From: Dehalococcoidales bacterium
GTDB lineage: Bacteria; Chloroflexota; Dehalococcoidia; Lucifugimonadales; Lucifugimonadaceae
NCBI GenBank assembly: GCA_009937255.1
Contig: JAACCT010000070.1
Span: 1 to 47,553, forward strand
Reading direction: 5' to 3'
DNA length: 47,553 bases
The notes below the pieces were generated by a model. The model worked only from the letters and a program-made list of their open reading frames with translations, made no database searches and was not told the origin of the DNA. A program made the position numbers and the translations under genes. Shown in pieces: positions 1 to 47,553 of the stretch. The first letter of the stretch is position 1. Every line of letters starts with the position of its first letter.

Positions 1-66
1 ATTAAAAAACATTAACTTTATGATAAGATTTTAGAACAAAGCTATTAGTTTAGTAGAAAAAATTAT

Positions 67-1983
67 ATGAATAAAAAGCTATTTAATAACAGTATCACTT
101 ACATCATTGCAGGTATTTTTTTAGTTGGGGCATTTTACTTTTTTTTAGGAAATTCATTTGAAAGTTCTGAAGAAAAAGACTTGGGACATTTAGTCAGGAT
201 TTCTAAAAGTGCGGAAGGAACTGCATATCCAGTTAATATTGAAGTTAATGGGGATAAGCTTACCTATTCGAAGAATGGAGAAGTTTTTAAGGCTAGTAAA
301 GAGCCAGGGACAAGCGTTTACGAAATAATGTCTGCATCTGGGATTGATCCTTCAGCTTACTCGGTTATAGTCAACAATGGAGGTGGTATTAGTACAATAT
401 TCTCCATTCTTATAGGATTGTTACCATTTATATTAATGTTTGGTTTTTTATTTTTTATCATGAAGCAAGCTCAAGGTGGTGGCGGTGGTGCAATGAACTT
501 TGGTAAAAGTAAAGCCAAAATGTTTGTTGGCGCAAAGGCTAATGTTACTTTTTTTGATGTAGCAGGTTTGCCTGAAGCTAAAGAGGAATTAGAAGAAGTT
601 GTTGAATTTCTAAAATTTCCTGAAAGATTTACATCAATTGGAGCAAAGATTCCTTCCGGAGTACTACTAGTTGGGCCTCCTGGAACAGGAAAAACTCTTC
701 TTGCAAGAGCTGTGGCAGGTGAAGCGGGTGTTCCATTTTTCTCAATATCAGGTTCAGAATTTGTAGAAATGTTTGTTGGAGTAGGAGCTTCAAGGGTTAG
801 AGATTTATTCAATCAGGCGAAAAGACACTCTCCTTGTATTATATTTGTTGACGAAATAGATGCTGTGGGAAGACACAGAGGAGCAGGACTAGGAGGAGGT
901 CATGATGAAAGAGAACAAACTCTTAATCAAATCCTAGTTGAAATGGATGGTTTTGAAGTAACTAATAATGTAATTGTTATTGCTGCTACTAACAGAGCTG
1001 ATATATTAGACCCAGCACTTTTAAGACCTGGAAGATTTGATAGAAGGGTAACCATAGATAACCCTGATGTTGCTGGAAGAACTGAGATATTGGGTGTTCA
1101 CTCTAAAGGAAAACCTATTGATAAAAAAGTAGATATGGGAACAATAGCGAAACAAACACCTGGTTTTTCTGGTGCAGATTTAGCTAATTTGATAAATGAA
1201 TCTGCTTTACTTGCTGCTAGAAAGAGAGCAAAAGTTATTCATCTAGCTGATTTGACTGAAGCTATTGATAGGGTCTCAATGGGTCCTGCAAGAAAATCAA
1301 AAGTTATTAGTGAAAAAGAAAGAAAGTTAGTTGCATATCATGAAGCTGGTCATGCTGTAGTTTCATATTTTATGCCTGAAGGTAAGACTGTTGGAAAAAT
1401 AACAATTGTTTCTAGAGGCCACGCAGGTGGATTCACAAGATATGAACAAGAAGATCAATCTTTGATGACAAAGATTGAGTTAGAAGCGATGATAGCATCT
1501 TTAATGGGGGGAAGAGAAGCTGAATTTATTACGCATGATGGTGTTTTTACAACTGGAGCATCAAACGACTTTGAACAGGCAACTAAGATTGCAAAAGAAA
1601 TGGTTATGACTTATGGAATGATTCCAGATTTACCTCAAAGAGCCTATGGGAAAAAACAACAGGCTGTTTTTCTTGGAAGAGGTCAAGGAGACGAACAAGA
1701 TTATTCTGAAGAAACTGCTGTAAAAATAGATAAAGAAATTTCTTCACTACTTAATGAAGGTAAGAAAAATGCAAATAAAATTCTAAAAAAAGAAAAAAAA
1801 CAATTAGATCTTTTAGCAGAAGCTTTATTAAAATATGAAACTTTAGATGCTGATCAATTTAAAGATCTTATGGCAGGTAATGAAATTTCTTTTAGTGATA
1901 AAGAAGAGAATGTCACTCAAAAAGAAAATGATTCAGTGAAATATAAGCCTAAAAAAGGATTCCCTGAACCGCAGTCTTCATGA
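67..1983 (+). CDS. ftsH: ATP-dependent zinc metalloprotease FtsH
   Basis: This is a membrane-anchored AAA+ protease that extracts and degrades membrane and short-lived cytosolic proteins. The 638-aa length is normal. Two N-terminal membrane segments (about residues 11-28 and 111-132) flank a short periplasmic domain. The AAA domain has Walker A GPPGTGKT (about 203-210), Walker [10 protein letters not shown] (about 258-266) and the second region of homology ending in LLRPGRFDR. The zinc site HEAGH lies at about 425-429. The C-terminus is Lys/Glu-rich and ends KKGFPEPQ. The stop overlaps the next start by 4 nt (ATGA), so the gene heads a run with the MBL hydrolase and CPBP protease. All key residues are present. 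Confidence 0.97.
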
Positions 1984-2648
1984 TTATTTTTGAAAATAAT
2001 ACTCTAAAATTAGAGTTCTTTATTTCAGGAATGCTACAGAATAATTCCTATTTATTAATTTCTAAAACTACAAATAATTCAATAATAATTGATATCCCAG
2101 ATAATCCTATAGAGTTAATTAATGCAACTCCTAAGAATAAATTACAAAAATCTAAAAATATAGATACAATTCAAGCTATAATAACCCATGGACATTATGA
2201 CCATATTGAAGGAATAGACTTCGCAAAAGATAGATTAGGAGATATAAATATTTCAATAGGTTTAGAAGATGCTAAATATCTAAATTATGCTGGAAAAGTC
2301 ACAAAACTTAAAAAGTTAAATAAAATTATTAACAAAGATTTAGAATTAGAAATAATTTATACCCCAGGTCATACTGCAGGCTCTATTTGTTTTTATTTAG
2401 AAATTGATGAAAACAAATTTTTGTTCACTGGTGATACTTTATTCCCTGGTGGACCAGGTAAAACTGTTGATTCAAAAAGTTTTAATAAAATTTATAATTC
2501 TATTACAAAAAATATTTATAGCCTTGCTAATGAAACTATAATATTACCTGGACACGGTAAATCAATTTCTATAGAAGAGTCAAAAAAAGAATTCGAAAAC
2601 TTTAATTTTCATAATCTTTTATTTGGTGATATTAGTTGGAATCAGTAA
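1980..2648 (+). CDS. MBL-fold metallo-hydrolase (glyoxalase II-like)
   Basis: A 222-aa metallo-beta-lactamase-fold hydrolase. The zinc-binding signature THGHYDHIEG is at about residues 63-72, a later metal His is in TPGHTAGS, the bridging Asp is in FTGDTLFPGG, and the last His is in LPGHGKS. The layout resembles short glyoxalase II-type hydrolases that cleave thioesters such as hydroxyacyl-glutathione or a substitute thiol. No substrate can be assigned, since the C-terminal glutathione-binding domain of true GloB is missing. It overlaps ftsH by 4 nt and shares a TAATG junction with the following gene, so the three are probably translationally coupled. Confidence 0.85.
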   Translation: MIIFENNTLKLEFFISGMLQNNSYLLISKTTNNSIIIDIPDNPIELINATPKNKLQKSKNIDTIQAIITHGHYDHIEGIDFAKDRLGDINISIGLEDAKYLNYAGKVTKLKKLNKIINKDLELEIIYTPGHTAGSICFYLEIDENKFLFTGDTLFPGGPGKTVDSKSFNKIYNSITKNIYSLANETIILPGHGKSISIEESKKEFENFNFHNLLFGDISWNQ

Positions 2649-3493
2649 TGCAAAGTACAAAAAAATACAATCATATTTTAGATTTATTTTTTTTTATATT
2701 CTTACTTCTATTTATTATTTTACTAGATCAATATTTATCTAAAATATTAAATTTTATCTTCACAACAGATAGTAAGAGCATTATTAATATTTTGCTTTTT
2801 TCAATAATTATAATTTTGTTTTATAAGATCTCAATTTTTACTGCTAATAAAATCAATATTCCTAAGTTTTCAGTATATATTTTGATTCCTATTGTAATTT
2901 TTATTGGAATAATTAAATTTTTTTTACAATCAAACATAACAAGTATTATTTTAGAAGTATTATTAGTGGATGTTGGAGCAATATTTATAATTTTTCAAAT
3001 AATTAAAAGATATGATTTCAATGTAAAAGACTGGTTAGGGCTTAATCTAATTTCCATAAATAAAATAAAGTATTTTGGAATATATTTTCTAGCTTGGCCA
3101 ATAATAATTTTATGGTCACAATTAATTGAATATTTTAATTTAGAAATATTCAAAAGTAATAACTACTCTAAAGAAATATTTGACTCTCTAAATAATAATT
3201 ATTTTTTGATTTTTTTTCTGGCATGTATTGTTGCACCATTCTGCGAGGAAGTAATATTTAGAGGTTATTTATATAAAATTGTTAAAGAAAAATCAAATAC
3301 TGTAACTGGTGTAATTATCAATTCTATAATTTTTGGTGTTATACATTTAGAGCCTTCTACTATTGTTCCAGCTGCTATATTAGGCGTAGCTTTATCTATA
3401 ATTAGGATTAAAACAAAAAGTTTATTACCTTCAATCACCATACATACTTTTCATAACCTTTTAGCCCTCATTGTTACGTCACAGACATTATAA
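2648..3493 (+). CDS. CPBP-family intramembrane metalloprotease (Abi-like)
   Basis: A hydrophobic protein of 281 aa with about eight membrane segments. The C-terminal half carries the CPBP (CAAX protease / bacteriocin-processing) motifs: CEEVIFRGYLY (EExxxR), FGVIHLEPS (FxxxH) and TIHTFHNL (HxxxN). These form the intramembrane metal site of Rce1-like proteases. I chose the ATG at 2648, which shares a TAATG junction with the upstream stop; a TTG four codons earlier is possible but less natural. The substrate is unknown. It is last in the ftsH run, and trpA starts 20 nt later behind a strong ribosome binding site. Confidence 0.85.
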   Translation: MQSTKKYNHILDLFFFIFLLLFIILLDQYLSKILNFIFTTDSKSIINILLFSIIIILFYKISIFTANKINIPKFSVYILIPIVIFIGIIKFFLQSNITSIILEVLLVDVGAIFIIFQIIKRYDFNVKDWLGLNLISINKIKYFGIYFLAWPIIILWSQLIEYFNLEIFKSNNYSKEIFDSLNNNYFLIFFLACIVAPFCEEVIFRGYLYKIVKEKSNTVTGVIINSIIFGVIHLEPSTIVPAAILGVALSIIRIKTKSLLPSITIHTFHNLLALIVTSQTL

Positions 3494-3513
3494 TAATAGA
3501 AAAGGAGTTTATT

Positions 3514-4284
3514 TTGATTTCAGAAAAAATTAATGCTGATAGTAAAACATCAATCATACCCTTTATTACATGTGGATATCCAAATATAGAAGATTTTATA
3601 GAATTACTTATTGCTATAGAAAATTCTGGAGCCAGTGTAATTGAAATAGGAATGCCAAATAGCGATCCTTTAGCAGAAGGCTTAACCATACAATATTCAA
3701 GTAGTATCGCTATAAAAAATGGAATAAACACAAATAAGTGTATAGAAACTGTTCGTATGGCTAGATCAAAAGGTCTAACAATTCCTGTTGTACTAATGGG
3801 ATATTACAATAATATTTTAGCCTACGATATAAAAAAGTTTTGTAGAGACTCAAATGAAGCAGGAGTAAATGGTCTTATTATTGCTGATTTACCTATATAT
3901 GAAGCAGATCCAATAATATATGAAACAAATTTAAATAATATATCTTATATTCCTTTGTTATCTGTTAACTCACCACAATCAATAATAGAAAAAGCTTGTA
4001 AAATAGCTTCAGGTTTTATTTATTGCGTTTCTGTACTCGGAGTAACAGGAGAAAGAAAAGTTACATTTGATAGAGTTGAAAATTTAGTAAATTCTGTAAA
4101 AGTTCATACAGACACACCTGTTGCCGTTGGTTTTGGAGTTTCTAATAAATATGATGTAAATAATATAGGGAAATTTGCTGATGCAGCAATAGTTGGATCA
4201 GCTTTAATTAATCAGATAAAAAATAATAGAGATGGTAATATTATTAAAATAACTGAAAGCTTTATTTCAAGTTTAATTGAATAG
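3514..4284 (+). CDS. trpA: Tryptophan synthase alpha subunit, divergent
   Basis: A 256-aa TIM-barrel protein of the TrpA family, which cleaves indole-3-glycerol phosphate to indole and glyceraldehyde 3-phosphate. Landmarks present are FITCGYP, the catalytic Glu in IEIGMP, FIYCVSVLGVTGER, VGFGVS and IVGSAL. It is divergent: the canonical PFSDPLADGP reads PNSDPLAEGL, so the second catalytic acid (Asp60 in enteric numbering) is Glu and the following Pro is Leu. The start is a TTG, supported by AGGAG at 3503-3507 six bases upstream. No trpB or other trp gene is in the window; the neighbour is aroH. TrpA is the best name, but the changed loop leaves catalysis open. Confidence 0.8.
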   Translation: MISEKINADSKTSIIPFITCGYPNIEDFIELLIAIENSGASVIEIGMPNSDPLAEGLTIQYSSSIAIKNGINTNKCIETVRMARSKGLTIPVVLMGYYNNILAYDIKKFCRDSNEAGVNGLIIADLPIYEADPIIYETNLNNISYIPLLSVNSPQSIIEKACKIASGFIYCVSVLGVTGERKVTFDRVENLVNSVKVHTDTPVAVGFGVSNKYDVNNIGKFADAAIVGSALINQIKNNRDGNIIKITESFISSLIE

Positions 4285-4310
4285 TAAATAAAAGTAATAA
4301 AGAGGTAGTG

Positions 4311-4670
4311 ATGCTTGTAAGAGGTGTTCGTGGAGCCACAACAGTCAAAGAAAATACTAAAGAAGAAATAGTTAAAGAAACATCAAATCTTCTCAAAGAA
4401 ATTATATCAGTAAATGATATAAATTCAGAAGATATTGCTTCTATAATATTTACAACTACTATTGATGTTAATACAGAATTTCCAGCAGTTGCAGCTAGAG
4501 AAATTCTATCTTTAAATACAGTCCCGTTATTAAATATGCATGAAATAAATAACCCCAATGGCTTAAAACTTTGTATAAGAATTTTGATTCATTGGAATAC
4601 AAATCTTACCCAAAATGATATAAAACATGTATATCTAAACAAGGCAACAAATTTCAGAACAGATCTATAA
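4311..4670 (+). CDS. aroH: Chorismate mutase, AroH type
   Basis: A 119-aa monofunctional chorismate mutase of the Bacillus AroH fold, converting chorismate to prephenate for Phe and Tyr synthesis. It matches the family end to end: RGVRGATTV with the N-terminal active-site Arg, MHEI with the active-site Glu, CIRILI with the second Arg, and HVYLNKA with the Tyr. The position of the Bacillus active-site Cys is Asn (LLNMHE), a tolerated difference. I chose the ATG at 4311 because AGAGG at 4301-4305 is 5 nt upstream; the GTG just before it is too close. The gene ends at 4670, shortly before the attenuator region of the DAHP synthase. Confidence 0.92.
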   Translation: MLVRGVRGATTVKENTKEEIVKETSNLLKEIISVNDINSEDIASIIFTTTIDVNTEFPAVAAREILSLNTVPLLNMHEINNPNGLKLCIRILIHWNTNLTQNDIKHVYLNKATNFRTDL

Positions 4671-4680
4671 GTTAAGCAAA

Positions 4681-4686
4681 TATAAT
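4681..4686 (+). promoter_or_regulatory. Candidate -10 element for the DAHP synthase leader
   Basis: A perfect TATAAT directly after aroH and about 35 nt before the leader-peptide start. No convincing -35 box is visible, and AT-rich sequence gives chance matches. It is called because an attenuator needs a transcript starting upstream of the leader ORF. Confidence 0.35.
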
Positions 4687-4721
4687 AAAATTAAGTTAGA
4701 CTTGATAAAAGGTAAAAATAA

Positions 4722-4775
4722 ATGAAGATTAAAAATTACACATATTATTATTTTAGGCACTTAGAGTCTTTTTAG
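4722..4775 (+). CDS. Tyr-rich 17-aa attenuator leader peptide
   Basis: A short ORF encoding MKIKNYTYYYFRHLESF, with an AAAGG ribosome binding site at 4708-4712. Four of its 17 codons are Tyr, three consecutive (4743-4751) and followed by Phe. It precedes a DAHP synthase, the first enzyme of the aromatic pathway. Its stop codon (4773-4775) lies inside the arm that would pair as an antiterminator, the same arrangement as in the enterobacterial trp and pheA leaders. The inferred role is sensing: with charged tRNA-Tyr scarce, the ribosome stalls at the TAT run and leaves the antiterminator arm free; when it is plentiful, the ribosome reaches the stop and masks that arm. Confidence 0.75.
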   Translation: MKIKNYTYYYFRHLESF

Positions 4776-4809
4776 TGTGTGAATTATGCATAGATTATCT
4801 AAAGGCTCT
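4763..4809 (+). promoter_or_regulatory. Antiterminator helix of the Tyr attenuator
   Basis: AGAGTCTTTTTAG (4763-4775) can pair with CTAAAGGCTCT (4799-4809): eleven pairs including one G-U, with a two-base bulge. The second arm overlaps the 5' arm of the terminator at 4801-4823, so the two structures exclude each other. The first arm contains the leader stop codon. A weaker hairpin, AATTACACA (4734-4742) with TGTGTGAATT, could enclose the Tyr codons as a pause structure. Pairing was worked out by eye; no energies were calculated. Confidence 0.65.
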
Positions 4810-4828
4810 CTGAAAGAGCCTTTTTTTT
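4801..4828 (+). terminator. Intrinsic terminator of the Tyr attenuator
   Basis: A nine-base-pair hairpin, AAAGGCTCT with AGAGCCTTT around a 5-nt loop, runs straight into a run of eight T (4821-4828). It lies between the leader peptide and the DAHP synthase start at 4870, where a plain gene-end terminator for aroH would be far from its stop. This placement supports conditional termination. Confidence 0.85.
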
Positions 4829-4869
4829 ATTAATATATAAAAAAAATGAAAAGAACATAAAGGGAAAAA

Positions 4870-5916
4870 ATGAAAAATATACAAAATTTAAATATTAAAG
4901 AAATAACCAGATTACCATCACCAGATTCTTATATTAAAGAAATTCCATCATCTGATACTCAGATTTCATTAGTTAAGAATTCTAGAAATACGATTGAAGA
5001 AATCATAAATGGAAATGATGATAGATTACTTTTATTAGTAGGACCATGTTCAATACACGACCCTAAAGCAGGAATAGAATATGCTAAAAAACTAAAAGAG
5101 CTATCAGAAAAAGTTAAAGAAAATATTTATATAGTTATGCGGGTATATTTTGAAAAGCCTAGAACGACTATAGGTTGGAAAGGTTTAATCAACGACCCTG
5201 ATCTAAATGGAACCTTTAATATACCTAAGGGCATAAAACTTGGAAGACAAATTTTATCAGAAGTTACAGAAATAGGATTACCAACAGCCACAGAATTTTT
5301 AGATCCTTTTACTCCTCAATACATTGGAGATTTCATATCTTGGGCAGCTATAGGAGCAAGAACAACTGAAAGCCAGACTCATAGGCAAATGGCGAGCGGA
5401 TTATCAATGCCTATAGGTTTTAAAAACGGAACTGGAGGGTCTGTTCAACTTGCAATAGACGCTATGGTTGCTTGTAATGGTGAACATGCATTCCTTGGTA
5501 TTGATAACGAGGGTAAAACTTCAGTAGTTATCACAGAAGGTAATGTAGCAAATCATGTTATTCTTAGAGGTGGAGCAACAGGAACAAATTATGATGAAGA
5601 ATCTGTTAATACTGCTCAAGCATTACTAGAAAAAAATGGATTAGAACCAAATATAGTAGTTGATTGTTCTCATGGCAATTCAAATAAAGATCACAATAGA
5701 CAACCAGTTGTATTTGAAGATGTAATTAGCCAAAAGGTAAATGGTAATAGTAAAATTATTGGGATTATGCTAGAAAGTAACATCAATCCAGGTGGTCAGA
5801 CTTTAGAAGAAGATTTGTCAAAACTTCAATATGGAGTTTCAATAACAGACAAATGTGTTGGATGGGAAAAAACAGAAGAAATTATATTAAAAGCTAATAA
5901 AACTTTAGGAAAATAA
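4870..5916 (+). CDS. 3-deoxy-7-phosphoheptulonate (DAHP) synthase, AroF/G/H type
   Basis: A 348-aa class I DAHP synthase, condensing phosphoenolpyruvate and erythrose 4-phosphate in the first step of aromatic amino-acid synthesis. It follows the enterobacterial AroF/G/H family throughout: LLLLVGPCSIHD with the metal-binding Cys, VMRVYFEKPRTTIGWKGLINDP, GARTTESQTHRQMASGLSMPIGFKNGT, VDCSHGNSNKDH and GIMLESNI. The N-terminal extension typical of feedback-regulated members is present, but which amino acid inhibits it cannot be read from sequence. AAAGGGA lies just before the ATG. The Tyr-rich leader and terminator upstream imply transcriptional control by Tyr supply. ribF follows after 26 nt. Confidence 0.95.
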   Translation: MKNIQNLNIKEITRLPSPDSYIKEIPSSDTQISLVKNSRNTIEEIINGNDDRLLLLVGPCSIHDPKAGIEYAKKLKELSEKVKENIYIVMRVYFEKPRTTIGWKGLINDPDLNGTFNIPKGIKLGRQILSEVTEIGLPTATEFLDPFTPQYIGDFISWAAIGARTTESQTHRQMASGLSMPIGFKNGTGGSVQLAIDAMVACNGEHAFLGIDNEGKTSVVITEGNVANHVILRGGATGTNYDEESVNTAQALLEKNGLEPNIVVDCSHGNSNKDHNRQPVVFEDVISQKVNGNSKIIGIMLESNINPGGQTLEEDLSKLQYGVSITDKCVGWEKTEEIILKANKTLGK

Positions 5917-5942
5917 TTTCTGAAAAGTTAAAAAAATAATAA

Positions 5943-6887
5943 ATGAAGAACAATTTTGAACAACAATTAATTGAACTTTCAAAAATAGTTGGTAAAAGTA
6001 AAACTGCTTTTTGTATAGGTACTTTTGACGGGGTGCATAAGGGACATGTTTCTCTTTTTAAAAATTTAATATCCTTATCGAAAAAAAGTAACTTAAAATC
6101 TTTATCATTAGTTTTCAAGAAAAGACCAAGAGAAATTATAAATGAAAATTATTTTAGACCATACTTATCTACACTGAATCATAGGATAAATAAAATTAAT
6201 AATTTAGGTTTAGATTTTGTTTTTCCATTAGAATTTAATCAAGAATTAAAAAAGTTATCTGCTGAAAATTTCCTTCAAAAACTATCAAAATTTGCGAATA
6301 TTAAAAGTATGATTGTAAGTCTTAATACTAAAATAGGAACTGATCAAATGTCTGGAGATAAACTAAAATCTCTTTGTAAAAAATTAGATATAGATGTTTT
6401 TTTTATTAATATGAAAAATATTGATAAAGATATTATTTCCTCCTCTAAAATTTCTGATTTACTTATCCAAGGTAAAATAATAAATGTTAATAACTACCTA
6501 GGAGAAAAATATACTCTATCTGGAAAAGTTGAAAAAGGAGATCAAATTGGTAGAACTATAGGATTTCCTACTGCAAATATAAAATTACAAGAAAAAATCC
6601 AACTCCCATCTGATGGAATATACGCATGCTATGTCAAGCTAGGAGATAAATTATTACTTGGAGCCTTATCCATAGGCAATAGGCCAACTATAAAAAATGA
6701 TTCGTCACATAAAATAGAAGTTTTCATAATTGATTTTAAAGAAAACATATATGATGAAATTATTGAATTACTAATTGTAGATAAAGTTAGAGCTCAAGTT
6801 GAGTTTAGATCTTTAGATGACCTTAAAAATCAAATGAAAAAAGATATCATAAAAATCAAGAAGATTTTAAATAAAGAAAATGAATAA
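5943..6887 (+). CDS. ribF: Bifunctional riboflavin kinase / FAD synthetase
   Basis: A 314-aa enzyme that phosphorylates riboflavin to FMN and adenylates FMN to FAD. The N-terminal nucleotidyltransferase domain has CIGTFDGVHKGH (about residues 20-31). The C-terminal flavokinase domain has GRTIGFPTANI (about 200-210) and GALSIGNRPT. The length is normal for the family. Its last codons overlap the tyrS start by 8 nt (ATGAATAA), indicating cotranscription with tyrS and probably with the DAHP synthase. Confidence 0.95.
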   Translation: MKNNFEQQLIELSKIVGKSKTAFCIGTFDGVHKGHVSLFKNLISLSKKSNLKSLSLVFKKRPREIINENYFRPYLSTLNHRINKINNLGLDFVFPLEFNQELKKLSAENFLQKLSKFANIKSMIVSLNTKIGTDQMSGDKLKSLCKKLDIDVFFINMKNIDKDIISSSKISDLLIQGKIINVNNYLGEKYTLSGKVEKGDQIGRTIGFPTANIKLQEKIQLPSDGIYACYVKLGDKLLLGALSIGNRPTIKNDSSHKIEVFIIDFKENIYDEIIELLIVDKVRAQVEFRSLDDLKNQMKKDIIKIKKILNKENE

Positions 6888-8175
6888 TAAATTCGAAAAT
6901 ATTATAGAAGAATTTAAATGGAGAGAATATCTAAAAGATTTTACCACTAACGCAGATTCTTTGCTGATAAAAGAAAAAATAACATGTTATAACGGTTTTG
7001 ACCCTACAGCTAAGAGTCTACATATAGGCAATCTAATACCTATTTTAGGTTTGCAAAGACTACAAAATCACGGACATACCCCTATAGTTATTGTTGGAGG
7101 AGGAACGGGTATGATAGGAGATCCATCAGGAAAAGCTGATGAAAGAAAATTACTTTCTAATGAACAAATAGAAGAAAATCTTATAGGTATAAAATCTCAG
7201 TTAGAAAAATTTTTAGATTTTGAAAATAAAAATAACCCTGCAAAAATAATCAATAATTCAGAATGGTTATCTAAAATCAATCTTATAGATTTTCTTAGAG
7301 ATACTGGAAAATTTTTCAACTTAAATAATATGATGAGTAAAGATTCTGTAAAGAATAGAATTTCTAGAGAAGAAGGTATTTCTTTCACAGAATTCAGTTA
7401 TCAATTACTACAAGCGTATGACTTTTTATATCTTTTTGAAAATTATAATTGTACTTTTCAAATGGGAGGTTCCGATCAATGGGGAAATATTGTAGCTGGT
7501 GTGGATTTAATTAGAAAAAAGAATACTAATATCAACAATAAAGCCCATGGAATTACTTACCCTCTTCTAACAACTTCAAATGGAGAAAAATTTGGTAAAA
7601 GTGTAGATGGAGCAATAACTTTAGATCCAGAAGTTACAATACCCTATAAAGTTTTTCAGTATTTTTATAACTCTAGCGATGAAGAAGTATTAAAATATAT
7701 CAAATTATTTACTGATATTTCATTTAAGGATTACGAAGAACTAAAAGAGGCAACTTTACAATCTCCTTTTAAGCGAGAATCTCAACACTTTTTAAGTAAA
7801 GAAATAACAAGAATAATTCATGGAGATAAAGGTATGAACAGTGCTTTAAGGCAGACAGAAGGACTAAATCAAGGTAATTGGAAAATCTTAAAAGAAGAAG
7901 ATTATAAAGATTTATACAAAGGTTCAGATGAAAATACCCAATTATCAAGAAAAGAATTAGATAGCGGTATTACATTACAACAAATTTCAGTAAATTATGG
8001 ACTTTGTAGTTCTTTGGCGGAGTCAAAAAGATTAATTTTGCAAGGTGGTATTTCATTAAATGGAGAAAAAATAAATAAAATTGAAAAAATTATTACTACT
8101 AATGATCTAAAGGCCAATCAAATATTAATTATCTCTAAAGGTAAAAAAAGTCATAAAATAATTAAGGTTGATTGA
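6880..8175 (+). CDS. tyrS: Tyrosyl-tRNA synthetase
   Basis: A 431-aa class I aminoacyl-tRNA synthetase charging tRNA-Tyr. The ATP-binding HIGN motif is at about residues 47-50 (FDPTAKSLHIGN) and KFGKS at about 237-241. QMGGSDQWGNI is present, and a C-terminal S4-like RNA-binding domain covers about 360-425. Its operon position downstream of a Tyr-sensing leader and DAHP synthase makes biological sense: both Tyr supply and its charging could respond to the same attenuator. No sign of truncation. Confidence 0.96.
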   Translation: MNNKFENIIEEFKWREYLKDFTTNADSLLIKEKITCYNGFDPTAKSLHIGNLIPILGLQRLQNHGHTPIVIVGGGTGMIGDPSGKADERKLLSNEQIEENLIGIKSQLEKFLDFENKNNPAKIINNSEWLSKINLIDFLRDTGKFFNLNNMMSKDSVKNRISREEGISFTEFSYQLLQAYDFLYLFENYNCTFQMGGSDQWGNIVAGVDLIRKKNTNINNKAHGITYPLLTTSNGEKFGKSVDGAITLDPEVTIPYKVFQYFYNSSDEEVLKYIKLFTDISFKDYEELKEATLQSPFKRESQHFLSKEITRIIHGDKGMNSALRQTEGLNQGNWKILKEEDYKDLYKGSDENTQLSRKELDSGITLQQISVNYGLCSSLAESKRLILQGGISLNGEKINKIEKIITTNDLKANQILIISKGKKSHKIIKVD

Positions 8176-8209
8176 GACTAAATTAGAAATTACTAATAAT
8201 ATCTAATAG

Positions 8210-10972
8210 ATGGTAACAAAAAAAGAAAAGCTATTAATAGTAGATGGACACGCGATGGTTTTCAGGGCCTGGTTTTCTATACCAGAAAGACTGAATTCAA
8301 ATAAAATAGACACTCGTGGTGCATATGGATTTATAAATACTTTAATCAAATCAATAAGAGAAAATAATATCACTCATATTGTTGTTTGTTTTGATACTAA
8401 AGCTGCAACATTTAGGGATGAAATATTTCCAGAATATAAAGCACAAAGACCTCCCGTAGATCCAAATCTTCATAAACAAATACCTATTGCAAAAGATTTA
8501 TTATCATCATTACAAATACCTGTTTTTGAAAAAGATGGTTTTGAAGCAGATGATTTGGTTGGAACTATTAGTTCAATAGCTAATTCAAAAGAATTAGATT
8601 GCTTAATACTTACAGGAGACGCAGATCAGTTACAACTTGTAAATAAAGAAACAAATGTATTGATGTACTCAGGATTTGGAGATATAAGGATTTATGACAC
8701 AGAAAAAGTCAAAGAAAGATATGATGGATTAGGGCCAGAATTTGTAGCTGAAATAAAAGCATTAGAAGGAGATCCATCTGATAATATCCCTGGAGTCCCT
8801 GGCATAGGAAAAAAAGCAGCTAGAACATTATTATCTGAGTATGGTCACTTTGAAAATTTATTTGAAAATATAAATAATATAGAAAATATTGAACTAAGAG
8901 GTGCAAAAAGAATTCAAAATATTTTATCTGAAAATATTGAAGTAGCAAAAAAAGGTTTAAGTTTAACAGAAATTGTGACAAATGTAGAAATTGATTTTGA
9001 AATAAAAAAATGTGAATTTACAAACCATGATTCAGATAAAATAAAATCTACATTTGAACATTATGAATTAAGAAATAGTTTTAATAACATAAAAAGTATT
9101 ATTAATTTAACTAATGAAATACCTGAAAAAAAAATTACAATATCTACAATAGACATTCCGGAAGACTCTCTTATATTAGTAAATAATTCAGAAGTGTTTG
9201 AAAAAATGTTAATTGAACTTAAAGCATCTAATCATTTTTCTTTTGATACAGAAACGACAGGATTAAATACATTAGAAGATGAAATTATTGGTATTTCATT
9301 TAGTAACTCTGAAAATAAAGCTTGGTACTTAGTAATAAAACATGATGAAATAAATGTAAGTTTTAATAAAGAAAATTTTGAAAAAATTAAAAATCTTTTT
9401 GAAGACCCATCAATATCCAAATCTGCACATAATGCAAACTTTGACATGATGGTATTAAAAAACTTTGGTATTGAAGTTGAAAATCTTGACTTTGATACAG
9501 TAATAGCCGCTGCTTTGTGTGGTCGTAGGAATTTAGGATTAAAAAACTTATCAACAGAAATTTTAAATATTTCTATGACAAGAATACAAGATTTAATTGG
9601 AACGGGAAAAAATCAAAAAACGCTAGATCAAATTAACATAAATGAAGTATATAAATATGCTGCATCTGATTCTCTAATAACTTTTAAGCTTAGAAACTAT
9701 TTTATTAATGAATTAAAGAAATTTAATCAAGAAGATCTTTTTTATAAAGTAGAAATACCACTCATTAAAGAAATAATAACGATGCAATATAATGGTTTTT
9801 TACTTGATTTGGATAAATTAAATAAAATGTCTAAAGCATTAGAAATTGATTTAGATGAACTCGATCAGACAATACATAATATTTATCCTGAAAAGGACTT
9901 TAATCTAAATTCTGGAAAACAAGTAGCAGAAATTCTAGTAGATCACTTAAATGCCCCAACTATAAAGAAAACAAAAACTGGAATTTCAGTTGATGCTGAA
10001 GTTTTAGAAAATTACTCCCAAAATAAAAATCTTGACGAAAGAATAGTACAGATTGCTTCAGGAATTCTGAGATATAGAGAATTATCCAAAATCAAGTCAA
10101 CATATGTAGATTCACTGCCAAATTTAATCAATAAAAAAACTCAAAGAATACACACTACATTCAACCAATTAGGCACTTCAACCGGAAGGTTATCAAGTCA
10201 AAACCCTAATGTACAAAATATACCAGTAAGATCTGATATAGGAAGACAAGTTAGATCAGCATTTATAGTTGATCAAAAGAAAAAATTTCAAATGCTATCT
10301 GTTGATTATTCTCAAATAGAATTGAGAGTTCTTGCGCATTTATCAAAAGAAGAAAACTTGGTAAAAGCTTTCATAAATGGTGAGGATATTCATAATTCAA
10401 CTGCTGAATTAATGTATGGCTCATCCCAAGTTTCTCAAGAACAGAGAAGAATTGCAAAAATATTAAATTTTGGAGTTTTATATGGGTTAGGTCCTCATGG
10501 GGTTTCTCAACAAACAGATCTTACAAGGCAGCAAGGAAAAGAATTTATAGATCTTTATTTTGGGAAATATCCTGGTATTAAAGAGTTTCAAAATAAATTA
10601 ATACAAGATGCAAAATCTACAGGATATTCAGAAACTTTGCTTGGTAGAAGAAGATATATTGATGATATAAATTCTGCTAATGGAAGAGCTCGAAGCTTTG
10701 CTGAAAGAGTAGCAATAAATATGCCTATACAAGGAACAGCTGCTGAAATAATAAAAGTTGCTATGATAAATTTAGGCAAAGAAATTAAGATAAATTCCTT
10801 GAATTCAAAAATGTTAATTCAAGTTCATGATGAACTAATATTCGAAGTAGCTCCTGGAGAGCTTATGGAATTAAGTATGATGATAAATGAAATAATGCCA
10901 AATGCAATTAAATTAGACGTACCTGTGCTAGTAGATATAAAAACTGGCGACAGTTGGGGTAAATTAGAATAA
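8210..10972 (+). CDS. polA: DNA polymerase I with both exonuclease domains
   Basis: A 920-aa replication and repair polymerase, full length. The 5'-nuclease domain spans about residues 1-290 (LIVDGHAMVFRAW, FEADDLVGT, GDPSDNIPGVPGIG). The 3'-5' proofreading domain keeps its acidic residues (FDTETTG, HNANFDMM, AASDS), so it looks active. The polymerase domain has DYSQIELRVLAHLS, the O-helix RRIAKILNFGVLYG with Phe at the ddNTP-discriminating position, and QVHDELIFEV. The gene starts 34 nt after tyrS and is followed by tRNA-Ser. Confidence 0.97.
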   Translation: MVTKKEKLLIVDGHAMVFRAWFSIPERLNSNKIDTRGAYGFINTLIKSIRENNITHIVVCFDTKAATFRDEIFPEYKAQRPPVDPNLHKQIPIAKDLLSSLQIPVFEKDGFEADDLVGTISSIANSKELDCLILTGDADQLQLVNKETNVLMYSGFGDIRIYDTEKVKERYDGLGPEFVAEIKALEGDPSDNIPGVPGIGKKAARTLLSEYGHFENLFENINNIENIELRGAKRIQNILSENIEVAKKGLSLTEIVTNVEIDFEIKKCEFTNHDSDKIKSTFEHYELRNSFNNIKSIINLTNEIPEKKITISTIDIPEDSLILVNNSEVFEKMLIELKASNHFSFDTETTGLNTLEDEIIGISFSNSENKAWYLVIKHDEINVSFNKENFEKIKNLFEDPSISKSAHNANFDMMVLKNFGIEVENLDFDTVIAAALCGRRNLGLKNLSTEILNISMTRIQDLIGTGKNQKTLDQININEVYKYAASDSLITFKLRNYFINELKKFNQEDLFYKVEIPLIKEIITMQYNGFLLDLDKLNKMSKALEIDLDELDQTIHNIYPEKDFNLNSGKQVAEILVDHLNAPTIKKTKTGISVDAEVLENYSQNKNLDERIVQIASGILRYRELSKIKSTYVDSLPNLINKKTQRIHTTFNQLGTSTGRLSSQNPNVQNIPVRSDIGRQVRSAFIVDQKKKFQMLSVDYSQIELRVLAHLSKEENLVKAFINGEDIHNSTAELMYGSSQVSQEQRRIAKILNFGVLYGLGPHGVSQQTDLTRQQGKEFIDLYFGKYPGIKEFQNKLIQDAKSTGYSETLLGRRRYIDDINSANGRARSFAERVAINMPIQGTAAEIIKVAMINLGKEIKINSLNSKMLIQVHDELIFEVAPGELMELSMMINEIMPNAIKLDVPVLVDIKTGDSWGKLE

Positions 10973-10980
10973 ATTTCTTA

Positions 10981-10986
10981 TATAAT
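10981..10986 (+). promoter_or_regulatory. Candidate -10 box for tRNA-Ser
   Basis: TATAAT lies just after the polA stop and 22 nt before the mature tRNA 5' end. No clear -35 element is visible. Readthrough from polA could also supply the tRNA. Confidence 0.35.
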
Positions 10987-11008
10987 AAAAAATGTCTGTT
11001 TTTTTATT

Positions 11009-11098
11009 GGAGGGGTGGCTGAGTGGTTGAAAGCGTCTGTCTTGAAAACAGGAGTATCCGTAAGGGTACCGCAGGTTCGAATCCTGTCCCCTCCGCCA
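11009..11098 (+). tRNA. tRNA-Ser (anticodon UGA)
   Basis: A class II tRNA with a long variable arm. The acceptor stem GGAGGGG pairs with CCCCTCC, followed by discriminator G and a genome-encoded CCA. The D-arm is GGCTGAGTGG. The anticodon stem-loop TCTGT-CTTGAAA-ACAGG puts anticodon TGA at 11043-11045, which reads UCA and other UCN codons. The variable arm is GTATCCGTAAGGGTACC and the T-loop is GGTTCGAATCC. It resembles Escherichia coli tRNA-Ser(UGA). It is not a stop-codon suppressor: anticodon UGA does not read UGA codons. Confidence 0.96.
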
Positions 11099-11111
11099 GT
11101 AAATTATGTGA

Positions 11112-12914
11112 TTATTCTTGTTGATTTAACCACAATTCTTCACTTTTTTCTAAATCTTTTTTTATTTCAGTATATTTATTAGATAAATCGGATAATAAAT
11201 CGTAATTACTAATATTTTCTTTATCAACCAGTTGGTTTTCTATATTTAATTTTTCTTTTGTTAGTCTTTTAATATTTATTTCTAACTTTTTTAATTTTTT
11301 TTGGTTCTTCTTTTGATTTTTTTCTTTTTTATTTTTAGAACGATTAGATTTTTTATCATCCATAATTAAAGTTTTATAACTTTCTAAATCTTCTAAAAAA
11401 TTATTTACCTTACCATCTTTTATCAGTACTAATTGGTCAGAAACTTTTTCTATTAACTGAGTATCATGACTAACAAGGATTACGCATCCTTCGTAATCGT
11501 TTAAAGCATTAATTAAAGCAGATATAGAGTCAATATCTAAATGATTAGTGGGCTCATCTAATAATAAAATATTTGGAGATTCAAAACTCATCAAACAAAA
11601 TAATAATCTAGTTTTTTCACCACCTGAAAGTTTTCCTATTTTGGTATCCGATTTTGCTTTATCAAAACCAAATTTTCCTAAAATACCTCTTGTTTTTAAT
11701 TCTGGTTGATCAAGAGCTTTTTGAGAAAGTACTTGGAAGGCTGTTTGATCTAATTCTAGTTCTTCAGATTGATGTTGGGCAAAATAACCAATTTTCAATT
11801 TTTTACTTTTTATTATTTTCCCACTCATAGGTTCTAATTTTTCTGAAATCAATTTAATTAAAGTAGATTTACCATTACCATTTGCACCAAGAAGCGCAAT
11901 TCTACTATCATTTGCAATACTAAGATTTATATCTTTTAGAATAGGTTTATTTATTTCATAACCTACATCTACGTGATCTAAGGTGATTATAGAGGAGCCT
12001 AAATTTTCAGGTTTTGGAAATGAAAATTTTATAGCTCTATCAGAAATTACAGCATCAACTAAATCCATTTTTTCAAGAGACTTAAGTCTACTTTGAGCCT
12101 GCTTTGCTTTACTAGCTTTAGAACCAAACCTATTAACAAATCGCATTACATTTTTTTTATAAGCTTGTTGTTTTTCGAATAATGACTGTTGACCTATTAT
12201 TTTTTGAGCATATTGATTTTCATATTGATCATAATTACCTGTATAAATATTTAACTTTAACTGATCAATATGAATTATATGGTCAACTGTTTTATTCAAA
12301 GCTTCTCTATCATGACTTATTAAAATGAATGTTCTTGGATAATTTACTAAAAAATTTTCTAACCAAATATTAGATTCAAAATCTAAATGATTAGTAGGTT
12401 CGTCTAATAGCAATAAATCTGGCTCATTAAACAAAGCTGATGCAAGTCCAACTCTCATTCTCCATCCACCAGAAAAATCACTAAGTTTTTTTTCTTGTTG
12501 AGATTTATCAAACCCTAGTCCCGAAAGTATTAATGATGCCTTCCAAGGAGCATCATAAGCATTTAGATCTTCTAATCTCATATATATTTCAGAAATTCTA
12601 TCTGGGTTTGTAGAAGTCTCTACTTCTTTTAATAGTTCTGTTTGTTCTTGATTCCCTGATAGTACAAAATCTAATAAAGTTAGCTGTGTGTCAGGAATTT
12701 CTTGCTGTAAAATACCAATAGATTTATTAGATTGAAGCTTTATGTCTCCTTCATCTAAAGAAAGTTCCTTTGTTATCAAATTAAATAATGTAGATTTACC
12801 AATTCCATTAGAGCCAATTAATCCTAAATGATAACCATTAGGAACAAGTAGAGAGGTGTTTTCAAATAATTTCCTCTGAGAAATAGAATAGGAAATATTG
12901 TTAAATTCAAGCAT
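11112..12914 (-). CDS. ABC-F family ATPase
   Basis: A 600-aa soluble protein with two ABC ATPase domains and no membrane segments, the layout of ABC-F proteins that act on the ribosome. Domain 1 has GSNGIGKSTL, signature LSDFSGGWRMR and LLLLDEPTNHLD. Domain 2 has GANGNGKSTL, KLSGGEKTR and LLLDEPTNHLD. The linker between them is charged, and the C-terminal tail is a Lys-rich coiled coil, as in the Uup/YheS group. It could be a translation factor or an antibiotic-protection protein; the general role is more likely. A 33-aa ORF lies just upstream on the same strand. Confidence 0.92.
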   Translation of the reverse strand: MLEFNNISYSISQRKLFENTSLLVPNGYHLGLIGSNGIGKSTLFNLITKELSLDEGDIKLQSNKSIGILQQEIPDTQLTLLDFVLSGNQEQTELLKEVETSTNPDRISEIYMRLEDLNAYDAPWKASLILSGLGFDKSQQEKKLSDFSGGWRMRVGLASALFNEPDLLLLDEPTNHLDFESNIWLENFLVNYPRTFILISHDREALNKTVDHIIHIDQLKLNIYTGNYDQYENQYAQKIIGQQSLFEKQQAYKKNVMRFVNRFGSKASKAKQAQSRLKSLEKMDLVDAVISDRAIKFSFPKPENLGSSIITLDHVDVGYEINKPILKDINLSIANDSRIALLGANGNGKSTLIKLISEKLEPMSGKIIKSKKLKIGYFAQHQSEELELDQTAFQVLSQKALDQPELKTRGILGKFGFDKAKSDTKIGKLSGGEKTRLLFCLMSFESPNILLLDEPTNHLDIDSISALINALNDYEGCVILVSHDTQLIEKVSDQLVLIKDGKVNNFLEDLESYKTLIMDDKKSNRSKNKKEKNQKKNQKKLKKLEINIKRLTKEKLNIENQLVDKENISNYDLLSDLSNKYTEIKKDLEKSEELWLNQQE

Positions 12915-12937
12915 AAAATATAATAATTTTTAAATGA

Positions 12938-13039
12938 TTATTCTTCTTTTTTTGCTAAATAATTATTTATCAACTGTAGAATTATTAGCCAAATACCAGT
13001 TGAACCGAAGACAATTATGAGTGCCCATAAAGCTTCCAT
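12938..13039 (-). CDS. Predicted 33-aa single-span membrane protein
   Basis: A small ORF starting MEALWALIIVFG and ending YLAKKEE. An almost entirely hydrophobic stretch spans residues 4-24, followed by a charged C-terminus, as in a one-span membrane peptide. A strong AAGGAG ribosome binding site (13046-13051) lies 6 nt before the ATG, unlike most starts nearby, and supports real translation. It lies 23 nt upstream of the ABC-F gene on the same strand and is divergent from sucC. I do not recognise the family. Small accessory subunits of transporters have this shape, but nothing links it to one. Confidence 0.6.
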   Translation of the reverse strand: MEALWALIIVFGSTGIWLIILQLINNYLAKKEE

Positions 13040-13193
13040 TTATAACTCCTTAAGTTTTTTTAGAACACTAATAACTATTATAAATATAAACTTTTATAAA
13101 AAAAATCAAAAGTAGCCTAAAAAAGTATTATGAATATACATGATAATAGGATTTAATTAGTTTGTCAGTATTTAAAATTGTAAGAACTTACTA

Positions 13194-14363
13194 ATGAATT
13201 TACACGAATATCAAGCTAGAGATTTACTTAAGAAATATAATATAAATTTTCCTACGGGAGAAATAGGTTCAACGCCTCAAGAGATATTTGATATCTCCAA
13301 AAAATTTGGAGGGGAAGTTGTAGCTAAAGCTCAAATACACTCTGGAGGAAGAGGTAAAGCAGGAGGAGTGAAGCTATGTTCTACTCCTAGTGAGGCAAAA
13401 AACTTTGCAAATAGTATTCTTGGAAAAAAAATTGTTACTAGTCAAACAGATTCAGAAGGAGTGATTGTAGAGAAGATATTAATTACTAATACAACTATAA
13501 TTTCTAGAGAAATTTATTTATCTATAGTGATAGATCCAGATTTTGAAAGTCCAGTATTAATAGCATCTTCTGAAGGAGGGACTGAGATTGAAAAAATGGC
13601 AGAAGAAAGTCCTAATAAAATAACTAAGATAGCTTTTGATCCTGTATTAGGAGCAAAGCCTTATGAATTGAGAAGGGTTATTTCAAAATTAGAAATACCT
13701 AAAAATGCTATAAAAGATTTTTACTCATTAGTAAATAATCTTTTTAAAGCATTTATTGAAACTGATAGTACTCTAATTGAAATAAATCCTTTAATTATTG
13801 ATGATAATGAAAATATAGTTCCCTTGGATTGTAAAATAAATCTAGATGACGATAGTTATTTTAGACAAAAAGAACTTTTCAGCCTAAGGGATAAAAATCA
13901 AGAAAATCCTATAGAAACTCGCGCTAAAGATTTTGATCTTGCATATGTAAAACTAGATAAAGGTAATGTTGGATGTTTAGTTAATGGTGCTGGCCTTGCA
14001 ATGGCTACTATGGATGTTACAACAAAGTCAGGATGCTTTCCTGCGAACTTTCTTGATGTAGGAGGTTCAACGGATAAAGAAAAAATAAAAGAGGCATTCA
14101 GGATATTGGTTTCAGATGAAAATGTTGAATATTTACTGATTAATTTATTTGCAGGAATAGCTAGAGCTGATTTAATTGCACAAGGGGTTGTAGAAGCAGC
14201 AGAAGAAACTTTGTTTAAACTACCCATCATTGTTTCTATGAGAGGAACAAATTCTGAAGAAGGTTTTGAGATTCTTAAGCGTTCAAAATTAAATATTCAT
14301 ATAGCTAAAGATCTTGGACAGGCTGCAAATATACTAAGTGAAATAAATAAGGCTAATAAATAA
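13194..14363 (+). CDS. sucC: Succinyl-CoA synthetase, beta subunit
   Basis: A 389-aa TCA-cycle enzyme subunit that, with SucD, interconverts succinyl-CoA and succinate with nucleoside triphosphate synthesis. The N-terminal ATP-grasp starts MNLHEYQARDLL and includes KAQIHSGGRGKAGGVKL. The C-terminal CoA-ligase domain has NGAGLAMATMD, FLDVGGS and NLFAGIARAD. The length matches the usual beta subunit. No strong Shine-Dalgarno is seen, but a palindrome GTAAG-AA-CTTAC (13180-13191) ends just before the ATG and might be an operator. sucD follows after 1 nt. Confidence 0.96.
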   Translation: MNLHEYQARDLLKKYNINFPTGEIGSTPQEIFDISKKFGGEVVAKAQIHSGGRGKAGGVKLCSTPSEAKNFANSILGKKIVTSQTDSEGVIVEKILITNTTIISREIYLSIVIDPDFESPVLIASSEGGTEIEKMAEESPNKITKIAFDPVLGAKPYELRRVISKLEIPKNAIKDFYSLVNNLFKAFIETDSTLIEINPLIIDDNENIVPLDCKINLDDDSYFRQKELFSLRDKNQENPIETRAKDFDLAYVKLDKGNVGCLVNGAGLAMATMDVTTKSGCFPANFLDVGGSTDKEKIKEAFRILVSDENVEYLLINLFAGIARADLIAQGVVEAAEETLFKLPIIVSMRGTNSEEGFEILKRSKLNIHIAKDLGQAANILSEINKANK

Positions 14364-14364
14364 T

Positions 14365-15228
14365 ATGTTAATAAACAGTGAAACAAAAGTTTTAGTTCAA
14401 GGATTAGGAAAAGATGGAAGTTTTAAAGCTCAAAAAGCAATAGAGTATGGCACAAATATAGTTGCTTGCGTTCACCCTAATAAAAAAGGCCAATTATTTG
14501 AAAATAAAATACCATATTTTGAAACAGCTAAAGAAGCTGTAAAAAAAACAGGGGCTAATGTTGGTGTGATTTATGTTCCTGCACCTTTTGCTATGGATGC
14601 AATTATTGAACAGGTTGATGCAAATTTAGAACTAATAGTTTGCATAACTGAAGGAATACCTGTTCATGACATGATAAAAGTAAAAAATTATATGAAAGAT
14701 AAAAACTCTAGACTAATAGGTCCTAACTGCCCAGGTATAATTTCTCCAAAATTAAAAATTAAAATTGGTATTATTCCAGGAAATATATGTAAGGATGGAG
14801 ATGTCGGTTTAGTTTCTAGGTCAGGAACTCTAACTTATGAGGCAATAGCCCAAATAGGAGAAGCTGGATTTGGTCAATCTTTATGTATAGGTATAGGAGG
14901 CGACCCCATACATGGCACAAGCTTTATCGATGCACTTAGTTATTTTGAACAAGATAAAAATACCAAATCTATAGTTTTAATTGGTGAAATTGGAGGAACA
15001 AAAGAACAGCAAGCAGCAGAATATATAAAAACTCATATATCTAAACCTATAGTTTTTACTATTGCAGGAACAACAGCTCCAAAAGGTAAAAGAATGGGCC
15101 ATGCGGGTGCTGTTATAAGTGGAAAAATGGGCTTAGCTTCTGAAAAAATAAAAGCTTTAAAAGAAGCTGGAGCTTACCATTCAGACGATCCTTCAAAAAT
15201 TGGAGACACTTTAAAAAATATTTTTTAA
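14365..15228 (+). CDS. sucD: Succinyl-CoA synthetase, alpha subunit
   Basis: A 287-aa partner of SucC. The N-terminal CoA-binding Rossmann domain includes VQGLGKDGSFKAQKAIEYG. GPNCPGIISP and SRSGTLTYEA are typical. The active-site His that is transiently phosphorylated is in MGHAGAVISG at about residue 245. It is directly downstream of sucC with a 1-nt gap, so the pair is one operon. The gene ends 1 nt before the stop of the small convergent ORF. Confidence 0.96.
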   Translation: MLINSETKVLVQGLGKDGSFKAQKAIEYGTNIVACVHPNKKGQLFENKIPYFETAKEAVKKTGANVGVIYVPAPFAMDAIIEQVDANLELIVCITEGIPVHDMIKVKNYMKDKNSRLIGPNCPGIISPKLKIKIGIIPGNICKDGDVGLVSRSGTLTYEAIAQIGEAGFGQSLCIGIGGDPIHGTSFIDALSYFEQDKNTKSIVLIGEIGGTKEQQAAEYIKTHISKPIVFTIAGTTAPKGKRMGHAGAVISGKMGLASEKIKALKEAGAYHSDDPSKIGDTLKNIF

Positions 15229-15229
15229 C

Positions 15230-15415
15230 TTATTTATCATTTTTAGAATCTTCAAAATTAATAGATTTTCCGTCAATGTTTTTTGACTCACCTAAATTTA
15301 GATTTTCAGAATCTTTAAAATCTTTCCATTTTTTAGACTTATTTTTATTTATCTTTTTATATAAATTATTACTATTAATTTTTTTTATTTTTTCATAATA
15401 TTCTTTATCATCCAT
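15230..15415 (-). CDS. Small Lys/Asn-rich hypothetical protein
   Basis: A 61-aa hydrophilic protein, very rich in Lys, Asn, Ser and Asp, starting MDDKEYYEKIKKINSNN. It has no membrane segment, Cys or recognisable domain, and is probably disordered. AGGAG sits 6 nt before the ATG, inside the tail of the enolase-family gene, whose stop is 17 nt upstream, so the two appear cotranscribed. It lies in the small gap between convergent sucD and the dehydratase, which leaves some chance that it is a fortuitous ORF in AT-rich DNA. The ribosome binding site argues against that. Confidence 0.55.
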   Translation of the reverse strand: MDDKEYYEKIKKINSNNLYKKINKNKSKKWKDFKDSENLNLGESKNIDGKSINFEDSKNDK

Positions 15416-15432
15416 GCATTACTCCTATTAAT

Positions 15433-16587
15433 TTAGACCGAATATCCTACGGAATCATCATCTCTCATTGGAATATTTTGTTGGAGCCTAGTTTCAAAAT
15501 TTTGTTTCTTCAGTTTTTCAAAATCAACATTTATTCCTATTCCTATGCTCTCTGAAATATCAATATAACCTCCATCTCTAACCCAAGCAGTATTAAATAT
15601 TTTATTCATGTCTGATTCATCAATAGTTGAGTATTCTTGAGTTATAAAATTTGGGATCGAAGTATCTATATTACATGCTGCTGCTGTTATTACTGGCCCT
15701 AAATAATTATGAGTAACTACTGCAGAGTGAAAGGATTCCGCAATTGAAGCAATTTTTTTAACATGAGTTATTCCTCCTGCCAACCCAATATCTGGTCTTG
15801 CATATTGACTACCTCCTAATTCGAACATTTCTCTAAACTCCCATATAGTATGCATTCGCTCTCCATTTGCTAATGGAATTGAGGTTTTTAAAGCCAGTTC
15901 TGCTTGAGATTTTATTGAATCTATTTGAATTGGATCTTCATAAAATAATGGGTGGAATTCAAAAAGTTCTTCAGCAAGAGCAATTGCATTCATAGGTGTA
16001 AGTTTTCTATGAATTTCTAAAATAATATCAACATCTAAACCAGCTCCTTCACGTAATGCTGCTACATTTTCTCTTGTATCTGCAATTAATCTGGACAGAG
16101 TCATAGATTCATATCCATCAGGAAGAGGATCAATTTTTATTGCTGTATAGCCTTCAGAAACAGCATCTATAGCATTTAATCTTAATCCTTCAGATGTTGT
16201 ACCTTGATCAGCAGCATCTGGTCTATCACTACCCATTAATAGGTGTAATCTAATTTTATTTCTTAGCTTTCCTCCAAGTAGCTGCCATACAGGTGCTTTA
16301 TAAAATTTACCTTTTATATCCCACAAAGCAATATCAATTGCACTTATAGCTGCTGTTAGAATGGATCCTCTAAATGGTCCCATTCTATAAAGATATTGCC
16401 AATGATGATCTATCTGAAGTGGGTCTTTACCAATTAGATATTTCTTAAAACTTGAAATTACCGCATCTGTAGCTTCCATATAACCCCAACAAGCCGATTG
16501 ACCTATACCTTCTATCCCATTATCAGTAATAATCCTTACTATGTGACTATTTCCTGCAAGTACAGATTCAATTTTTTCTATTTTCAT
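15433..16587 (-). CDS. Enolase-superfamily sugar-acid dehydratase (mandelate racemase/galactonate dehydratase type)
   Basis: A 384-aa member of the mandelate racemase/muconate lactonizing group, which abstracts the proton alpha to a carboxylate; the closest characterised members dehydrate aldonic acids. The capping domain includes RMGPFRGSILTAAISAID. The barrel has the KxD acid/base AIKIDP, metal ligands in LEIHRK, FYEDP and LANGER, and the general His in VTHNYLGP. The EIH arrangement and HNYLGP resemble D-galactonate-type dehydratases. L-rhamnonate or L-fuconate dehydratase is attractive given the deoxy-sugar cluster at 23.8-28.2 kb, but the substrate is not proven. The gene is divergent from two hydrolases across a palindromic intergenic region. 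Confidence 0.88.
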   Translation of the reverse strand: MKIEKIESVLAGNSHIVRIITDNGIEGIGQSACWGYMEATDAVISSFKKYLIGKDPLQIDHHWQYLYRMGPFRGSILTAAISAIDIALWDIKGKFYKAPVWQLLGGKLRNKIRLHLLMGSDRPDAADQGTTSEGLRLNAIDAVSEGYTAIKIDPLPDGYESMTLSRLIADTRENVAALREGAGLDVDIILEIHRKLTPMNAIALAEELFEFHPLFYEDPIQIDSIKSQAELALKTSIPLANGERMHTIWEFREMFELGGSQYARPDIGLAGGITHVKKIASIAESFHSAVVTHNYLGPVITAAACNIDTSIPNFITQEYSTIDESDMNKIFNTAWVRDGGYIDISESIGIGINVDFEKLKKQNFETRLQQNIPMRDDDSVGYSV

Positions 16588-16619
16588 TTATATGAATTCC
16601 TTCAGATTTATTTTTTAAA

Positions 16620-16652
16620 CTATCATATTTATTTTATTTAATAATATGATAG
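16620..16652. repeat. Perfect 10-bp inverted repeat in a divergent promoter region
   Basis: CTATCATATT (16620-16629) and AATATGATAG (16643-16652) form perfect arms around a 13-nt AT spacer. The repeat lies between the start of the enolase-family gene (16587, minus) and the first hydrolase (16697, plus). It could be a transcription-factor operator or part of a two-way promoter. There is no T-run typical of a terminator. Confidence 0.5.
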
Positions 16653-16696
16653 AGTAAAATTTCAATGAATCTAGATCAATAAATGAAAAGGAATTT

Positions 16697-17503
16697 ATGT
16701 ATAAAGAAATTTATGTACATACAGATGATGTTGCTATAAATATAGCTGTTCGAAAAAATAAAGAAAATAAAAGTAATATTATATTTGTTCATGGTTTTTT
16801 AGAAAGATGGCAATCATGGATTAATATAATGGACTTATTACCCAAAAATTATAATCTCTATTCCATAGATCTTAGAGGTTTTGGTCGATCAGGGAGAACA
16901 TTACCAAATCATAAAAGATCAACTTGGGCGTCAGATATTTCCATAATACTTAGAAAGCTTGATCTAAAAGATATTTTTCTAGTTGGACATTCTCTGGGCG
17001 GGCCGATTGTTTCTTCAGTATCATCAACAAATAAAGATCAAGTTTCAGGAGTAATTTTAGAAGATCCATTTTTAGGTCACAAAGCAGTTGATAAAACAGG
17101 TAGGGGAAATAGAGGAAAATTAGTTGCAGAAACGATAGATAATTCAAAAAGTTTAAGTGAGGCCATTAATAGATTGAAATTATTAAGACCTGATTGGAGA
17201 GAAGATATCCCAATTGAAATTGCTACTGCAAGAAAATTTACAGATAGTTTTTTATTAGAAGTTCCAAGAAAATTCAAGGACGATTTTTCTATAGACGAAG
17301 TTTATAAAAAAATATCCTCTAAAACTATTTTGAATCATTCTAATCCTGACTTTGGAGGTATAAATTCAACAGAAAATCTTAGATTATTAAATAAATTAAA
17401 CCCATCAATAAAAATAAAAAAATGGCAAAACTCAGGACATAATATACATAGAGATTTTCCTGAAGATTTTTGTAATTTAATTAAAAATTTTATTAATAAT
17501 TAA
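16697..17503 (+). CDS. Alpha/beta hydrolase (first of a tandem pair)
   Basis: A 268-aa alpha/beta-hydrolase. The oxyanion region is FVHGFLERWQSW, the nucleophile elbow is GHSLGG at about residue 97, and the catalytic His is in SGHNIHRDFP near the C-terminus. DLRGFGRSG precedes the elbow as in carboxylesterases and haloalkane-dehalogenase-like lactonases. The substrate is not determinable. It starts behind AAAAGGAATTT and is followed after 1 nt by a paralogous hydrolase, so the two form an operon divergent from the sugar-acid dehydratase. A role in hydrolysing a lactone or ester from the same pathway is possible. Confidence 0.85.
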   Translation: MYKEIYVHTDDVAINIAVRKNKENKSNIIFVHGFLERWQSWINIMDLLPKNYNLYSIDLRGFGRSGRTLPNHKRSTWASDISIILRKLDLKDIFLVGHSLGGPIVSSVSSTNKDQVSGVILEDPFLGHKAVDKTGRGNRGKLVAETIDNSKSLSEAINRLKLLRPDWREDIPIEIATARKFTDSFLLEVPRKFKDDFSIDEVYKKISSKTILNHSNPDFGGINSTENLRLLNKLNPSIKIKKWQNSGHNIHRDFPEDFCNLIKNFINN

Positions 17504-17504
17504 A

Positions 17505-18320
17505 ATGAAAAATTACATTATTAAAAAAAATAAAAAAATTTATTATTCAAAAATTGGAAAAGGAAATCCAATAGTTTTATTACATGGTATTTCTAGCTCT
17601 TCTAAAACTTGGTCTAAAGTAGCAAATCAATTAAAAAAAACTAATACTTTATTTTTAGTTGATTTTCGCGGTCATGGAAACTCTGATCATTTTGAATCTT
17701 ATAATTGGAATGATTATACTGAAGATACAGTTGAGTTAATTGAAAAAAATATTAAAGAACCTGTAGATTTAATTGGACATTCCTTAGGAGCTTGCGTTGC
17801 TGCTCAGACTGCATCTCTAATAAATAATAAAATAAATAAAATAATTTTAGAAGATCCTCCATTTTATCATTACGATCGGTATGGGAAAAAACTAATATCA
17901 GATAGATTTATAGGAAATTTAAAGCTTTCAAAAGAATATAATTCTAAAAAAGAAATCTATGATAAATTATCAAGTAATTCAAAACTTGCAAAAGTAAAAA
18001 ACCTTGATTTGATTGCAGAGAATCTTAGTAATTTAGATTATAAAGTATTAGAAAGTACTATTAGTGGTGAAGCATTAAAATCATTTGCTTCAAATAAAAT
18101 AATTTGTAAAATTTCAAATATAGATACTTTACTATTAGCAGGAGATCCCAAAAAAACTGGCAATGTAATTATTCCAGAAGAAATAAAATATATTGGAAAT
18201 ATAATAGATAAAATCAAAGTAGTGTATTTTAAAAATACTGGACATAATATTCATGAAGAAAAATATAATGATTTTATGAAAGAAATATTAATTTTTTTAG
18301 ATGAAACTAAAAAGCTATAA
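17505..18320 (+). CDS. Alpha/beta hydrolase (second of a tandem pair)
   Basis: A 271-aa protein with the same fold and order of motifs as its neighbour: LLHGISSSSKTW, DFRGHGNSD, nucleophile elbow GHSLGA at about residue 92, and catalytic His in TGHNIHEEKY. The shared GHNIH ending suggests old tandem duplication followed by divergence. It begins 1 nt after the first copy's stop, and its 3' end overlaps the end of pgpA on the opposite strand by 14 nt. The substrate is unknown. Confidence 0.85.
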   Translation: MKNYIIKKNKKIYYSKIGKGNPIVLLHGISSSSKTWSKVANQLKKTNTLFLVDFRGHGNSDHFESYNWNDYTEDTVELIEKNIKEPVDLIGHSLGACVAAQTASLINNKINKIILEDPPFYHYDRYGKKLISDRFIGNLKLSKEYNSKKEIYDKLSSNSKLAKVKNLDLIAENLSNLDYKVLESTISGEALKSFASNKIICKISNIDTLLLAGDPKKTGNVIIPEEIKYIGNIIDKIKVVYFKNTGHNIHEEKYNDFMKEILIFLDETKKL

Positions 18321-18798
18321 ATAAAGTTAAAATTATAACTGTAATGTAAGTAAAAATTCCGGCTATTATATCGTCTCCTAAAACTCCATAAGCTATAGGA
18401 AGTTTTTCAAATTTATTAATGGGCCAAGGTTTAAAAATATCAAAAAATCTGAATACAAAAAAGCTTATAATCAATAAAGTAAAATTAAATTCTAAAAAAA
18501 TAATTGGAATCCACATTCCTACCCACTCATCAAAAACTACATGATGAGGATCTGGATTTTCTTTTGAAATTGAATTATTTATAGTAAAAAATCCTAAAGG
18601 TAAATAAAATAATAGTAATAATAAATTAATTATAAAAAAAATATTTTGAGAAATATTAATAATATCTATAAGAATAATTTTAGATAGAATGAAATATATT
18701 AAACACAATAAAGCAGCCCAGCTACCCCCTCCTCTCAAAGGAAAATAACCTATAAAAAAAACTGTTGAAACTATTTTGGAAAAAGAAATATTTTTCAT
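18307..18798 (-). CDS. pgpA: Phosphatidylglycerophosphatase A
   Basis: A 163-aa membrane enzyme that dephosphorylates phosphatidylglycerol phosphate in phospholipid synthesis. Family motifs are present: FPLRGGGSWAA, DPHHVVFDEWVGMW, FFVFRFFDIFKPWPI and AYGVLGDDIIAG, with about four hydrophobic segments. The start overlaps the stop of the upstream isomerase gene by 4 nt (ATGA), which makes it the last gene of the moeB-led operon. Its tail overlaps the convergent hydrolase by 14 nt. The link to sulfur and sugar genes is probably only positional. Confidence 0.92.
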   Translation of the reverse strand: MKNISFSKIVSTVFFIGYFPLRGGGSWAALLCLIYFILSKIILIDIINISQNIFFIINLLLLLFYLPLGFFTINNSISKENPDPHHVVFDEWVGMWIPIIFLEFNFTLLIISFFVFRFFDIFKPWPINKFEKLPIAYGVLGDDIIAGIFTYITVIILTLFIAF

Positions 18799-19577
18799 TT
18801 GATATTATAATTTTTCATCCAAGATAAAGACGAATAAGTATCCACAAGAGGTTTATACTCACATCGAACCCATCCTTTATATCCAATTTCATCAAATGTA
18901 TCAAAAATTTTAGGATAGTTTATTTCTCCTGTACCTGGTTCGTTTCTTCCTGGATTATCTGCAATTTGAACATGTCCAATTTTATCAATAATACTTGATA
19001 TAGTTCTTATTAGATCCCCTTCCATAATTTGCATATGATAAACATCATAAAGAAGAAATGCATTATTATGATTTATTTTTTCAATCAATTGAATCCCTTG
19101 TTTTGATGTATTAATAAAAAAACTAGGCTGATCAACAACATTAATCGGCTCTATAAGAGCCATAATATTTTTTTTAAATAATTTTTCAGATGCAACTTTT
19201 TGATTATCAATTAATGTTTGATAAATTTCTTCATCATCAAATCCTTCTGGTTTTGTTCCAATCCCAGTATTAATTCCAATACATCCAAGATTTGAGGCAT
19301 ACCTTAATCCTAAATCCAATCTTTCTAACAAAAGATCTGTTCTATCAGGTCGCAGTGCAATATTCCCTAAATTAGTATCAGGATCTGTAACTGGAAGATT
19401 TATAATCACATGTTTCAAGTTATGTTCGTAAAGCTTTTCCTTTATTTGATCAATTTCAAGAGAATAAGGAGCTTGTAATTCAACTCCCTTAAAGCCTGCT
19501 TTTGCTGCTTGTTCATACCTATCAATAAGTTCAAATTCATTGAACATAAATTGTAAATTTGCTTCTAATTTAACCAT
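18795..19577 (-). CDS. Hydroxypyruvate isomerase-like TIM-barrel protein (copy 1)
   Basis: A 260-aa xylose-isomerase-like TIM barrel of the Hyi/YgbM family. It shows EPINVVDQPSFF, the metal-site YDVYHMQIMEGD, GHVQIADNPGRNEPGTGEINY and the closing RCEYKP. Known members isomerise hydroxypyruvate or 2-oxo-tetronates and related small sugar acids. It lies 1 nt downstream of a close paralog. Two adjacent copies suggest related but distinct substrates. It is cotranscribed with the amidase and moeB-cysM. Confidence 0.85.
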   Translation of the reverse strand: MVKLEANLQFMFNEFELIDRYEQAAKAGFKGVELQAPYSLEIDQIKEKLYEHNLKHVIINLPVTDPDTNLGNIALRPDRTDLLLERLDLGLRYASNLGCIGINTGIGTKPEGFDDEEIYQTLIDNQKVASEKLFKKNIMALIEPINVVDQPSFFINTSKQGIQLIEKINHNNAFLLYDVYHMQIMEGDLIRTISSIIDKIGHVQIADNPGRNEPGTGEINYPKIFDTFDEIGYKGWVRCEYKPLVDTYSSLSWMKNYNIK

Positions 19578-19578
19578 T

Positions 19579-20355
19579 TTATTTCGTTAATTTATTGATC
19601 CAATTTAGACCAACCTCTGTTGAATTTAAAGGACTATACTCACACCCAATCCAACCATCATAGTTTTCTGATAAAAATGAAAAAATATTTTTATAGTTTA
19701 TCTCACCAGTACCTGGTTCATTTCTGCCAGGATTATCTGCAATCTGAATATGTCCTATTTGAGATTTATTATTTTGAAAGGTTCTAATTAGATCTCCTTC
19801 CATTATTTGCATATGATAAATATCAAATTGAATTTTTACATTATCTTTAGCCGTTGAATCAACTATTTGTTTGCAATGATTGGTATTTGTAACAAAGTAG
19901 TTAGGGGCATCAATTAGATTTAAAGCTTCAACCAAAATATTTATTCCTTTATCCTTTGTTTGTTCTGACGCATATATAAGATTTTCAATTAATGTGTCAT
20001 TTAATTCATTTTTTGTAAATTTTCCGTTGTCAATTCCTACAAGAACAGTCAATCTCTTACAGTCTAAAACATCTGCATACTCTATCGCTTGATGAACACC
20101 ATCTTGAAACTCTGATTTTCTGTCCGGATATATAGCTATTCCTCTTTCTCCTGCAGCAAAATCTCCTACAGGGAAATCAAATAATATCTGTTCTAAATTA
20201 TTTTCTGATAATTCATTTTTTATATCATCTTTTTCATAATCATAGGGGAAAAGATACTCAACTCCCTTAAATCCATACTCAGAAGCTAGTTTAAATCTTT
20301 TCATAAAATCTTGCTCGGTATACAACATAGATAAGTTTGCTGCTAAATTAATCAT
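19579..20355 (-). CDS. Hydroxypyruvate isomerase-like TIM-barrel protein (copy 2)
   Basis: A 258-aa paralog of the next gene, sharing FDIYHMQIMEGDLIRTF, GHIQIADNPGRNEPGTGEINY and CEYSPL. The metal-binding Glu (VEALNLIDAPNYF), Asp and His are retained, so it should be active. GAAGGAG lies 7 nt before the ATG, inside the end of the amidase gene. The specific substrate cannot be told; Hyi and OtnI type reactions are the best analogies. Confidence 0.85.
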   Translation of the reverse strand: MINLAANLSMLYTEQDFMKRFKLASEYGFKGVEYLFPYDYEKDDIKNELSENNLEQILFDFPVGDFAAGERGIAIYPDRKSEFQDGVHQAIEYADVLDCKRLTVLVGIDNGKFTKNELNDTLIENLIYASEQTKDKGINILVEALNLIDAPNYFVTNTNHCKQIVDSTAKDNVKIQFDIYHMQIMEGDLIRTFQNNKSQIGHIQIADNPGRNEPGTGEINYKNIFSFLSENYDGWIGCEYSPLNSTEVGLNWINKLTK

Positions 20356-20357
20356 AT

Positions 20358-21791
20358 TTATTCTCCTTCATTTATTATTTTTGGTTGAATTTTATAAAAA
20401 TTAGTTTCTTGTTCAAATATTTTTGCAATTCTTAAGACATTAAGATCATCCAATTTTTTTCCTACAATTTGTATTCCTGTAGGTAGTCCTTTTATGAATC
20501 CTCCGGGAACACTTATACTTGGACATCCTGTAGATGTTATTGCATAACATAACCCCATCCAATCAATATATGTTTCAAGTTTCACTCCGTCAATTTCTTT
20601 GACATATTCGATATTTTTATCAAAAGGAAGAACACTTGTAGAAGGCAGTACAAGATAATCGTATTTTTCAAAAAATTCTGCTACATTTTGATCAACTATT
20701 GATCTTTGAGATTCAGCTAAACTAAGGTCAGTTGCTTTTAATTCAAGGCCTTTCTCAACATTCCAGATCAAAGTTTCTTTCATAAGATCCCTATTTTTTA
20801 CAATATGCTCTTTATGAGCATTGGCAAATGTATAAGCCCTATAGGTTTGAAAAATATTATCGACATTCTCTAAGTTTGGAAAGGATTCCTCCATTTCAAA
20901 ACCTAGGTTAGAAAAAGTTTCTATAGAATTCCTAAAAGCATCTTTGATATCTTTACTGACGGGATAAATTCCTAAATTATGACTACAAGCAATTTTAATA
21001 TTTTTGGGATTTGGCAATTCTAAGTCTAGGAATCTTTCTGATGGTTCATTTATGCTATTACCTATTCTATTGTCATACCCAGCCATACAAGATAAAAGAA
21101 TAGATAAATCTTCGACATTTCTAGCCATTGGACCATTTACACTCATCATATTATAAGTAATTTCTGCAGGTAATTGAGGAATTGTACCAATAGAAGTTCT
21201 AAACCCAACTACATTATTCCAAGCAGCAGGGTTTCTTAGAGATCCTCCCATATCACTGCCTTGAGCGATAGGAACCATTCTCATAGCCAACGCAACTCCT
21301 GCACCTCCACTTGAACCTCCTGCGGTTTTAGACAGATCAAAAGGATTATATGTTGTTTTAAATACATCATTGAATGTATGAGAGCCTGCTCCAAATTCAG
21401 GTGTATTACTTTTTCCAAGTATCAAAGCACCAGATTCTTTTATTTTTTTTACAACTAAGTCATCTTCATCAGGAATAAAATCTTTATAAATTCTTGACCC
21501 CATTGTTGTACGAATACTTGCAGTTTTATTCAAATCTTTTATAAGTATTGGGATACCTGATAAAGGTTTATTATAATCTTTTGTTTTATCAATTTTCCTT
21601 GCATTTTCTAATGCAAAATCAAGAGAAAATGTACATACTGCCTTCGGTTTAGAGTCAAATTTATCAATTTGATCCGCATGTATATTAACTAATTCTTCTG
21701 AAGTAATATCACCAGAAATAAGCATATTCTTCATTTCTTTGACATTATGATTTAAAATTATCTTTTTTTCCGAATTTGAAAAATTTGTCAT
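20358..21791 (-). CDS. Amidase (amidase signature family)
   Basis: A 477-aa serine amidase. The Ser-cisSer-Lys triad is visible: Lys in PILIKDLNKT, Ser in GGSSGGAGVALA and nucleophile Ser in GSDMGGSLRNPAAW. The family includes GatA, but no gatB or gatC is nearby, and the sequence looks like general amide hydrolases of broad substrate range. I chose the ATG at 21791, which overlaps the cysM stop by 1 nt (TAATG); a GTG three codons earlier is possible. The context does not define the substrate. Confidence 0.88.
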   Translation of the reverse strand: MTNFSNSEKKIILNHNVKEMKNMLISGDITSEELVNIHADQIDKFDSKPKAVCTFSLDFALENARKIDKTKDYNKPLSGIPILIKDLNKTASIRTTMGSRIYKDFIPDEDDLVVKKIKESGALILGKSNTPEFGAGSHTFNDVFKTTYNPFDLSKTAGGSSGGAGVALAMRMVPIAQGSDMGGSLRNPAAWNNVVGFRTSIGTIPQLPAEITYNMMSVNGPMARNVEDLSILLSCMAGYDNRIGNSINEPSERFLDLELPNPKNIKIACSHNLGIYPVSKDIKDAFRNSIETFSNLGFEMEESFPNLENVDNIFQTYRAYTFANAHKEHIVKNRDLMKETLIWNVEKGLELKATDLSLAESQRSIVDQNVAEFFEKYDYLVLPSTSVLPFDKNIEYVKEIDGVKLETYIDWMGLCYAITSTGCPSISVPGGFIKGLPTGIQIVGKKLDDLNVLRIAKIFEQETNFYKIQPKIINEGE

Positions 21792-22750
21792 TACCACCAC
21801 ACTTTTCCATCAATATCATTTGCTATTTCAGAAAACTCTTTCTCATAAATTCCACTAGATAAATATTTCCAACCTCCATCTGCAAAAATTGTCACTATTA
21901 TTGAGTTTTCAAGTCTTTTAGACATCTTTACACATGTAGCCAAAGTTGCTCCTGATGATACTCCAACAAATAATCCATGAGTTTCCATCACTTTTTTTGT
22001 CCAATAAAATGATTCTTCAGCTTCTACCATTATTCTTCCATCTAATTTATCTAAGTCTAAAATTGGAGGAATATACCCATGCTCTATTGATCTTAATCCT
22101 TGCACCACATCATCTGGATGAGGTGCAGTTGCAATTATTTTTATTGATTCATTAAATTCTTTTAGTCTTTTCCCTACTCCCATTAATGTTCCTCCAGTCC
22201 CAAGACCTGAAACAAAATGTGTGACATCTGGCATTTGTTTAGTTATTTCTAATCCTGTAGTGTAGTAATGAGCTTTTATACTTGCTTGGTTTCCATATTG
22301 AAATGGCATAAAATACTCAGGGTTTTCAGATGAAATTTTTTGAGCAAGCTTAATTGATCCATTAGTTCCTTCTTTTCCTTCAGAAAAAATTATATCTGCT
22401 CCAAATGATTTTAATAAAGATACACGCTCTTGGCTGACAGAATCAGGCATAACTGCAATCATTTTATAACCTTTAATTTTTGCAATCATTGCAAGTCCAA
22501 TGCCTGTATTGCCAGATGTAGGTTCAATTATAGTTTGACCTTTGGTTATTTTTTGTTCCTTCTCAGCATCAAAAATCAAACATTTTGCTACTCGATCCTT
22601 AATAGATCCTGTTGGATTTTATCCTTCTAATTTAGCATATATTTTCACCGAAGAATTATGACTCAATGAAGATAGGTCAACAAGGCTAGTATTTCCTATA
22701 TTCTTTAGCTGCCCTTCACTAAAATTATCTATGTTTAATTTTGTTTCCAT
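21791..22750 (-). pseudogene. cysM: CysM-type cysteine synthase interrupted by an in-frame TAA
   Basis: A PLP-dependent cysteine synthase, 319 codons long, close to Mycobacterium CysM, which uses O-phosphoserine and the thiocarboxylated carrier CysO. Shared features are NPTGSIKDR with the PLP Lys, EPTSGNTG, YQYGN-like FQYGN, GLGTGGTLMG, WKYLS and the closing DGKVWW. The Lys (SIKII) and Arg (GLRSIEHG) that bind the O-phosphoserine phosphate in that enzyme are conserved. Codon 44 is TAA (22619-22621), between KLEG and NPTGSIKDR. The frame continues perfectly on both sides. Restart after the stop would lose the PLP Lys, so function needs readthrough or the stop is a sequence error. It follows moeB by 3 nt. 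Confidence 0.88.
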
Positions 22751-22753
22751 AGT

Positions 22754-23569
22754 TTAGCCAACTACTTTTACACCACAAAAAATTTCGTAATCTATTAATT
22801 CTTTAACCTCAGGGTTATCACCACAGAGCTTACAATTAGGGTTCTTCCTAACTTTAATTTCTCTAAACTCCATACTTAATGCTTCAATTAACAACATCCT
22901 GCCTGATAAAGTTTCTCCAATTCCAAGTATAAGTTTTATAGTTTCTAAAGCTTGAATTGACCCAACTAATCCAGGAAGAGCTCCTATTACTCCAGCTTCG
23001 GCACAGCTAGGGACTTCTCCAGGAGGAGGAGGGTCAGGAAAAATACATCTATAACATCCTTTTCCTGGTATATAAGTTGTGGCTTGTCCATCAAAAATTA
23101 ATATTGCACCATCTACTAGAGGTTTTTTTAATAAATATGCAGCATCATTAGCAAGATATCTTGTGGCAAAATTATCTGCTCCATTAATTACAATGTCGTA
23201 ATTTCCCATTATCTTAAATGCATTTGAGGAATTAATAGGTTCTTCATGTATAGTTACATTTACATCAGGGTTATGAGCTAATAAAGTTTCCTTTGCAGAC
23301 TCTACTTTTCTTTTGCCTACGTCAGAATCTGTATGAAGAATTTGTCTCTGACAATTTGAAACATCTACAGTATCAAAATCTACTATTCCTATATTCCCAA
23401 CTCCTGCTAATGCTAGATACAGTGCTACAGGTGAGCCTAATCCTCCAGCTCCAATTATTAAAACTTTAGCATCAATTAAAGCTCTTTGGCCTCTACTTCC
23501 AACATTAGGCATTATAAGATGCCTACTATATCTTTCAACTTGTGAAGGATTTAATGGTGTTATTGACAT
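22754..23569 (-). CDS. moeB: MoeB/ThiF-type sulfur-carrier adenylyltransferase
   Basis: A 271-aa E1-like enzyme that adenylates the C-terminal Gly of a small sulfur-carrier protein. It has the ATP loop GAGGLGSPVA, the Arg finger region SNCQRQILH, the catalytic stretch around CAEAGVIGALPG, and two zinc CxxC pairs (CYRC and CKLC). It lacks the C-terminal rhodanese domain of MoeZ, so sulfur must come from a separate sulfurtransferase. Being directly upstream of a CysO-type CysM suggests it charges the carrier for cysteine synthesis, with molybdopterin or thiamine synthesis as alternatives. GGAG precedes the ATG. A Cys-codon leader and terminator lie upstream. Confidence 0.9.
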   Translation of the reverse strand: MSITPLNPSQVERYSRHLIMPNVGSRGQRALIDAKVLIIGAGGLGSPVALYLALAGVGNIGIVDFDTVDVSNCQRQILHTDSDVGKRKVESAKETLLAHNPDVNVTIHEEPINSSNAFKIMGNYDIVINGADNFATRYLANDAAYLLKKPLVDGAILIFDGQATTYIPGKGCYRCIFPDPPPPGEVPSCAEAGVIGALPGLVGSIQALETIKLILGIGETLSGRMLLIEALSMEFREIKVRKNPNCKLCGDNPEVKELIDYEIFCGVKVVG

Positions 23570-23591
23570 TTTTTACTCCAAATATTTACTT

Positions 23592-23618
23592 AAAAAAAAA
23601 CCCCCATACTCAGGGGGG
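23592..23618 (-). terminator. Intrinsic terminator ahead of moeB (attenuator)
   Basis: On the minus strand CCCCC(C) TGAGTAT GGGGG is followed by nine T (23600 down to 23592). It ends only about 22 nt before the moeB start and downstream of a short leader ORF, so it would stop moeB transcription unless disrupted. The opposite strand has no T-run after the hairpin, so it acts on the minus strand only. Confidence 0.85.
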
Positions 23619-23667
23619 ATTCGAACAATTATAAAAAAACTCACTAAGAGTCCGAACTTACCCTAAG
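23609..23667 (-). promoter_or_regulatory. Antiterminator helix of the Cys attenuator
   Basis: Arm CUUAGGGUAAGUUCGGAC (23667-23650) pairs with GUUCGAAUCCCCCCUGAG (23626-23609). This gives 7 pairs, a symmetric 3x3 internal loop and 8 more pairs, with three G-U in all. The second arm contains the whole C-run of the terminator stem, so the two helices exclude each other. The first arm lies within the leader ORF. A ribosome held at the early Cys codon would leave it free, while one at the stop codon would cover much of it. Derived by eye, without energy calculation. Confidence 0.6.
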
Positions 23668-23703
23668 GCAACACATAGTTAAATTTTTACATATAATTTT
23701 CAT
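23644..23703 (-). CDS. Cys-containing 19-aa attenuator leader peptide
   Basis: A short ORF encoding MKIICKNLTMCCLRVSSDS, with Cys at positions 5, 11 and 12; Cys is rare in this proteome. It lies between a probable promoter and the terminator ahead of moeB-cysM, genes for cysteine synthesis. There is no Shine-Dalgarno, but TATAAT ends 6 nt before the ATG, so the message may be leaderless. Cys-responsive leaderless leader ORFs are established in mycobacteria. A role as a cysteine sensor is inference from position, codon content and the competing hairpins. Confidence 0.65.
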   Translation of the reverse strand: MKIICKNLTMCCLRVSSDS

Positions 23704-23709
23704 AATTCA

Positions 23710-23751
23710 ATTATATATAAATTTATAAAAATTATATTGATTAAATTGCAA
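23710..23751 (-). promoter_or_regulatory. Candidate promoter for the Cys leader-moeB operon
   Basis: On the minus strand TATAAT (23715-23710) would start transcription at about the A of the leader ATG. An alternative is TTGCAA (23751-23746) with TATAAA (23727-23722) and an 18-nt spacer, which gives a short untranslated leader. The AT-richness allows chance matches; the divergent SDR gene must also have its promoter in this gap. Confidence 0.4.
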
Positions 23752-23795
23752 ATAAAAGTATAAATAAGTGACAGCAATTTATTAAAGGAGAAAAA

Positions 23796-24638
23796 ATGCC
23801 TGCAGGAAAAAGACTAAAAGATAAAGTTGCAATTGTTACTGGAGCTGGGACAAGAGGTGACATTGCAGGAACAGGACAAGCTGCTGCAATATTGATGGCT
23901 CAAGAAGGAGCAAAAATTCTTATATGTGATATTGATATAAACAACGCAGAAGAAACTTTAAAAGTTATAGAAAAAGAAGGTGGCATTGCAAAAATCTTTA
24001 TTGGAGATGTTACATCAGAAAAAGACTGTGAATCAATGATAAATGAATCTATTAAGCAGTTTGGTAAACTAGATATTTTATTTAATAATGTTGGAGGACC
24101 TGGTAGTGGAATGGTTACTGAAATAGAAGAGGAAGATTGGCACAGATCAATAGATCTGAATATGAAAAGTGCTGTGATGGGTTCCAAATATGCAATCCCC
24201 GCTATGGAAAAATCCGGAGGAGGATCAATAATTAATGTTTCTTCAATTGATGGGACCCAAGCTGGATCAACAAGGAATGTTCCTTATTCAATTTCTAAAG
24301 CTGCAATATCTCATCTTTCTAGAATAATGGCTGTTCACCATGGAAGACAAAATATAAGAGTTAATTGTGTAGCTCCAGGACATGTTTATGGATCTTTTCC
24401 AAATAGGTTCAAAAAAATGGGTGATGACTGGAGAGATTTGAGAAGAAAAGCTGGACCATTAGGTACTGAAGGAACTGCATGGGATGTTGGATGGGCTGTT
24501 GTATATCTAGCAAGTGATGAAGCAAGATGGATAACTGGAGTTGTTCTACCTGTTGACGCAGGCGTACAAGCTGCATCACCTCTTTCAATGTGGGATGAAC
24601 TTAACGATGAAGATAATATTAAAAGTAATGAATATTAA
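23796..24638 (+). CDS. SDR-family NAD(P)-dependent dehydrogenase
   Basis: A 280-aa short-chain dehydrogenase/reductase. The cofactor loop is expanded, VTGAGTRGDIAGTGQAAA, and is followed by CDIDINNAEE, whose Asp suggests a preference for NAD. NNVGGPG, NVSSIDG and YSISKAA give the Asn-Ser-Tyr-Lys tetrad. AAAGGAG precedes the ATG. It is divergent from the moeB operon and convergent with the zinc dehydrogenase, so it is a single-gene unit. It could oxidise a sugar or sugar acid of the neighbouring deoxy-sugar pathway (for example a 2-keto-3-deoxy acid), but the substrate cannot be read from sequence. Confidence 0.88.
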   Translation: MPAGKRLKDKVAIVTGAGTRGDIAGTGQAAAILMAQEGAKILICDIDINNAEETLKVIEKEGGIAKIFIGDVTSEKDCESMINESIKQFGKLDILFNNVGGPGSGMVTEIEEEDWHRSIDLNMKSAVMGSKYAIPAMEKSGGGSIINVSSIDGTQAGSTRNVPYSISKAAISHLSRIMAVHHGRQNIRVNCVAPGHVYGSFPNRFKKMGDDWRDLRRKAGPLGTEGTAWDVGWAVVYLASDEARWITGVVLPVDAGVQAASPLSMWDELNDEDNIKSNEY

Positions 24639-24642
24639 TCAT

Positions 24643-25721
24643 TTATGAATTAATATGAACTTTTAGAGATTTTGATTTTTTATCATAAGCTTTTTCAAAT
24701 CCAATTTGAATATCCCTTGGTTCATACGTATGAGTCACAATCGTTCCATAAGGATGATTTCCTGAGGATAATATATCAATTGCAAGCTTAAAGTCACTAA
24801 TTCCATTAATATTTGCATAGCATGTAGTATTAATAAAATTAATTTCCTTCATCATTGGTTGTAAAAAATCCATTTGAATTTTTTCACCAAATCTACCTAA
24901 AATTAAAACATTACTAACGTTACGAACTACATTTGCACTTTGCATTAAAGAAGTATTAGTTGTACCCCCAACACTTTCGATAGCAATATCTACTCCTATA
25001 CCATTTGTATTTTCTGAGCATGCATTTTCAAGATCACCTGGTGCAGAACTTACAACAATATCAGCTCCCATTAATTTTGCAGCTTTAGCTTGGTGAGGAT
25101 ATTTTGCGGAAGCTATTATTTTCGATGCTCCAAAAAATTTTGCTGATGCAATTGCTCCTAAACCTATAGATGAAGATCCTATTACTGCTACACTCATACC
25201 TGTTTCAAACTTGCAATATCTTAACCCATGAACAGAAATAGCCAATGGTTCAACGAGTGCTCCTTCGCTATATGACATATTATTTGAAATCTTATACATT
25301 CCAAAAGGTTTACGAGAAATATAATCTCCAAAACCACCACCCGTGTCTAAAGCTGGATTTATACAATGTCTTGTATATCCAAAATTACAATAATAACAAT
25401 TTTGACAAGCTCTACCAGCTCCTCCCATATCAATTGCCACTCTATTTCCAATTTTCAAATCACCTATGTATTTTTTGGCAGTGATTCTATAATTCCAGAT
25501 ACTTCATGTCCCCCAGGTATAACTTGGGGAAGATTTCCAGCTTTTGTAAAATGTGTTTTATTTTTTCTTTCAATAGTATTGTGAAGATCTGATCCGCAAA
25601 TTCCAGACGACTTAACTTTAACTAATGCTTGATCCTCAAAAACTTCAGGCATTTTTGTTTTTTTATAAATATATTTTCCTTCTCCCATATCTAAGCCAGA
25701 ATTCATTTGATTTTTTAACAT
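24643..25721 (-). pseudogene. Zinc-containing alcohol/polyol dehydrogenase, frameshifted
   Basis: A medium-chain zinc dehydrogenase split into two frames. The N-terminal part (25721 down to 25464) has the catalytic-zinc region SSGICGSDLH and GGHEVSG. The C-terminal part has the four-Cys structural zinc site (CQNCYYCNFGYTRHC) and the Rossmann domain (VIGSSSIGLGAIASAKFFGA). They join at a run of six T at 25471-25476: one extra base restores ESLPKKYIGDLKIGNR, as in intact relatives. A homopolymer deletion, real or technical, explains the split. It follows the amidohydrolase in the deoxy-sugar cluster and likely oxidises a sugar alcohol, sugar or hydroxy acid. GAAAGGA precedes the ATG. Confidence 0.85.
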
Positions 25722-25744
25722 TTTTCAGTCCTTTCTTAAATATT

Positions 25745-26608
25745 TTATATATCATAAATATTTTCAGCATTTTTAAAAAAAAAGTTGTCTCTTTCAGATT
25801 TAGAAAATTCTTTAGTAAGTTTTTTATAAGCATTGATTAACTTAGCATAACTACTATACAATCCATCTACCGGCCAGTTGGTTGCAAACATAACTCTTGA
25901 TATACCAAATAGTTCAAAACATGTTTCTACATAAGGAGTAATGGATTTAATGGTCCAGTTATTATCTCCCATTCCTAGTCCAGAAATTTTACAAATAATA
26001 TTTTCCATTTTTGAAATTTTTTTCATACCTAACAGCCAATTTTTAAAATATTCATCATTACGAAAGTCTGGGTTTCCAGCATGATCCAAAACTATTTTTA
26101 TATTTGGGAATGAATTTGCTAAATCTACTAATTTTTCCATATCGTTCCATCTAACAGCTATGCTTGAAATTAAGTTATATTCTTCCTGAAGTGCAAAACC
26201 TCTCCTAAAATCTTTATCTACTAAATAATCACCATATGAAAAATCCCTGATTCCTTTAAAATACTTACAACTTAGATGATCTTCTATTACCTGTCTGGCA
26301 TCATTGGACCTAAGATCAACATGACCAACTATTGCATTTGGGAAGCCTGTTTGATCATAAGCTTCTTCTAACCATCTAGTCTCTTCGACTGGATCATTTG
26401 ACCCGATAGCTGCTTGTATATGAATAGCTTTATACATACCTAAAGGTTTAGCTTCACTAATAAAATCTTTTGCAAGATAATTTCTATTCCCTAATTCTTT
26501 TAAAGGTAAATCTTCATCAGGCTGCCAGTGTCCATAATATAATTTAGGATGACTCATATCATAGAAATGAACATGAGAATCAACAAATTTAAAATCATCT
26601 TTAATCAA
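25745..26608 (-). CDS. Amidohydrolase-2 family lactonase (COG3618 type)
   Basis: A TIM-barrel metal-dependent hydrolase of about 287 aa, starting FVDSHVHFYD with the HxH metal motif. VGHVDLRS, VLDHAGNPDF and ICKISGLGM follow, and FATNWPVDGL holds the C-terminal metal-site region. Members of this family include L-fucono-1,5-lactonase and L-rhamnono-1,4-lactonase. I prefer the TTG at 26608, because GGAGGA is 6-7 nt upstream and the 8-nt overlap with the SDR stop matches the style of this genome; an ATG five codons earlier is possible. Its position after the mutarotase and dehydrogenase strongly suggests a sugar lactonase. Confidence 0.85.
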   Translation of the reverse strand: MIKDDFKFVDSHVHFYDMSHPKLYYGHWQPDEDLPLKELGNRNYLAKDFISEAKPLGMYKAIHIQAAIGSNDPVEETRWLEEAYDQTGFPNAIVGHVDLRSNDARQVIEDHLSCKYFKGIRDFSYGDYLVDKDFRRGFALQEEYNLISSIAVRWNDMEKLVDLANSFPNIKIVLDHAGNPDFRNDEYFKNWLLGMKKISKMENIICKISGLGMGDNNWTIKSITPYVETCFELFGISRVMFATNWPVDGLYSSYAKLINAYKKLTKEFSKSERDNFFFKNAENIYDI

Positions 26609-27365
26609 CCGTTGCTCCTCCATCAATCACCAATTGAGTACCTGTAATAAATGAAGATTCTTCAGATGCTAAAAATAAAGCCCCAAAAGCAATTTCTTCA
26701 GGTTTCCCATTTCTTCCTAATAAAGAATCATCTCCAAAATCTTTGTAAGCCTTTTCAGGATCTAATCCGAGATCTTTAATATGCTGGTCAGTTGCTCTAG
26801 TTCTTATAGAGCCTGGACAGATAGAATTTACTCTTATATTAAATTTCCCAAGATCCATTGCTAAACATTTAGATAATTGAATAACGGCACCTTTAGAGGT
26901 ATTATATGGAATAAATTCTGGTTGAGCTATGAATGAAGAAACAGAAGCAATATTTATAATATTGCTATGATTATTTTTTTTTAAAGAATCTAATGATTCT
27001 TTGACACAATTTGCATATCCAATTACGTTTACTCCTAAAACTTTATTCCAATCAGCTTGAGTTATATCTTCAATTTTGCCAAAAACAAAAGCTGCTGCAT
27101 TATTTACTAAAATATTAATTTCTCCAAATTTATCGATAGATTTCTTAGTCATTTTTTGAACAGAATCAATTTTTGAAGTATCTACTTTTACAAAAATAGC
27201 TTTACCTCCATCTTTATTAATTAAATCAACTGTTTCTTTACCTGAATCTTCTTCTATATCTGCTACTGTTACATTAGCTCCTTCTTTAGCAAATAATATT
27301 GCTATTGCCCTGCCTATCCCATTTCCACTACCAGTAATTATTGTATTTTTATTTTTTAGTCTCAT
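26601..27365 (-). CDS. SDR-family dehydrogenase (likely L-rhamnose/L-fucose 1-dehydrogenase)
   Basis: A 254-aa classical SDR: TGSGNGIGRAIA cofactor loop, VADIEED with Asp, NNAAAFVFG, NIASVSSF, YNTSKGAV and FITGTQLVIDGG. AAAGGAGAT gives a strong ribosome binding site. It lies between a sugar mutarotase and a lactonase, so it probably oxidises the sugar at C1 to its lactone. Without the context the fold alone would allow many substrates. It overlaps the lactonase start by 8 nt. Confidence 0.87.
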   Translation of the reverse strand: MRLKNKNTIITGSGNGIGRAIAILFAKEGANVTVADIEEDSGKETVDLINKDGGKAIFVKVDTSKIDSVQKMTKKSIDKFGEINILVNNAAAFVFGKIEDITQADWNKVLGVNVIGYANCVKESLDSLKKNNHSNIINIASVSSFIAQPEFIPYNTSKGAVIQLSKCLAMDLGKFNIRVNSICPGSIRTRATDQHIKDLGLDPEKAYKDFGDDSLLGRNGKPEEIAFGALFLASEESSFITGTQLVIDGGATVD

Positions 27366-27387
27366 GTTTATCTCCTTTGTAATTTAA

Positions 27388-27711
27388 TTAATCCAAATGA
27401 ACAACTTCTTCTAATTCAATCATTGATTGATCAGGAGTTGCTGTTTCTGGAATCTCAAAATAAGGAGACATGAAGTTCTGCCATTTTGAGTTAATTTCTT
27501 CTTTATTCATATTTTTTAATGAATCATAAAAAGATTTTGTAGCCTCGAAATACCCAAAAATCATACCATTTTTACTCATAAATAAAGAATAATTATGCCA
27601 TCCACTTTTTTTAAGAGCTTGTTTCATTTCTGGCCAAACATCCATATGAAGATCTTTGTAATCTTCAATAAGATCTTCTCGGACTTTAAGTATAAAACCA
27701 ACTCTTTTCAA
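27388..27711 (-). CDS. L-rhamnose mutarotase family protein
   Basis: A 107-aa dimeric alpha/beta-barrel (ferredoxin-like) protein of the RhaM/YiiL family, which speeds interconversion of alpha and beta pyranoses. The features are HMDVWPEMKQAL with the His and Trp, GWHNYSLFM, FGYFEATKSF and KWQNFMSPYFE. The family also acts on L-fucose and similar sugars. The start is TTG (MKRVGFILKV), preceded by a weak GTGAG. It is the first enzyme gene of a run leading to a dehydrogenase, lactonase and zinc dehydrogenase, and supports the sugar assignment for all of them. Confidence 0.9.
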   Translation of the reverse strand: MKRVGFILKVREDLIEDYKDLHMDVWPEMKQALKKSGWHNYSLFMSKNGMIFGYFEATKSFYDSLKNMNKEEINSKWQNFMSPYFEIPETATPDQSMIELEEVVHLD

Positions 27712-27762
27712 AGATTTCTCACTTTATTGAAATTTATTTAGAGAATACTTAGATTTTTTTAT

Positions 27763-28200
27763 TTAAGTAAAGTTAACTGCTTTAGAGTTTAACAAACTTT
27801 GCCTTTCAGCTAATGAATGAACTGAAATTTTGCTTAAATGATTAAACAAAACCCCTTCGACATCTTGCCATAGTTCTCTTTGACTACATGATTTTGTATG
27901 TATACAAACTTCTTCATTATCCAAGCAATCAACAGGTGAAAGAGAATAGTCAAGAATTTTTATTATATTAGAAACATAAAGAGTTTTAGGGTCAGCTGTT
28001 AATTTATGACCTCCTAGAGGACCTCTAGTTGATTCAATAATTCCTATTTTTTGGAGTTCATTTGAAATCCTCTGTAAAAATTTCAAAGGTATTCCTTGAT
28101 CCTTAGAGACTTCTTCAGTCTTAATTAGTCCCTTATCTTGATGAAGTGACAAGTATACTAGTAATCTTAGAGCATAATCAATTTTCATAGGTATTAACAT
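27763..28200 (-). CDS. Rrf2-family transcriptional regulator with three clustered Cys
   Basis: A 145-aa winged-helix regulator. DYALRLLVYLS is at the N-terminus and the recognition helix region is IPLKFLQRISNELQ, followed by wing GPLGGHKL. DCLDNEEVCIHTKSC provides three Cys of the kind that bind a Fe-S cluster in IscR, NsrR and RsrR. The longer ATG is kept because it places the YA pair at residues 9-10 as in IscR. It is 51 nt upstream of the mutarotase on the same strand, so it may be the first gene of that operon and its regulator; it could instead control redox or sulfur genes. Confidence 0.88.
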   Translation of the reverse strand: MLIPMKIDYALRLLVYLSLHQDKGLIKTEEVSKDQGIPLKFLQRISNELQKIGIIESTRGPLGGHKLTADPKTLYVSNIIKILDYSLSPVDCLDNEEVCIHTKSCSQRELWQDVEGVLFNHLSKISVHSLAERQSLLNSKAVNFT

Positions 28201-28276
28201 ACTTACATATTAGCATAAAATTAATAAATAACACTTTTTCGAGTTTATTCATGTTGAAAAAAATATACAATTAAGT

Positions 28277-28306
28277 TTGGCTTGATTTTAGATGTTGAGC
28301 TAAAAT
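28277..28306 (+). promoter_or_regulatory. Candidate promoter of the bL25 gene
   Basis: TTGGCT (28277-28282), an 18-nt spacer and TAAAAT (28301-28306) lie 20 nt before the bL25 start. TTTTAG and CTAAAA (28286-28291 and 28300-28305) also form a small hairpin overlapping the -10. Sequence match only. Confidence 0.35.
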
Positions 28307-28326
28307 AAATAATTAATGGAAATATA

Positions 28327-28962
28327 ATGGCTGAAAAAACTTTAACTCTAGAAACGAAAAATAGAAATACATTCGGGAAAAAAAACACCTCCCTTAGAAA
28401 AACTGGGGTAGTTCCAATAAATATGTATGGCCTAGGAGAATCAATAAGCTTGCAAGTTGAAGAAGATCTTTTATATAAAACACTTAAGGAAGTTGGTTAT
28501 ACAACACCCTTAAAAATTTCAATTGAGGGTAAAAACGAAACATATACATTGGTTAGAAATATTTCTACTCATCCTGTAACTGATAAATTGGTTCACGTAG
28601 ATTTCTTGAGAGTAGATATGGAAAAGGCTATTGAGGTACAAGTTCCTGTTACACTTATAAACCAAGAAGATGCTCCCGGTACAAGAGGTGGAGCGGGTGT
28701 TGTAACTCAAGGAACTTATGAAGTTACGATCCTAGCTAAACCTTTAGAAATTCCATCAGTATTAGAAGCTGATTGCTCTATTCTAGAGGACTTAGAAATG
28801 TCTGTTTATGCAAAAAATCTTATAATACCTGATGGAGCTGTTCTAAACTCCGATCCTGAAGTACAAATAGCATGGATACAACCTCCAAGAGTTCAAGAAG
28901 TTGAAGAAGTTGCTGCTTCTGAAGAAGGTGAAGATGGTGAAGAAGGTGCTGATGGCACATAA
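28327..28962 (+). CDS. rplY: 50S ribosomal protein bL25 (Ctc form)
   Basis: A 5S-rRNA-binding ribosomal protein of the long Ctc/TL5 type, 211 aa to the first stop. The N-terminal L25 domain includes LRKTGVVPINMYG and LVRNISTHPVTDKLVHVDFLRVD. The C-terminal beta domain runs from about residue 100 and ends in an acidic tail. After the stop (TAA, 28960-28962) the same frame continues for 11 acidic, polar codons (ESTESQETSEK) to a second TAA at 28996-28998. This looks like the original tail cut short by one substitution. Loss of these residues is likely harmless. Confidence 0.94.
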   Translation: MAEKTLTLETKNRNTFGKKNTSLRKTGVVPINMYGLGESISLQVEEDLLYKTLKEVGYTTPLKISIEGKNETYTLVRNISTHPVTDKLVHVDFLRVDMEKAIEVQVPVTLINQEDAPGTRGGAGVVTQGTYEVTILAKPLEIPSVLEADCSILEDLEMSVYAKNLIIPDGAVLNSDPEVQIAWIQPPRVQEVEEVAASEEGEDGEEGADGT

Positions 28963-28990
28963 GAATCAACAGAATCACAAGAAACTAGCG

Positions 28991-29013
28991 AAAAATAAGG
29001 GGTTATTTTTTTT
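28991..29013 (+). terminator. Candidate intrinsic terminator after the bL25 gene
   Basis: AAAAATAA and TTATTTTT form an 8-bp A/T stem around GGGG, followed by further T. The stem is weak because it holds only A-T pairs. It includes the second TAA of the bL25 frame and precedes the aminotransferase gene at 29044. Confidence 0.5.
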
Positions 29014-29043
29014 AATAATAAAAAATAGCTAATTGAGAAAGTT

Positions 29044-30237
29044 ATGTTTTTTGATAATGTAAATGAAGCTCCAAAAGATCCTATATTAGGCTTAACGGAT
29101 GAATTCAATAAAGATAAAAATCCAAATAAAGTTAACTTAGCTGTTGGTGTTTATCAAGACGATAATGGGTTAACTACAACTTTTAAATCTGTTATTCAAG
29201 CTGAAAAAATACTCTTAGATATGAATATACCTAAGTCATATAAACCCATTGATGGAGATAAAGAATTTCTGAGTAAATCCATTGAAATGGTACTAGGCGA
29301 AAAAATATTAGATAATAATCAATCTTATCCCATAGCACTTAATACCCCAGGTGGTACAGGGGCTCTAAAACTAGCTTCCGAATTCCTAAATATTTTTTCT
29401 AGTAAATCGACAGTCTGGTTTAGTAATCCTACTTGGCCAAATCATAAGCCAATTTTTGAAGCATCAGGGTTCAAGACAAATGGATATGAATATTTTGATA
29501 AAGAAAAAAATATTGTCGCTTTTGAGAATATGATTGCTAGTATAAAAAAAATACCTGCTGGCGATATTATTCTTCTGCATGGATGTTGCCATAATCCCAC
29601 TGGATGCGATCTTAGTGATGATCAATGGGAAGAAATAAGTTCAGTGATTAAAAATAATGATATTATCACTATTTGTGATTTTGCATATCAAGGTCTAGGA
29701 GATGGAATTGATGAAGATGCATCAGGAGTAAGAATTCTTTCTGAAAAGTTAGATGATGTCTTTATTTGTTCAAGTTATTCTAAAAATTTTGGATTATATA
29801 GCGAAAGGGTTGGATGTTTAATTTATAAAAGTAAAGATGAAATAAAATCTGAAAAAATACTAAGTCAATTAAAAAAAACTGCCCGTACAATTTATTCAAA
29901 TCCACCCGCACATGGATCTGAAATTGTGAAAATTATTCTTAACGATGAATATCTAAAAAAATTATGGATAAAAGACCTAAGTATATTAAGAAACAGAATA
30001 AAAGAAATGAGAGTGTCCTTACTTTCAAACCTTACTGATTTAGGTTGCAAAAAAGACTTTTCTTTTATAGTTGATCAAAATGGAATGTTCAGTTTTAGTG
30101 GGATTAGTACTGAAGATGTAAAGAAATTAAGAAGTGAATATTCAATTTATATCGTTGATTCCGGAAGAGTCAATATAGCAGGAATAACTAGCAAAAATAT
30201 TAATTATATTAGTGAATCGATTAACAAAGTTATATAA
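29044..30237 (+). CDS. Aspartate/aromatic aminotransferase (AspC/TyrB type)
   Basis: A 397-aa PLP-dependent class I aminotransferase of the I-alpha subgroup, like AspC and TyrB: MFFDNVNEAPKDPILGL, VNLAVGVYQDD, LHGCCHNPTGCD, and the PLP Lys in SYSKNFGLYSERVG. It moves amino groups between aspartate or aromatic amino acids and 2-oxo acids. Substrate range cannot be settled by eye; a role in the last step of Tyr/Phe synthesis would complement aroH and the DAHP synthase in this window. The length is normal. It ends 13 nt before the convergent DUF1015 gene. Confidence 0.93.
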   Translation: MFFDNVNEAPKDPILGLTDEFNKDKNPNKVNLAVGVYQDDNGLTTTFKSVIQAEKILLDMNIPKSYKPIDGDKEFLSKSIEMVLGEKILDNNQSYPIALNTPGGTGALKLASEFLNIFSSKSTVWFSNPTWPNHKPIFEASGFKTNGYEYFDKEKNIVAFENMIASIKKIPAGDIILLHGCCHNPTGCDLSDDQWEEISSVIKNNDIITICDFAYQGLGDGIDEDASGVRILSEKLDDVFICSSYSKNFGLYSERVGCLIYKSKDEIKSEKILSQLKKTARTIYSNPPAHGSEIVKIILNDEYLKKLWIKDLSILRNRIKEMRVSLLSNLTDLGCKKDFSFIVDQNGMFSFSGISTEDVKKLRSEYSIYIVDSGRVNIAGITSKNINYISESINKVI

Positions 30238-30250
30238 TATTTTCTAAATT

Positions 30251-31531
30251 TTACAGATCACCTTCTAGACTTTGAAATACTAACCCCGCTGGAGGTTTAG
30301 GTAAGAAATTAGTTACTTTAGGAGGGAGTCGATCTCCTGAATTAACAGCTGCCAAAAAACTATTCATAGGAATGGGCCTCATTAATATAATTATATAGTT
30401 CCCCTCAGACTCTAAAATATTTTTTATTGCATTTAGATCAGTTTCAAACATTATATTTTCATCAGATATTGATTTAAGATTATCACTTAAAAAATCATCA
30501 TGAATAAACGTATAATCATTTATTTTATTTTTATTTTCTCGAGAATAAATATAAGAACTGATCAAATTATCATTTTTTAAAATTATTCCAAAATGGACAT
30601 TTTTAAAATTTGATTGTTGAGAAATATCTTTATAAAATTAAGGAATAAAAGATTTATTACTAGATTCATATGGAGAATTATATTTATTTATATTCTGGTT
30701 TGAATTGATCTTTTTTGATATGTTTTCAATCTCTATAGATTCTAATTTTATATATCGATGATACGAACGAGTGATTAATCCTGGTTCATTCATAGAAATC
30801 AATTGAATCATTCTATAGTTAATTGATTCATCATAATTAATTTCTCTTTTTGACCTAATGTTAGAAAGGTGCCTTAGACCTGCTTCATATCTATGATGTC
30901 CATCAGCAATATATATTTTAGAATTAAAAAAATTCTTACAAATTAAAGATATTGTTCCCTGATCTGTAACTCTCCAAACCTTAATTTTTTGCAACCCCTC
31001 AGGTGAAATGTCAATATATGGTTTTTTCCCAGATATAGATTTCACTAAATTAGCAATAGTTTCTCTAGAATCATCTTCATACAAACATAACAAAGGACTA
31101 TAGTTCGATTTAGCAACTTCCATGAGTCTAAATCTATCTTCAACCCATTTGTCTCTAGTTTTCTCGTGAGGTATGACTACTCTTTTAGAATAATCTTCTA
31201 CCTTCAATGCACATATAACACCTTGTCTAATAATTATTTCGTCTCCATATAGAAATTCTTCCTCTGTAACATAAATTGACGGAGAATCGTCTTGAATTAA
31301 GACTCCTTGCTCAATCCATTTTTTTTGAGTTTCAGCTGCTGAAAAATATGGATCTTCATCTAAACCTCTTAAACCTAATTCTAATCTTACCGTATTAAAA
31401 TTTGATATTTTATAAAGTTCTTTTTGTAAGCCTGGAGAAATACTGTCAAATGGTGGACATACATTTAGAGCAAGATCACCTGAAATCTTTTGATTATATC
31501 TTATGCCTTTAAAAGGTCGGAGTTCTGCCAT
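30251..31531 (-). pseudogene. DUF1015 family protein interrupted by an in-frame TAA
   Basis: A 426-codon protein of the DUF1015 family, of unknown function. Recognised by MAELRPFKGIRYN, CPPFDSISP, NFNTVRLELG, VIPHEKTRDKWVEDRF, YIADGHHRYEAGLRH, and in the C-terminal part ILMRPIPMNSFLAA and RLPPKVTNFLPKPPAGLVF. A TAA at 30638-30640 splits it after about 297 codons; the frame continues without any shift (FYKDISQQSNF and on), and the two halves fit one normal-length protein. It is either sequence error, readthrough or a young pseudogene. The conserved DGHHRYE and closing KPPAGL motifs are on different sides of the stop. Confidence 0.85.
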
Positions 31532-31660
31532 AATTGTAAAGTAATTTATTTGTTATTTATTTATTTTATATAAAACTTATTAATAATTTATAAAATAAAC
31601 AAAAATTTTTTATGAATCAAACTTATTATTAGTAATATTTTAACAATTTGGATAGTAAAA

Positions 31661-31828
31661 TTACTCAGATTTAACTTTTATTATTATCACCATCAATAAA
31701 ATGACAAAAATAAATATAATTACTGGAAGCACATAAATTAAGGGCAAATCAGTTAGAAAAATTACATAAAAAAATACTAAAATCAAAGAAATAAAACTGA
31801 TAAGTATATTTATTTTAATAATATTCAT
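31661..31828 (-). CDS. Predicted 55-aa two-span membrane protein
   Basis: A small ORF starting MNIIKINILISF and ending IIKVKSE. Two hydrophobic stretches (about 8-27 and 30-51) are separated by TDLP, with basic residues at both ends, so a helical hairpin in the membrane is plausible. There is no Shine-Dalgarno, and AT-rich DNA easily gives hydrophobic ORFs because T-rich codons encode Phe, Ile and Leu. The even spacing of two membrane spans, charged ends and its place between DUF1015 and the SulP transporter on the same strand favour a real gene. No family recognised. Confidence 0.45.
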   Translation of the reverse strand: MNIIKINILISFISLILVFFYVIFLTDLPLIYVLPVIIFIFVILLMVIIIKVKSE

Positions 31829-31879
31829 TTAAACAAATCTACCACAGTAAAAAATAGGAGTTATAGAAAAAATATAAAT

Positions 31880-33436
31880 TTATTTAACCAAATTTATATT
31901 AAATACTTTATTTGCCTTAGTCACGACCCTTAAGCTATATGGCCCTAGATTTTTAATTTTTAGAATTTTACCTACTTTATTATATTTTTCTGTTAAAGTC
32001 TTTATTGCCTCAATAGCAGATTGGTCCCATAGCCATGCATCAGAACAATCAAGAGTTACTATCTTTTCTTTATCATTTGAAGGCTTAATTAATGTCTTTA
32101 AATTATTTACAGAACCAAAAAAAACAGAACCATGTAATTTATATATTTTTTCGTCTTCTGATGATTGATTTTCTATTGAAATCCTAATAACTCTGGAAGA
32201 TTTCCAAGAGTAAACTAAAGCTGAAACAATTACTCCCACTATAACTGCTATTGCCAAGTCTTGAACTACTGTTACTCCAGTAACTAAAATAATTATAAAA
32301 GCATCTTCTTTAGGGATTTTCCCTAAAATCTTAAATGAAGTCCATGCAAAAGTTCCTATTACTACCATCATCATAATTCCAGTTAATGCAGCAATAGGAA
32401 TCATTTCAATCCATCCAGAAATAAATAAAATCAAAGATAGCAAAGCTAAAGCCGCAGTGATTCCTGACAAACGTCCTCTACCACCAGAGCTAATATTTAT
32501 CATAGATTGACCTATCATTGCACAACCTCCCATAGCACTAAAAAAACCACAGGTTAAATTACTCAAACCTTGACCCACACACTCTTTGTTAGAATTACCT
32601 TGTGTTTCAGTAATTTCATCAATTAAAGTTAAAGTTAGTAAACTCTCAATTAATCCAATTCCAGCAAGAGTTAATGAAAAAGGAAGAATAATATATAAAG
32701 TTTCAAAATTGAATGGTACTTCAGGAATATGAAATGTAGGGAATCCTCCAGAAACTGAAGCTAAGTCTCCAACAGTTGGAGTATTTATATTAAATCCTAT
32801 TACTAAGCCAGAAAGAATTAATATAGATAATAATGGAGCAGGAATAATTTTACCGATTTTAGGTATTCTAGGAAAAATAAATATTATTGCCATGGTAGCA
32901 AAAGTTAATAATAACATTATAAACAATTGACTTCCGATCATCCAATTTCCATTAAATACAACATCAAGTGCACTATGGCTTGATTCTGAATGAGAGGATG
33001 AAGAGCCATTATTTGATTTAAATTGCCCTAATTGAGAAAGGAAAATTACAATAGCCAATCCATTCACAAAACCTAGCATTACAGCAGAGGGAACTAAATG
33101 AATAAATTTACCTAATCTTAATAGACCTGCAATAATTTGTATTATTCCTGTCAATAAAATTGCAGCAAAAAGATATTGAACTCCATGTATTGCTACTAAC
33201 GATACCATTACAACTGCCATCGCTCCAGTAGCACCTGAAATCATACCACTTCTTCCTCCAAAAATTGCAGTTATAATACCTACAAAAAAAGCTGCATATA
33301 ATCCTACTAAAGGTTCAACTCCTGCTACAAAAGCAAAAGCTATAGCTTCAGGTACTAATGCAAGAGCAACTGTAAACCCAGATAAAATATCTGCTCTAGG
33401 GTTTTTAGTTAAATCAAAGTTATTAAATAAATTCAT
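31880..33436 (-). CDS. SulP-family anion transporter with STAS domain
   Basis: A 518-aa secondary transporter for sulfate, bicarbonate or related anions. The membrane domain covers about residues 15-390, with family stretches PEAIAFAFVAGVEPLVGLYAAF, GATGAMAVVM, GGCAMIGQSMINISSGGRGRLSG and GIMMMVVIGTFAW. The C-terminal STAS domain (about 410-518) includes VTLDCSDAWLWDQSAIEAI. The related BicA bicarbonate carriers are of similar size, so both sulfate and bicarbonate remain possible. It stands alone, with 356 bp of intergenic DNA upstream. Confidence 0.92.
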   Translation of the reverse strand: MNLFNNFDLTKNPRADILSGFTVALALVPEAIAFAFVAGVEPLVGLYAAFFVGIITAIFGGRSGMISGATGAMAVVMVSLVAIHGVQYLFAAILLTGIIQIIAGLLRLGKFIHLVPSAVMLGFVNGLAIVIFLSQLGQFKSNNGSSSSHSESSHSALDVVFNGNWMIGSQLFIMLLLTFATMAIIFIFPRIPKIGKIIPAPLLSILILSGLVIGFNINTPTVGDLASVSGGFPTFHIPEVPFNFETLYIILPFSLTLAGIGLIESLLTLTLIDEITETQGNSNKECVGQGLSNLTCGFFSAMGGCAMIGQSMINISSGGRGRLSGITAALALLSLILFISGWIEMIPIAALTGIMMMVVIGTFAWTSFKILGKIPKEDAFIIILVTGVTVVQDLAIAVIVGVIVSALVYSWKSSRVIRISIENQSSEDEKIYKLHGSVFFGSVNNLKTLIKPSNDKEKIVTLDCSDAWLWDQSAIEAIKTLTEKYNKVGKILKIKNLGPYSLRVVTKANKVFNINLVK

Positions 33437-33792
33437 AAAAAGTCATAATTTTAAATTTTGCTTAAACAAGGTAAATATTTTCTATATAAAATGCATTATT
33501 AAACTTTATTTATAACAAATTATCAGGACAAAAGTGAATTTTTAAATATTCATAAAAATTCAACACAAAGGATAACATATCAGATATAAGTTTTTTTTTA
33601 CAATAGTTAATATATCCAATTTTGGTATCAAATCAAATAAATTATTTATTTTTGTAGAAATATCATCTGTTAATTTATTATTGATCATTTTATAATTTGA
33701 ATAATAATAGGCTATATGGAATGAAAGCTCTCATTAGATGGTAAAAGATAAAATCAATAACTATAATTTATTTAATACTTATAAAAAATAAA
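33437..33792. other. 356-bp intergenic region between sulP and ligA
   Basis: This is the longest gap here. It separates two divergent genes, so it should hold both promoters. It is very AT-rich and many weak TATAAT-like hexamers make a choice unreliable. The only coding candidate is a broken short ORF on the minus strand. There is no strong hairpin, tRNA or direct repeat that I can see. Confidence 0.6.
33510..33688 (-). pseudogene. Doubtful small ORF, possibly frameshifted
   Basis: An ATG at 33688 opens a 42-codon frame starting MINNKLTDDISTKINNLF. At a run of nine T (33591-33599) one more base would shift into a frame reading KKKLISDMLSFVLNFYEYL and ending at 33510, giving a protein of about 59 aa with amphipathic, helix-like character. 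The shape recalls small coiled-coil accessory proteins, but similarity is too weak to name one. No ribosome binding site. It may be chance. Confidence 0.2.
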
Positions 33793-35853
33793 ATGCAACA
33801 AAGTGAAATACAAGATAAAATAGCAATTCTAATAGAAGAAATAGAATTAGCAAATAAAGAATATTATATTGAAGAGAATTCTTCAATATCCGATTTTGAC
33901 TATGATAAAAAATTCAAAAAACTTTTAGACTTAGCAGCTAAATTTCCAAATCTTATAACACCAGATTCTCCTACCCAACGAGTAGGAAATACTCCTTCAA
34001 GTCAATTTAACCAAGTGTCACATCAAACTCCGATGCTAAGTTTATCCAATGTATTTAACTTTGAAGAATTAAAAGATTGGATAAAAAGAACTACAAAAAT
34101 TACAGGTGAAAATATTTTCCCTTTAGTTTGTGAACTTAAAATAGATGGATTAGCAGTTTCAATAAAATATCAAAATGGATCACTTGTAGAAGCTTCTACA
34201 AGAGGTAATGGAAGTATTGGAGAGGATATTACTAACAATATCAGAACCATAAATTCTATACCTTTGAGGATAGCATCATCAGAAAATAAGAAATATGATA
34301 ATTTTGAAGCGAGAGGAGAAGTATATTTCCCAATTTCAAAATTTAATTTATTTAATCAAGAAAGATTAAAGCAAGGACTAAATATATATTCAAATCCTAG
34401 AAACTCATCATCCGGCTCAGTTAGACAACTTGACCCAAAAGAAACAGCAAAAAGACCTATAAATATTTTCTTTTATAGTTTATTAGGTTCTGATGGAAAA
34501 GAAATTACAAATTCGCACTTAAGATCATTAAAAATACTAAGAGATATAGGATTAAGAACTGAAAAAAATTTCAAAAAAATTAATAGCTTCACAGAATTGA
34601 AAGATTTTATAAATTATTGGAATAATTCAAGACAAAATTTAGACTATGGTACAGATGGTATTGTAATAAAAGTAGATAGTATAAAATTACAAAAAACTCT
34701 AGGCAATACAGGCCGAACACCAAGATGGGCAACTGCGTTTAAATTTCCTCCAGAAGTAGTTGAAACAAAATTAAATAAAATAAATTTCAATGTTGGTAGA
34801 ACTGGCGTTTTGACTCCTTGGGCAGAATTAGAGCCAGTATTCATAGATGGAGTAAAAATTAGTAGAGCTACCTTACATAATAAGGATGAAATACAAAGAA
34901 AAGATTTAAGAGAAAATGATTTAGTTGAAATTCAAAGAGCAGGAGAAGTAATTCCTCAAATTTTAAGAGTTTCTAAAAATAATGTAAGAAGTATGTATTC
35001 TAAAGAATTTTCTTTCCCAATGAAGTGCCCTGAACCTTGTAATAGTACTTTATTTTCTGATCCTAATGAAGTATCAGTTATTTGTATAAGTTCGTCATGT
35101 CCAAATAAACTTGAAAGACTTTTGCAATATTTTACATCAAAAAATTGTATGGATATTGAAGGACTTGGAAATAAAATTTGTTCCATACTTTTTAAGAAAA
35201 ATATTATAGTTTCTCTAGATGATATTTATAAATTAAATGAAAAAAAAGATGAACTTTTGAATATAGAAGGATTTGGAGACCTTAGAATTAATAACTTATT
35301 ACTAAGTATTGAAAATTCAAAAAACAAACCATTTAGTTCTCTTTTAACTGCTTTAGGAATTGATGGAGTAGGAGTAGAAATAGCTGAATTAATAACAAAA
35401 AAAATACAGACTTTGAAAAAACTAAAAGAACAAATACAAACTCCTGAAAAATTAAAAGAAATATTAATTGATATAGATGGAGTTGGCCCTATAGTTGCAG
35501 GTAATTTTTTAAAGTGGACCAATCAAAAAAGTAATATTAATTTAATTGATAGTTTTTTAGAGTTAGAAATAAGTAATGAAATCGAAAAAATAATTCATAA
35601 AACTAATAATTTAGAAAATAAAATTTTTGTTATAACTGGAAGCTTCGAAAACTTAAAAAGAAATGATATAGGAGATTTAATAAAAAATAATGGAGGGAAA
35701 GTAGTTAATAAAGTTTCAAAAAATACCGATTATTTAATTTTAGGTGAAAATGCTGGATCAAAACTATTAGATGCGCAAAATAACAATATTAAAATAATAA
35801 ATATTGAAGATCTAAAAATATTAATCCCTGAATTAGGAAGTCAAATATCATGA
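33793..35853 (+). CDS. ligA: NAD-dependent DNA ligase
   Basis: A 686-aa replicative ligase sealing nicks with NAD. The adenylation domain carries the nucleotidyl Lys in CELKIDGLAVS (about residue 116), TRGNGSIGEDIT, and YGTDGIVIKVDS. The OB fold follows (FNVGRTGVLTPWAELEPV, ATLHN), then a four-Cys zinc finger in a slightly irregular form (CPEPCNS, CISSSC), helix-hairpin-helix repeats (about 460-590) and a C-terminal BRCT domain (FVITGSFENLKR, VVNKVSKNTDYLILG). It overlaps pth by 4 nt (ATGA). Complete and probably functional. Confidence 0.97.
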   Translation: MQQSEIQDKIAILIEEIELANKEYYIEENSSISDFDYDKKFKKLLDLAAKFPNLITPDSPTQRVGNTPSSQFNQVSHQTPMLSLSNVFNFEELKDWIKRTTKITGENIFPLVCELKIDGLAVSIKYQNGSLVEASTRGNGSIGEDITNNIRTINSIPLRIASSENKKYDNFEARGEVYFPISKFNLFNQERLKQGLNIYSNPRNSSSGSVRQLDPKETAKRPINIFFYSLLGSDGKEITNSHLRSLKILRDIGLRTEKNFKKINSFTELKDFINYWNNSRQNLDYGTDGIVIKVDSIKLQKTLGNTGRTPRWATAFKFPPEVVETKLNKINFNVGRTGVLTPWAELEPVFIDGVKISRATLHNKDEIQRKDLRENDLVEIQRAGEVIPQILRVSKNNVRSMYSKEFSFPMKCPEPCNSTLFSDPNEVSVICISSSCPNKLERLLQYFTSKNCMDIEGLGNKICSILFKKNIIVSLDDIYKLNEKKDELLNIEGFGDLRINNLLLSIENSKNKPFSSLLTALGIDGVGVEIAELITKKIQTLKKLKEQIQTPEKLKEILIDIDGVGPIVAGNFLKWTNQKSNINLIDSFLELEISNEIEKIIHKTNNLENKIFVITGSFENLKRNDIGDLIKNNGGKVVNKVSKNTDYLILGENAGSKLLDAQNNNIKIINIEDLKILIPELGSQIS

Positions 35854-36428
35854 ATAATTGGATAATACTAGGTCTAGGGAATCCTGGTAAAAAATATGAA
35901 AATACAAAACATAATGTTCCTTGGTGGATATTAGATATTCTTATAAAAAAGTTATCTGATTATAAAAAATATGAAAAGAATGAAAAAAACCATAAAGAGT
36001 ATAGATTTGATATAGATGACAAAAGTATTTATTTGATTTATCCATCTACTTTTGTTAATAACTCAGGAATTGCTTTAATGGATTTACTAGACAAAGATAA
36101 GTTTTTATTAGAGGAAACTATTATTATTTCGGATGATATTAAGTTAGATGAAGGAAGAATAAGGATAAAAAGAAAAGGTAGTAGTGGTGGGCATAATGGA
36201 TTGAAATCAATAATAAATCATTTAGGGACAGAAAATTTTATTCGCCTAAAAATTGGTGTAGGAAAACCTTTCCCAAAGGAAGACCAAATTAAATTTGTTT
36301 TATCTAAAGTAAAAAATCAAGAAGTAATTCAAAAAACATGTGAAGAGGCTGCAGATGCATGTTTAAGCATTATTAAAAATGGTATAAATAAATCTATGGA
36401 AAAATATAACGGAGATAATAATGAGTAA
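35850..36428 (+). CDS. pth: Peptidyl-tRNA hydrolase
   Basis: A 192-aa enzyme that rescues tRNA from dropped-off peptidyl-tRNA. It has GLGNPGKKYENTKHNV, containing the catalytic His and the binding Asn; FVNNSG; the catalytic Asp in ISDDIKLDEGRIRIK; and GSSGGHNGLKSI followed by RLKIGVGKP. The length is normal. It overlaps ligA by 4 nt and the next gene by 8 nt, so ligA, pth and the Old Yellow Enzyme form one operon. Confidence 0.96.
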   Translation: MNNWIILGLGNPGKKYENTKHNVPWWILDILIKKLSDYKKYEKNEKNHKEYRFDIDDKSIYLIYPSTFVNNSGIALMDLLDKDKFLLEETIIISDDIKLDEGRIRIKRKGSSGGHNGLKSIINHLGTENFIRLKIGVGKPFPKEDQIKFVLSKVKNQEVIQKTCEEAADACLSIIKNGINKSMEKYNGDNNE

Positions 36429-37506
36429 ACTTTTTCAATCAATAAAAATAAGAGGAGAAGAAATTAAAAATAGATCATGGGTTTCTCCTATGTGTCAGTA
36501 TTCATGCGAAGATGGACTTGCCAGTAATTGGCATATGGTTCATTTAGGATCACGCGCAGTTGGAGGTTCAGGGTTAGTAATGACAGAAGCTGCTGCTGTA
36601 ACACCAGAAGGCAGAATTAGCCCATGGGATCTAGGAATATGGAAAGATGAACATATCAAACCGTTGAAGGAAATAACTAAATTCATAAAAGAACAAAATT
36701 CTACTCCTGCTATTCAGATAGCCCATGCAGGTAGAAAAGCTTCTACTAAAAGACCTTGGGATGGAAGAGGAAAAATAACTGAAAAAGATGGGGGATGGAC
36801 TCCAAAAGGACCTAGCTCTATTGCTTTTGACAATGAATCTGAAGTTCCAGAAGAATTATCCTCAGATGAAATACAACATACGATAAAAAGTTTTGTAAAA
36901 GCTGCTGAAAGATCTATAGAAGCAGGATTCAGATGTATAGAGCTTCATATGGCCCACGGTTATTTAGCACATGAGTTTTTTTCTCCTATATCTAATACTA
37001 GAGAAGATAAATACGGCGGCAATATTGAAAATAGGACATTTTTTGGAGTAGAAATAGCAAAAAATGTCAGAGAGATAATAGGTAATGAAATACCATTATT
37101 TGTAAGAATTTCTGTCACAGAATATCATAAAGAAGGCTGGAATATTGATTCTTCAATCGCTTTATCTAAGATGCTAAAAAATGTAGGTGTGGATCTTATA
37201 GATTGCTCCTCTGGAGGTAATTACTCTGGACAATCAATAAATTTAGAACCTGGCTATCAAGTTGCTTTATCTAAAGCTATTAAGACTAATGCTGAAATAT
37301 TAACTGGTGCAGTAGGTTTGATTACTAAAGAGGATCATGCTGAAAATATCCTTGAAAAAGGGGAAGCTGATGCAATTTTTCTTGGAAGAGAATTACTTCG
37401 TAATCCATATTGGAGTTTATATTCTCAAAATGAAATTAAAGCATGGCCATTACAATATCAACGTTCATTTGAAAACATAGATAGTATAAAATATATTAGA
37501 CAATAA
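36421..37506 (+). CDS. Old Yellow Enzyme family NADPH dehydrogenase (YqjM/NamA-like)
   Basis: A 361-aa FMN-dependent ene-reductase of the thermophilic-like OYE class. VSPMCQYSC carries the flavin-modulating Cys, QIAHAGRKAS is diagnostic, and the substrate His pair is in ELHMAHGYLAHEFFSP, followed by REDKYGG and the phosphate-binding FLGRELLRNPYW. Such enzymes reduce activated C=C bonds; the natural substrate is unknown. The start overlaps pth by 8 nt. Its stop is immediately followed by the stop of serS on the other strand, with no gap. Confidence 0.93.
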   Translation: MSKLFQSIKIRGEEIKNRSWVSPMCQYSCEDGLASNWHMVHLGSRAVGGSGLVMTEAAAVTPEGRISPWDLGIWKDEHIKPLKEITKFIKEQNSTPAIQIAHAGRKASTKRPWDGRGKITEKDGGWTPKGPSSIAFDNESEVPEELSSDEIQHTIKSFVKAAERSIEAGFRCIELHMAHGYLAHEFFSPISNTREDKYGGNIENRTFFGVEIAKNVREIIGNEIPLFVRISVTEYHKEGWNIDSSIALSKMLKNVGVDLIDCSSGGNYSGQSINLEPGYQVALSKAIKTNAEILTGAVGLITKEDHAENILEKGEADAIFLGRELLRNPYWSLYSQNEIKAWPLQYQRSFENIDSIKYIRQ

Positions 37507-38766
37507 TTATATAGTCTTAAAACCAGTATATGGAACTAAAACTTCAGGGATATTTATACTACCATCTTCTTGTTGCCCATTTTCAATAATCGCAACCCAA
37601 ATTCTAGGTAATGCCAACCCAGAACCATTGAGAGTATGAGGGAAACTAGTCGATGAAGACTGAGTTTCCTTGAATCTTGTATTATTACGTCTTGATTGAA
37701 AGTCCATACAATTCGATATTGAAGAAACTTCTAGCCATTCTTTAGATCCTGATGCCCAGACTTCTATATCAAATGTAATAGCTGATTGAAAACCTATATC
37801 TCCTGTGGATAATTGGATCAACTTAGAACTTAGCTCTAATCTATCGCATAAAATCCTAGCATTATTTACCATTTTGTCTAATTGATCCATTGATGTTTCA
37901 GGTTCAACATACTTAAACATTTCAACTTTGTAAAATTGATGTACTCGTCTAATTCCCCTAATATCTCTTCCTGCAGAGGTATGTTCTTTTCGAAAACTAG
38001 GAGTTCTAGCTACATAGCTTAAAGGTAACGTTTTAGGAGAAATAATTTTCCCTTGATGTAAACCATTCAATGATACTTCAGCAGTAGGTATTAGCCAAAG
38101 ATCAGTTTCATCATCTCTATATCAATTATCTTTAAATTTAGGAAGATTTCCAGACCCAACCATTGTATCTTTCTTTACTAAATATGGGGGGTCAATTTCA
38201 GTATATCCAAATTCATCAGTATGGATATCCATCATCCAGTTCATCAATGCTCTATGGAGTCTTGCTCCTTTTCCTTTAAATACATAAAATCTTGAACCTG
38301 AAATACTTGCTCCTGCTTCAAGGTCTAATATATCTTTTTCTGGTCCAATATCCCAATGAGGTTTTATAAATTCATCTTTTCTTTGAGTTCCTCTAATATC
38401 TTTTTCAACATTAGATTTTTCATCAGATCCAATTGGTACATCTTTTTGAGGTAAATTTGGAATATTCAACATTATTTCTTTAATATCAAAATTAATTTTT
38501 GATAAGCTTTCATCTATATTTTTCAAATCTTCAGATAATTGTTTTATGAAAGATGTTTCTTCATCTGATGGTTTTCTTTTTTCTTGTCCGATCTTTTTGG
38601 ACATTTCATTACGTTTAGATCTTTTTTTATCACCTTCTGTAATCAATTTTCTACGATCAGAATCCATCTCAATAATTATATCTAAATTAGAAGTATCAAA
38701 TCCTCTATTTGATAACCCTTCAGTAAAAAAATCTTTGTTTTCAATTATTTTTTTTATATCTAACAT
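37507..38766 (-). pseudogene. serS: Seryl-tRNA synthetase interrupted by an in-frame TGA
   Basis: A class II synthetase of 419 codons, normal length. The N-terminal coiled-coil arm covers about residues 1-105. The catalytic core shows LPKFKDN, then a TGA at 38122-38124 (codon 215), then YRDDETDLWLIPTAEVSLNGLH without change of frame. Motif 2 (FRKEHTSAGRDIRGIRRVHQF) and motif 3 (GSGLALPRIWVAIIE) follow intact. Relatives usually have Leu or Ala at the interrupted position, so TTA to TGA is the simplest change. Because this enzyme is normally essential, a sequence error, readthrough or a second copy elsewhere must be assumed. It begins with a TAATG overlap of lysS. Confidence 0.92.
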
Positions 38767-40253
38767 TATTTTTTGGTTCTAAGTTGTGGAAATAATAGTA
38801 CTTCTCTTATTTGATCTTGACCAGTTATTAGCATTACAAGTCTGTCTATTCCTATACCTAATCCACCAGTTGGAGGCATTCCATGTTCAATAGAAATCAA
38901 AAAATCTTCGTCAAGGCGATCTGCTTCCTCATCTCCAAGAGTATTTCTTTGATTTTCTTGTTCTACAAATCTATTTCTTTGGTCAATTGGATCATTTAAT
39001 TCTGTAAATGCATTTGCTAATTCATGTCCTAAAACAAAGGCCTCAAACCGTTCAACTATATCTAATGAATTTGGTTTAAGTTTTGCTAAAGGTGACATTT
39101 CTATTGGATAATCTAATAAAAATGTTGGTTTTATCAGTTTAGTTTCTACACCTTGACTAATTAATCTATCAAGTAATATACCCCATGCTTCTTTAGGGTC
39201 TGCTACAAATCCTTTATCTATCATTACAGAAGCTAAATCTTTACTACTTTTATACTTTAAAAAATCAATACCAGTATTTGTGATTATAGATTCTCGCAAA
39301 TCTAGTCTTTCCCACGGTGGTTCAAGATCAATATAATCATCCTCTGAAATTTTTATTTTTGTTGTTCCGTTGACTTCTTTTGCAACTGAAGAAACTAAGT
39401 TTTCGACCATAATCATTACAGTGTTATAGTCTTCAAAAGATTCATATGATTCCATAGTTGTAAATTCTGGGTTATGGTCATGATCTATCCCTTCATTACG
39501 AAAAAGCCTACCTATTTCATATACTTTTTCTATCCCTCCAACAATTAATTTTTTTAAATGAAGCTCAGTAGCTATTCTTAGAAATAATTTTTTTTCTAAA
39601 GACTCATGAAATGTTTCAAAAGGTATAGCTCTTCCTCCTGCAGGAATATCTACAAGTATTGGTGTTTCAACTTCTAAGTAACCTTTTTTATTCATAAAGT
39701 TTCTTACTGATGAAATAATTTTTGATCTTTTAATAGCTATATTCAATGAGTCATCATTAGAAATTAAATCTAAATATCTTTGTCTATATCTAATTTCGCT
39801 ATCTTTCAATCCTGACCATTTATCAGGCAAAGGACGTATAGATTTAGTTAATAATGTTATTTCATGGATATCTAGGGTTAATTCACCTCTTCTAGTTTTA
39901 AATAAAACCCCATCTACTCCTACTATATCTCCAATATCTAATAGGTCTAAAAAATCTTTAGAAATTTTACTTTCTTCTTGCTTAAAATGAAGTTGTATTT
40001 TACCCGTTTGATCTTTTAAATCAAAAAATATAACCTTACCCATTCCTCTTTTAGCAAGGATTCTTCCAGCTAGTGATAAATTACTTTGAGGTTTTTTTAT
40101 TTTTTCATTCGAATCAAAAGATGTAATCGCATCAACAATTTTGACTCGATCCTTATCCCATCTATTAGGATAAGGATCAATATTTAGCTTCTTTATTTTC
40201 TGCAGCTTTTCTAATCTGTCATTTATAATACGGTCTTCTGAAAAATTTTCCAT
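38766..40253 (-). CDS. lysS: Lysyl-tRNA synthetase, class II
   Basis: A 495-aa enzyme charging tRNA-Lys. The N-terminal OB-fold anticodon-binding domain spans about residues 55-165 (LAGRILAKRGMGKVIFFDL). The catalytic domain has motif 2, GRLFRNEGIDHDHNPEFTTME, and motif 3, PPTGGLGIGIDRLVMLITG. RYLDLI and ETPILVDIPAGGRAIPF are typical. Its stop shares a TAATG junction with serS, so the two synthetases are cotranscribed. It is divergent from the GNAT gene across 230 bp. Confidence 0.96.
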   Translation of the reverse strand: MENFSEDRIINDRLEKLQKIKKLNIDPYPNRWDKDRVKIVDAITSFDSNEKIKKPQSNLSLAGRILAKRGMGKVIFFDLKDQTGKIQLHFKQEESKISKDFLDLLDIGDIVGVDGVLFKTRRGELTLDIHEITLLTKSIRPLPDKWSGLKDSEIRYRQRYLDLISNDDSLNIAIKRSKIISSVRNFMNKKGYLEVETPILVDIPAGGRAIPFETFHESLEKKLFLRIATELHLKKLIVGGIEKVYEIGRLFRNEGIDHDHNPEFTTMESYESFEDYNTVMIMVENLVSSVAKEVNGTTKIKISEDDYIDLEPPWERLDLRESIITNTGIDFLKYKSSKDLASVMIDKGFVADPKEAWGILLDRLISQGVETKLIKPTFLLDYPIEMSPLAKLKPNSLDIVERFEAFVLGHELANAFTELNDPIDQRNRFVEQENQRNTLGDEEADRLDEDFLISIEHGMPPTGGLGIGIDRLVMLITGQDQIREVLLFPQLRTKK

Positions 40254-40455
40254 AAAATATCATTTCTATATAAGTAATAAAATTAATTCTATAACTTTTG
40301 TTATTTTTTCGTAGGTATATTATTAGTAGCAATTTAAATAGTTATTGCAATATTTAAACAATTAAGAGTATAAAAGGACTTTTAGTTATAAAAATAAACA
40401 ATTAGATTTCTATTAAAAAATTAGTTGTTTATATTTTCAGTATGAAAGCTTTATT

Positions 40456-40481
40456 TTATTTTATTTTGTAAAATAAAATAA
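40456..40481 (+). repeat. A/T-only inverted repeat at the GNAT gene start
   Basis: TTATTTTATTTT (40456-40467) and AAAATAAAATAA (40470-40481) are perfect complements with a 2-nt centre, and lie directly before the ATG at 40484. The hairpin would cover the ribosome binding region, where no Shine-Dalgarno is visible. Its low stability and TTTTA repetition leave open that it is a simple-sequence accident. The rest of the 40254-40483 gap shows no clear element. Confidence 0.4.
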
Positions 40482-40483
40482 TC

Positions 40484-41023
40484 ATGAATATAGAAAAACC
40501 AATATCAATCAAAACAAAAAGGCTAATTTTAAGACCTATTGTAATTAGTGATCTTGAGATAATTCAAGAATATTCACTAGATAATGAATGGAATAGGTTC
40601 TTAGATTTTCATACTAAAGAAAGTGTTAAAGAATTTGTTGATAAAGCTGTAAATTCAGACTGGAAAGATAATGCTAGATTTATGATTAGCTATAATAAAA
40701 ACATTATAGGAAGTGTTGGTTTATACATAAATCAAAAGGAAAAGCATGCAGAAATTGGCTATTCTTTATCTAAAAAATATTGGGGCAATGGAATAATACC
40801 TGAGGCAGTGAATGAGATTTTCAACTATGGTTTTAATGAGTTAGGATTAGATAAAATTTTTGCTCAAACTGATTTAAGGAATTTACCATCACAATCTGTT
40901 ATGAAAAAAATGAAAATGGTTCAAGAAGGAATGTTTAGAAAACACGTTATACAAAAAAATATAAGACGCGATGTTGTGTATTACTCTATTTTAAAAAATG
41001 AATGGGAAGAAAATAAACTTTAA
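40484..41023 (+). CDS. GNAT family N-acetyltransferase (RimJ/RimL-like)
   Basis: A 179-aa acetyl-CoA-dependent transferase of the Acetyltransf_3 type: IKTKRLILRPIVISDLEII at the N-terminus, IGYSLSKKYWGNGIIPEAV holding the acetyl-CoA loop, and LGLDKIFAQTDLRNLPSQSVMKKMKM. Family members acetylate protein N-termini, antibiotics or other amines; the target here is unknown. The cupin gene follows after 3 nt. Confidence 0.87.
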   Translation: MNIEKPISIKTKRLILRPIVISDLEIIQEYSLDNEWNRFLDFHTKESVKEFVDKAVNSDWKDNARFMISYNKNIIGSVGLYINQKEKHAEIGYSLSKKYWGNGIIPEAVNEIFNYGFNELGLDKIFAQTDLRNLPSQSVMKKMKMVQEGMFRKHVIQKNIRRDVVYYSILKNEWEENKL

Positions 41024-41026
41024 ATT

Positions 41027-41410
41027 ATGCAAGAAAATAATCCTATAAATTTACCATTTCAAACAAAGAATTCTAAAACGAAAAGACCCTGGGGTACTTT
41101 TGAAATTTTATGTAAGGGTCCTGGCTATCAGGCAAAAAGATTAATTGTTCTTCCAAAAGGGCGCCTTTCATTACAAACTCACAAACATAGAGATGAGCAA
41201 TGGATTATTGCTAGAGGAACAGCAAAAATAACCATAGGAAAAGAACAAAAAGAACTTGGAAAAGGAGAGGCTGCAACAGTTCCAAGAACAGTTGCGCACA
41301 GAATAGAAAATATATCTGAAATTGACCCATTAGAAATTATCGAAGTTCAGTTAGGAGACTATATAGATGAAGACGACATCGAAAGAATTGAAGATGACTA
41401 CGGGAGGTAG
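41027..41410 (+). CDS. Mannose-6-phosphate isomerase type II C-terminal cupin, stand-alone
   Basis: A 127-aa single cupin domain like the C-terminal part of bifunctional GDP-mannose pyrophosphorylase/phosphomannose isomerase. RPWGTFE is diagnostic. The metal site is LQTHKHRDEQWIIARG and the second cupin motif is TVPRTVAHRIENIS. The nucleotidyltransferase half is missing and not adjacent. It may interconvert mannose 6-phosphate and fructose 6-phosphate. Its stop is directly adjacent to the stop of the convergent coiled-coil gene. Confidence 0.88.
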   Translation: MQENNPINLPFQTKNSKTKRPWGTFEILCKGPGYQAKRLIVLPKGRLSLQTHKHRDEQWIIARGTAKITIGKEQKELGKGEAATVPRTVAHRIENISEIDPLEIIEVQLGDYIDEDDIERIEDDYGR

Positions 41411-42016
41411 TTATGAATTCTTTTCAATACCTACGTTTTCAGCTGGTTCATCTAATAAATCTAATCCACTTCTAACCTGACCTAAAATAGTAGAAATTCT
41501 TTCTTCTAAAGCATATAAAACTTCTTTGGCATAATTATCTGCCCCATCTCTTCTATCAATGGAAATTTTTTCAGATTCTTCAAGTAGTCTATTAGACTCT
41601 TGTTGAGCATTTGTTATTATATTCTCAGATTGTGATTGAGCATCTATGATAATTTCTTCAGATCTTTTATTTGCAGCTTCAATTATTGAAGTTTCTTGCA
41701 GCATTTTTTCAGCTTTTTCTTCAGCTTCTGAAATGATTCCAGCCGCATCTCTTTTAGCAATTTCTCTCATAGTAGAAGATTCTTCGTCAGCATAACTTCT
41801 TATTCTAGCTGCTTCTTTATCAGCTTGATCAATTATTGCTTCCTTCTGTCTAGTCACCATACCTGCTTCATCACACTCACTTGGCAAATTAGCTATAACT
41901 TCTTTAATAATTTCAAGTGATCTTTTTTTATCCACCATTACCTTTGAAGTCCCAGGTAAAGATTTTGATTCTTTTATAATTAGTTCTAAATTTTTAATTT
42001 CTTCAATAATATTCAT
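41411..42016 (-). CDS. Coiled-coil protein of DivIVA/ATP-synthase-b-like appearance
   Basis: A 201-aa hydrophilic protein, mostly a Glu/Ala/Arg-rich coiled coil (about residues 55-190), with repeats such as EAARIRSYADEES, EAEEKAEKM and DAQSQSENIITNAQQES. No membrane segment or catalytic motif. Its position downstream of coaD resembles septation or cell-wall-associated DivIVA-like proteins in other bacteria, but low-complexity coils match many families, so no function is claimed. AGGAGG lies before the ATG (CCTCC on the plus strand near 42022). Confidence 0.7.
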   Translation of the reverse strand: MNIIEEIKNLELIIKESKSLPGTSKVMVDKKRSLEIIKEVIANLPSECDEAGMVTRQKEAIIDQADKEAARIRSYADEESSTMREIAKRDAAGIISEAEEKAEKMLQETSIIEAANKRSEEIIIDAQSQSENIITNAQQESNRLLEESEKISIDRRDGADNYAKEVLYALEERISTILGQVRSGLDLLDEPAENVGIEKNS

Positions 42017-42073
42017 AATTCCTCCTAATTAAGTAAATTCTATTCTATTTGCACATAATAATTCTGTAATTTT

Positions 42074-42562
42074 TTAAACGGATTTATTGATTCTTTGCAT
42101 TAAAGGGCTTAAAACATGTTTTGGAACAAGATTGCTCGCGTCTCCTCCTAATGCTGCTATTTCTTTAACTCTACTAGAACTAACATATTGAAAATTTAAG
42201 GAAGAAATCAAGCAAACTGTATCAATTTTTGAATTCATTTCTCTGTTAGTTAGAGCCATCTCTCTTTCATATTCAAAATCGGCTCCAATTCTTAGACCTC
42301 TAATTATTACAGTAGATTTCAACTGTTTAGCTAGATCAACAGTTAGAGTATCTCTATATTGAATCACTTCAATATTTTTCAAATCATCTAACGTTTCTTT
42401 AAACATTTCAACTCGCTCATCAATATTAAAAATTACATTTTTTAAAGACCCTGAATAAATACAGACTGTGACTTTATCAAATAATAAGGAAGCTCTTTGT
42501 ACAATATCCAAATGCCCATTAGTAATAGGGTCAAATGTTCCAGGGTATATACTATTTACCAT
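42074..42562 (-). CDS. coaD: Phosphopantetheine adenylyltransferase
   Basis: A 162-aa enzyme of the fourth step of coenzyme A synthesis, transferring AMP to 4'-phosphopantetheine. SIYPGTFDPITNGHLD includes the nucleotidyltransferase (T/H)xGH motif. IRGLRIGADFEYEREMA binds substrate, and the YVSSSRVKEIAALGG loop closes the active site. The length is standard. It starts 2 nt after rsmD, a pairing common across bacteria. Confidence 0.96.
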   Translation of the reverse strand: MVNSIYPGTFDPITNGHLDIVQRASLLFDKVTVCIYSGSLKNVIFNIDERVEMFKETLDDLKNIEVIQYRDTLTVDLAKQLKSTVIIRGLRIGADFEYEREMALTNREMNSKIDTVCLISSLNFQYVSSSRVKEIAALGGDASNLVPKHVLSPLMQRINKSV

Positions 42563-42564
42563 AA

Positions 42565-43116
42565 TTAATCCTTTATATTTTGAGCAAAAATAGAAATCAT
42601 TGAATCACCATATTGTTTTTGTTGAATCATATTAAAAATTTTAATAGATTCATTTAGCTTAAGTCTAGATGAATGTTCAAAAACTAGCTTAGTATTTTTG
42701 TATACAAGTTTATTATTTATTAGTTGATTTACTATATTTTCAAATGAATTATGATCATAGGGTGGATCAGCGTATACAAAATCAAAAACTCCATTTATTT
42801 TTTTTAGCTGGGTTTCACAATTAGCTTTTATAATACTAGATTTATTAGTAAGATCTAATATATTTATTTTTTCTTGAATTTTTTTCAAAAAACTAATATT
42901 TATATCAACAAAACAACATTCTTTAGCTCCAAATTCTAAAGCCTTAAACCCTATAGCTCCAGTCCCAGAATATAAATCTAAAAAAGTTTTTTCTTCTAAT
43001 TTATCATGACCTAATATTGAAAAAACTGCACCAATAACTTTAGAAGTTGTTGGCCTTAACTTAGATTTTTTATACTGAAAGTTTTTCAAGCTTATTTTTC
43101 TCCATATTTTTTTCAA
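42565..43116 (-). CDS. rsmD: 16S rRNA (guanine966-N2)-methyltransferase RsmD
   Basis: A 183-aa SAM-dependent methyltransferase acting on 16S rRNA. LRPTTSKVIGAVFSIL starts about 20 residues from the N-terminus, as in relatives. The SAM loop is FLDLYSGTGAIGFKALEFGA and the catalytic motif is DFVYADPPYD. The start lies 47 nt inside the end of dusB, unusual even for this compact genome, but the family's spacing to RPT supports it. coaD follows directly. Confidence 0.92.
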   Translation of the reverse strand: MKKIWRKISLKNFQYKKSKLRPTTSKVIGAVFSILGHDKLEEKTFLDLYSGTGAIGFKALEFGAKECCFVDINISFLKKIQEKINILDLTNKSSIIKANCETQLKKINGVFDFVYADPPYDHNSFENIVNQLINNKLVYKNTKLVFEHSSRLKLNESIKIFNMIQQKQYGDSMISIFAQNIKD

Positions 43117-44059
43117 AATAATCCAAAAAAAGTTTTATTATATCTTCTATATTTGCACTAGACCTAAATATTTTTTGTCTAAATTCTCTAGATTCATAAA
43201 AACCTTTTGAGTAATAAGATAAATGTTTTTTGATTTGAATTTCTAAAGTTTTTTTTGGAAAAAATAATTTCATCATCTCTAAGTGATTTTTTATAGTTTT
43301 AATTTTATAAATATTTTTTTCATAGTCTTCAAGTTTTTGATATTTTCTATTAAAAATCCAGGGATTACCAATAGCTGCTCTACCTATTAAAACTGACTTA
43401 CAAGAAGTTTGAGCTATCATATTTTCTGCATCTTCATAAGTTTTTACATCTCCATTGCCCGATACAGGTATATTTACTGCATCTACTACTTGTTTAATAA
43501 TTGTCCATTTAGATTTTCCTTCATACCTTTGAAGTCTTGTTCTTGGATGTACTGCTATTGAATCAACTCCTTCACTTTCAAGCATTTGAGAAAACTGTAC
43601 AGCATTTATATTATTTTCGTCCCAACCACTTCTTATTTTTACAGTTAAGGGAACTTTAGTAACTTTTCTTAAATTATTAATAATTTCAGAAGTTTTTCTT
43701 ATATCTTTCATAAGAGCTGCCCCTTTGCCTTTTTTTGTAATTTTTGGGACAGGACAACCCATATTTATATCTATAATACTCGCACCTAAATCTTGTAAAA
43801 TTAAGGATGACTCAGATAATATTTTTGAATCACAACCTAATATTTGCATTGCTATAGGTTTTTCATATTTTGAAAAGTTTGTAATCAGTTTTGTTCTTTC
43901 TGATTTATCATAAACTAGTGAAGTTGCATCAATTTCTTCAGTCGTCACAAAGCCAGATCCATTTTTTTTACAAATATTCCTAAAAGGAGCATTAGAAATA
44001 CCTGCCATAGGAGCTAATCTAAGTGTATTTCTATTTAAAAGTTTTTCAATTTTATTCAT
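43070..44059 (-). CDS. dusB: tRNA-dihydrouridine synthase (DusB type)
   Basis: A 329-aa FMN-dependent enzyme reducing uridine to dihydrouridine in tRNA. APMAGISNAPFRNIC binds flavin, DINMGCPVPKITKKGKGAALM includes the catalytic Cys, and VKIRSGWDE, AVHPRTRLQRYEG and SGNGDVKT follow in the usual order. VLIGRAAIGNPWIF precedes the C-terminal helical RNA-binding domain. It is between the thioredoxin lipoprotein (upstream, 9 nt) and rsmD (47-nt overlap), part of a long minus-strand operon. Confidence 0.93.
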   Translation of the reverse strand: MNKIEKLLNRNTLRLAPMAGISNAPFRNICKKNGSGFVTTEEIDATSLVYDKSERTKLITNFSKYEKPIAMQILGCDSKILSESSLILQDLGASIIDINMGCPVPKITKKGKGAALMKDIRKTSEIINNLRKVTKVPLTVKIRSGWDENNINAVQFSQMLESEGVDSIAVHPRTRLQRYEGKSKWTIIKQVVDAVNIPVSGNGDVKTYEDAENMIAQTSCKSVLIGRAAIGNPWIFNRKYQKLEDYEKNIYKIKTIKNHLEMMKLFFPKKTLEIQIKKHLSYYSKGFYESREFRQKIFRSSANIEDIIKLFLDYFEKNMEKNKLEKLSV

Positions 44060-44068
44060 ATCTATAAA

Positions 44069-44665
44069 TTATTCTATTATAGCTTGTTCAAATATTTCCA
44101 TGAGCTCTTTCTTTTGAGCAGAATATCCTACTGATCTATCAATTTCTCTTCCATTTTTATCAAAAAAAATATATGTGGGAGTACTAAAAATATCAAAATA
44201 GCTTAAAGTATCTGAAACATCTTCCAAGTATCTATTTGCAACATCTACCGTAACAAAATTAATATCATTTTTATAATCACTTTTCAAATCTCCTAATATT
44301 ACTTCTCCCATTTTGCAATATACACATGTTTCACTCCAGCCTTCAAGAAAAGTTGGTTTTCCAGAATTAACAATTGATTGCACAGAAGTGAGATCAGTTA
44401 TGATTCCTTCACTTCTGTACTGAGTTTGCCTCAATTCTTCAAATGATGAAAAGAATCCTAAGTTTTCAGATAAATCTTCATATATTTCAGAATTATCTTC
44501 TGCCACCCATAATGCATAATCATCATCAAAAGTTCTAATTAAATTTCTTTCATTATTAGAAATAGCATTTTCTTTATTTTCAGATTTTAGTTCAAGAGTA
44601 TTTATTTCTTGGTTTTAACAAGAAATAAAAAAAACACTAAATATAATAAAAATAATTAACTTCAT
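44069..44665 (-). pseudogene. Thioredoxin-fold lipoprotein interrupted by TAA after the lipobox
   Basis: A 198-codon secreted thioredoxin-like protein. The ATG at 44665 opens a lipoprotein signal, MKLIIFIIFSVFFISC, ending at the lipid-attachment Cys; the very next codon is TAA (44615-44617). The frame then continues through NQEINTLELK to the thioredoxin domain, with active site SETCVYCKMGE, a cis-Pro loop (FSTPTYIFFDKNGREIDR) and VGYSAQKKEL. The domain resembles the DsbD C-terminal or thioredoxin_7 type and would work outside the membrane. Starting internally at the GTG near 44506 would give a cytosolic form without a signal. The downstream part of the frame is clearly conserved, so the stop is probably an error or a recent mutation. 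Confidence 0.8.
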
Positions 44666-44673
44666 GATTTTAA

Positions 44674-46104
44674 TTATATTGTTTTTTTATGCATAAAAAA
44701 AATATTAGGTATAAGAGAAATAATTAGAAAAATAATTGAAGAATAATAAATAAATTTCCAAGCATTTAAAAATACATTCATAGAACTTTCGTCTAAAGTA
44801 CTTAAACCACTAATATCACCTGAATATCCTGCCCCAAGAATTAAAAATGTAGAAAGAATAAGAGTTGAAATTGTTTGCCCAAAAGTATTTCCCATATTTC
44901 TTATAAAGCTTATGATAGATGATACAAATCCATATTGTGATTTATCTAAAGAACTATAAGTTAGAGCCATATTTGGAGACCCCCAACAACCTTGCCCAAT
45001 TCCACCAATAAGAAGAATAATTGTTATGAACCAAACAGGAGATTTTATTGATAATTGCGCAATCAAGGAATAAGAAATTATAATTAAAATAAGACCAATA
45101 ATTATAAATTTTACTCTTCCAAACTTATCTGATAATCTTCCTCCAATTGCTGCCGAAGCTGCAAATCCTAATGATTGAAAAATCAACATTAATCCCACTT
45201 TAGATTCATTAATATTTAGTAATCCTGTTAAAAAAATTGGCATCATAATCATGTTGCCTGACATAGCAATAAATGCAAAAAATCTCGTATTAACAGCTAT
45301 AGAAAAATCTCTTTTTTTAAATAATGAAAAATTTAATATAGGATTTGATGTTCTTAATTCGGTTATCACAAAAAGATATCCAAATGGAAAAGAAAATAAT
45401 AAAAAAACTAAAGCATAATTTGAAAGAATATTTTGAAAATATAAGTTTTTAAGTCCTACTATAAGACTTATAATAAAAAAAATACCAAATAAAGTTCCTT
45501 TTAGGTCAAATAAATCAGCTTTAAGATTATTTTGCTTAATATCTAAATCATCTTTTTTTAATAAAAAATAACCTAAAATAAATGCTACTAACATTGGAAA
45601 TATTAAGAATAAATAAACAGACTCCCACCCAAAGTTATAAACTAACACTCCTCCAATTACAGGCCCTGCAGTTTGACCTAAACCTACACTTGTACTCATC
45701 ATTCCTAAAGATTTACCTCTTTCAGATTCAGGAAATAAAGCTGTAACAATTGCACCACCTACAGCTTGTCCCATCCCAGAACCAATTGCCATAATAACTC
45801 TTGAAAACATTAAAAATATAAATGAAGTTGCAAAAAAACCTAAAATTGTTCCTGAAATAAAAAAAACTATCCCTAATAAATGAATGTTTTTTCTCCCAAA
45901 TCTATCTGCAAAATTACCAGCAGGTAATAAAATCGCAGTTACTGTTAATAAATGAATTATTACTAGCCAAGAAACTTGATGAATTGTAGTATTAAATGAT
46001 ACAGAAATATCTTTTAGTGAAATTAGTATTGCTCCCATACTTGTAACACTTACAAATAGTGAAAGAGCTACTGCTAGAAATGCAATCCATTTATAATTAA
46101 TCAT
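44674..46104 (-). CDS. MFS transporter, DHA2 (EmrB/QacA-like)
   Basis: A 476-aa major-facilitator efflux-type transporter with about 14 membrane segments. Motif A is GNFADRFGRKN after the second segment and is partly repeated in GGRLSDKFGRVK. GPVIGGVLVYNFGWESVYLF is the antiporter motif C region. Drug/proton antiport is the usual activity; the substrate is unknown. It lies 25 nt downstream of the aminotransferase and 8 nt upstream of the thioredoxin lipoprotein. Confidence 0.9.
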   Translation of the reverse strand: MINYKWIAFLAVALSLFVSVTSMGAILISLKDISVSFNTTIHQVSWLVIIHLLTVTAILLPAGNFADRFGRKNIHLLGIVFFISGTILGFFATSFIFLMFSRVIMAIGSGMGQAVGGAIVTALFPESERGKSLGMMSTSVGLGQTAGPVIGGVLVYNFGWESVYLFLIFPMLVAFILGYFLLKKDDLDIKQNNLKADLFDLKGTLFGIFFIISLIVGLKNLYFQNILSNYALVFLLFSFPFGYLFVITELRTSNPILNFSLFKKRDFSIAVNTRFFAFIAMSGNMIMMPIFLTGLLNINESKVGLMLIFQSLGFAASAAIGGRLSDKFGRVKFIIIGLILIIISYSLIAQLSIKSPVWFITIILLIGGIGQGCWGSPNMALTYSSLDKSQYGFVSSIISFIRNMGNTFGQTISTLILSTFLILGAGYSGDISGLSTLDESSMNVFLNAWKFIYYSSIIFLIISLIPNIFFMHKKTI

Positions 46105-46129
46105 TATTTAGTAACTCAATTTATATTTT

Positions 46130-47452
46130 TTAAAAATTATAATTTTTCAATTCAATTAGTGATAATTTAATTTTTTTCAGAGTTTCTTCAATATCTTCAA
46201 GACTATGAGACGTAGATAGATGCACTCTACCATTAGAAGAAAGCCTAATTCCTTTTTTAAACATTATTTCGCAAAAGATTTTATATTTTTTTTCATTACA
46301 AAAATTAAAATGATCTCTCCAATCTTTAATATGATCTTTATCAGTAAATGAAATAGAAAAAACAGAACCCAATCCTTGTACATGAATATCAGAGTTTAAA
46401 TCTTTAGATATTTTTTGTATACCATCTATTAAAACTCTACCTTTTTGCTCAAGGGATTCAAAAAAACCTTCATCTTTTAACATTTTTTCTAACGAAATAT
46501 TTGCAGCAGCAATAGAAGCTACATTTGAATTAAAGCTACCTCCATGGTAAACCTTACCTTCACCTACAAGATCCATTATTTTTCTAGAGCCTGCAAGCAT
46601 TGCAATCGGAAAACCTCCAGCAAAAGATTTAGCAAATGTCGCTATATCTGGTTCTACTCCAAAAAATTTTATAGCACTTCCTTTTAAAATCCTAAACCCT
46701 GTTATAACTTCATCAAAAGCTAATAATGATCCATTTTCTTCACATAATTTTTTTACAGATTTCATATAAGATTTATCTGGAATTATACAATTTGTATTTG
46801 CTAAAACAGGTTCCATCAATACACCTGCAATTCTATCTGAATATTTTTCAAATATTTTTTTTAAATGTTCTAAATCATTCCATCGAGCAATAATTATATT
46901 TTCTTGTGTCATTAGATCCATGCCTTCAGATTCAGGTACAGGTATTGGAGAATCTTCATTTCCAGCATATTCTAAATCTGGATGAACAGAGTAATTTATT
47001 GAATCAAGCCCACCATGATAATGTCCTTCAAATTTAATAAACATCTGTCTTTTGGTATAACCTCTCATTAATCGTATAAGAAGTTGGTCTATTTCAGTTC
47101 CGCTAGAAGCAAATCTTACGGTCCAATCTTTTACCCCTAATATACTTAAAGCTTTTTTTGCAACATCAATTTCTTTGTCAAATTGAGCTGCATAAACCAT
47201 TCCTTTTTTAATATCTTCAGAAACAGATTTATTTAAAAATTCAGGAGAATGCCCAAAAATATTAGGACCCATACCTTGTATATAATCTATATATTCATTT
47301 CCATCAACATCCCAAATTTTTGATCCTTTAGCTTTTTTAATAAAAAGAGGAACTTCTGAATGTTCTAATATTCTTATTTGAGAAGAAACACCACCCGCTA
47401 TATATTTTTTTGCTTTTTCGTAAAGTTTTTTAGATTTATTCAGTTCATTCAT
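46130..47452 (-). CDS. Class III aminotransferase, glutamate-1-semialdehyde aminomutase-like
   Basis: A 440-aa PLP enzyme related to HemL. AKKYIAGGVSSQIR and IDYIQGMGPNIFGH are at the N-terminus, FASSGTEIDQLLIRLMR and FEGHYHGG follow, then LAFDEVITGFRI and the PLP Lys in TFAKSFAGGFPIA. True HemL has a conserved GGGxPVGA loop; here it is AGGFPIA, so a catabolic or beta-amino-acid aminotransferase is as likely as tetrapyrrole synthesis. No other heme gene is present. It leads the minus-strand run towards the MFS transporter. The upstream 101 bases to the window end show nothing distinctive. Confidence 0.85.
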   Translation of the reverse strand: MNELNKSKKLYEKAKKYIAGGVSSQIRILEHSEVPLFIKKAKGSKIWDVDGNEYIDYIQGMGPNIFGHSPEFLNKSVSEDIKKGMVYAAQFDKEIDVAKKALSILGVKDWTVRFASSGTEIDQLLIRLMRGYTKRQMFIKFEGHYHGGLDSINYSVHPDLEYAGNEDSPIPVPESEGMDLMTQENIIIARWNDLEHLKKIFEKYSDRIAGVLMEPVLANTNCIIPDKSYMKSVKKLCEENGSLLAFDEVITGFRILKGSAIKFFGVEPDIATFAKSFAGGFPIAMLAGSRKIMDLVGEGKVYHGGSFNSNVASIAAANISLEKMLKDEGFFESLEQKGRVLIDGIQKISKDLNSDIHVQGLGSVFSISFTDKDHIKDWRDHFNFCNEKKYKIFCEIMFKKGIRLSSNGRVHLSTSHSLEDIEETLKKIKLSLIELKNYNF

Positions 47453-47553
47453 AAATAGTTCTATATTAAGGTTTATTACACTAAAATATCATATTTTTAT
47501 CAAAATAAAGCTAAAGTATAAGTAAAATTAAATTTTGTAATAAGATATTATAA

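Follow-up and report, generated by a model that had tools for sequence, protein, structure and literature searches.

A putative cysteine-sensing transcription attenuator before moeB-cysM in SAR202-type Chloroflexota

The trp, his and phe attenuators of Proteobacteria combine a leader peptide enriched in the operon's end product, an arm at the leader stop codon, an antiterminator and an intrinsic terminator before a biosynthetic operon (cf. PMC1183508). Predictions of leader-peptide attenuation have been published for Proteobacteria, for Actinobacteria and for some Firmicutes (PMC2965389). The first prediction of actinobacterial Cys leaders, that of Seliverstov et al. 2005, was of leaders without conserved terminators (PMC1262725), and Cys leaders have been seen in Actinobacteria by ribosome profiling (PMC4633059). 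Mycobacterial poly-Cys leaderless short ORFs are credited to Canestrari et al. 2020 in PMC9031893 and PMC9094748, and the leaders of M. smegmatis are cited from that study as cysteine-responsive (PMC9031893, PMC9094748, PMC13236596). Mycobacterial Cys leaders have been described as translation attenuators (PMC13236596).

The locus described here resembles the trp, his and phe attenuators in its leader, arm at the stop codon, antiterminator, terminator and biosynthetic target. It differs from them in the amino acid (cysteine), in having no Shine-Dalgarno sequence before the leader, in its phylum and in the several transport and thiol targets of its relatives; unlike known leaders of that type, the SAR202-type leaders match no Rfam leader family. 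With the mycobacterial leaders it shares a first-in-operon short ORF, clustered Cys codons, a probably leaderless mRNA, sulfur and cysteine genes and an expected response to cysteine. Unlike them, it combines an intrinsic terminator with an antiterminator arm that pairs, lies in Chloroflexota and precedes partly different genes. Because the terminator feature differs, the SAR202-type leaders were not grouped with the mycobacterial ones. The original prediction knew of no description in this kind of organism, and our search of the open-access literature likewise found none of attenuators in Chloroflexi/SAR202, nor of DUF4395 in connection with cysteine.

The leader before moeB-cysM

The window, the whole stretch of 47,553 nucleotides analysed, is part of a metagenome-assembled genome (MAG), and all evidence given here comes from the sequences of MAGs. 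Reading of the minus strand revealed a complete set of elements at 23715-23592, followed by two genes:

23710..23715 (-), TATAAT, -10 element by sequence, ending 6 nt 5′ of the leader ATG (23703)
23644..23703 (-), leader ORF of 19 codons, MKIICKNLTMCCLRVSSDS and stop, with Cys at codons 5, 11 and 12
23668..23673 (-), TGT TGC (Cys11-Cys12), putative regulatory codons; TGTTG is invariant in alignment A1
23650..23664 (-), arm 1, AGGGTAAGTTCGGAC, putative 5′ arm of the antiterminator, in the leader ORF directly before the stop codon
23620..23626 (-), arm 2, GTTCGAA, directly 5′ of the terminator C-run; GTTCGA is invariant
23592..23618 (-), predicted intrinsic terminator, CCCCCC-TGAGTAT-GGGGG-TTTTTTTTT, -10.3 kcal/mol
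22754..23569 (-), moeB, ThiF/MoeB-type carrier-activating enzyme (PF00899, E 8.6e-83; NCBIfam MoeB models)
21791..22750 (-), cysM, PLP cysteine synthase of the CysK/CysM family (PF00291, cysKM models)

The terminator consists of CCCCCC (23618-23613), a 7-nt loop, GGGGG (23605-23601) and nine T (23600-23592), and it ends 22 nt before the moeB ATG (23569). The original prediction had read the 19-codon leader, the arms, the terminator with its G5 and T9, the 22-nt gap and the TATAAT ending 6 nt before the ATG, and all of these were present on the minus strand. Its naming of the downstream genes as moeB-cysM agreed with the profile matches. We propose moeB as the first gene under leader control. 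The cysM gene of the window has an in-frame TAA at about 22620 (-), giving LEG-stop-NPTGS, where relatives have GAA and L063, L031 and L033 encode LEGENPTGS; the TAA may be a nonsense mutation or stem from an error in the assembly. A carrier protein with a GG end, which the moeB-cysM pathway would need, has its gene in another part of the genome (G000:C76).

In most of the genus's moeB leaders (e.g. L063, L031, L005, L033), 6-7 nt separate the TATAAT from the ATG. A -10 element lies 6-9 nt 5′ of the AUG in many of the 46 leaders collected from all operons, none of which has a Shine-Dalgarno-like motif. It is plausible from these features that the Cys leader mRNAs are leaderless. Over all first genes, the TATAAT-to-ATG spacing showed 17 cases at 6 nt against a background of about 10; this peak was rejected as too weak a sign of general leaderless transcription.

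With high confidence, we read the locus as a transcription attenuator of the classical ribosome-mediated kind, sensing charged Cys-tRNA, probably on a leaderless mRNA. The transcript would start at or beside the leader AUG, and a ribosome would translate the leader with its Cys codons. With cysteine in ample supply, the ribosome at the stop codon would cover arm 1 and leave arm 2 unpaired, so that the C-run/G-run hairpin with its U-tract could form and transcription would end before moeB-cysM. Under a shortage of Cys-tRNA, the ribosome would stall at the Cys codons, and the free arm 1 would pair with arm 2, hindering the terminator and presumably allowing moeB-cysM to be read. The leader, its Cys codons, the pairing arms, the terminator, their conservation and the associated genes support this reading of the moeB leader at the level of sequence. 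Points that speak against it are the premature stop in the window's cysM, the possible coexistence of both helices at moeB, the lack of two-sided covariation in the moeB arms and the weak arms of f18 and g11, all described in this account.

Conservation and pairing of the arms

A Cys-rich leader with a terminator was found at 8/8 moeB loci of the window's SAR202-type Chloroflexota genus, about 130 nt 5′ of moeB. The eight peptides are MKIICKNLTMCCLRVSSDS, MSYSNTILINCCNSKRSSY, MNIMYLKVNTCCCRRSIEL, MNIXNLKLNICCCRRSVEL, MNILSINLNLCCWRAIEL, MKYLNTILVSCCNS and MNNNKKSFICCRT (twice). The ORF position and Cys-Cys(-Cys) are kept in all eight despite divergence of the remaining peptide, and the invariant parts of the alignment are TGTTG, TCG..CT, GTTCGA, CCCC and the T-run. 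The arm core TCGRRC is likewise present in 8/8. The pattern GTTCGARNCCCC..GGGGTTTTT, covering arm 2 and the terminator, matched once each in 7/9 genus genomes, always 5′ of moeB; its reversed control gave 0 matches in the nine genomes. Genera and families are given anonymous handles (g1, g5, f18 and so on). In a second genus, g5, all 8 moeB loci read have a leader and terminator whose sequences differ from those of the window's genus. Clustered Cys codons thus precede moeB at 16/16 loci in two genera, although the loci of genus-mates are related and the counts are not independent. Seven moeB loci of genera g6 and g8 lack a Cys leader and terminator. The comparison suggested in the original prediction hinged on whether Cys codons and paired arms persist among relatives: every genus relative with moeB has Cys-Cys, arms and terminator before it, and g5 has them with other sequences.

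Outside the order, no match to the moeB leader was found among L054-L110 from other phyla with a regular expression demanding TGYTGY and a C-run terminator. In 400 genomes of the phylum, the sole convincing match to a strict three-Cys pattern was the window's own, a weak negative because true members, G004 and G013 among them, escape this pattern.

A short ORF could also stand by chance before the terminator of another gene. We surveyed 345 intergenic ATG short ORFs of 12-25 codons in 986 kb, and Cys-Cys occurred in 4/219 and 4/126 of them, so that 1-3% carry it by chance. A terminator and gene followed 3/8 of the short ORFs with Cys-Cys and 2/337 of the others (Fisher p 8e-5), and all five of these matches are amino-acid leaders, three for Cys and two aromatic. 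The leader is kept at all genus moeB loci and before other operons, and on the minus strand the next gene upstream ends at a distance of 1 kb, with a plus-strand gene in between. The probability of a chance ORF is accordingly close to nil.

Folding of the whole moeB leader was moderately better than that of shuffled sequences (z -1.7). The best duplex between the region 3′ of the Cys run and the 5′ side of the terminator was compared with dinucleotide shuffles. The window's arm1:arm2 duplex beat the shuffles (p 0.007), and so did the arms in 34/46 leader regions (p<=0.05); family f18 and genus g11 showed weak pairing. In the genus moeB arms, 94.6% of cells pair, falling to <=52% when the arms are slid. 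Two-sided covariation was absent from these arms, which had one-sided (G-U) changes only. Arm 1 begins 9-30 nt 3′ of the first clustered Cys codon and always lies near the stop codon. It is kept as RNA regardless of reading frame, either inside or after the ORF. The paired sequences differ by locus (TCGAAC/GTTCGA, GGTTTCTC/GAGAAACC, GGGTTTCTT/AAGAAACCC and GGGGCATC/GATGGCCCC; GGGTAT.. against ..GCCCC at g5 moeB). Since neither arm sequence nor reading frame is common to the loci, this argues for selection on pairing.

Two other origins were set aside. A tRNA-derived T-arm, suggested by GTTCGAATCCCC, is disfavoured by the lack of a tRNA match at the locus and by an arm that varies with its partner. 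A T-box or other known riboswitch or leader family gave no Rfam match at the gathering score, and the leader-type matches at E<=5 were all far below threshold.

With the ribosome modelled at the Cys codons and the 3′ half of the terminator not yet made, arm1:arm2 pairing was about 0.9 in most groups. With the ribosome at the stop codon it was 0, partly because arm 1 sits in the assumed ribosome footprint. The two states proposed for folding analysis were therefore separated when modelled before the 3′ half of the terminator exists; equilibrium folding of the full leader did not separate them at most loci. The original prediction placed the terminator C-run inside arm 2, implying that the two helices exclude each other. 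Arm 2 overlaps much of the terminator 5′ stem in most groups, whereas at genus moeB it mostly abuts the stem, and exclusion would be less strict there than implied. There the terminator core and the arm1:arm2 helix can coexist in static equilibrium folding, so any switch at genus moeB must be partial or kinetic.

The same coexistence would suit a leader that acts on moeB translation or on Rho-dependent termination, with the hairpin an ordinary or partial terminator, and mycobacterial leaders without conserved terminators (PMC1262725) described as translation attenuators (PMC13236596) offer a precedent. Against this, at nearly all loci a C-run/G-run/U-tract terminator separates the leader from the gene, most groups have an arm 2 that overlaps the 5′ stem of this terminator, and the moeB GGAG lies outside both arms. 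We consider such an action improbable and favour transcription attenuation.

Leaders before other sulfur and thiol operons

We scanned the family genomes for Cys-Cys together with a terminator, without regard to gene content; 39/76 gave matches, compared with 4 in the reversed control. Other sulfur and thiol genes are preceded by an architecture of the same kind, in which the peptides differ and the arms, though different, still pair:

Sulf_transp (PF04143), genera g1, g5 and g6
DUF4395, genera g1, g12 and g11
Peroxiredoxin (AhpC-TSA) with DUF4395, genus g5
ATP-grasp with PIG-L, and thioredoxin (Thioredoxin_9), family f18

Cys runs in these leaders reach seven consecutive residues (MSNIYMRKCCCCCCCRNERFL). 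The window's genome has three Cys leaders, before moeB (C18), DUF4395 (C100, MYCIEMKNCCCCRNDRFLL) and Sulf_transp (C105, MTKNILTNIMCICCCCMQSIRFL). The moeB leader, originally considered singly, is thus real but not alone, and the set spans several genera. A Cys short ORF before an amino-acid transporter gene (MCSENFFSDVCCWCHS) was rejected because it is not conserved and another element occupies the region.

The Cys-rich nascent peptide itself might be the sensor, binding metal or reacting with an oxidant and stalling the ribosome, as in proposals for copper-responsive uORFs. Up to seven Cys in a run could bind metal, and a peroxiredoxin is among the targets. The residues around the Cys are not conserved, however, and the spacing varies (CC, CCC, CxCC, CCCCCCC). 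The targets are mostly cysteine synthesis and sulfur uptake rather than metal export, and a Tyr/Phe-rich leader before a presumed DAHP synthase gene in the same window suggests general use of amino-acid leaders in the genus. A peptide sensor is therefore very improbable.

Under the attenuation reading, further sulfur and thiol operons here and in related genera would be controlled by this device through peptides and arms of their own, forming a cysteine regulon. Cys-rich leaders and switchable stop signals before sulfur genes indicate that stalled ribosomes are probably the means by which SAR202-type bacteria sense a shortage of cysteine. We lean towards an order-level regulon in SAR202-type Chloroflexota, run wholly by poly-Cys leaders and intrinsic terminators without a dedicated regulator protein. 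It would cover the uptake of sulfur, cysteine synthesis with a carrier protein, DUF4395, defence against peroxide and perhaps the making of low-molecular-weight thiols, and its origin would be independent of that of the actinobacterial Cys leaders.

Attenuation by stalled ribosomes is a known mechanism, and for its apparent occurrence in Chloroflexota we found no earlier report. The present leaders would extend leader-peptide attenuation to this phylum and place several operons per genome under Cys leaders. They would also give Cys attenuation a full terminator/antiterminator anatomy, the Cys leaders in the literature found being those of Actinobacteria, without clear terminators. In uncultured marine bacteria, the uncharacterised DUF4395 and the ATP-grasp/PIG-L pair would become linked to the supply of cysteine.

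In family f18, the ATP-grasp gene lies behind a poly-Cys leader at L280, L282 and L284, and a PIG-L deacetylase gene is next in L280, the locus at which the following gene was read. These genes may possibly represent a low-molecular-weight thiol pathway not known before. The g12 loci (L271 at about 1520-1870; L231-L246) have a Cys-rich ORF, MSNALRTTTTNSPQQVCTCMCTCTPTGVPSLACCTC and stop, that contains an arm, ACAGGGGTTC, able to pair with the terminator that follows by complementarity, and a conserved 35-aa ORF, MINIFKISLSAVRKALEAAHGLGIENDSLQIARKS, after that terminator.

The window also encodes an Rrf2-family regulator (IscR/CymR-like) at 27763-28200 (-). In genus g6, the gene directly 5′ of moeB encodes a protein whose C-terminal region is similar to this Rrf2 protein.

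An aromatic leader and another conserved element

A second leader lies in the window at 4722-4820 (+). It encodes the Tyr/Phe-rich peptide MKIKNYTYYYFRHLESF, ending in a stop codon, and its arm AGAGTCTTT can pair with AAAGGCTCT of the terminator. The gene that follows (4870-5916) we take, from its sequence, to be DAHP synthase. The leader is conserved in G004 (MNKNYYTYYYFRLAESF, L199), and its arm duplex gave p 0.06 and 0.19 against shuffles. It is probably an aromatic attenuator, judging from these features.

A strongly conserved element, TTCGGTGAATCCCG..GCTGGTGTCACTCCTGA, precedes a gene resembling the binding protein of an amino-acid ABC transporter in 8/9 genus genomes (L390-L397; G000:C40 at about 8100). 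The element has no Rfam match. Its CTCC can pair with the Shine-Dalgarno sequence, and we regard it as a candidate riboswitch-like element.
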